A stretch of 30,514 bases of DNA from a virus: the IMG/VR virus record IMGVR_UViG_3300020472_000116, positions 1 to 30,514 of that record; one strand, 5' to 3'. Made by a program: the position numbers and the translations under genes. Positions within the stretch are counted from its first letter, which is position 1, and each line of letters starts with the position of its first letter. Below are positions 1-30,514 of the stretch, piece by piece. The notes beneath the pieces were generated by a model. It searched no databases. It saw only the letters and a list, made by a program, of their open reading frames with translations, and was not told the DNA's origin.

Positions 1-559
1 TAGTTTCATTAACGATCTCCCCTATAATAGACATTGCTTCATACTTATTGGCACGAAACCATTCCCCTCTTGTTTCCTCTGCTATTTTACTTATGTTATG
101 ATGGGCTATTTTTTCTGTGCTATTTCTGTTGTTAAAGAATTTAGAATACTCCAAGATATAATCCCTAAAGGGAGTAGAAGTTTGATAGCTTTTAAGTCTG
201 TCTTTAGCATCTATTGCTTTACCAACTTTGATCCACCCCTTATAAGAAGGATTGCTAATAATGTATACATATCCTTCTGTGGTTGTATTATACTTTTCAA
301 AGCTAGAAAAGGCAGCGTCATTAAAAGAACGATAATTACCCGGTTTATATAGTGGGTGTTTCCTTGTTACGTACTTACCATTAACAAACATTCTCTGTGG
401 ATTAGTTACTGGATTATTTATTGGACCATTTATTGGATTATTTTTAGCATTAGTTTTGTTCATACACTCCCTACATCTTTTGTATCCTATCTTTCGCCAA
501 CTATTAACCCAGTTATCATCCGTTAATTCTCCTTTACATTTATTACATATATCTATCAT
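1..559 (-). CDS. GIY-YIG (T5orf172-like) nuclease with N-terminal zinc finger, 3' end cut by window
   Basis: Reading the minus strand from ATG at 559 gives 186 open codons with no stop before base 1, so the C-terminus is missing. Residues 1-36 hold two CxxC pairs (C5/C8 and C30/C33), a likely zinc ribbon. Residues 41-55 form an Asn/Pro-rich linker. Residues 97-170 match the GIY-YIG fold of the T5orf172/Mug113 type: GYVYI at 97-101, KVGKA at 112-116, a catalytic-type Arg at R122 (DRLKSYQ), then E150, H154 and GEWF at 166-169. Such domains nick or cut DNA, in homing endonucleases and in phage proteins of unclear role. The start forms an ATGA overlap with the helicase stop, so it is probably translated from the same message. 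Being free-standing next to replication genes, it may be homing-like or part of recombination; that is inference. Confidence 0.75.
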   Translation of the reverse strand, partial: MIDICNKCKGELTDDNWVNSWRKIGYKRCRECMNKTNAKNNPINGPINNPVTNPQRMFVNGKYVTRKHPLYKPGNYRSFNDAAFSSFEKYNTTTEGYVYIISNPSYKGWIKVGKAIDAKDRLKSYQTSTPFRDYILEYSKFFNNRNSTEKIAHHNISKIAEETRGEWFRANKYEAMSIIGEIVNET

Positions 560-1779
560 GCTGTATACCTCGCTGTTTTATAGTCAAGTTCACAATGGAT
601 AACACCATGCCATCCTGTGAGTTTGTTCTTGACAATGTTTAAATGTCGTTGTGTATCCTCTTCATCCTGACCCTCGACTACTGGATTCTTAGCAATCAAA
701 AGCATCAGGTCTGCTTCAGCAGCCTTACCTGTACGTGACCCTTCCATCATACTCTGATTCAGTAGCACCTTACCCTCTGCTTCAGCAGATAACTGTGACA
801 TGTAGAAGATACCACACCCATACACCTTGGCTATACTACGTGCATGTATAGCGTTGGCCTTGAGTGCTTCATCCTGCCTTGCAAAGCCACTAGTTACGGC
901 AAACTTATCACCCATGTCAAGCACTACAATGTCGGGCTTGTACGCCTTGCATACGCTCTCTACCCATGACATGTCTCTACCTGTAGCGTCACGCAATCGG
1001 ATGTTCTTACGAACAGGATCATACTTATCTCTAGCTAGTTGAGGATTTTCTTTAATCCCTTGCATCGTCATGCCTGTGGCAGCCGTGAGGTATCTAGCAC
1101 CAACACGGTGAGTACCTTCCTCGTTGCATAAGACAATACACTTAGCACCCTGCCTTGCAAATCCGTCAGGTCCTGCAATCATACTAGCATGGAAGGAAGT
1201 CTTACCTGTGTTAGGTCTAGCACCTACCTCAATCAAGTGACCCTCGTTAACTCCCTCTAGCTTACGTACAAGGGAAGCTATATTAAATGTCCATCTAGCT
1301 TCAAGATCATTCTTAGCTAGTAGTGTTTCAATATCTATATCATCCCAAGTGATATTAAGATTAGGTGTAAAGTCATCACCATACTGTTCAAGAAGATTGC
1401 GTACGTCTTCAAGACTAGTCTTAGTACCATTGACATAATCAAATCCTAAGTTGGCTATGTCCTCCCCCACTACCTGTTGGAATAACTTAGACAATACCTC
1501 TTGTGCAATGTCTGATCCCATAGGTTGTTCACGTTTGATCTTGTCAAACAAGTGAGAGTAAGCAGTCTTCTGTGCTGTTGTCATGGATGGATTGGTTGAT
1601 ATAAACAAAGCTTCCACTTCATCTGGTGTTACAGTACGCTCGTACCTTTGCATGCAAGAATCAATGATAGCCTTAATCTTCTGTGCATCCTTGGTGAATA
1701 GTCTGTTAGGACACTTCGCTCCTCTATGGTCATCATAGAATGGCTTGTCCATTAGACTTCTTAGTAGTGATAATTCCAT
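556..1779 (-). CDS. DnaB/T7 gp4-type replicative DNA helicase
   Basis: This is a 407-aa RecA-fold ATPase. Walker A is GARPNTGKTS at residues 186-195. Walker B is IVVLDMGD at 284-291, followed by the MSQLSAEAEG segment typical of DnaB-family helicases, where a Gln/Ser loop couples ATP hydrolysis to DNA movement. The first 150 residues are helical and may act as the primase-interaction or oligomerisation region. It is expected to form a hexamer that unwinds the phage replication fork. An AGGAG site sits 6 nt upstream of the ATG, and the primase gene ends just before it, so primase and helicase are two adjacent genes here while T7 fuses them in one polypeptide. No polymerase is seen in the window. 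Confidence 0.85.
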   Translation of the reverse strand: MELSLLRSLMDKPFYDDHRGAKCPNRLFTKDAQKIKAIIDSCMQRYERTVTPDEVEALFISTNPSMTTAQKTAYSHLFDKIKREQPMGSDIAQEVLSKLFQQVVGEDIANLGFDYVNGTKTSLEDVRNLLEQYGDDFTPNLNITWDDIDIETLLAKNDLEARWTFNIASLVRKLEGVNEGHLIEVGARPNTGKTSFHASMIAGPDGFARQGAKCIVLCNEEGTHRVGARYLTAATGMTMQGIKENPQLARDKYDPVRKNIRLRDATGRDMSWVESVCKAYKPDIVVLDMGDKFAVTSGFARQDEALKANAIHARSIAKVYGCGIFYMSQLSAEAEGKVLLNQSMMEGSRTGKAAEADLMLLIAKNPVVEGQDEEDTQRHLNIVKNKLTGWHGVIHCELDYKTARYTA

Positions 1780-1780
1780 T

Positions 1781-2542
1781 TCATACTCCTATGTTGGTTA
1801 GATTTTCTAAGTCGGTTTCGTTTCTATACTTCAAGTCATCGGTTAGTTTCAGTACACCTACCTTGTCTACGTGTTGGCGTAGTTCTTTGGCGAACTGCAT
1901 TGTCTTAGGTAACGCATCGGGATCTAACGCTACGATTGCTGTTGAGAATTGCGACAAGTACTTCTTGTGTGCATCTGAGAGTGACGTACCCAACACAGCC
2001 ACCCCGACATATACATCAATCTCGCCTACAACTACAGCACTGATGCAATCCTCAACAACTACAGCAACACTACCACACCCATATGTAAAAGGCAAGTCGC
2101 TATTGCCATACCTTTTCCACTTAGGTAGTCGTTGGTCTGTTGCCCTACCGATTGCGTCTACACATTTCCAAGATTTCCATATGGTAAACACAACACGATC
2201 CTCTTTAACATCGTACATCAACTCCAGATCTTTAGGTAGTCGGTATTGATCTACAAACTTTTGTGTATAGGATGGTTGATAGACTAGTTGTTTAGGTAAC
2301 TCCCAATCTATATCACTACTGATATCCTCTGGTGGTGCAAAAGATTTCTTAATGTCCTCTGCACTCAAGCGTACACGCTTACCCCCACTCACATCACAAC
2401 TAGCCTTGTAACAATTCCACATCAAGCTACCCATGTTGTTAGTGATAGTAAATGTTTTCTTACCCTTGCATACAGGACAATCAATACGCTTAGTCTCACC
2501 ATTCTTAACATCATAATCCCACACACTTCTCATACTATACAC
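1781..2542 (-). CDS. DNA primase, zinc-binding plus TOPRIM (T7 gp4 N-half type)
   Basis: This 253-aa protein has an N-terminal zinc ribbon (C22, C25, C44, C49 in CPVC...C...C) that would recognise the priming site. A TOPRIM catalytic core follows, with the acidic residue in VVVEDC (E164) and the DPD triad at 207-209. It would make short RNA primers for lagging-strand synthesis and work with the adjacent helicase. The start overlaps the integrase stop by 8 nt. A second Met (residue 4) could be used instead. The domain content matches the primase half of T7 gp4 without the helicase, so the two functions are split. Confidence 0.82.
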   Translation of the reverse strand: MYSMRSVWDYDVKNGETKRIDCPVCKGKKTFTITNNMGSLMWNCYKASCDVSGGKRVRLSAEDIKKSFAPPEDISSDIDWELPKQLVYQPSYTQKFVDQYRLPKDLELMYDVKEDRVVFTIWKSWKCVDAIGRATDQRLPKWKRYGNSDLPFTYGCGSVAVVVEDCISAVVVGEIDVYVGVAVLGTSLSDAHKKYLSQFSTAIVALDPDALPKTMQFAKELRQHVDKVGVLKLTDDLKYRNETDLENLTNIGV

Positions 2543-3647
2543 CCTCCTGCTGCTTCATAGCAGATGATACCCATGTTTTTCTAGTTGTCAAGGCATTAGT
2601 TGCAGATGCCAAAGTATTTTTCATGTATGGGGTAACTGACGCAGGGTTAGCATGCCCACTAACAGACATGATCTGTGGTAGTGGCACACCACCATCAACC
2701 ATCTCCATTATACCAGACCTTCGTAAGTCTAGTAGACGTAGATCATCAGACAACTTAGCCCGGCGTATGACACGCCTACCTAATTGGGATAGGTTCATCT
2801 TACCATAAGGATGATATGCCCCATCAGTGGGGTTTACATTAGGTGCTACGTACCTCTGAAAGCCAAAGTCTTTTCTCTGATCAATCAAAGTTTGTCTTAA
2901 TATATCATTCACAGGTAACTCCACCTCTGCCCTACGTTTAGACTGTTGTAAATATAACACGGTCATGTCCTTATTGAATCTATCCCACTCTAATACACGC
3001 ATGTCACCGACACGCTGACAAAACTCATAGGCCATCTGTACTATTAACGCAATGCTACGTGTAGAGAAGTCAGCGTATGCCACATCAAGAAACTTTTTAA
3101 CCTCATCCCTTTTCCAAATGGCAGTTCTTTTTTGGGCAGCCACACGTTTAATGTTAGCAAAAGGATTCTTATAGGCTTGCTCTTGTTCAATAGCATGATT
3201 GTATACACGTGATACGCAGGTACATACATGATTAGCAAAGCTAACACCACGTTCAAGCCACAGTTGATAGTGTTTCTTGGCTACCTTAGAACTAATATCC
3301 ATAAATCTCCTCTGTCCTAGTGACTTATTTGCAACAGATAAAAAGTATTTGTAATCCTTCTGTGAAAAATCTCTTAACTTTTGAAAGTCATATGATTCCA
3401 AGTAGCTGTTGATCAGACATGTCAAGGTACTATTTGATTTTAAGTTTGCACCTGTTGCATTTTTATCATACCATTCATCTATCTTCTGGTTGTCTTCACG
3501 TACCAGTTTACGTACCTGCTTCAGGTCAGACCCAAACTGTCTGCGTGTGACAACACCTGCATCGACTAACTTCTGTGGTGGGTTGAATCTGTACTCAACC
3601 ACACCACATGCCGTAGTCCTAGCTTGTGTATATCTAGGAAGTCTCAT
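2535..3647 (-). CDS. Tyrosine recombinase (phage integrase)
   Basis: The 370-aa protein has a SAM-like N-terminal DNA-binding region (about residues 75-160) and a C-terminal catalytic domain. Visible catalytic positions are R212 in FCQRVGDM, K237 after the beta hairpin, R309 in LDLRRS, GH at 331-332 and nucleophile Y341 in VTPYMK. The box II pattern is normally HxxR, but the His position is Leu306 (LDLR). The enzyme would recombine attP with a host attB and give the phage a lysogenic option. It lies between DUF932 and primase genes with overlaps on both sides, so it is expressed with replication genes, with no attP-like intergenic space beside it. Confidence 0.85.
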   Translation of the reverse strand: MRLPRYTQARTTACGVVEYRFNPPQKLVDAGVVTRRQFGSDLKQVRKLVREDNQKIDEWYDKNATGANLKSNSTLTCLINSYLESYDFQKLRDFSQKDYKYFLSVANKSLGQRRFMDISSKVAKKHYQLWLERGVSFANHVCTCVSRVYNHAIEQEQAYKNPFANIKRVAAQKRTAIWKRDEVKKFLDVAYADFSTRSIALIVQMAYEFCQRVGDMRVLEWDRFNKDMTVLYLQQSKRRAEVELPVNDILRQTLIDQRKDFGFQRYVAPNVNPTDGAYHPYGKMNLSQLGRRVIRRAKLSDDLRLLDLRRSGIMEMVDGGVPLPQIMSVSGHANPASVTPYMKNTLASATNALTTRKTWVSSAMKQQEGV

Positions 3648-4534
3648 CTATTTATCCCCCACCTTCCTACAACAGTAGAATTATGGCTTGAGTTTACTAA
3701 GTCATTCCATATAGGGGAATCAATCCACTTAGCTACCTCTTGCTCACGCTTCCACATGGTGATAGCTTTCGTATCATTACCTGTGTTACGTACTGTGAAT
3801 CCATTACGCTCATCAGCATAGGATGCATAGTTAGTGAACGCACTATATAGGGCAAAGAGATTCTCACCACGCTTACGTGTCTCTTCTCTGTACAAGGCAA
3901 GCATCTTGTCTGCCTTTCTGTCATTGCCCATCAGGTGATCAAGCACAGACTTAACACACAGGGTACGTGTGCTAACCTTACACCAATCACTTAGCTTCTC
4001 TGCTTCATCTTCAAAGTTTACAACTGAATCAGCTAACTCACCTTGAAAGATATCTATGTTAAATAATGCAGAGTTCTTTTTCTTGAGGTAGTTGTGATCA
4101 CCTGTCACCATACCATTCAGACAGAACCCATCAATCAAACCGTAGAATACTTGGTTGGAACACTTGCCATCCACACCATGTAGGGCAACCATTCGTTTGA
4201 ATACTTCTGTTTCATGTAGGTCACTGGCAATAGTGATGCCTTGATCCTTGAAGATTGCATCCATCATAACGAATGCACCATTACGTGCTGATCGCCACTT
4301 AACTTCAGCTAATAGGCAGGACTCTACACCTAGTGTTTCTTCTACTGTAGCCCACACTTTATTGTAGTATTCACCATGACTAGTAAGTGCATAGTTATCC
4401 CCGACTATACCTAGATAATCTCCTGAGTACTCATTCACTATGTAAGAATCTCCTTTAAATAGAGTAGGTTCTTTGCGTACCTTAAAGTTTAAATCGTAAG
4501 GTAGTTGGTGGTTTGTTACAAAATCTAAAGCCAT
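3644..4534 (-). CDS. DUF932-like phage/plasmid protein
   Basis: The 296-aa product resembles the DUF932 family (phage/plasmid-like protein) in length and pattern: an N-terminal YLGIVGDNYAL-type segment, a central EVFKRMVALHG stretch and an FCLNGMVTGD motif near residue 140, equivalent to the family's conserved Cys-Asn-Gly box. The family is common on phages and plasmids and its biochemical role is unsettled. It is the first gene of a minus-strand operon with integrase, primase, helicase and nuclease, and its stop overlaps the integrase start (ATGA). The upstream gap holds a strong promoter with a palindrome over the -10 element. A CTCCTTT complement just before the ATG gives an AAAGGAG ribosome site. 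Confidence 0.6.
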   Translation of the reverse strand: MALDFVTNHQLPYDLNFKVRKEPTLFKGDSYIVNEYSGDYLGIVGDNYALTSHGEYYNKVWATVEETLGVESCLLAEVKWRSARNGAFVMMDAIFKDQGITIASDLHETEVFKRMVALHGVDGKCSNQVFYGLIDGFCLNGMVTGDHNYLKKKNSALFNIDIFQGELADSVVNFEDEAEKLSDWCKVSTRTLCVKSVLDHLMGNDRKADKMLALYREETRKRGENLFALYSAFTNYASYADERNGFTVRNTGNDTKAITMWKREQEVAKWIDSPIWNDLVNSSHNSTVVGRWGINR

Positions 4535-4565
4535 TTGTTTCTCCTTTACTTTATTGTTTCAACTG

Positions 4566-4601
4566 ATAACTAGTTATATCACATATACTAATCCTAGTCA
4601 A
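4566..4601 (-). promoter_or_regulatory. Sigma70-like promoter with palindromic operator over the -10
   Basis: On the minus strand, TTGACT (4601-4596) is separated by exactly 17 bases from TATAAC (4578-4573), pointing at the DUF932-integrase-primase-helicase operon. A perfect 12-base palindrome, ATAACTAGTTAT (4566-4577), covers the -10 element, where a dimeric repressor could block RNA polymerase. The promoter reading is from consensus match; regulation is inference. Confidence 0.6.
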
Positions 4602-4602
4602 G

Positions 4603-4995
4603 CTACTTGTAGAATATGTGATCCCCTACCTGCTTAACAACTCGCAAGCTGTCTGCCCAATAGGGATTTACTTCTGTGGTGTGATAGTGTGTCGCACCAT
4701 TCACTACATCTATAGTGTTGTTGTCATCAAGCATCATACCTGCCAACATCATAGACTTGCCCCATGCCTTGTCCTCATGTGGTGTGTCACTTGCACCATC
4801 ACATGTCCAAGAGAAAGCACATATGCTCTTACCTTTTTGATACACTACATCACATACTGTATCGGGATAGTGTTTACTATCCACTCTGTTGACAGTTACC
4901 TGTGCCACCGCCAACTGACCTGCCGTACTCTGATCACGTGCCTCGTGATAGATGTTTAGTGCGAGGCAGACCAATGCACTTTTGAATAATACCAT
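4603..4995 (-). CDS. SleB-type cell wall hydrolase (Hydrolase_2)
   Basis: The 130-aa protein matches the compact catalytic domain of SleB-like hydrolases: LNIYHEARDQS at residues 13-23 with the probable catalytic Glu18, the AVAQVTVNRV helix, a CAFSWTCDG segment and a THYHTTEVNPYWADS C-terminal block. These enzymes cut the peptidoglycan glycan strand. There is no convincing signal peptide, though residues 1-13 are hydrophobic. It sits among early or nucleotide genes rather than beside the holin, so it may serve DNA entry or an accessory lysis role. The start codon lies inside the 3' end of the overlapping 39-aa gene; its ribosome site (AAAGG) is about 11 nt upstream. Confidence 0.8.
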   Translation of the reverse strand: MVLFKSALVCLALNIYHEARDQSTAGQLAVAQVTVNRVDSKHYPDTVCDVVYQKGKSICAFSWTCDGASDTPHEDKAWGKSMMLAGMMLDDNNTIDVVNGATHYHTTEVNPYWADSLRVVKQVGDHIFYK

Positions 4996-5075
4996 TGACT
5001 TGTAAACCTTTCTTCAATTAAAACTTCCCACGCATATGCAGCACATATGATCAGGAAAAAGATTGCGTTTCTCAT
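4956..5075 (-). CDS. Small 39-aa protein with N-terminal hydrophobic segment
   Basis: ATG at 5075 overlaps the TGA of the preceding gene as ATGA, with an AGGAAAC ribosome site upstream. The product begins MRNAIFFLIICAAYAWEVL, a short hydrophobic anchor or signal sequence, and ends in a charged tail. Its last 40 bases overlap the start of the SleB-like gene in another frame, so it may couple translation of the hydrolase or help it reach the membrane. Function is unknown. The tight junctions are the main support for it being real. Confidence 0.5.
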   Translation of the reverse strand: MRNAIFFLIICAAYAWEVLIEERFTSQWYYSKVHWSASH

Positions 5076-5284
5076 TTTTTTGTTTCCTCAATAAATAAAA
5101 ACCCACCACCATTACCTTCAGGATCTTGAGAAATTACAAGATCAAGTTTCTCATCTCCCCTTTGTACTTTTAAAACAGTAAAGGGATCACCATGTTCACA
5201 ATCCTCAACATCAATTCCAACAATCCTAAACCCAATCAAAGGTTCAACATAGGTTTTATAACTATTTAAATGTCTACTATTCAT
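5072..5284 (-). CDS. Hypothetical 70-aa protein
   Basis: An unrecognised 70-aa acidic product with alternating hydrophobic residues (FRIVGIDVED, FTVLKVQRGDEKLDLVIS), which suggests a small beta-rich domain, and a GNGGGF turn near the end. The start lies directly after the upstream deoxyribonucleotidase-like gene stop (5286), with an AGGAG site inside that gene. It sits between a nucleotide enzyme and small membrane and wall genes. No function can be assigned. Confidence 0.6.
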   Translation of the reverse strand: MNSRHLNSYKTYVEPLIGFRIVGIDVEDCEHGDPFTVLKVQRGDEKLDLVISQDPEGNGGGFLFIEETKK

Positions 5285-5285
5285 T

Positions 5286-5825
5286 TTAAAAATCTCCTCT
5301 AACTTTTTGTATTAATGTGATTGCTTTAGTTAGTTCATCCTCTAGCTTAGTGATCTTATCTCTGTTAGCTTGCCACAGAATACCTAACCCACCTGCATCT
5401 GTCCATCTCTTAACATTAGTGTGCTTGTCATCGACAAGGATGTTAGGTGTACCATCTACTGTATGGGTAGCGTAGGTTTCTTTCTTGTGAGTGAAGACCA
5501 AGTAAGGTATCTTATCAGGCATAAGGTTATTCTTTTCTAACCACCTACGTTTCCAATAGGTACAGTTGGTGCTGTCATTACGCAATGGTGTAGAGCATAT
5601 GCCCCAATCCAAATGAGGATATTTATATGTCAACTCTTTGACATGACCTACAAGAGGATACGTAGTGTCAAACATATCTAAGTGTCCAAAGAAACTTGTG
5701 TCTTTTAGTTGGGCAAGTGCGTCATCTATATCAGGGATATCTTTCCAATGTGTTACCTTGAATCTCCTCTCAAGTCCACCAAAGAAATCAGCTAACACAC
5801 CATCCATATCTAAGTATATAATCAT
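5286..5825 (-). CDS. HAD-family 5'(3')-deoxyribonucleotidase-like phosphatase
   Basis: The 179-aa protein opens with IIYLDMDGVLADFF (residues 2-15): HAD motif I, with the nucleophile Asp and the general acid two residues later, in the form used by NT5C-like deoxyribonucleotidases. CSTP near residue 78 fits motif II, and NILVDDKHTNVKRW near residues 128-141 supplies the acidic motif. The family removes phosphate from deoxynucleoside monophosphates, so the phage may use it to tune dNTP pools or discard unwanted nucleotides; a neighbouring gene encodes a DNA methyltransferase. The ribosome site AGGAGTAAAGAG is shared, as an 18-base repeat, with the gene before it. Confidence 0.78.
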   Translation of the reverse strand: MIIYLDMDGVLADFFGGLERRFKVTHWKDIPDIDDALAQLKDTSFFGHLDMFDTTYPLVGHVKELTYKYPHLDWGICSTPLRNDSTNCTYWKRRWLEKNNLMPDKIPYLVFTHKKETYATHTVDGTPNILVDDKHTNVKRWTDAGGLGILWQANRDKITKLEDELTKAITLIQKVRGDF

Positions 5826-5988
5826 CTCTTTACTCCTATTCTGTACTCTCTACCACCACTAATTCATACTCGTCAAACATTTCTCGTATTTGCTTTTCTG
5901 ATTCAGCGTAGAGATATAAATATCTTTGTTGGTTATCTATATACTGTTCTTTGTATTCTACATAGAATCTAATCATCTCTTTACTCCT
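5820..5988. repeat. Two 18-base direct repeats flanking a 46-aa gene
   Basis: The sequence AATCATCTCTTTACTCCT is present at 5820-5837 and again at 5971-5988. On the minus strand each copy holds a ribosome site (AGGAG) plus the ATGATT start of a gene (the deoxyribonucleotidase-like gene and the 46-aa gene). Recombination between them would remove the 46-aa gene cleanly. Confidence 0.85.
5836..5976 (-). CDS. Hypothetical 46-aa acidic protein
   Basis: ATG at 5976 overlaps the methyltransferase TGA (ATGA) and is preceded by AAAGGAGTAAAGAG, a very good ribosome site. The 46-aa product is Tyr- and Glu-rich (MIRFYVEYKEQYIDNQQRYL at its start) and ends near the ribosome site of the next gene. No family is recognised. 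Short spacing on both sides and strong initiation signals argue that it is expressed. Confidence 0.6.
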   Translation of the reverse strand: MIRFYVEYKEQYIDNQQRYLYLYAESEKQIREMFDEYELVVVESTE

Positions 5989-6980
5989 TTCAATGCTTGG
6001 TATCCACAGCCACAGCCATCAAACAAACTCACGACAGTACCCAACTTATCTTGTGGTATGCCATTGAGTATGTGCTTGATCACATCAACTGTCCACCCAT
6101 TACCTATCATCTTGTATCTCCTTGAATTGCTGATAGGTTTAATATCTTCAGCAGATTCAAAAGAAAATACTTCTACTTTCTCACCATCATCAAAGTTACC
6201 ATACTTTGTGTACTCATCAGGCATAGTCTGTAGACGTTCACACTCAAGAGGTGTCAATGCTCTCCAACGCAAGTCACCATCCTCAACCTTCGGCATGCGC
6301 CACCCACCTTGCATGGTGGTCAGGCCAGAGGACTTAGCCTTACGAGAGTAGACACGCTTGATAATGTCATAGCCTTTCAGGTCAGCTTCACCCACTTGTC
6401 TGCATTGAGTGTGCTTGTTAAACACTACTTGTCTACGTGCTTTCTCAAAGTACATCTTCATAGATCCACCCTTGAAATAGTTAGCGTCTACACAGTATGC
6501 TTTCTCCCTGTCGGTCATGCTCTCATCCTCAAGGATATCCTCAAGGTTGATACCAAGATCAGGCAGATCGTCATGGGGTATGTTAGTCCAATACAAACGC
6601 TTACGATTCTGTGCAGATACAGACGCAGAGTTATGTATACGTGGCTCACACCCAAACTCACGTGAGAATACATCCATGTACTCCTTCTTCATAGGTGTCT
6701 CCTCAATGAGAAAGTACTTAGGCTTCCACTGGTGAAACAATCTGAAGAACTCTAGCGTTGGCTTGGCTCTCTCGTCATTGAAGTTAAGCTGATTACCTGC
6801 AAAGGAAAAGGGTTGACAAGGTGGGCCTGCCATTAGCAGGTCTATACCTTTGTGTACATACATAGGATGCTTGTGCATATCAAGTACGCTACCCATCTGC
6901 TTTACCATAGGATGATTGTAGTGAGCGACCCCCATAGCGTAGGGGTCTATCTCACTTGCGAATGCTTGTTGATATTGCAT
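5973..6980 (-). CDS. Cytosine-C5 DNA methyltransferase with circularly permuted motif order
   Basis: The 335-aa enzyme contains ASEID (8-12, region after motif I), PPCQPFS (53-59, motif IV with catalytic C55), LIEET (91-95, motif VI, normally ENV), QNRKR (124-128, motif VIII), LTPLECERLQTMPDEY (242-257, motif IX) and YKMIGNGWTVDV (289-300, motif X). Motif I, which binds the methyl donor and normally lies at the N-terminus, appears only at 317-326 (VSLFDGCGCG), 9 residues from the stop. The fold therefore seems opened between motif I and the ASEID strand. It would transfer methyl groups to cytosine, perhaps protecting phage DNA from restriction. It starts at a TAATG overlap with the upstream gene. 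No restriction endonuclease is adjacent. Confidence 0.85.
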   Translation of the reverse strand: MQYQQAFASEIDPYAMGVAHYNHPMVKQMGSVLDMHKHPMYVHKGIDLLMAGPPCQPFSFAGNQLNFNDERAKPTLEFFRLFHQWKPKYFLIEETPMKKEYMDVFSREFGCEPRIHNSASVSAQNRKRLYWTNIPHDDLPDLGINLEDILEDESMTDREKAYCVDANYFKGGSMKMYFEKARRQVVFNKHTQCRQVGEADLKGYDIIKRVYSRKAKSSGLTTMQGGWRMPKVEDGDLRWRALTPLECERLQTMPDEYTKYGNFDDGEKVEVFSFESAEDIKPISNSRRYKMIGNGWTVDVIKHILNGIPQDKLGTVVSLFDGCGCGYQALKGVKR

Positions 6981-7315
6981 TAGCCATTAGCCTTTCTCTT
7001 AGATTGTCCAACGTTGGACTTTGTTACATTGTAAGTACCCTTATTAACAGTAGCACCCTTGCCGTACTTACGCACGATGTGGTCAGGGTGATTCTTCTGA
7101 ATGAACTGTACCCTATACACAACCCTATTGAATGGCTCATTCAAAGTGGAAGCAATCTCTTTGATAGTATGATCGTGGTATACTTCCATTAGTATGCCAT
7201 CAATAGTAGCGTAGTTGTAGCTATAGTTCCTTGCTCGTTTCATGTGGAACGTGTGGTTGCTGTAGTCTACAATTTCTAGGGCAATGTTCTGGGCTGTGTT
7301 GATTTGCTGTGTCAT
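6980..7315 (-). CDS. Hypothetical 111-aa protein, possible HTH DNA-binding
   Basis: The product has a segment (about residues 40-75, HDHTIKEIASTLNEPFNRVV) whose pattern fits a helix-turn-helix. A basic tail of about 25 residues follows, ending KSNVGQSKRKANG. The KSNVGQ codons are a copy of the repeated 18-base palindromic element. Its stop overlaps the methyltransferase start as TAATG, so the two are probably co-translated, and a regulatory link is plausible but unproven. Start ATG at 7315 overlaps the preceding gene's end. Confidence 0.6.
   Translation of the reverse strand: MTQQINTAQNIALEIVDYSNHTFHMKRARNYSYNYATIDGILMEVYHDHTIKEIASTLNEPFNRVVYRVQFIQKNHPDHIVRKYGKGATVNKGTYNVTKSNVGQSKRKANG
7006..7019. 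repeat. Palindromic repeat, copy 1 (in coding sequence)
   Basis: Perfect 14-base palindrome GTCCAACGTTGGAC inside the 111-aa gene, 26-39 bases upstream of the methyltransferase ATG. On the minus strand the surrounding 18 bases AAGTCCAACGTTGGACAA encode KSNVGQ and are identical in all four copies. Confidence 0.9.
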
Positions 7316-7569
7316 AATAATTTCTCCTTATCATATGTTGTTGCGTCTTGGGGTTGAAATATAAAACCTAGATTACTAGGCTCATCTTCAATCTCGTACT
7401 CTTTTACGAAATCGAATTCGGTTTGAAGGTTAGGGTAGAATAGCTTTGCTAATCGCATCACATGATCTACCGCTTCCTTCCAATCTTTTACAGGTGTAGC
7501 ATTACTATCCACTGTCACAATAGATGGTTGCTTTTCTATGGATACACCTATCTCATAATACATAGCCAT
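7312..7569 (-). CDS. Hypothetical 85-aa acidic protein
   Basis: I place the start at the ATG of MAMYYEIG (7569), not at an earlier in-frame Met at 7590, because AAGGAGATAGT lies just before it. The 85-aa product is acidic and mostly alpha/beta, with EFDFVKEYEIEDEPSNLGF near the C-terminus. No family is recognised. It overlaps the next gene by 4 bases (ATGA) and follows the 39-aa membrane protein gene by one base. Confidence 0.6.
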   Translation of the reverse strand: MAMYYEIGVSIEKQPSIVTVDSNATPVKDWKEAVDHVMRLAKLFYPNLQTEFDFVKEYEIEDEPSNLGFIFQPQDATTYDKEKLL

Positions 7570-7570
7570 A

Positions 7571-7690
7571 CTATCTCCTTCGCTTTGCAAGCGTGTCTAT
7601 CTTAGCGACAAGCCAACCTGTTATGAAGCATGCATATCCAAATACACATGCCATGAAAAACCACATATAAAATTCTGGTATCTGTTCCAT
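7571..7690 (-). CDS. 39-aa single-span membrane protein
   Basis: ATG at 7690 overlaps the stop of the preceding 48-aa gene (TGATG) and has an AAGGAGAT ribosome site 7 nt upstream. The product MEQIPEFYMWFFMACVFGYA continues into a hydrophobic helix of about 22 residues and ends AKRRR, giving an inside-positive single-span topology. It could be a small membrane effector or antiholin-like protein, but its position far from the holin gives no direct clue. Its final codons provide the ribosome site of the next gene. Confidence 0.55.
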   Translation of the reverse strand: MEQIPEFYMWFFMACVFGYACFITGWLVAKIDTLAKRRR

Positions 7691-7836
7691 CACGCATATC
7701 TCCTTTTGTTTTTGCGTTCCTGTCTGTAGGCATTGCCATGCCTTGTCTTATCTCTGAGGTTAAGCTTCTTCTTCTGCTTGAACTTCTCAAAGTTCTTGAC
7801 TTCGTAATGCGTTACGCTTCGCTTTCGCTCTGTCAT
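7690..7836 (-). CDS. 48-aa very basic hypothetical protein
   Basis: ATG at 7836, preceded by AAGGTAGCT, reads through 48 codons to TGA at 7692-7690, which overlaps the next start. About a third of residues are Lys or Arg (for example KFKQKKKLNLRDKTRHG), which fits an RNA- or ribosome-binding peptide. Its first 50 bases overlap the 3' end of the ArfA-like gene in another frame. No family is recognised. Confidence 0.5.
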   Translation of the reverse strand: MTERKRSVTHYEVKNFEKFKQKKKLNLRDKTRHGNAYRQERKNKRRYA

Positions 7837-7924
7837 AGCTACCTTTTCCTTTCTTAGGTTTAACTACTTGTTTAGGTTTGCGTAGCATCAGCATTGCCTT
7901 TGCTACAGGGTTAATAGGTTTCAT
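7787..7924 (-). CDS. arfA: ArfA-like alternative ribosome-rescue factor
   Basis: The 45-aa product reads NPVAKAMLMLRKP (5-17), then KPKKGKGSYDRAKAKR (22-37), which lines up with E. coli ArfA around its conserved KKGKGSYxRK core and the preceding hydrophobic helix. ArfA occupies the empty mRNA channel of ribosomes stalled on messages without a stop codon and recruits RF2 to release the chain. A phage copy could keep ribosomes free when host mRNA is being degraded. It starts at an ATGA overlap with the 244-aa gene and overlaps the 48-aa gene by 50 bases. The match is by eye. The E. coli protein is 72 aa but is functional when truncated, so 45 aa is short yet plausible. Confidence 0.68.
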   Translation of the reverse strand: MKPINPVAKAMLMLRKPKQVVKPKKGKGSYDRAKAKRNALRSQEL

Positions 7925-8655
7925 GCTACCCACTTCTTTCCTGTGCCATGTGCAGGTATAAGTATGGACTTGGCATTGATCTTCATGCCACTACATAGCT
8001 TACACTTGTCACATGTTGTACGTCTACCTGCTTCTTCACTTGCAGGACATAGTATCTCCTTGTCTTTTACCATAGAGGTAAGGTGTCCTACCCTAAAGGT
8101 ACGTTCACCTTTTGCCCAAGCTACCTTGGCTTCTTCCACTGTGTCAGCACTACGCATACACACAGTAGGATCGTAGTCAGCACCAACTGTAGTAGCTTGG
8201 TGACTATAGGCTGTGTGTGCTTTAGCATTAGCAATCCATCTCTTGTTCAGGTAGGCAGGTACACAAGCAGGATCGCCATACATACCTAGTCGTACAGTCC
8301 TACCATCCACTAAAGCATTGTAGTTTGTCATGCTTATACGTGGGTATTTACCTGCCTTGTATGCTTTGTACACACCTAGTATACCTAGCAACATGACATA
8401 GCAACCACGTTCATCAGCCGTAGCCCGATCATCTCTGTCGTGTGGCTTGCCACGTAAGTGACAAGTGCCACAGATAGAGTAGTCCTCACCACTCTTGTTG
8501 GCAGAGATAGGATCAATGTCAGTACGTATGTACAGTATCTGCACCATCTTACCTGTCTTGCTATTGTTACTACCTGTTAGGGCTATCGCTACGATAGGCT
8601 TGCCATCAAGTAAGCTATCACCTTCGTACAGTATGTATCCACTTGGCTTAGTCAT
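7921..8655 (-). CDS. Conserved phage protein of unknown function with Cys clusters
   Basis: The 244-aa protein has a GKPIVAIALTGSNNSKTG-type N-terminal segment, SICGTCHLRG near residues 60-70, a VRLGMYGDPACVPAYL block, and a C-terminal LCPASEEAGRRTTCDKCKLC near residues 203-222. Four or more paired cysteines suggest a zinc or metal site. I recognise this overall pattern as recurring in tailed phages, but no function is established that I can name. Its ribosome site (AAAGG) lies directly after one copy of the palindromic repeat. Confidence 0.65.
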   Translation of the reverse strand: MTKPSGYILYEGDSLLDGKPIVAIALTGSNNSKTGKMVQILYIRTDIDPISANKSGEDYSICGTCHLRGKPHDRDDRATADERGCYVMLLGILGVYKAYKAGKYPRISMTNYNALVDGRTVRLGMYGDPACVPAYLNKRWIANAKAHTAYSHQATTVGADYDPTVCMRSADTVEEAKVAWAKGERTFRVGHLTSMVKDKEILCPASEEAGRRTTCDKCKLCSGMKINAKSILIPAHGTGKKWVA

Positions 8656-8672
8656 CTCAATACCTTTCAGTT

Positions 8673-8699
8673 AAATTGTCCAACGTTGGACTTGTTTCA
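8673..8699. repeat. Palindromic repeat, copy 2 (27-base extended form)
   Basis: A 27-base sequence identical to 8943-8969 with the palindromic core at 8678-8691. It begins 18 bases upstream of the ATG of the 244-aa gene and overlaps the TGA of the 76-aa gene. After that TGA the frame continues as NKSNVGQFN and then stops. Confidence 0.9.
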
Positions 8700-8927
8700 A
8701 TCTAGGTCTAAGACCCATTCGCCATTCCTAAACCACGCTAGGTATTCGTAGGAAACCATATGCCCCTTGACCCATTCGCCTACAGCACCTTCCTCGACCC
8801 ACTCTTTAACTTTAATTGTGGGTACACCATCTAAGCTTACTACCTCTACAACTTCGCACTCTATATGCCCATAGTCTGTGCCGTAGCCTGAGTTGATCTT
8901 GTGACATGTTACCTTCATACCTTGCAT
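8697..8927 (-). CDS. Hypothetical 76-aa acidic protein
   Basis: The small protein has alternating beta-type segments (HIECEVVEVV, PTIKVKEWVEEG, EYLAWFRNGEWVLDLD), suggesting a small beta barrel such as an SH3 or Tudor-like fold. AAAAGGAT precedes the ATG at 8927 at good spacing; an internal ATG at residue 4 is less well placed. It is preceded by one palindromic repeat copy and followed by another. Function is unknown. Confidence 0.6.
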   Translation of the reverse strand: MQGMKVTCHKINSGYGTDYGHIECEVVEVVSLDGVPTIKVKEWVEEGAVGEWVKGHMVSYEYLAWFRNGEWVLDLD

Positions 8928-8942
8928 GATTTTATCCTTTTC

Positions 8943-8969
8943 AAATTGTCCAACGTTGGACTTGTTTCA
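8943..8969. repeat. Palindromic repeat, copy 3 (27-base extended form)
   Basis: Identical to 8673-8699, core at 8948-8961, starting 16 bases upstream of the 76-aa gene ATG and immediately before its AAAGG ribosome site. Same orientation as the other three copies. Confidence 0.9.
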
Positions 8970-8989
8970 GTTAAGTTATATTATATTAG

Positions 8990-9028
8990 TTATATAACAC
9001 TTTCATATACATTTCAAGTGTTATATAA
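8990..9028. repeat. 13-base inverted repeat in intergenic region
   Basis: TTATATAACACTT (8990-9002) is perfectly complementary to AAGTGTTATATAA (9016-9028) across a 13-base spacer. It lies directly downstream of a predicted minus-strand promoter, so it could be an operator or a 5' leader hairpin. It lacks a clear U-tract for a terminator. Confidence 0.7.
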
Positions 9029-9035
9029 ATAATAT

Positions 9036-9064
9036 ATTATAAAGGCAGTTTATAGAGTTGCCTA
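9036..9064 (-). promoter_or_regulatory. Candidate sigma70 promoter for the 76-aa gene operon
   Basis: On the minus strand TAGGCA (9064-9059), a 17-base spacer and a perfect TATAAT (9041-9036). The -35 matches four of six consensus bases. Transcription would start near 9029, at the edge of the 13-base inverted repeat. Confidence 0.4.
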
Positions 9065-9075
9065 GCTCTGCTAGT

Positions 9076-9103
9076 GAAAAGTTACCTAGAAAGGTAACTC
9101 TTC
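9076..9103 (-). terminator. Weak intrinsic terminator at end of 203-aa gene
   Basis: On the minus strand GAAGAGTTACC pairs with GGTAACTTTTC (11 positions, one G-U) around a TTTCTA loop, with the 3' arm ending in TTTTC. The stop codon of the 203-aa gene lies in the loop. Stem GC is low, so termination may be partial. Confidence 0.45.
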
Positions 9104-9697
9104 GCTTGTGTTGGCTACCTTTTGAGTAGCTTGAAAGTCAGTAACAGGATCGTCAGCTTCATCCATAAGTAGCTCTGCTACTTCCAGTATGCTGATGTTA
9201 TGGACTTGTGTCCATAGCTTGACTGCTTGTACCAAGCTCTGCTTGCTTGTGCCTAGACTGATACTATCAGTACGAACCTCTGCTTTCGGTTTAGCTTCGC
9301 TAATGGTAGCTTCGCTATCACCTTCGGTGGTTTGTCCAACGTTGGACTTAGCTTCACCTTTGGTGGCTTGCTTCATAGCCCTCTGTAAAGCCGTAAGGCT
9401 TGTGAAACCTTTCTTGGATTTAGAGATGAAATCTCTAGCTACCTCTTCGTTTTCAACGAACCACAAAGCTTCGCTTCGTCTTTGCTTTGGGATATCCTTG
9501 ATACCAACTCTAAAGAGTTGAGCAGAGGATATACGACCATTGGTGCTTTCAGCCTTGAGTTGCTTCAGCAACTTGCCTAACCGAGTGTCAAAGCCTTTGG
9601 CTTGAGTGCTAGACTTAACACAGTTAAGTGCCTTGTAGATTGAGTTTAAGGCTTTGCCTTCTTTGACGAGGTCAGCGATGTTTGCATAATTTCCCAT
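9086..9697 (-). CDS. Hypothetical 203-aa protein, first gene of the leftward arm
   Basis: The product has a helical, basic N-terminal domain (residues 1-115), a Ser/Thr/Glu/Ala-rich linker (116-150) containing KSNVGQ, and a C-terminal acidic region. No family is recognised. Being the first leftward gene from the control region, behind a good promoter, it is likely early. The linker DNA holds palindrome copy 4 flanked by near-identical 12-base repeats, which suggests repeat insertion into a permissive linker. The ribosome site is AAAGGAAAA before ATG 9697. Confidence 0.6.
   Translation of the reverse strand: MGNYANIADLVKEGKALNSIYKALNCVKSSTQAKGFDTRLGKLLKQLKAESTNGRISSAQLFRVGIKDIPKQRRSEALWFVENEEVARDFISKSKKGFTSLTALQRAMKQATKGEAKSNVGQTTEGDSEATISEAKPKAEVRTDSISLGTSKQSLVQAVKLWTQVHNISILEVAELLMDEADDPVTDFQATQKVANTSEELPF
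9319..9366. repeat. Palindromic repeat, copy 4, flanked by near-direct repeats
   Basis: The 14-base palindrome (9334-9347) lies between CACCTTCGGTGG (9319-9330) and CACCTTTGGTGG (9355-9366), which differ by one base and are each partly self-complementary. The whole block is in frame inside the linker of the 203-aa protein. Confidence 0.8.
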
Positions 9698-9742
9698 TTC
9701 GGTTTTCCTTTGTTTGTTTTGGTTTTGTTTTTATAAGAGAAC

Positions 9743-9774
9743 AATATATCTCTCACAAAGAAGTGAGATATATT
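9743..9774. repeat. Hairpin in leader of the leftward transcript
   Basis: AATATATCTCTCAC (9743-9756) and GTGAGATATATT (9763-9774) form a 12-pair stem with a two-base bulge and a 6-base loop. On the minus strand it would lie in the 5' leader between the predicted promoter and the 203-aa gene. Confidence 0.6.
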
Positions 9775-9785
9775 TTCTCGTTAAA

Positions 9786-9814
9786 AACATAAACCAATAC
9801 AACCTAGCTGTCAA
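9786..9814 (-). promoter_or_regulatory. Leftward sigma70-like promoter
   Basis: On the minus strand a perfect -35 TTGACA (9814-9809), a 17-base spacer and TATGTT (9791-9786, four of six consensus). It points at the 203-aa gene and fits the main leftward early promoter. Confidence 0.5.
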
Positions 9815-9836
9815 GTCAGTGGGGGGATATGTACCA

Positions 9837-9854
9837 CACTAACTAAAGTTAGTG
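9837..9854. repeat. Inverted repeat, operator-like
   Basis: CACTAAC-TAAA-GTTAGTG is a perfect 7-base inverted repeat 23 bases upstream of the leftward -35 element. A second operator-like site, TTAATCT-TT-AGATTAA, lies at 9914-9929. Both look like dimer binding sites; neither has a U-tract. Confidence 0.5.
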
Positions 9855-10063
9855 ATAGGTGTATTTTTGGGGTATTTGTGGCAGATTTATCTGTCAACTG
9901 ATGTGATAACAGTTTAATCTTTAGATTAAGTGCCTTATTTTGTTGGGTTTTGTCAGCCTTGTGTGGATGGATGACGCATGCTTGTGTTCACATTTGCGTG
10001 GCTAGGCTACCTAGGCATGTATCTGTGTGCATACAGGGGTGTAGGCAAGGGCCAGTGCGCCCC

Positions 10064-10093
10064 CATACGTATACGTATACACATATATACACA
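10064..10093. repeat. 30-base alternating pyrimidine-purine tract
   Basis: From C10064 to A10093 every base alternates pyrimidine and purine, mostly TA, CG and CA steps, including ATACGTATACGTATAC. Such tracts melt or adopt left-handed DNA easily under supercoiling and are found at some origins and promoters. Confidence 0.75.
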
Positions 10094-10168
10094 GATCAGG
10101 TAAATCACTTGTTAACCACATTATATGTATCATAAATAACACACATCTAGTATAATCGTACATATATG

Positions 10169-10197
10169 TTGACTACCCTATTGTTATGTGGTATAAT
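10169..10197 (+). promoter_or_regulatory. Rightward sigma70 promoter
   Basis: TTGACT (10169-10174), exactly 17 bases, then perfect TATAAT (10192-10197). This is the best promoter match in the window. It would start transcription near 10204, just before three GAAC tetranucleotides (10206-10217), and drive the rightward genes from 10346. Confidence 0.65.
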
Positions 10198-10219
10198 TAT
10201 ATATAGAACGAACGAACGG

Positions 10220-10299
10220 CACAGTTTAACTGTCTACACTTTAACTATATATTACCTAAAATATAATTAACACTTTAAATGATAAACACTTAAACTGTG
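10220..10299. promoter_or_regulatory. Operator-like repeat cluster downstream of the rightward promoter
   Basis: ACAGTTTAACTGT (10221-10233) is a 6-1-6 palindrome. The 10-mer CACAGTTTAA at 10220-10229 recurs inverted at 10290-10299. CACTTTAA appears at 10237 and 10271. Together they suggest cooperative binding of a regulator in the leader of the rightward transcript; the regulator is not identified. Confidence 0.45.
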
Positions 10300-10345
10300 T
10301 ATCAGATAGTATTGATATCCGTATTAATTTAAAAATGTATTGACA

Positions 10346-10552
10346 ATGGCTAAAAAATCAGTAAAACTATATACAGACAATGTTATTGAAGAGTTTTATA
10401 AAGCTATAGCTAATAACAGTCTGCATAAACTCCACATACCGCATAGTGATGTATTCTACGTACGAAAGGCTGTAGAGGCACACTATGGCAGGTCTTTTTC
10501 ACTTAAAGAAGTGGAAGAAGCAATGATCGCTGAAGGGTGGTCGGGTAATTAA
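10346..10552 (+). CDS. Hypothetical 68-aa protein, first rightward gene
   Basis: I choose ATG 10346 (MAKKSVKLYT); an upstream in-frame TTG at 10340 is less likely. No good Shine-Dalgarno is visible. The product is helical: a Lys-rich start, then YKAIANNSLHKL, FYVRKAVEAHYG and LKEVEEAMIAEGW, which could be a small DNA- or protein-binding three-helix domain. As the first gene after the strongest promoter it may be regulatory, but no HTH family is recognised. Confidence 0.55.
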   Translation: MAKKSVKLYTDNVIEEFYKAIANNSLHKLHIPHSDVFYVRKAVEAHYGRSFSLKEVEEAMIAEGWSGN

Positions 10553-10572
10553 AGTAAAAGGAAACTTTAAAT

Positions 10573-11457
10573 ATGGCAAGAGATTACAGTACTAATAGAT
10601 ATAAAGATAAGATTAAGAAGATACAACAGCAAAAAAGAACCGCTGCAGATAAAAGAAAATCCGTAGCTGACCTTAAACGAGAAGTAAAAGCAAATAAAAA
10701 GATTACTGCTAATAATAAAAAGAATAAAGCTAACGAAGCTTTTGGTAAAAGAGTACAAGCTATATTGGATGCATTCGTACCCAAGCAAAAAGATCCTGCC
10801 AAAACCTTAACAAATGCACAACGTGCGTCTATGGCTCGTATTGGTAGTGTAACAGGTACAGCTAGACGTAAGAAGTTATCGAAGCTTGCTGAAACACGTG
10901 CAATGGCAGAAGCCAGAGTTGGTGGCGGCAAGTATAAAGGAAAAAGGCCACCTCAAGGTGGAAGTGGAGGACCAACGGCAACCACGCCGCGTTATGATGG
11001 GTACATATTAGGTGGTAGTAAACCTAGAAGAAGACCACCTCAAGGTGGAAGTGGAGGACCTCTACCAAAGAGTAAACCTGCTAAGACTTTAACTGAAGCA
11101 CAGAAGAAAGCTATACGAGATACAAAGCAAGTAACAGTTAAGAGTGGAGATACCCTAACCTCTATAGCAAAAAGTAAAGGCACAACGGTAGCTAATCTTA
11201 AAAAGATTAATCCTCAAATTAAAGATTTTGATAAGATTAAACCCGGACAGAAGATTAGATTTGGTGGATCAGATGCTCCTACAAAAAGAATAAGCGAAGT
11301 ATCAAAGTCTCCTACAAGGCCACGTACCATAGCCCAAGCACAGAAGATGGGCAAGAAGTACTTCTATGATAAAAACGGCAAGCGTAAGGCAGCCGTAACG
11401 GCAGAGCAGCTAAAGAAGTCAGGTCTAACCCTGTCTCAATGGCTTAAAAAGAAATAG
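10573..11457 (+). CDS. LysM-domain protein with Lys-rich N-terminal region
   Basis: The 294-aa protein begins with a strongly basic helical region (residues 1-115). A linker then carries two copies of RPPQGGSGGP (125-134 and 154-163). A LysM domain follows at about 186-230 (VTVKSGDTLTSIAKSKGTTV ... KIKPGQKIRFG), which binds GlcNAc in peptidoglycan. The C-terminus has YFYDKNGKRKAAVTAEQLKK, a small motif seen in other phage proteins. No enzymatic domain is visible. It may be a virion protein that contacts peptidoglycan during infection, or a packaged basic protein. An AAAGGAAAC ribosome site precedes the ATG. Confidence 0.7.
   Translation: MARDYSTNRYKDKIKKIQQQKRTAADKRKSVADLKREVKANKKITANNKKNKANEAFGKRVQAILDAFVPKQKDPAKTLTNAQRASMARIGSVTGTARRKKLSKLAETRAMAEARVGGGKYKGKRPPQGGSGGPTATTPRYDGYILGGSKPRRRPPQGGSGGPLPKSKPAKTLTEAQKKAIRDTKQVTVKSGDTLTSIAKSKGTTVANLKKINPQIKDFDKIKPGQKIRFGGSDAPTKRISEVSKSPTRPRTIAQAQKMGKKYFYDKNGKRKAAVTAEQLKKSGLTLSQWLKKK
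10948..11060 (+). repeat. Pair of 26-base direct repeats within the LysM gene
   Basis: A 26-base sequence at 10948-10973 recurs exactly at 11035-11060, 87 bases apart and in frame, encoding PPQGGSGGP each time. Each copy starts with the inverted repeat CCACCT-CA-AGGTGG. Confidence 0.85.
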
Positions 11458-11468
11458 GGAGATAGATT

Positions 11469-12125
11469 ATGGTAGCAATAAAAACATTAGATGGTAGAAG
11501 AAGCCCCAATTCCTCTAAACCCGGTGGTAGTACAGGCCCTAGAGGGGGTACAGGAAAACGTAATAGTCCATCGAATATATTATTAAAGTTAATGGAAAAG
11601 CATCCTAGAATTTTAAAATTAATAAGTTCTATAAAAAAGAAGAAACCAAAGACAATGAAAGCTGCAAAAGGTGGTATGACCAAAAAGCAGTTTGATGGTA
11701 TGTCAACAGCACAGATGGATAAACTATCTAATGCCGAAATAATGGAACTTCTTATAAAGTTTTATCCTGATATTGGTAAAAGTACTGACCAAGAATATTT
11801 TAAAATGGGCGAGGGTGGTTATAGAAAAAAAGGTGGTGTTATAAAGCCTATTAAAGCGGCAACAGGCGGCAAGATGGGAATAAAAGATCCTTTACTTAAT
11901 TTAAGTAAGGATCAATGGTTAAAGATATCACCAAGTCAGTTAAATAAAATACCAGATTGGAAAATTCAAGAATACTTAGATAAGTATGAAGGTATAGGAT
12001 CACAGAGTAAAAAGTCTAAACCTAAAAAACCAAAAAGTAAGCTGACAGCTAATCGAGGCGGCATGATGGACATGCGCAAGGCAGGTATGTTCTATGGCGG
12101 TGGTATGACTAAAAAGAAAAAATAG
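11469..12125 (+). CDS. Lys/Gly-rich 218-aa hypothetical protein with GGMTKK motifs
   Basis: The protein alternates basic low-complexity segments with two short helical modules of similar layout: FDGMSTAQMDKLSNAEIMEL (74-93) and LSKDQWLKISPSQLNKIPDW (around 150), each a chain of short xMSxxQ/LxxxPxxxxL steps. KGGMTKK occurs at 67-73 and GGGMTKKKK at the very C-terminus; KKGGVIK and RGGMMD are related. The basic composition suggests nucleic acid or capsid interior binding. A strong AGGGAGATAGATT site precedes the ATG. Function is not recognised. Confidence 0.6.
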   Translation: MVAIKTLDGRRSPNSSKPGGSTGPRGGTGKRNSPSNILLKLMEKHPRILKLISSIKKKKPKTMKAAKGGMTKKQFDGMSTAQMDKLSNAEIMELLIKFYPDIGKSTDQEYFKMGEGGYRKKGGVIKPIKAATGGKMGIKDPLLNLSKDQWLKISPSQLNKIPDWKIQEYLDKYEGIGSQSKKSKPKKPKSKLTANRGGMMDMRKAGMFYGGGMTKKKK

Positions 12126-12128
12126 TCT

Positions 12129-12476
12129 ATGACTAAAGACTTCAGATACGCATCAGCTAAAAAAGATTTGACAACAAATAGTGCCACTGTAGTATATACA
12201 TGTCCTAATAAAAGGACAGCCGTAGTGGACTCTATTTTAGTATCTGAAGACTCTGGCAATGCCGATACAGTAACCTTAACCATAACAGATACAGCAGACA
12301 CACCTGCTACATTTAGCTTATATAAAACAAAAGCTGTTGGTGCTAACGGTACAGTAGAACTGTTAACACACAATAGTATATATATGACTGCAGGTGAAAT
12401 ACTAAAAGCAACAGCTGCGACAGCTAATAGGTTACATATTATAATATCTGTACGAGAAGTACTGTACCAACAGTAG
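12129..12476 (+). CDS. Small beta-rich virion-type protein
   Basis: The 115-aa product is Thr/Val/Ala-rich with regular beta strands: TVVYTCPNKRTAVVDSILVS, TVTLTITDT, TVELLTHNSIYMTAGEIL and a final LHIIISVREV. The order of a gain-of-contact start, a VDSILVS strand, a middle Thr-rich pair and a last strand resembles the 119-aa protein at 29127-29486, suggesting a shared beta-sandwich fold. A head or tail decoration role is likely; direct evidence is lacking. Confidence 0.55.
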   Translation: MTKDFRYASAKKDLTTNSATVVYTCPNKRTAVVDSILVSEDSGNADTVTLTITDTADTPATFSLYKTKAVGANGTVELLTHNSIYMTAGEILKATAATANRLHIIISVREVLYQQ

Positions 12477-12484
12477 GAGTATAC

Positions 12485-12727
12485 ATGATAACACCAGAAA
12501 GACTAGACTCATGGCGTATCGTACCCAGAGCATTGATCCTGTCGTACATGGTTGTGTTCTATCAGACCTGCAGTTGGTTTATGAATCTATCTGACCCAAA
12601 CAACGCACAGGCAGGATTCGTGTCTGTCGTTGTGGGGGCAGGTGCAGCTTGGTTTGGACTATACGTGAATGGTGGGAAGTCAAGAGTTGAAGTATCATCT
12701 AAAGTAGAGCAAAGGGAGAATATATAG
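12485..12727 (+). CDS. Two-span membrane protein, 80 aa
   Basis: The product has two hydrophobic helices (about residues 13-32, RALILSYMVVFYQTCSWF; and 43-64, AGFVSVVVGAGAAWFGLYV) and a charged C-terminal tail. TAGGAGTATAC precedes the ATG. Two-span phage membrane proteins in late regions are often holin or antiholin candidates, but a better holin candidate lies at 14639. The gene end overlaps the GTG of the next gene (TAGTG). Confidence 0.6.
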   Translation: MITPERLDSWRIVPRALILSYMVVFYQTCSWFMNLSDPNNAQAGFVSVVVGAGAAWFGLYVNGGKSRVEVSSKVEQRENI

Positions 12728-12999
12728 TGGATAGTAAAAAATTTAATTCGCTTGTAAGAAGTATGACTAAAACAGAAACACAAAAATTACTTGATCTGTT
12801 ATACAGAAGAAAATACGATAAAGATGGTAATTTAATTAAACCTAAGATGCCTAAACCCGGACCGTATAAGCCACCTAAAAATGGAGGCCCTAAATTTAAA
12901 AAAATGCCTTGGAAACCAAAGTACGACAAAGATGGTAACTTAATTAAACCGGGAAAACGTTTAATGAATAAAGGTGGTTTAAATAAAAGGAGAAAATAA
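12727..12999 (+). CDS. Basic 90-aa protein with duplicated KYDKDGNLIKP
   Basis: It starts at GTG 12727, overlapping the preceding TAG by one base. After an N-terminal helix (residues 1-25) the remainder is low-complexity and Pro/Lys-rich. KYDKDGNLIKP occurs twice (about residues 29-39 and 67-77), and the DKDGN loop is reminiscent of calcium-binding EF-hand loops. It ends MNKGGLNKRRK, a member of the KGG tail motif group. The duplicated segment, with a Pro-Lys spacer between copies, points to internal tandem duplication. Function unknown. Confidence 0.55.
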   Translation: MDSKKFNSLVRSMTKTETQKLLDLLYRRKYDKDGNLIKPKMPKPGPYKPPKNGGPKFKKMPWKPKYDKDGNLIKPGKRLMNKGGLNKRRK

Positions 13000-13000
13000 T

Positions 13001-13144
13001 ATGTGGGGAAGAGTAATGAATTTTTTTAGTTCACGTGGCGAAGGTACTGCGTGGGATTTAGATTATGGTAAACTTATTATCATAGCTATATGTTTATATA
13101 TTGCAGTCATGGTTAGTGGCTGTATGTACACAGGAATTAAATAA
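13001..13144 (+). CDS. 47-aa single-span membrane protein
   Basis: ATG at 13001 follows AAAAGGAGAAAATAAT, an excellent ribosome site, and the TAA overlaps the next ATG (TAATG). The product starts MWGRVMNFFSSRGEGTAWDL and has one hydrophobic helix (KLIIIAICLYIAVMVSGC) ending with a Cys in MVSGC, which could be lipoprotein-like but is not N-terminal. It may belong to a membrane set with the next gene. Confidence 0.6.
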   Translation: MWGRVMNFFSSRGEGTAWDLDYGKLIIIAICLYIAVMVSGCMYTGIK

Positions 13145-13359
13145 TGGATAATATGAAACACATAACTGTAATGATCTTAGCGTTAGGACTTATGGGCCTA
13201 CTAGGTATCATTGTTGTCGATGAGTTTATGATGGCTGCAGAGCATGGTGGTGAATTTGATGAGGGCATCTTAGCCCTATTAAATAATGCTCTCGTAGGCG
13301 TTGTAGGAATTGTGGCAGGTTATGTCACAGGTAGTAGTAAAGGATGTAATTGCAAATGA
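13144..13359 (+). CDS. Two-span membrane protein, 71 aa, holin-like
   Basis: The product has a hydrophobic helix at about residues 6-26 (ITVMILALGLMGLLGIIVV), an acidic connecting loop (EHGGEFDEG) and a second helix at about 42-60 (LVGVVGIVAGYVTGS) followed by KGCNCK. The two-helix layout with a charged loop is compatible with a class II holin or pinholin partner, but the lysis pair downstream is more certain. Start and stop overlap neighbours. Confidence 0.55.
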   Translation: MDNMKHITVMILALGLMGLLGIIVVDEFMMAAEHGGEFDEGILALLNNALVGVVGIVAGYVTGSSKGCNCK

Positions 13360-13460
13360 TAAAAGCCCCCAATTGGCCTTATGCAATTCCTTGTCCGTCT
13401 TGCGAAACTTATAAGGAATGCAGAGATAATACTAAATGTATAAAATACGATAAGGAGTAG
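13356..13460 (+). CDS. 34-aa zinc-ribbon-like mini-protein
   Basis: ATG 13356 overlaps the preceding TGA (ATGA); TAG at 13458-13460 lies inside the ribosome site of the next gene (AAGGAGTAGTTATG). The 34-aa product contains CPSC, ECRDNTKC and a Lys-rich tail, so four cysteines are arranged as CxxC...C......C, a possible zinc knuckle. Too short for a confident call. Confidence 0.5.
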   Translation: MIKAPNWPYAIPCPSCETYKECRDNTKCIKYDKE

Positions 13461-13462
13461 TT

Positions 13463-13738
13463 ATGCCTATTGCATTAAAAAAACCAACACCCAAACAAAA
13501 GGGCTTAAAAAAATTACCCACAACTATACGTAATAAAATGGGTTACATGAAAAGTGGTGGGTCTGTTAAAAAAAGTAGCGTAAATAAAGCAGGTAATTAT
13601 ACAAAACCTAGTATGCGAAAGACTCTTTTTAATAAAATTAAAGCAGGTACAAAAGGGGGTAATGCAGGGCAGTGGTCTGCACGTAAAGCACAGATGCTTG
13701 CTAAACAGTATAAATCAAAAGGTGGTGGTTACAAATGA
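13463..13738 (+). CDS. Basic 91-aa conserved phage protein
   Basis: The product is Lys/Gly-rich. Its C-terminal block YTKPSMRKTLFNKIKAGTKG, followed by GNAGQWSARKAQMLAKQYK, is a pattern I recognise as recurring in phage small proteins, usually without a function. SGGSVKK at about 32-38 resembles the GG-x-KK motif. AAGGAGTAGTT supplies a good ribosome site. It probably binds nucleic acid, judging by charge; that is inference. Confidence 0.65.
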   Translation: MPIALKKPTPKQKGLKKLPTTIRNKMGYMKSGGSVKKSSVNKAGNYTKPSMRKTLFNKIKAGTKGGNAGQWSARKAQMLAKQYKSKGGGYK

Positions 13739-13905
13739 AAGTAAAAGCTCCTAAAGGGTATCACTGGATGAAACAGGCAGGTAGTAACTATAAGTTAATG
13801 AAACATACAGGTGCATTCACAGCACATAAAGGAGCAAGCTTAACAGCTAACTTTCCTATTCAAAAGGTACACAGTGGCACTAGCAAAAAGTCAAAAAAGT
13901 CTTAA
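13735..13905 (+). CDS. 56-aa basic conserved mini-protein
   Basis: ATG 13735 overlaps the preceding TGA. The product (starting MKVKAPKGYHWMKQAGSNYK) has a KLMKHTGAFTAHKGASL core and a Lys/Ser-rich tail. The pattern PKGYHWM...YKLMKHTG is one I recognise from small late proteins of other phages, but its role is unknown. It overlaps the next gene by 32 bases. Confidence 0.6.
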   Translation: MKVKAPKGYHWMKQAGSNYKLMKHTGAFTAHKGASLTANFPIQKVHSGTSKKSKKS

Positions 13906-14110
13906 AGATTGGGGTAAGCAAAAATGGAGAACCTCTTCTGGTAAACCCTCAAAGGGCAAGAGAAGGTATCTTCCTGACGCTGCTTGGAAGTCTTTATCTG
14001 CATCTGAAAAGGCTGCAACAAATAAAGCTAAAGCTAAAGGTGGTAAGGCAGGTAAACAGTTTGTTAAACAGCCTAAGAGCATTGCAAAGAAAACTGCGAG
14101 ACATAGATGA
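13874..14110 (+). CDS. DUF5872-like basic protein
   Basis: It begins at GTG 13874 with AAAGGTACACA upstream. The 78-aa product carries SLKDWGKQKWRTSSGKPSKG, a RRYLPDAAWKSLSASE stretch, then KGGKAGKQFVKQPKSIAKK, which matches my memory of the DUF5872 pattern (phages and large eukaryotic viruses). It is about 30 percent Lys/Arg and probably binds nucleic acid. The start lies inside the preceding gene and the end overlaps the next start (ATGA). Confidence 0.65.
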   Translation: MALAKSQKSLKDWGKQKWRTSSGKPSKGKRRYLPDAAWKSLSASEKAATNKAKAKGGKAGKQFVKQPKSIAKKTARHR

Positions 14111-14394
14111 CAAAAAAAGGTAGCATGAAAGGACACACAATAGGTGGTGGACAGAAACGCCCTACCAAGTCAGGTGCAGGTATGACCAAAAAGGGGGTAG
14201 CTAAATATCGTAGAGATAACCCCGGCTCAAAGCTAAAAACTGCTGTAACTGGTAGTCCTAAAAAAGGCAGTAAAGATGCTAAAAGAAGAAAGTCGTATTG
14301 CGCTAGATCTGCAGGACAGATGAAACAATTCCCTAAAGCAGCTAAAGATCCGAACAGTAGATTGCGACAAGCAAGGAAAAGGTGGAAGTGCTAA
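14107..14394 (+). CDS. DUF6321-like basic protein
   Basis: The 95-aa product has GAGMTKKGVAKYRRDNPGSK, followed by SKDAKRRKSYCARSAGQMKQ and ends DPNSRLRQARKRWKC, a layout like the DUF6321 family of phage proteins. Cysteines at the RKSYCARS motif and the C-terminus are the conserved ones. It starts at an ATGA overlap. Like its neighbours it is highly basic, consistent with nucleic-acid binding or packaging in the virion. Confidence 0.65.
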   Translation: MTKKGSMKGHTIGGGQKRPTKSGAGMTKKGVAKYRRDNPGSKLKTAVTGSPKKGSKDAKRRKSYCARSAGQMKQFPKAAKDPNSRLRQARKRWKC

Positions 14395-14468
14395 CATTCT
14401 TTGTCATATCAATGTTTGTTGCACTTGTTTATAACTTAGTGGCTTTATTGTGGTTGTTAGATGAATAA
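14388..14468 (+). CDS. 26-aa membrane peptide (GTG start), tentative
   Basis: GTG 14388 preceded by AAGGTGGAA opens a 26-codon frame, almost entirely hydrophobic (TFFVISMFVALVYNLVALLW) and ending DE. It spans the otherwise empty gap between the DUF6321-like gene and the next ATG at 14461, overlapping both. It could be a mini-holin or antiholin. The evidence is position, ribosome site and composition only. Confidence 0.4.
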   Translation: MLTFFVISMFVALVYNLVALLWLLDE

Positions 14469-14637
14469 GATAGAATTTATTATTCTTGATAAGTCTAGTT
14501 ATCTTTTGACGAAAGGTAAAAATCAAAAGGTTTATAGATACTCTGAAGGGGAGAAAAAGATGCAACGTATTATACAATGGCTAAAAAGAATGTTTCCTAC
14601 AAATGACGTAGAGTATCTTTCAGGGAAGAAGAAATAG
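14461..14637 (+). CDS. Hypothetical 58-aa protein
   Basis: ATG 14461 opens a 58-codon frame to TAG 14635-14637, one base before the holin start. An internal ATG (about 14561, MQRIIQWLKRMFPTNDVEYL) has a better ribosome site (GAAGGGGAG), so a 23-26-aa form may be the true product. That short form is an amphipathic helix with a Lys-rich end. The role is unknown; it is adjacent to the lysis pair. Confidence 0.45.
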   Translation: MNKIEFIILDKSSYLLTKGKNQKVYRYSEGEKKMQRIIQWLKRMFPTNDVEYLSGKKK

Positions 14638-14638
14638 T

Positions 14639-15010
14639 ATGTTAGGATTTAATGCAATATCCTCTTTATTAGGTTCAGTCGGTGGACTTGCAACATCTTG
14701 GATAGATGGGAAAACTGCAGTTCAAAAGGCTGAAGCACAGATTCGTATGAAGGAAGCGACAGGCGAAATTGATTGGGAGCTTGCTGCTATACGTGCTACA
14801 CAAAGTAGTTGGAAAGATGAGTGGCTGACCATAATTTTTACACTGCCGCTAATCCTTTCATTTTGTGGTGATTGGGGAAGACAGATCGTGCATGATGGGT
14901 TTCTTTCACTACAACAGATGCCTGATTGGTATCAACTTTCCTTGGGAGCGATAGTGGCTGCATCGTTTGGGATACGATCTGTGAGTAAGTTTTTTGGAAG
15001 AAAAAAGTAA
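14639..15010 (+). CDS. GTA-type holin (3TM holin-like)
   Basis: The 123-aa protein follows the layout of GTA_holin_3TM proteins: an N-terminal Gly/Ser helix (GFNAISSLLGSVGGLA), a basic/acidic linker with RATQSSWKDEWLTIIF (76-91), two hydrophobic helices (TLPLILSFCGDW and LGAIVAASFGIRS) and a FFGRKK tail. It would make inner-membrane lesions that release or activate the endolysin. The M15 peptidase follows 104 bases downstream, supporting a lysis cassette. Confidence 0.7.
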   Translation: MLGFNAISSLLGSVGGLATSWIDGKTAVQKAEAQIRMKEATGEIDWELAAIRATQSSWKDEWLTIIFTLPLILSFCGDWGRQIVHDGFLSLQQMPDWYQLSLGAIVAASFGIRSVSKFFGRKK

Positions 15011-15114
15011 AAACCATTTAATACGCTATAGGCAAGAGTATATAGGAAATCGTAAGTACCCACTAGACAGCTTGAAGCACACAAGCCAATGGGTAAAGAA
15101 TAGGGAGAGAGAAC

Positions 15115-15588
15115 ATGAGTTATACATTAAGTTCAAGAAGCTTGAGCAAATTAGAAGGCGTTCACGAATCCTTAGTGAGTATCGTAAAGGAAGCGATAAC
15201 TCTGACTAAGGTGGACTTTGGAGTGATTTGCGGTACTCGGACTACAAGTGAGCAAGCTGAATTAGTTAAGAAGGGTGCATCTAAAACAATGAACTCCCGG
15301 CACCTACCCCAAGAGAGTACTGGTAAATCGCATGCAGTGGATCTCATGGCTTATATTGGTTCAAGAGCATCGTGGGAGTTGAATCTGTATGATGACATAG
15401 CTGACGCAATTAAAGCTGCGGCAGTTACACAAGGACACCCTGTAACATGGGGCGGTGCGTGGCACAAGCAGTTAAATGATTGGGATGGTAACTCTGCAGA
15501 TCTAATGAATGAGTATGTAGATTTACGTAGGTCGCAAGGTCGTAAGGCTTTTATTGATGGTCCTCATTTCCAACTTGAAATAAACTAA
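15115..15588 (+). CDS. M15-family peptidase endolysin (L-Ala-D-Glu type)
   Basis: The 157-aa protein has the M15 zinc-peptidase pattern: SRH (H63), HAVD (D76) and DGPHFQL (H151) supply the likely zinc ligands, with WGGAW at 112-116 and a GTRTTSEQAEL N-terminal segment. It would cut peptide stems of Gram-negative peptidoglycan. There is no signal peptide, so release depends on the holin just upstream. AGGGAGAGAGAAC precedes the ATG. It is the second wall enzyme after the SleB-like gene at 4603. Confidence 0.8.
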   Translation: MSYTLSSRSLSKLEGVHESLVSIVKEAITLTKVDFGVICGTRTTSEQAELVKKGASKTMNSRHLPQESTGKSHAVDLMAYIGSRASWELNLYDDIADAIKAAAVTQGHPVTWGGAWHKQLNDWDGNSADLMNEYVDLRRSQGRKAFIDGPHFQLEIN

Positions 15589-15806
15589 TGTGGCTACCTA
15601 TAATATTAGTGTGTTCAGCACCTTATGTAGAGTCTTGCAACATGATTACAGGTTTAGAACTAATAGAGACAAAGGATGCATGTTTTGTAGAATCTAATGC
15701 TAAAGCAAATATTATACTAAAGAGTTCTACTGTGTACCTAGCAAAACCTGCGTGTCAGATTATACCAGAGAAAGTTAAAGAAACAAAAAAAGGAACAGAT
15801 ATTTAA
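15588..15806 (+). CDS. Small Cys-containing protein, 72 aa, possible spanin-region gene
   Basis: It starts at a TAATG overlap with the endolysin. The N-terminus (WLPIILVCSAPYVESC) is mildly hydrophobic; cysteines at residues 9, 17, 32 and 56 might form two disulfides in the periplasm. The C-terminus is Lys-rich. Spanin genes often follow endolysins, but no lipobox or coiled coil supports a spanin call. Its stop overlaps the terminase small subunit start (TAATG). Confidence 0.5.
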   Translation: MWLPIILVCSAPYVESCNMITGLELIETKDACFVESNAKANIILKSSTVYLAKPACQIIPEKVKETKKGTDI

Positions 15807-16177
15807 TGGCTAGACAGTTAACTGAAAAACAACAACGTTTTCTTGATGTATTATTTGAAGAAGCAGGTGGTAGTGTTGTACTTGCAAAAAAACTTGCAGG
15901 GTATTCTGAATCAAGTAGTACTAGTGATATTACCAAAGGCTTAAAAGATGAAATCCTAGAAGCGACACAGCTATACTTAGCACGTAATGCACCACAGGCT
16001 GCCGTTGCTATTGCTAGTAGTTTATCTGATCCTACACAACTAGGTATAAGAGATAAGCTGTCAGCAGCTAAAGAGCTATTAGATCGTACAGGTTTAATTA
16101 AAACTGAGAAGGTACAGGTCGAGACAAGCGGTGGTGTTGTACTGATGCCGCCTAAGAATAGTGAAGGAGATTACTAA
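15806..16177 (+). CDS. Terminase small subunit
   Basis: The 123-aa protein follows the TerS pattern: LTEKQQRFLDVLFEEAGGS at residues 4-22, AKKLAGYSES as a helix-turn-helix-like segment, LKDEILEATQLYLARNAPQA, DPTQLGIRDKLSAAKELLDR and GGVVLMPPK at the end. It would bind packaging DNA and regulate the large subunit, which lies two genes downstream. An AAAGGAACAG ribosome site precedes the ATG; the stop overlaps the next ATG. Confidence 0.75.
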   Translation: MARQLTEKQQRFLDVLFEEAGGSVVLAKKLAGYSESSSTSDITKGLKDEILEATQLYLARNAPQAAVAIASSLSDPTQLGIRDKLSAAKELLDRTGLIKTEKVQVETSGGVVLMPPKNSEGDY

Positions 16178-16434
16178 TGGGAGCTAGGTTAAATAAAACA
16201 GATAGAAAAAAATACGACAGGCTTATGAGCATGTATGCCAAATATGAAGAAAAAGATGATTGGGATAGAATGTTTGACCTTTCAAGTAGGTTAGCAGATT
16301 TTGCTTCAGAAATGGATGAAAAGTATGGAGAGGCGTTAGAAGAAATAGGTGGGTTTGCAAAAGGTGGCCTTACAAAAAAGAAGTATGTTAATCCTGTCAA
16401 GATAGTAGACAATTTAAGAAAAAAGAAAAAATGA
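16177..16434 (+). CDS. Hypothetical 85-aa protein with KGGLTKK motif
   Basis: It is a helical charged domain (residues 1-57, with MYAKYEEKDDWDRMFDLSSR) followed by EIGGFAKGGLTKKKYVNP and a basic C-terminus ending RKKKK. The KGGLTKK element is shared with several other small proteins in the window. Placed between the two terminase subunits, it could be a packaging accessory, but there is no family match. Confidence 0.55.
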   Translation: MGARLNKTDRKKYDRLMSMYAKYEEKDDWDRMFDLSSRLADFASEMDEKYGEALEEIGGFAKGGLTKKKYVNPVKIVDNLRKKKK

Positions 16435-16823
16435 ATAGATCACTAGGGCGTTGGAAGTTACCACAGCCTACTGATATTAAAGAAGACAATGAGTGGCAAC
16501 CAATACCCCGAATAGCCAGAACTATACCCTTTGGGTACGTACAGGATGATAAAGATTCTGAACTACTATTACCTGTACCTAAACAATTAGATAAGTTAGA
16601 AATGGCTAGGAAGTATGTAGATCAGTACTCATACCGTGAAGTAGCAAACTGGTTAAGTACACAAACAGATAGATACATTTCTCATGTAGGATTAAGAAAA
16701 AGATTACAACATGAACGACAGCGTAAGAACAAAGCTAGAAGCCTACGCAAGTGGGCAGAGTATGCAGAAAAGGCGATCAGCAAAGCGCAGAAAATCGAAA
16801 CCGAAAGAACAGGCGCAATCTAA
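16431..16823 (+). CDS. HTH DNA-binding protein beside terminase
   Basis: The 130-aa protein has a Pro-rich start, then YSYREVANWLSTQTDRYISH with the GLRKRLQHERQRK continuation (about 65-98), a clear helix-turn-helix of the resolvase/Xis-like type with a basic recognition helix, and a C-terminal KWAEYAEKAISKAQKIE helix. It may bind the packaging site or act as a late regulator. It overlaps the terminase large subunit start by 113 bases in another frame. Confidence 0.65.
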   Translation: MNRSLGRWKLPQPTDIKEDNEWQPIPRIARTIPFGYVQDDKDSELLLPVPKQLDKLEMARKYVDQYSYREVANWLSTQTDRYISHVGLRKRLQHERQRKNKARSLRKWAEYAEKAISKAQKIETERTGAI

Positions 16824-18270
16824 GAAGCAAGCAACTCCTGTTGTAAAAAGGGAAAGACTTGCAACTGAAGAAAATCATAACGTGGTATTTAAACCTAATG
16901 AAGGGCCACAAACTGATTTTTTAGCGTCAGGTGAACGAGAAGTGCTTTATGGTGGTTCTGCAGGTGGTGGCAAGAGTTACGCAATGCTAGCTGATCCGCT
17001 AAGATATTTACAACATTCAGCGTTTAGTGGATTACTTTTACGACATACAACAGAAGAACTTAGAGAACTTGTGTGGAAATCACAAGAATTATACCCTAAA
17101 GTTATACCAAATATAAAATGGTCAGAGAGAAAAATGCAATGGGTTACTCCTTCAGGTGGTAGATTGTGGTTCTCTTATTTAGATAGAGAAGAAGATGTAC
17201 TACGATATCAGGGTTTAGCATTTACATGGATAGGATTTGACGAGTTGACACAATGGCCTACTCCTTTTGCGTGGAATTATTTACGTTCTAGATTACGAAC
17301 CGCTAGTTCTGATCTTCCTATTTACATGAGGGCAACAACAAACCCCGGAGGCAGAGGACATCATTGGGTTAAAAAAATGTTTATTGATCCTGCACCTGCA
17401 GGAAAATCATTTGAAGCAACGGATATAGAATCTAATGAAACGCTTAGATATCCTAAAGGACATTCAAAAGAGGGGCAAGCTTTATTTAAACGAAGGTTTA
17501 TTCCTGCGAGATTATCTGATAATCCTTATCTTGCAGAACAAGGTGATTATGAGTCTATGCTCCTTTCCTTGCCTGAACAACAAAGAAGACAACTCCTTGA
17601 AGGGGATTGGGATATTAAAGAAGGTGCAGCATTTACAGAGTTTAATCGTGATGTACATGTCATTGAGCCTTTTGATATACCTAATAATTGGACAAGGTTT
17701 AGGTCATGTGACTACGGTTACGGAAGTAAATCAGCAGTTGTATGGTTTGCTGTTTCTCCTGACGAGCAACTTATTATATATAGGGAATTGTATGTTTCAA
17801 AAGTACTAGCTACAGATTTAGCTGATATGGTACTGGAGGCAGAACAAAATGACGGAACTATGCGTTACGGTGTGCTTGATAGTTCTCTTTGGCATAAGCG
17901 TGGCGATACTGGCCCATCGCTAGCAGAACAAATGATTCAAAGAGGATGTAGATGGCGGCCATCAGACAGAAGTAAAGGAAGTAGGGTAGCAGGTAAAAAT
18001 GAGATACATAGACGCTTACAGATTGATGAATTTACAGAAGAACCTAGACTGGTATTCTTTAATAGCTGTACTAATATTATATCTCAACTTCCTGCAATAC
18101 CTTTGGACAGGAAGAATCCCGAAGATATAGACACATTATCAGAAGATCACTTGTATGATGCTTTAAGATATGGTATAATGTCAAGACCTAGATTTAGTAT
18201 TTTTGATTATGATCCTAACTCTAATCCCCAAAACAAAATGCCAATAGCAGATTCAACATTTGGATACTAA
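16711..18270 (+). CDS. Terminase large subunit
   Basis: The 519-aa packaging motor has Walker A GGSAGGGKSY (81-90), Walker B FTWIGFDEL (171-179), an ATT...RG coupling segment near 208-220 and an RNase H-type nuclease domain with acidic residues D334 (SCDYGYG), D390 (GVLDSS) and D483 (LYDALRYG). It cuts concatemers and drives DNA into the prohead. The first 50 residues are Lys-rich and overlap the previous gene; Met18 at 16762 is an alternative start. The ribosome site for 16711 is weak. Confidence 0.9.
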   Translation: MNDSVRTKLEAYASGQSMQKRRSAKRRKSKPKEQAQSKKQATPVVKRERLATEENHNVVFKPNEGPQTDFLASGEREVLYGGSAGGGKSYAMLADPLRYLQHSAFSGLLLRHTTEELRELVWKSQELYPKVIPNIKWSERKMQWVTPSGGRLWFSYLDREEDVLRYQGLAFTWIGFDELTQWPTPFAWNYLRSRLRTASSDLPIYMRATTNPGGRGHHWVKKMFIDPAPAGKSFEATDIESNETLRYPKGHSKEGQALFKRRFIPARLSDNPYLAEQGDYESMLLSLPEQQRRQLLEGDWDIKEGAAFTEFNRDVHVIEPFDIPNNWTRFRSCDYGYGSKSAVVWFAVSPDEQLIIYRELYVSKVLATDLADMVLEAEQNDGTMRYGVLDSSLWHKRGDTGPSLAEQMIQRGCRWRPSDRSKGSRVAGKNEIHRRLQIDEFTEEPRLVFFNSCTNIISQLPAIPLDRKNPEDIDTLSEDHLYDALRYGIMSRPRFSIFDYDPNSNPQNKMPIADSTFGY

Positions 18271-18283
18271 CTAAGGAAATAAT

Positions 18284-20413
18284 ATGGCTGATGAAAAAGA
18301 TAATATAATGATAGATGATGAAGCTATTGCAATAGATGATTCACCTACTTTGGATAGAAACATACAAAATATTATTCCATTTGTATTAGAAAAATATAAA
18401 AAGGCAGAAGACTATAGACAAACGGATGAACAACGATGGTTAAAAGCATATAGAAATTATAGAGGGCTGTACGGATCGGATGTTCAATTTACTGAAGCAG
18501 AAAAGTCAAGAGTTTTTATTAAAGTTACAAAAACAAAAACGTTAGCTGCATACGGACAGATTGTTGAGGTACTGTTTGCTAATAACAAATTTCCATTATC
18601 TATTGATCCTACGGTACTTCCCGAAGGAGTTGTAGGTGATGTACATTTTGACGCAAAAAAACCTGAACAGTTAAAAGATAATGAAGAAATGGAAAGTCCT
18701 TACGGTTTTGCAGGTGATGGTAAAGATATACCTAAAGGTGCAACGCAAGATAGTTTAATGGAAATGCTTGGCCCATTAAAAGATGATCTTAAAGGAATTG
18801 AAAGTTTAGAAGAAGGTGTAGGAAAATCTCCTAGTGCTGCTACGTTTAGTCCTGCTATGGTAGCGGCTAAACAGATGCAAAAAAAGATCCATGATCAACT
18901 TGAAGAATCGGGAGCAACTAAACATTTAAGAAGCACAGCATTTGAAATGGCCTTATTTGGTACAGGTATAATGAAAGGCCCATTTGCTATAGATAAAGAA
19001 TACCCTAATTGGGATGAAAGCGGTGATTATAGTCCTAAATTCAAAACAATGCCACAACTATCACATGTATCTGTTTGGAACTTTTATCCTGATCCAGATG
19101 CTAATAACATGGATGAAGCTCAATATGTAATTGAAAGACATAAAATGTCACGTAGTCAAGTGCGTTCATTAAAAAAGCGACCGCACTTTAGGGCTTCAGC
19201 TATTGATAGCTGCATAGAAATGGGAGAGAATTACGATAGAGAATATTGGGAAAGCGATTTAGCCGACTATTCTTTAGAGCATAATATAGATAGATTTGAA
19301 GTGCTAGAGTATTGGGGTACAGTTGATACTGATCTTATTAAAGAACAGGGCATTACTGTACCTAAAGAATTAGAAGCATTTGATGAGTTACAAGCTAATG
19401 TTTGGATATGTAATGAAAAAGTATTAAGGTTTGTATTAAATCCATTTAAACCTGTACGTGTTCCCTATATGGCTGCACCGTATGAATTAAATCCTTATAG
19501 CTTCTTTGGAATAGGTATAGCAGAAAATATGGATGATACGCAAACTCTTATGAACGGTTTTATGCGTATGGCTGTAGACAATGCTGTACTATCAGGTAAC
19601 TTATTAATTGAGATTGATGAGACTAACTTAGTTCCCGGTCAAGATTTAAGTGTGTATCCCGGTAAAGTTTTTAGAAGACAAGGCGGCGCACCCGGTCAGG
19701 CTATCTTTGGAACAAAATTTCCTAATGTATCAAACGAAAACCTACAGCTATTTGACAAGGCTAGGGTATTAGCAGATGAATCTACAGGCTTTCCTTCCTT
19801 TGCACATGGACAGACAGGTGTATCGGGCGTAGGTAGAACAGCCAGTGGTATTTCTATGCTTATGAATGCAGCTACTGGTAGTATTAAAACAGTTATAAAG
19901 AATATAGATGACTACATGCTTAAACCCATAGGTGAGGGTTTCTTTCAATTTAATATGCAGTTTGACTTTGATCCTGAAATAAGGGGGGATTTAGAAGTTA
20001 ATGCGAGAGGAACAGAAAGTCTTATGGCTAATGAGGTGCGTAGTCAAAGACTTATGCAGTTCTTGCAGGTTGCTTCTAATCCTGCACTTGCTCCCTTTGC
20101 TAAGATGGATTATATTATTCGTGAGATTGCAAAGGCTATGGATCTTGATCCCGATAAGGTAGCTAATGATATGAGAGAAGCTGCCATACAAGCAGAACTT
20201 ATGAAAGCTTTCCAACAACAACAACCTCAAGGACAACCACCTGCAGGAGCAGATCCAATGGATACCTCTGGAGCAGGGGGTGGAACAATAGGTGTAGGAC
20301 AAGCTCCTACCCCAGATGAACAAGGATTTACAGGAAATGCACAACAAGGAGCAGCTACTCAATCGCCTGAAGGTGGTGGTCAACAATCCCCCACAGTGGG
20401 AAGTGTTCAATAA
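18284..20413 (+). CDS. Portal protein
   Basis: The 709-aa protein follows the terminase with 13 bases between, has an acidic N-terminus and a long helical body (YKKAEDYRQTDEQRWLKAYR, KMDYIIREIAKAMDLDPDKV), as in podovirus-type portals. It contains YIERHKMSRSQV-type and PVRVPYMAAPYELNPYSFFG stretches common in phage portals, and ends in a Gln/Gly/Pro-rich tail that may lie in the tunnel or barrel. It forms the DNA gate at one head vertex and the tail attachment. Size, position and neighbours support the call; the family is not precisely identified. Confidence 0.75.
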   Translation: MADEKDNIMIDDEAIAIDDSPTLDRNIQNIIPFVLEKYKKAEDYRQTDEQRWLKAYRNYRGLYGSDVQFTEAEKSRVFIKVTKTKTLAAYGQIVEVLFANNKFPLSIDPTVLPEGVVGDVHFDAKKPEQLKDNEEMESPYGFAGDGKDIPKGATQDSLMEMLGPLKDDLKGIESLEEGVGKSPSAATFSPAMVAAKQMQKKIHDQLEESGATKHLRSTAFEMALFGTGIMKGPFAIDKEYPNWDESGDYSPKFKTMPQLSHVSVWNFYPDPDANNMDEAQYVIERHKMSRSQVRSLKKRPHFRASAIDSCIEMGENYDREYWESDLADYSLEHNIDRFEVLEYWGTVDTDLIKEQGITVPKELEAFDELQANVWICNEKVLRFVLNPFKPVRVPYMAAPYELNPYSFFGIGIAENMDDTQTLMNGFMRMAVDNAVLSGNLLIEIDETNLVPGQDLSVYPGKVFRRQGGAPGQAIFGTKFPNVSNENLQLFDKARVLADESTGFPSFAHGQTGVSGVGRTASGISMLMNAATGSIKTVIKNIDDYMLKPIGEGFFQFNMQFDFDPEIRGDLEVNARGTESLMANEVRSQRLMQFLQVASNPALAPFAKMDYIIREIAKAMDLDPDKVANDMREAAIQAELMKAFQQQQPQGQPPAGADPMDTSGAGGGTIGVGQAPTPDEQGFTGNAQQGAATQSPEGGGQQSPTVGSVQ

Positions 20414-20564
20414 TTATTTAGATTATTTAATTAAACAACAAATTTCTACATTAGAAAGAGAAGAAAAGACTACTTTAATCTATCAAGCGCAAGGTGCAAT
20501 AGCACAATTACGCAGACTTAAACTGTTAAGAGATGAAGTAAATGCAGACAAAATCAATACGTAA
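20403..20564 (+). CDS. 53-aa coiled-coil protein after portal
   Basis: I place the start at GTG 20403, inside the last codons of the portal, since it is the last start-type codon before the conserved-looking segment. The product is mostly one long charged helix (STLEREEKTTLIYQAQGAIA...RRLKLLRDEVNAD). Small helical proteins with the AQGAI..LRRLK..RDEVN pattern recur between portal and virion genes in related-looking phages. They may assist head assembly. An upstream in-frame ATG at 20316 would overlap the portal far more. Confidence 0.55.
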   Translation: MFNNYLDYLIKQQISTLEREEKTTLIYQAQGAIAQLRRLKLLRDEVNADKINT

Positions 20565-23220
20565 GCGTGTAGGAAAGCCTACAGGAGAAACAACAAAGGC
20601 AGGTAGACCTGTTTATAAAACTGAGACAGGCGAAAGACGCTCAGAGTTTTCTACTACTATTCCTTTAGCTAACGGTAAATGGGTTAATATTCCTAGTATT
20701 CATAATGGCAAGTACTACACGGAAAAAGAATTAAAAAAAGCAGTAGAAGAAAAACGTATGATTCCTACAAGTGAACATGATAGTGAAAAAGAAGCTATTG
20801 AAGCTGCTAAAAAACGCAGTAAAAATTTAAATAAAGGTGGTATTACATTAAAGAATTACATTAAAGCCCACAAAGGTACGCTTATTAATGGTGAGATAGT
20901 TTATCCAGATAAGAAAACGGATATTGAAAAACCAGAATTTATAACAGACGGTTTGCCTAATCCCTATTCAGATATAAAACCTGAAGTTATAACAGGTAAA
21001 GAGCCTATACCAAAAAAGTTAGATGATGGTGGCGCACGACCAGTAGCACCATTAAAGACTCTATTTCCAATTAAAGCTTATAATGAGCTTCCGCAAGTGA
21101 AGGTTGAACAGAAACCCGGTGCTAAGAGAACTTGGTTAGATGTACATGGCCCCGGTAGACCTATGATTGGGCCACAAATTTTAGATCCACGTGTTACTAC
21201 CCCCGGCCCCAGACAAATATTACCACCACCTACCGTAAATCCTTTTAGCAAAAAGATGCAAGAGTATGTTGCCCCAAAACGAAAATTGCATCAAGAAAAC
21301 ATGAAGGGTATTAAGGATCAGTTGGATGCAGGTATGATTAATGAAGCTCAAGCACAACAAATGTGGAAAGCTAGAGAAAAAACTTACCAAGAGGAATTAA
21401 ATAAAGATCCTGAATATGTAAAACTTAGAGATGAATTTTTTAAAAATCAGCCCAAGCCAAAGGCAGTACCTATTAAAAGTAAAGATAATAAAAGAATAGC
21501 TGATTACATAAAAGAATTACGAGAAGCTAAACAAAAGTTTAATGTGGCTGTTGAGCCACAACAACAAAAACAAGCTATAGGTCAAATACCTTGGCATCTT
21601 GTCGCTCAAATGCAATCAGGAGCGAAAAATAAATTTAATAAAGGTGGAGCAACAATGGAACAACAAATGGAATTATTTGACGATGGTGGACTTAAAGATG
21701 AAGGTGGAATGACTGATAAAGAATCTGGTAATAAAGTACCTTCTGGTTCAACTCGTAAAGAAGTACGAGATGATATTCCTGCTATGGTTAGTGAGGGTGA
21801 ATTTATTTTTCCTGCTGATGTAACACGTTATATCGGTTTAGATAGATTAATGGAATTAAGACAAGACGCTAAGATGGGTTTACAAAAAATGGAAATGATG
21901 GGGCAGATGGGTAACTCTGATGAAGCGGTACTTCCTGATGATACACCTTTTGATATGGATGATATTATTGTAATTGATGATATGGCTGTAGGTGGTTCTG
22001 TTGATGATGATGACGTTATGAATATGGATTTAACAATGGCTATTGGTGGAAATATTGGTGGTGATACAGACGTAATGAATACCGATATGAGTATGCAAAT
22101 GGCTGAAGGTGGTGATACTACGTATGCAACTAAAAAAGTAAAGTACATTAATGATAAAGGTGAGATTAAATATATTATGCACGATTGGATGGATCGGCCT
22201 ATGACAGCTATTCCTGCAGGATATACAGTTGCGCCAGATCAGTCGGAAGAAACAGAACCAACACCTACTCCGACACCTACACCGCAAACTCCTGCACCAG
22301 ATGACGATGATGATAAGCTAGATCCTATGAAAATGCAAGAAGATGCAGAAAGATCTGCAGGAGTAACAGCTAAACGATTAGGAATGTCAACAGAAGACTA
22401 CCTAAAGTTACCTATGAAAACACGTTTTGCTTTATTAGGACAGGAACTAAATGTCATGCGTGGCAATGAATTAGATATGAATGTTAGAGATCAAATTATA
22501 CAAAGTGGTGGTCAAGGTGGCGATACAGGCTTTGGTTTAATTGGAGGTCTACTAGGTGGCATTGGTAATTTCTTTGATAAAGATGGTGATGGCTCTATGT
22601 TTACTTCAACAAGTGCAGACGGTACAGTAACAAACTGGTACGGTCAAGTCATTAGACAGTTAGATAAAAAACAACTCGCTGCACTAGGTACATTTAATAA
22701 TGAAACAGGTAGATGGTCAGGTGGACAACAGCGAACTAATATTAGTAATGTTAATAGACAAAGTAATACAGGAAATAGATCAAGCAGTGGTAGTAGTCGC
22801 AAGTCAACTACTTCAGGCGTGAGCAACCAAGATAAAGCATGGCAAGCTGACAAAGATTTTGCAAGAATAGGTAGAGCAAAAGAACAAAGAATGGATGGTG
22901 CTACAGGTTATGATGCTTCTGCAAAAACAAAACGCATAAGAGATGATAATAAAGGTATAGCAGCTGAAAACTTTAGAGCAAAAGAGGCTAAAGGCCCATC
23001 AATGGGAGCAGATACAGGTAGCTATAAAACACCTAGTGTATCAAAAGCACAAAAACAAACAGAATCTAGAATTGAAAAACAAAGAGATTTAGCAGGATCA
23101 AAAGATAAAACAGCTAAAGATGTAGCTTCACGTAGAGGATTTGCATCAGGAACAATGGTAACTAAACCAAAAAAGAAACCAACAACACAGAGGAAGACTT
23201 TAGTAAAAAGGAAATCCTAA
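20542..23220 (+). CDS. Large internal virion / structural protein (892 aa)
   Basis: Residues 20-95 form a compact domain with GKWVNIPSIHNGKYYTEKEL, seen fused to various phage virion proteins. KGG segments follow (NKGGITLKNY at 98-107, later FNKGGATM). The central block VPSGSTRKEVRDDIPAMVSE with EFIFPADVTRYIGLDRLMELR (about residues 397-440) is one I recognise from marine short-tailed phages. Acidic and Pro-rich stretches (PTPTPTPTP, DDDDD) and a DKDGDG loop follow, then a basic C-terminus. It may be an ejection or inner-core protein. The start overlaps the 53-aa gene by 23 bases. Confidence 0.6.
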   Translation: MQTKSIRKRVGKPTGETTKAGRPVYKTETGERRSEFSTTIPLANGKWVNIPSIHNGKYYTEKELKKAVEEKRMIPTSEHDSEKEAIEAAKKRSKNLNKGGITLKNYIKAHKGTLINGEIVYPDKKTDIEKPEFITDGLPNPYSDIKPEVITGKEPIPKKLDDGGARPVAPLKTLFPIKAYNELPQVKVEQKPGAKRTWLDVHGPGRPMIGPQILDPRVTTPGPRQILPPPTVNPFSKKMQEYVAPKRKLHQENMKGIKDQLDAGMINEAQAQQMWKAREKTYQEELNKDPEYVKLRDEFFKNQPKPKAVPIKSKDNKRIADYIKELREAKQKFNVAVEPQQQKQAIGQIPWHLVAQMQSGAKNKFNKGGATMEQQMELFDDGGLKDEGGMTDKESGNKVPSGSTRKEVRDDIPAMVSEGEFIFPADVTRYIGLDRLMELRQDAKMGLQKMEMMGQMGNSDEAVLPDDTPFDMDDIIVIDDMAVGGSVDDDDVMNMDLTMAIGGNIGGDTDVMNTDMSMQMAEGGDTTYATKKVKYINDKGEIKYIMHDWMDRPMTAIPAGYTVAPDQSEETEPTPTPTPTPQTPAPDDDDDKLDPMKMQEDAERSAGVTAKRLGMSTEDYLKLPMKTRFALLGQELNVMRGNELDMNVRDQIIQSGGQGGDTGFGLIGGLLGGIGNFFDKDGDGSMFTSTSADGTVTNWYGQVIRQLDKKQLAALGTFNNETGRWSGGQQRTNISNVNRQSNTGNRSSSGSSRKSTTSGVSNQDKAWQADKDFARIGRAKEQRMDGATGYDASAKTKRIRDDNKGIAAENFRAKEAKGPSMGADTGSYKTPSVSKAQKQTESRIEKQRDLAGSKDKTAKDVASRRGFASGTMVTKPKKKPTTQRKTLVKRKS

Positions 23221-23259
23221 TTAGCTACCCAACTTAGTTGGCCCTTAAAGGAGAAAATT

Positions 23260-24120
23260 ATGGAACAAACAACTGCAATAGAAGAAGTACAACCTGAAAC
23301 CAAGAAGATGATCATAAATAGACCATCTGCAAATCGAGAAAGAATTAAACAAGATGAAGCTGAACTTGCTGCTTTAATGGAAAAAGATAAAGTTGTAGAA
23401 GAGGTTACGGAAGAAACAGATGAAAACTTATCTAAAGAAGAAAAGACTTTTAAGAAGCGGTATGGTGATTTGCGTAGGCATATGCAAACAAAAGATAAAG
23501 AGTTTCAAGATCAGATAAATCAACTTAGATCTCAACTGGAAGAAAGCACTAAGCAAGAAATTAAATTGCCAAAGTCTGAAGAAGATATAGAAGAATGGGC
23601 TAAGAAGTATCCAGATGTTGCAGGAATAGTAGAAACTATTGCAATTAAAAAAGCAAAAGAACAAGCCAATTCTATAGAAGAACGTGTAAAAGAACTTTCT
23701 GAAATGCAAAAGGATGTTACACGTGAAAAGGCTGAAACAGAATTATTACAGTTTCATCCTGACTTTAACGAAATTAAAGAAACAGATGAGTTCCATGAGT
23801 GGGCAGATGAGCAACCTAAGTGGGTACAAGATGCCCTTTATGAAAATGAAAATGACGCTAGATCTGCAGCAAGAGCTATTGATTTATACAAGTCAGATAA
23901 AGGAATAGGCAAAAAAAGAGTAGCTAAAAATGATGCTGCTAAATCCGTTAGTACAAAAGGAAGTAGAACTTCTCCTGAAACTAATGAAGCTAATTCCTTT
24001 TTAAAAGAATCAGAAGTAAACAGAATGTCAACAAAAGAATACGAAAAAAATGCTGACGTAATAATGGAAGCTATCCGTAGTAACAAGTTTATTTATGATA
24101 TAAGTGGCACGGCTAGATAA
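23260..24120 (+). CDS. Capsid scaffolding protein
   Basis: The 286-aa protein is highly charged and helical with coiled-coil segments (KDKEFQDQINQLRSQLEEST and similar at about 78-105). It lies between the portal region and the major capsid gene, as scaffolds do. A central EFHEWADEQPKWVQDALYEN resembles a short conserved region of podovirus scaffolds. The C-terminal 35 residues (EVNRMSTKEYEKNADVIMEA) would contact the coat protein. It is not expected in the mature head. AAAGGAGAAAATT precedes the ATG. Confidence 0.7.
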   Translation: MEQTTAIEEVQPETKKMIINRPSANRERIKQDEAELAALMEKDKVVEEVTEETDENLSKEEKTFKKRYGDLRRHMQTKDKEFQDQINQLRSQLEESTKQEIKLPKSEEDIEEWAKKYPDVAGIVETIAIKKAKEQANSIEERVKELSEMQKDVTREKAETELLQFHPDFNEIKETDEFHEWADEQPKWVQDALYENENDARSAARAIDLYKSDKGIGKKRVAKNDAAKSVSTKGSRTSPETNEANSFLKESEVNRMSTKEYEKNADVIMEAIRSNKFIYDISGTAR

Positions 24121-24126
24121 AAAGTC

Positions 24127-24154
24127 TTGACATTTAAGTATTTATAACTATAAC
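24127..24154 (+). promoter_or_regulatory. Promoter upstream of the major capsid gene
   Basis: A perfect -35 TTGACA (24127-24132), 16 bases, then TATAAC (24149-24154) in a 241-base gap in an otherwise gene-packed arm. Transcription would start near 24161 and carry about a 200-base leader before the capsid ATG, giving the coat gene its own supply of message. Confidence 0.55.
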
Positions 24155-24171
24155 TATAAGTACAATAGTAT

Positions 24172-24199
24172 TATGTAGCTCCAATAGGCTACCTACATA
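24172..24199 (+). repeat. Leader hairpin upstream of the capsid gene
   Basis: TATGTAG (24172-24178) pairs with CTACATA (24193-24199); alternatively GTAGC (24175-24179) pairs with GCTAC (24188-24192). The two share the 5' arm, so they are mutually exclusive. No U-tract follows, so this is a leader or stability structure rather than a terminator. The rest of the 24121-24361 gap shows only AT-rich sequence and a short ATAACTATAACT repeat. Confidence 0.5.
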
Positions 24200-24361
24200 G
24201 TACAACCATAGCAAACATCAAATGTTAATGCTAGACTAACCTAATATCTTTAAGCCCAAATATTTATGTAGGCATACATATGTATCTTGCACCTTAAAAG
24301 AATTAGCCTCTAATACTACAATTGAATTTGCATCTGTAGAAAAGCTATAAGGAGAAATCAA

Positions 24362-25435
24362 ATGGCGTTTTCAACTGCAACAGGTTATGGCAATTTACCT
24401 AATGGTAATTTTAGTCCTATAATCTACTCCAAGCAGGTACAGCTTGCATTTCGTAAGTCTACTGTTGTTGGAGAAATAACTAACTCAGATTACTTTGGTG
24501 AAATTTCAAATCAAGGTGATACTGTTAAGATCATTAAAGAGCCAGAGGTATCCGTAAGTTCTTACTCAAGGGGTACTACAGTTACGGCTCAAGACCTAGA
24601 TGATGAAGAGTTTTCTCTTACTGTTGATAAAGCAAACTATTATGCTTTTAAGATGGATGACATAGAAGAAGCTCACAGTCATGTAAACTTTATGGAGCTT
24701 GCAACGAGTAGAGCTGCTTATAGATTAGCTGATAACTATGATCAAGAAGTTCTTGCATATTTATCTGGTTACTCTCAAGCAAATGCACATGAAGTTGGTA
24801 GTGCAGTAAATACATCAGTTAATGGTGTAAGAGCCGTTTCTACTGCAGGAACAGACGAACTTCTTACTTCAATGAAATTGATTAAGAGTTCATTTGCCAG
24901 TATTACAACATCATCTGCAGGAGATCACTCTATCCCTGTAGTAAACTTAACAGGTGGAGCTACTTCTGTAGGCACTGCAGCTGTTACACCAATGGTTGTT
25001 GTTAATCGTATGGCAAGACTGTTAAATCAACAGCAGGTAGATACACAAGACAGATGGATTGTTATTGACCCTGTGTTCCTAGAGCTACTTGGTGACGAGA
25101 ACTCTAAGTTGATGAATGCAGACTTTGGTGGCGCAGGAAAACTGCAAAATGGACTAGTACTTAATAACCTAGCAGGTTTTAAAGTATATGTCTCAAGCAA
25201 CATGCCGTCTGTAGGAACTGGTTCAGGTACTTCAGGCACTGCTAACCAAAACGCAAACTATGGTGTTCTTGTTGCAGGACATGGTTCAGCTATCGCTACT
25301 GCTGAACAACTAAGTAAGACCGAGACATACCGTGACCCTGACAGCTTTGCTGACATTGTGCGCGGCATGCATTTGTATGGCAGAAAAATACTTCGTCCTG
25401 AAGCTATTGTTACTGCTAAGTACAACGCAGGTTAA
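24362..25435 (+). CDS. Major capsid protein
   Basis: The 357-aa protein begins MAFSTATGYGNLPNGNFSPI and shows a coat-protein pattern: SKQVQLAFRKSTVVGEI, GDTVKIIKEPEVSVSSYSRG, DKANYYAFKMDDIEEAHSHV, then a LADNYDQEVLAYL spine-helix segment, the IVIDPVFLELLGDENSKLMN block and GSAIATAEQLSKTETYRDPD at the end. The order matches HK97-fold coat proteins of phages with a separate scaffold. Its own promoter, the preceding scaffold, and the following decoration gene plus terminator support the identity. Confidence 0.85.
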   Translation: MAFSTATGYGNLPNGNFSPIIYSKQVQLAFRKSTVVGEITNSDYFGEISNQGDTVKIIKEPEVSVSSYSRGTTVTAQDLDDEEFSLTVDKANYYAFKMDDIEEAHSHVNFMELATSRAAYRLADNYDQEVLAYLSGYSQANAHEVGSAVNTSVNGVRAVSTAGTDELLTSMKLIKSSFASITTSSAGDHSIPVVNLTGGATSVGTAAVTPMVVVNRMARLLNQQQVDTQDRWIVIDPVFLELLGDENSKLMNADFGGAGKLQNGLVLNNLAGFKVYVSSNMPSVGTGSGTSGTANQNANYGVLVAGHGSAIATAEQLSKTETYRDPDSFADIVRGMHLYGRKILRPEAIVTAKYNAG

Positions 25436-25449
25436 AGGGAGACTAGAAA

Positions 25450-25977
25450 ATGGCTACAATTACTTCTTTAAAAGTTGATGCTAGGGGTTCTGGTAACAGA
25501 GGAAGAATGCCTTACTTTGTTCAAACTACTCTAGACTTCTCCCATGCTGATATTGATGCTCTTAGTGCAGGTGATATTGTTGAAGCAATTACTGTTCCTG
25601 CTAATACTATGGTAGTAACAGCAGGGGCTGAAATGATTACAACAGTACAATCGGGTGCTGATGGCAATACTGTAAACTTAGGTATTACAGGTACAGACGT
25701 AGACGCTTATGTGGCTGCAATTGACATAGATGATGATGCAAGTAATTTATCTTCTGGTGTTGGTTACTTAACCGCTGCGGCAACTGCGGCTAATCCTATT
25801 ATTTTAGGATCGGCTGATACCATTGATCTTGAGTTACAAGCAACTTCTACTGCCCCAACTGAAGGAAAGATTCGTATCTTTGCTGTTCTATTGGATGTAG
25901 ATGGAATGGGTATTGAATCAACAGGTGGAGTTGCGGCACTAGCTGCTGCTGAAGCAGACAGAGATCTGTTAGCTTAA
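25450..25977 (+). CDS. Capsid-associated structural (decoration-like) protein
   Basis: The 175-aa protein lies 14 bases after the capsid gene in the same transcription unit. It is Ala/Thr/Asp-rich and beta-rich (VEAITVPANTMVVTAGAEMI, NTVNLGITGTDVDAYVAAID, TIDLELQATSTAPTEGKIRI). Its composition and position suggest a head decoration or other abundant virion protein. No family is named with confidence. GGGAGACTAGAAA is its ribosome site; an intrinsic terminator follows the stop. Confidence 0.6.
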   Translation: MATITSLKVDARGSGNRGRMPYFVQTTLDFSHADIDALSAGDIVEAITVPANTMVVTAGAEMITTVQSGADGNTVNLGITGTDVDAYVAAIDIDDDASNLSSGVGYLTAAATAANPIILGSADTIDLELQATSTAPTEGKIRIFAVLLDVDGMGIESTGGVAALAAAEADRDLLA

Positions 25978-25993
25978 CTTGACTATACTAATT

Positions 25994-26023
25994 GAGGGGG
26001 CAGGGAGACTTGCCCTCTCTTTT
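25994..26023 (+). terminator. Intrinsic terminator after the capsid/decoration pair
   Basis: GAGGGGGCA (25994-26002) pairs with TGCCCTCTC (26011-26019), a GC-rich nine-position stem with one G-U wobble and an 8-base loop, followed by TTTT. It closes the unit opened by the promoter at 24127 and limits read-through into the tail genes. Confidence 0.75.
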
Positions 26024-26040
26024 AACATAAAGGATTTTTA

Positions 26041-26511
26041 ATGGCTATTACTACTGCAATATGTAATTCATTTAAAACAGAATTACTCAAAGGCTATCAC
26101 GACTTACACGGCAGTAGTACTATTAAGATGGCTTTGATTAAAGATAGCCCTAGTGGTACTTACAATAAGTCCACAACAAATTACACAAACGTAACAGGAA
26201 GTTCTGATGAGGTATCAGCCAGTGGAACAAACTATTCCACAGGTGGATATACTCTAACTAATGTAGCTGTGTCGCTCTCTAGTGATACGGCTATTGTTGA
26301 TTTTGACGATGTAGTAATATCAAGTGCATCATTCTCTGCAGATGGTGCAATCATCTACGAAACAGAAGCTAGAGGTGAATCAGGTTCAACAGAAACTGGT
26401 AAAGCAATAGCAGTAATAAGTTTTGGTAGTACACAAACATCTACTAATGGTACGTTCACGATTACTATACCATCAGCAGGTGCTTCAACAGCAATTATAA
26501 GGATCGCATAG
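26041..26511 (+). CDS. Probable tail/neck structural protein (156 aa)
   Basis: The protein begins MAITTAICNSFKTELLKGYH and is rich in Ser/Thr/Ile beta segments (IKMALIKDS, YTLTNVAVSLSS, AIVDFDDVVIS, AISFGSTQTSTNGTFTITIP). The pattern of an N-terminal helix followed by a Ser/Thr-rich beta sandwich is familiar from tail-adaptor and virion proteins preceding fiber genes in related-looking phages. It sits just upstream of the fiber (stop and GTG overlap, TAGTG). A ribosome site AAAGGA lies 7 bases before the ATG. Confidence 0.5.
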   Translation: MAITTAICNSFKTELLKGYHDLHGSSTIKMALIKDSPSGTYNKSTTNYTNVTGSSDEVSASGTNYSTGGYTLTNVAVSLSSDTAIVDFDDVVISSASFSADGAIIYETEARGESGSTETGKAIAVISFGSTQTSTNGTFTITIPSAGASTAIIRIA

Positions 26512-29123
26512 TGGCTTTAGTTGTAAAAGACAGAGTTAAAGAAACAACTACAACAACTGGTACAGGTACAGTTACACTAGGTGGTGCTGTATCTGGGTTT
26601 CAGACTTTTACTTCCGTATTATCTAATGCCGATACAACTTACTATGCTATTATAGATTATACTAATAATGATTTTGAAGTAGGACTAGGAACATTTACAT
26701 CTAGTGGCACAACACTAGCACGTACAACTATACTGGAAAGTTCTAATTCTGGTAGTGCAGTAGACTTAGAGAGTGGAACTAAAGAAGTCTTTATTACCTA
26801 TCCTGCAGAAAAGTCTGTGTATCTTGATGCAAGTAACCAACTTGTAATCAATGGAACTGCAGTAACGGCTAGTGCAACTGACCTTAATCTTATTGATGGG
26901 ATTACAAACGGCACAGTGATTGCAAGTAAAGCCATTATTACTGACAGCAATAAAGACATATCGGGTGGTCGTAACATTACAATCTCTGGTGAGTTAGATG
27001 CTGCTACTTTAGATATAAGTGGTAACGCTGACATTGATGGAACACTTGAAGCTGATGCCATAACTATAGATGGAGTAACACTAGCAGAAACAATCAGCGA
27101 TACTGTTGGTGCAATGGTATCTAGTAATACCGAAACAAATATTACCGTTACCTACGATGACTCTGATAATACATTAGACTTTGTTATTGGAACACTTAAT
27201 CAAGACACAACAGGAACAGCCGATAACTTTACTGTAAGTGCTAACAACAGTACAGATGAAACTGTTTACCCTGTATTCGTAGACGGAGCGACAGGAAGCC
27301 AAGGTGCAGAGACAGATACAGGTCTTACCTACAACCCTTCTACTGGTCTTTTAACTTCTACTGGATTCTCAGGAAATTTAACAGGAACACTACAGACAGC
27401 AGCTCAAGCTAATGTTACTTCTCTAGGTACATTAACAACTTTAACAATAGACAATGTTATTATCAATGGTTCTACTATAGGCCACACTGGAGATACAGAC
27501 TTAATGACTGTAGCTAGTGGGGTATTGACTGTTGCAGGAGAAGTAGATGCTACAAGTTTAGATATAAGTGGTGATGTAGATGTAGATGGCACACTTGAAG
27601 CAGACGCTATTACAGTTAATGGAACAGCATTATCTTCAGTTATTTCAGGTACTACTGTAGATCTTGCTACAAGTATTACTATAAGTGCTAATAATAGTAC
27701 AGATGAAACAGTGTATCCTTTGTTTGTAGATGGTGCAACTGGAACACAAGGGGCAGAAACAGATACTGGATTAACTTACAATCCTTCTAGTGGTATGCTT
27801 ACCTCTACAGGATTTACAGGTGCATTAACAGGTAATGCAAGTACAGCAACTATATTAGAAACTGCTAGAACTTTGGGTGGAGTTTCCTTTAATGGCTCTG
27901 CTAATATTAATCTTCCCGGTGTGAACACTGCAGGTAATCAAAATACAAGTGGTAATGCTGCTACAGCTACTCTCGCATCTACAGTTACAGTTACAGATAG
28001 TACAGCCAATACAAACTTTCCTGTAGTATTTCACGATGAAAGCAATTCTTTACTTGACGATACTGGAGCTTTAAGGTATAATCCAAGTACAGGTGAATTA
28101 CTTGTACCAAAGCTAACAGTAGCAGGTGCAACAACTGTTGTTGACACTGTTACTATGAATGCTGCTAATGCTATAGTATTTGAGGGTGCAACTGCAGATG
28201 CCCATGAAACCACATTAAGTATAGTTGATCCTACTGCTGATCATACACAATATTTAATTAATCAGGGTGGATATATTCCTGTACTGGCTGCAGCTACTAC
28301 AACAGCGATTACTTCTACACCTGCAGAACTAAATATACTTGATGGTGTTACAAGTACAGCCGCAGAACTTAACATACTAGACGGTGTCACAAGTACTGCA
28401 GCAGAGCTTAATATACTTGACGGTGTGACTTCAACAGCAGCTGAACTTAATATACTTGATGGAGTTACCGCAACTACTGCTGAAATTAATTTAATAGATG
28501 GTGGTACAAGTAGAGGTACTACAGCCGTAGCTTCAGGGGATGGCATATTAATTAATGATGCAGGTACAATGCGTATGACAAACGTAGATACTGTGTCAAC
28601 ATATTTTGCTTCTCACAATGTAGGTGGTGGCAATATTGTAACTACAGGTGCATTAAACTCTGGAAGTATTACAAGTGGGTTTGGCACTATTGACACTGGT
28701 AGTTCTGCTATTACAACAACTGGCTTAATCTCTGGTGGTTCGTTAGATATAGATAATGTTCTTATTAACGGAACAACTATTGGTCATACAGACGATACAG
28801 ATTTAATTACTGTTGCAGATGGTCTTGTGACTATTGCAGGAGAGATTAGTACTACAACACTAGATATTGGTGGAACAAATGTCACCTCAACAGCAGCTGA
28901 ACTGAATATACTTGATGGTGTAACCTCTACTGCTACTGAACTAAACATTATGGATGGAAATACTTCAGCATCCTCTACAACATTAGCAGATGCAGATAGG
29001 GTTGTAGCAAATGATAATGGTACTATGAAACAGGTTGCACTTACCGATATTAAAACTTACTTGACAAGTGCAGGATACGCTTCACAAGATGACGCTACAG
29101 CATTAGCAATAGCATTAGGATAG
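26511..29123 (+). CDS. Large tail fiber with multiple internal repeats
   Basis: The 870-aa protein (GTG start) opens with an N-terminal domain (ALVVKDRVKETTTTTGTGTV, about residues 1-110), a probable attachment to the virion, then Ser/Thr/Ala-rich beta-helical repeat sequence. A 149-residue unit is duplicated (start points 27240 and 27687), and TSTAAELNILDGV repeats occur at 28311-28505 and 28884-28961. The C-terminal TLADADRVVANDNGTMKQVA is a typical fiber linker. Such trimeric fibers bind the host surface. High repetition is expected to drive recombination. No cleavage or chaperone domain was recognised. Confidence 0.8.
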   Translation: MALVVKDRVKETTTTTGTGTVTLGGAVSGFQTFTSVLSNADTTYYAIIDYTNNDFEVGLGTFTSSGTTLARTTILESSNSGSAVDLESGTKEVFITYPAEKSVYLDASNQLVINGTAVTASATDLNLIDGITNGTVIASKAIITDSNKDISGGRNITISGELDAATLDISGNADIDGTLEADAITIDGVTLAETISDTVGAMVSSNTETNITVTYDDSDNTLDFVIGTLNQDTTGTADNFTVSANNSTDETVYPVFVDGATGSQGAETDTGLTYNPSTGLLTSTGFSGNLTGTLQTAAQANVTSLGTLTTLTIDNVIINGSTIGHTGDTDLMTVASGVLTVAGEVDATSLDISGDVDVDGTLEADAITVNGTALSSVISGTTVDLATSITISANNSTDETVYPLFVDGATGTQGAETDTGLTYNPSSGMLTSTGFTGALTGNASTATILETARTLGGVSFNGSANINLPGVNTAGNQNTSGNAATATLASTVTVTDSTANTNFPVVFHDESNSLLDDTGALRYNPSTGELLVPKLTVAGATTVVDTVTMNAANAIVFEGATADAHETTLSIVDPTADHTQYLINQGGYIPVLAAATTTAITSTPAELNILDGVTSTAAELNILDGVTSTAAELNILDGVTSTAAELNILDGVTATTAEINLIDGGTSRGTTAVASGDGILINDAGTMRMTNVDTVSTYFASHNVGGGNIVTTGALNSGSITSGFGTIDTGSSAITTTGLISGGSLDIDNVLINGTTIGHTDDTDLITVADGLVTIAGEISTTTLDIGGTNVTSTAAELNILDGVTSTATELNIMDGNTSASSTTLADADRVVANDNGTMKQVALTDIKTYLTSAGYASQDDATALAIALG
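27240..28133 (+). repeat. Tandem 447-base repeat within the fiber gene
   Basis: The fiber segment beginning at 27240 (ANNSTDETVYPVFVDGATGS) recurs 447 bases later at 27687 (ANNSTDETVYPLFVDGATGT), in frame, 149 codons per unit; synonymous changes are frequent, so duplication is not recent. A weaker third copy begins near 28000 (TDSTANTNFPVVFHDES). Confidence 0.8.
28311..28505 (+). repeat. Five 39-base coding repeats (TSTAAELNILDGV)
   Basis: Four clear 13-codon units start at 28311, 28350, 28389 and 28428, with a degenerate fifth at 28467 (TATTAEINLIDGG). Two more start at 28884 and 28923. Protein identity is much higher than DNA identity, so selection rather than recent copying seems to keep them alike. 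Confidence 0.85.
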
Positions 29124-29126
29124 GAT

Positions 29127-29486
29127 ATGGCAAATACATTTAAAGTAGTTTCACATGACGTAATGCCTGCTTCAGCAGGTACACCAGAGGATCTATACAC
29201 AACACCCTCAAGCACAACAACGGTTGTCTTGGGTTTAATATTATCTAACGTACACACTTCTCAAGTTACAGCATCTGTAAAACTTGTAAGTGATACATCT
29301 GGTGGTGGTAGAGCTGCAACAAATACTACAACCTTCTTGTTAAAAGATGCTCCTATTCCTGTAGGGTCTTCATTAGAAATACTTTCAGGTAATAAGGTGG
29401 TGTTAGAAACTACAGACCAAATAGAGATAGACTGTTCAGTGGCTGATAAAGTGTCAGCAACACTAAGCATTATGGAGATTACTTAA
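29127..29486 (+). CDS. Small beta-rich virion protein (119 aa)
   Basis: The product has TVVLGLILSNVHTSQVTASV, TTFLLKDAPIPVGSSLEIL, NKVVLETTDQIEI and VSATLSIMEIT strands, suggesting a beta sandwich. The layout resembles the 115-aa protein at 12129-12476 (SILVSEDSGNADTVTLTIT, SIYMTAGEIL). Between two fiber-like genes it may be a fiber adaptor or decoration. The start follows the fiber stop by 3 bases (TAGGATATG); the end overlaps the next start (TAATG). Confidence 0.55.
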   Translation: MANTFKVVSHDVMPASAGTPEDLYTTPSSTTTVVLGLILSNVHTSQVTASVKLVSDTSGGGRAATNTTTFLLKDAPIPVGSSLEILSGNKVVLETTDQIEIDCSVADKVSATLSIMEIT

Positions 29487-30514
29487 TGGGTTACATTGGG
29501 TTAAGTGCTAAGAATGACATAAGGATCAACGCTACGTCTGATCTGGAGTTAACGTCTGATAACACCACAATTAAGTTTGGTGCTGATGATGACGTTACGA
29601 TTACGCATGATCCTGATGATGGCTTGATCTTTAAGTCTATTGCTACGGCTGACGATAATCCTTTTCTCTTAACGATACAAACAGGTGAAACTGATCTAGC
29701 TGCCAATGATGTTATTGGTAAGATACAGTTTCAAGCACCAGATGAAGGTACAGGCACAGATGCTATACTTGTAAGTGCAGCAATACAGGCCGTATCAGAA
29801 GGTGATTTTAGTTCTTCAAGTAACGCTACAAGACTAGAGTTTATGACAGGTGCAAGTGAAGCAGCATCTGAACGCATGAGAATTGATAGCTTGGGTAATG
29901 TAGGCATTGGTGGTACGCCTGTCATTTGGAATAGTGGGAATACAGCTTTACAAATTGGTGGCAATGGTATTCTTCATGGCTCTACTGCATTAGGGGCAAG
30001 TAAATTTGTAGCTCTTACGCATAACGCCCACATTGATTCTGATAGTTCATGGGAATATATTTCTACTGATGAAGCCTCCAACTACTATCAAAGTGGAGGG
30101 GCGCATTATTTTCGTACAGCAGCGTCAGGAACAGCAGGGAATGACATCACTTGGACAAATGTTTTAACTATATTGTCTGGAGGTGGTATAACCTTTAATG
30201 GAGATACTGCACAAGCTAATGCTTTAGACGACTATGAAGAGGGTACTTGGACACCTGCAATGACTATAGGTGGTAGTTCTTCAGGAATAACGTATGCCAG
30301 TGGTACAGCTGGAAATTATACAAAAATTGGAAGGCTTTGTGTTTGCAACATAAGATTAAATTTAAGCGATAAAGGTTCTTCGTCAGGTGATGTTAAAATT
30401 AACTTACCTTTTACAAATTGTAATGAAGCAATCGGGTCTTATTCAACCCTTGATTACGCCTTCAATTTTGCTAGTTTAACTAACGATAATATTTCACTTT
30501 ATGCAGAACAAAAT
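29486..30514 (+). CDS. Second tail fiber-like protein, 5' part only
   Basis: ATG 29486 opens a frame of 343 codons that reaches the window edge without a stop. The N-terminus (MGYIGLSAKNDIRINATSDL) differs from the 870-aa fiber. The interior has ERMRIDSLGNVGIGGTPVIW, WTNVLTILSGGGITFNGDTA and DDYEEGTWTPAMTIGGSSSG followed by GNYTKIGRLCVCNIRL, segments typical of phage fiber tips and endo-repeat domains. It is likely a receptor-binding or fiber-associated protein. Completeness and true length cannot be judged. Confidence 0.75.
   Translation, partial: MGYIGLSAKNDIRINATSDLELTSDNTTIKFGADDDVTITHDPDDGLIFKSIATADDNPFLLTIQTGETDLAANDVIGKIQFQAPDEGTGTDAILVSAAIQAVSEGDFSSSSNATRLEFMTGASEAASERMRIDSLGNVGIGGTPVIWNSGNTALQIGGNGILHGSTALGASKFVALTHNAHIDSDSSWEYISTDEASNYYQSGGAHYFRTAASGTAGNDITWTNVLTILSGGGITFNGDTAQANALDDYEEGTWTPAMTIGGSSSGITYASGTAGNYTKIGRLCVCNIRLNLSDKGSSSGDVKINLPFTNCNEAIGSYSTLDYAFNFASLTNDNISLYAEQN

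Follow-up and report, generated by a model that had tools for sequence, protein, structure and literature searches.

The stretch of DNA analysed here, called the window below, comprises the 30,514 nucleotides of the IMG/VR virus record IMGVR_UViG_3300020472_000116. It carries a gene for a C5-cytosine DNA methyltransferase (MTase) whose conserved motifs stand in an unusual order (Table 1). The protein starts at MQYQQAFASEID, the strand that comes after motif I in its relatives, and its only motif I, VVSLFDGCGCG, occupies residues 316-326. Both features had been claimed in the original prediction, which placed motif I at residues 317-326; SLFDGCGCG is found at 318-326, within one residue.

Table 1. 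The methyltransferase gene of the window, its motifs and the adjoining genes (residue numbers refer to the MTase protein).
Feature	Position	Strand	Remarks
Separate upstream ORF, 111 aa	6980..7315	(-)	TAATG junction with the MTase gene: stop and start overlap
C5-cytosine DNA methyltransferase gene, probably permuted	5973..6980	(-)	335 aa, ATG start; motif order II-III-IV-VI-VIII-TRD-IX-X-I
Motif II strand FASEID, new N-terminal element	6945..6962	(-)	Residues 7-12
Motif III region GSVLDM	6876..6893	(-)	Residues 30-35; G30 invariant
Motif IV GPPCQPFSFAG	6795..6827	(-)	Residues 52-62; G52, P54 and C55 invariant; Cys55 presumed catalytic
Motif VI, EET in place of ENV	6696..6704	(-)	Residues 93-95; Glu93 retained
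Motif VIII QNRKR	6597..6611	(-)	Residues 124-128
Variable region, presumed TRD	6267..6533	(-)	Residues ~150-238; from the position in the family and low pLDDT at 154-191
Motif IX RALTPLECERLQTMPD	6216..6263	(-)	Residues 240-255
Motif X RYKMIGNGWTVDVIKHIL	6066..6119	(-)	Residues 288-305; contains GNGW
Linker NGIPQDKLGT, old C-terminus to motif I	6036..6065	(-)	Residues 306-315
Relocated motif I strand and helix VVSLFDGCGCGYQALK	5988..6035	(-)	Residues 316-331
Last codons KGVKR-stop, ribosome site and start of the next gene (AGGAGTAAAGAGATGA)	5973..5990	(-)	
Next gene, 46-aa ORF	5836..5976	(-)	Start inside the MTase stop codon

The upstream ORF contains neither motif I nor any other methyltransferase motif and has no confident family (one sub-threshold Pfam match), in agreement with the earlier view that it is a separate gene. 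At the other end, the last MTase codons, GGA GTA AAG AGA TGA, form AGGAGTAAAGAGATGA and thus double as the ribosome site of the next gene, as had also been noticed. A 25-nt element holding a ribosome site and start (AGGAGTAAAGAGATGATTA) occurs twice, at 5813-5837 and 5964-5988, in nearly identical copies that precede two successive genes, one of them overlapping the MTase stop. Elsewhere in the window, ORFs 7921-8655 and 3644-4534 gave below-cut-off Pfam matches to DUF7227 and DUF932, respectively, and ORF 7921-8655 strongly matches phrog_2554, a PHROG without assigned function. In the large terminase, the phage shares 79% identity with Roseobacter phage CRP-1 and Puniceispirillum phage HMO-2011, which makes it one of the HMO-2011 type. 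An integrase gene and ORFs resembling primase and helicase, in sequence and position, lie nearby; of the neighbouring ORFs searched, none was recognisable as a restriction gene. The related HMO-2011-type phages CRP-603 and CRP-9 carry linear C5-MTases.

The Pfam profile PF00145 scores 92.9 bits against the protein (cut-off 22), aligning residues 4-308 with profile positions 23-322; positions 1-22 remain unmatched at the N-terminus, and motif I is therefore absent there. TIGR00675 gives 92.4 bits, under its cut-off of 100.65. The motif set of the PF00145 type is complete in the MTase: I, IV (PC), VI (E), VIII (QxRxR), IX and X. A motif-I profile derived from 43 linear relatives was run over the window in six frames; the MTase tail scored 20.9 bits (E 9e-6) at protein residues 316-331, or 318-333 when counted along the stop-to-stop frame, two residues longer than the protein. 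The runner-up place in the window reached 5.2 bits. Shuffling the MTase protein 5000 times gave at most 5.4 bits, which rules out a chance motif. The six-frame scan and the whole-record searches likewise found no separate N-terminal piece of the MTase, missing or supplied in trans.

The circular order emerges from two further alignments. The profile of the linear family places frame residues 4-312 on its positions 23-359 and then frame residues 318-333 on positions 3-18. In a phmmer comparison, DNMT3C (PDB chain 8tci_A) is matched in three pieces, residues 316-332 on 8-24, 5-144 on 31-180 and 271-305 on 239-274, which again is a circular order, the 316-332 piece alone being weak (1.3 bits). 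Both methods put motif X before motif I in one chain.

Seven further IMG/VR contigs (L001-L007) encode proteins 69-92% identical to the window MTase with the same motif order, and a frameshift or assembly error was rejected on this ground. An in-frame motif I upstream in other members was looked for and none was found; the remaining relatives inspected in the IMG/VR scan have an N-terminal motif I. The ORFs in the fetched loci, counted with overlapping loci included, comprise 382 linear enzymes, 16 window-type enzymes (from 8 contigs, all fetched twice), 67 permutants broken between motifs III and IV (III/IV type) plus 20 partial ones, and 3 fused tandems (2 contigs). Linker length and the stop right after the motif-I helix are identical in all window-type contigs. 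In the tail dN is 0-0.06 versus 0.04-0.15 in the rest of the gene, and dN/dS over the gene is about 0.14-0.23; these estimates indicate that the relocated tail is under purifying selection. Tail dS is also low, on few sites, which may be an effect of the overlapping ribosome site. Window-type enzymes group as a single clade, at 100/100, in a tree on motifs IV-X, where their neighbours are linear phage enzymes. Of the best 80 places in bacterial genomes, none held a permuted enzyme of this type; only a fused tandem appeared (L247, a Lachnospiraceae MAG). A plasmid search gave distant matches only.

Motif VI reads EET, as originally noted, in 6 of 6 distinct members of the window clade and in 0 of 289 linear relatives; 284 of the latter have ENV, ENN or ENT and 5 were unmatched by the search pattern. 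EET replaces an asparagine kept in nearly all relatives, a change that could mean altered or reduced activity. In L006, motif IV reads GVPC.

Structure prediction had been proposed as a check of the permutation. A first AlphaFold2 alignment consisted mostly of linear relatives and left the tail with low confidence, because linear relatives have no C-terminal motif I. The second alignment had 66 rows, 30 of them added rows with the X-I junction (36 rows in total contain it), and gave a mean pLDDT of 81.6 and a pTM of 0.83, with the tail modelled as a strand (312-319) and a helix (325-332) at pLDDT 83-94. VIA-align matched the model to M.HhaI with Z 23.3 and to M.MpeI (4dkj) with Z 21.8, putting model residue 1 on M.HhaI residue 31 and M.MpeI residue 36. 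The aligned range covers residues 1 to ~312-313 and the tail lies beyond it, as expected of a sequential aligner. The predicted fold is that of a C5-MTase, its core superposed and its tail beyond the aligned range, and the tail would be placed in the SAM pocket.

Conservation in seven relatives, the swapped-order profile, the three-piece DNMT3C alignment and the predicted structure support the I/II permutation put forward in the original prediction. We consider it highly probable that the window MTase is one complete, circularly permuted C5-MTase, broken between motifs I and II and working in the following manner. The short linker would connect the old C-terminus, after motif X, with motif I, and the chain would now begin and end in the loop that separates the motif-I helix from the motif-II strand. 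Folding would give the usual C5-MTase, the C-terminal strand and helix inserting beside the N-terminal motif-II strand and completing the SAM pocket, and Cys55 and Glu93 would transfer a methyl group to C5 of a flipped cytosine. The protein is presumed to be an active enzyme. An orphan methylase in a phage is usually read as protecting phage DNA. The present phage presumably uses the MTase in this way, modifying its own DNA against host restriction. The permuted gene may have originated via gene duplication, followed by trimming at both ends.

Could the C-terminal SLFDGCGCG instead be left over from another methyltransferase, frameshifted or truncated, the N-terminal motif I having been lost? 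Tandem C5-MTases, common in relatives (L090, L091, Psychrobacillus phage Perkons), would be a possible source, but no MTase sequence or remnant follows the tail, where a different gene begins in the stop codon, and on this ground the tail was rejected as a derivative of a second MTase. A second methyltransferase, which had been named as one observation that would overturn the permutation, was looked for and none was found: the window record and four related window-type records, searched whole (two of 57 and 60 kb), each hold a single C5-MTase. Moreover, the tail remains conserved across eight contigs, even at 69% identity, and shows few amino-acid changes, and neither the linker length nor the stop position varies among them. 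This origin of the tail is therefore very improbable. A split enzyme, which would receive its motif I in trans from a different protein of the phage or the host, seems still less credible. Fragments of M.MpeI split between motifs II and III do complement each other (PMC5944983), and L168 has a separate upstream ORF with motifs I-III; the window MTase, however, has its motif I in cis at the C-terminus, and a free motif-I fragment was not found in the phage records searched.

A decaying or inactive permutant deserves somewhat more attention, though it too is unlikely. The EET enzyme might no longer methylate and might have taken another role, for example DNA binding; every member has Glu for the Asn of ENV, and the GVPC of L006 points the same way. 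Against this, Cys55, Glu93, QxRxR, motif X and FxGxGxG are retained, dN/dS is about 0.2 across the gene, and laboratory permutants cut at the same place are active (PMC5944983). The reading as a complete permuted methyltransferase is thus preferred over all three.

Junction queries brought out III/IV permutants in dozens of phage contigs (L089, L163-L168, L209, L323, L324, L330-L345 and most of L405-L458), mostly unannotated; that of Phage nd4 (WRQ08028.1) is annotated as hypothetical. These proteins begin with motif IV (MxDLLLGGSPCQ or MIKILIGGSPCTYWS) and close with I-II-III. Like the window MTase, they are broken in the SAM-binding half and run from motif X into motif I through a linker about as long; unlike it, they carry motifs II and III at the C-terminus as well, and their cores lie elsewhere in the tree. 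The I/II permutation is therefore not isolated, since III/IV permuted enzymes are common in phage contigs. In L102 (near 2700) and L322 (near 2890), which share the III/IV order, the variable region is interrupted by a frame change that may be a sequencing error, decay or switching. The profiles phrog_17284 and phrog_16427 appear to span motif X and then motif I, and may already hold permuted members that are not labelled as such.

Several phage loci fit a permutation by duplication, judging from their arrangement. Two complete C5-MTases are fused in one ORF in L091:2242-3948, a 282-kb phage contig, and in L247:2221-4026, the bacterial MAG. In L168, a 281-nt direct repeat (88%) at 2073-2353 and 3091-3371 carries motifs I-III, so that two I-III blocks flank one MTase core; the first block is in another frame and has an altered motif I (FDGIATAR). 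This duplicate block looks like an intermediate of the process. A perfect 31-nt repeat brackets the MTase gene of L165. Arrays of two or three adjacent C5-MTase genes, raw material for permutation, are seen in L325 (Psychrobacillus phage Perkons, 64386-67339) and L090. At the ends of the window gene there is no repeat of the I-II segment on both sides, the sole repeat found being the ribosome site, and the duplication route is therefore not shown for the window clade itself. The L163-L168 loci resemble one another in their flanks and I-III block but have widely different cores, which scatter in the tree, suggesting core exchange by recombination; the at least six changes of the III/IV type on the motif IV-X tree are partly due to such exchange. 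The window clade and the III/IV permutants may or may not share an origin: with p-AU 0.118, a tree that joins the window clade to L164 and L168 is not rejected, and the tree itself does not unite them.

Natural C5-MTases thus probably extend beyond the one topology recorded in REBASE, with phage permutants at I/II and III/IV that would have arisen via duplication, with intermediates visible, and with an EET motif that might alter catalysis. Type B topologies (II/III break) are active in the laboratory and were absent from nature in a 2018 survey, for which it was proposed that SAM binding may suffer (PMC5944983). Natural I/II and III/IV permutants persisting under selection bear on this proposal (PMC5944983), and they are enzymes on which SAM affinity can be measured; by analogy, a lowering of affinity of the type B kind could also apply to the window MTase. 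The phage loci hold apparent duplication intermediates, otherwise known from models and directed evolution, so that the path may be read in sequence. For annotation, permuted MTases are easily called truncated or, as in Phage nd4, hypothetical.

Among known systems, the closest in topology are engineered. Circular permutants of M.MpeI and M.SssI have been constructed in the laboratory; cp35M.MpeI, although poorly soluble, and cp33M.SssI both showed activity in E. coli (PMC5944983). In these, as in the window MTase, the old termini are joined and the chain starts past the motif-I helix, before the motif-II strand. The break in the window MTase is that of cp35M.MpeI, because model residue 1 falls on M.MpeI residue 36, just past the motif-I helix. 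From its numbering, cp35 would belong to class A, the wording of PMC5944983 defining only class B (II/III). These constructs derive from CG-specific mycoplasma and spiroplasma enzymes, whereas the window MTase is natural, comes from a marine phage and has EET in motif VI.

The linear C5-MTases of Roseobacter phages CRP-603 and CRP-9 and of the IMG/VR loci L008, L035 and L399 belong to the same family and have a similar core, being roughly 40-50% identical along about 90% of the chain; their motif I, however, is N-terminal, with none at the C-terminus, and their motif VI reads ENV or ENN. Natural permutants of the M.BssHII / M.Alw26I type (type H or J) resemble the window MTase in being circularly permuted C5-MTases with motif X before motif I. 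However, they are broken near the TRD, in the variable region, which puts IX-X ahead of I-VIII, whereas the window MTase is broken in the SAM-binding half, with its N-terminus between I and II. A survey of 20,677 REBASE entries listed 27 natural permuted C5-MTases, all 27 broken in the variable region (PMC5944983), and our literature search, which took in few subscription journals, found no report of natural permuted C5-MTases from phage or with a break outside that region. As to the suggestion that the phage enzyme could be a distinct class, its topology is not wholly novel, since the engineered equivalents cp35M.MpeI and cp33M.SssI exist, but as all 27 REBASE permutants are of the variable-region type, its natural I/II break represents a new topology within a known kind.
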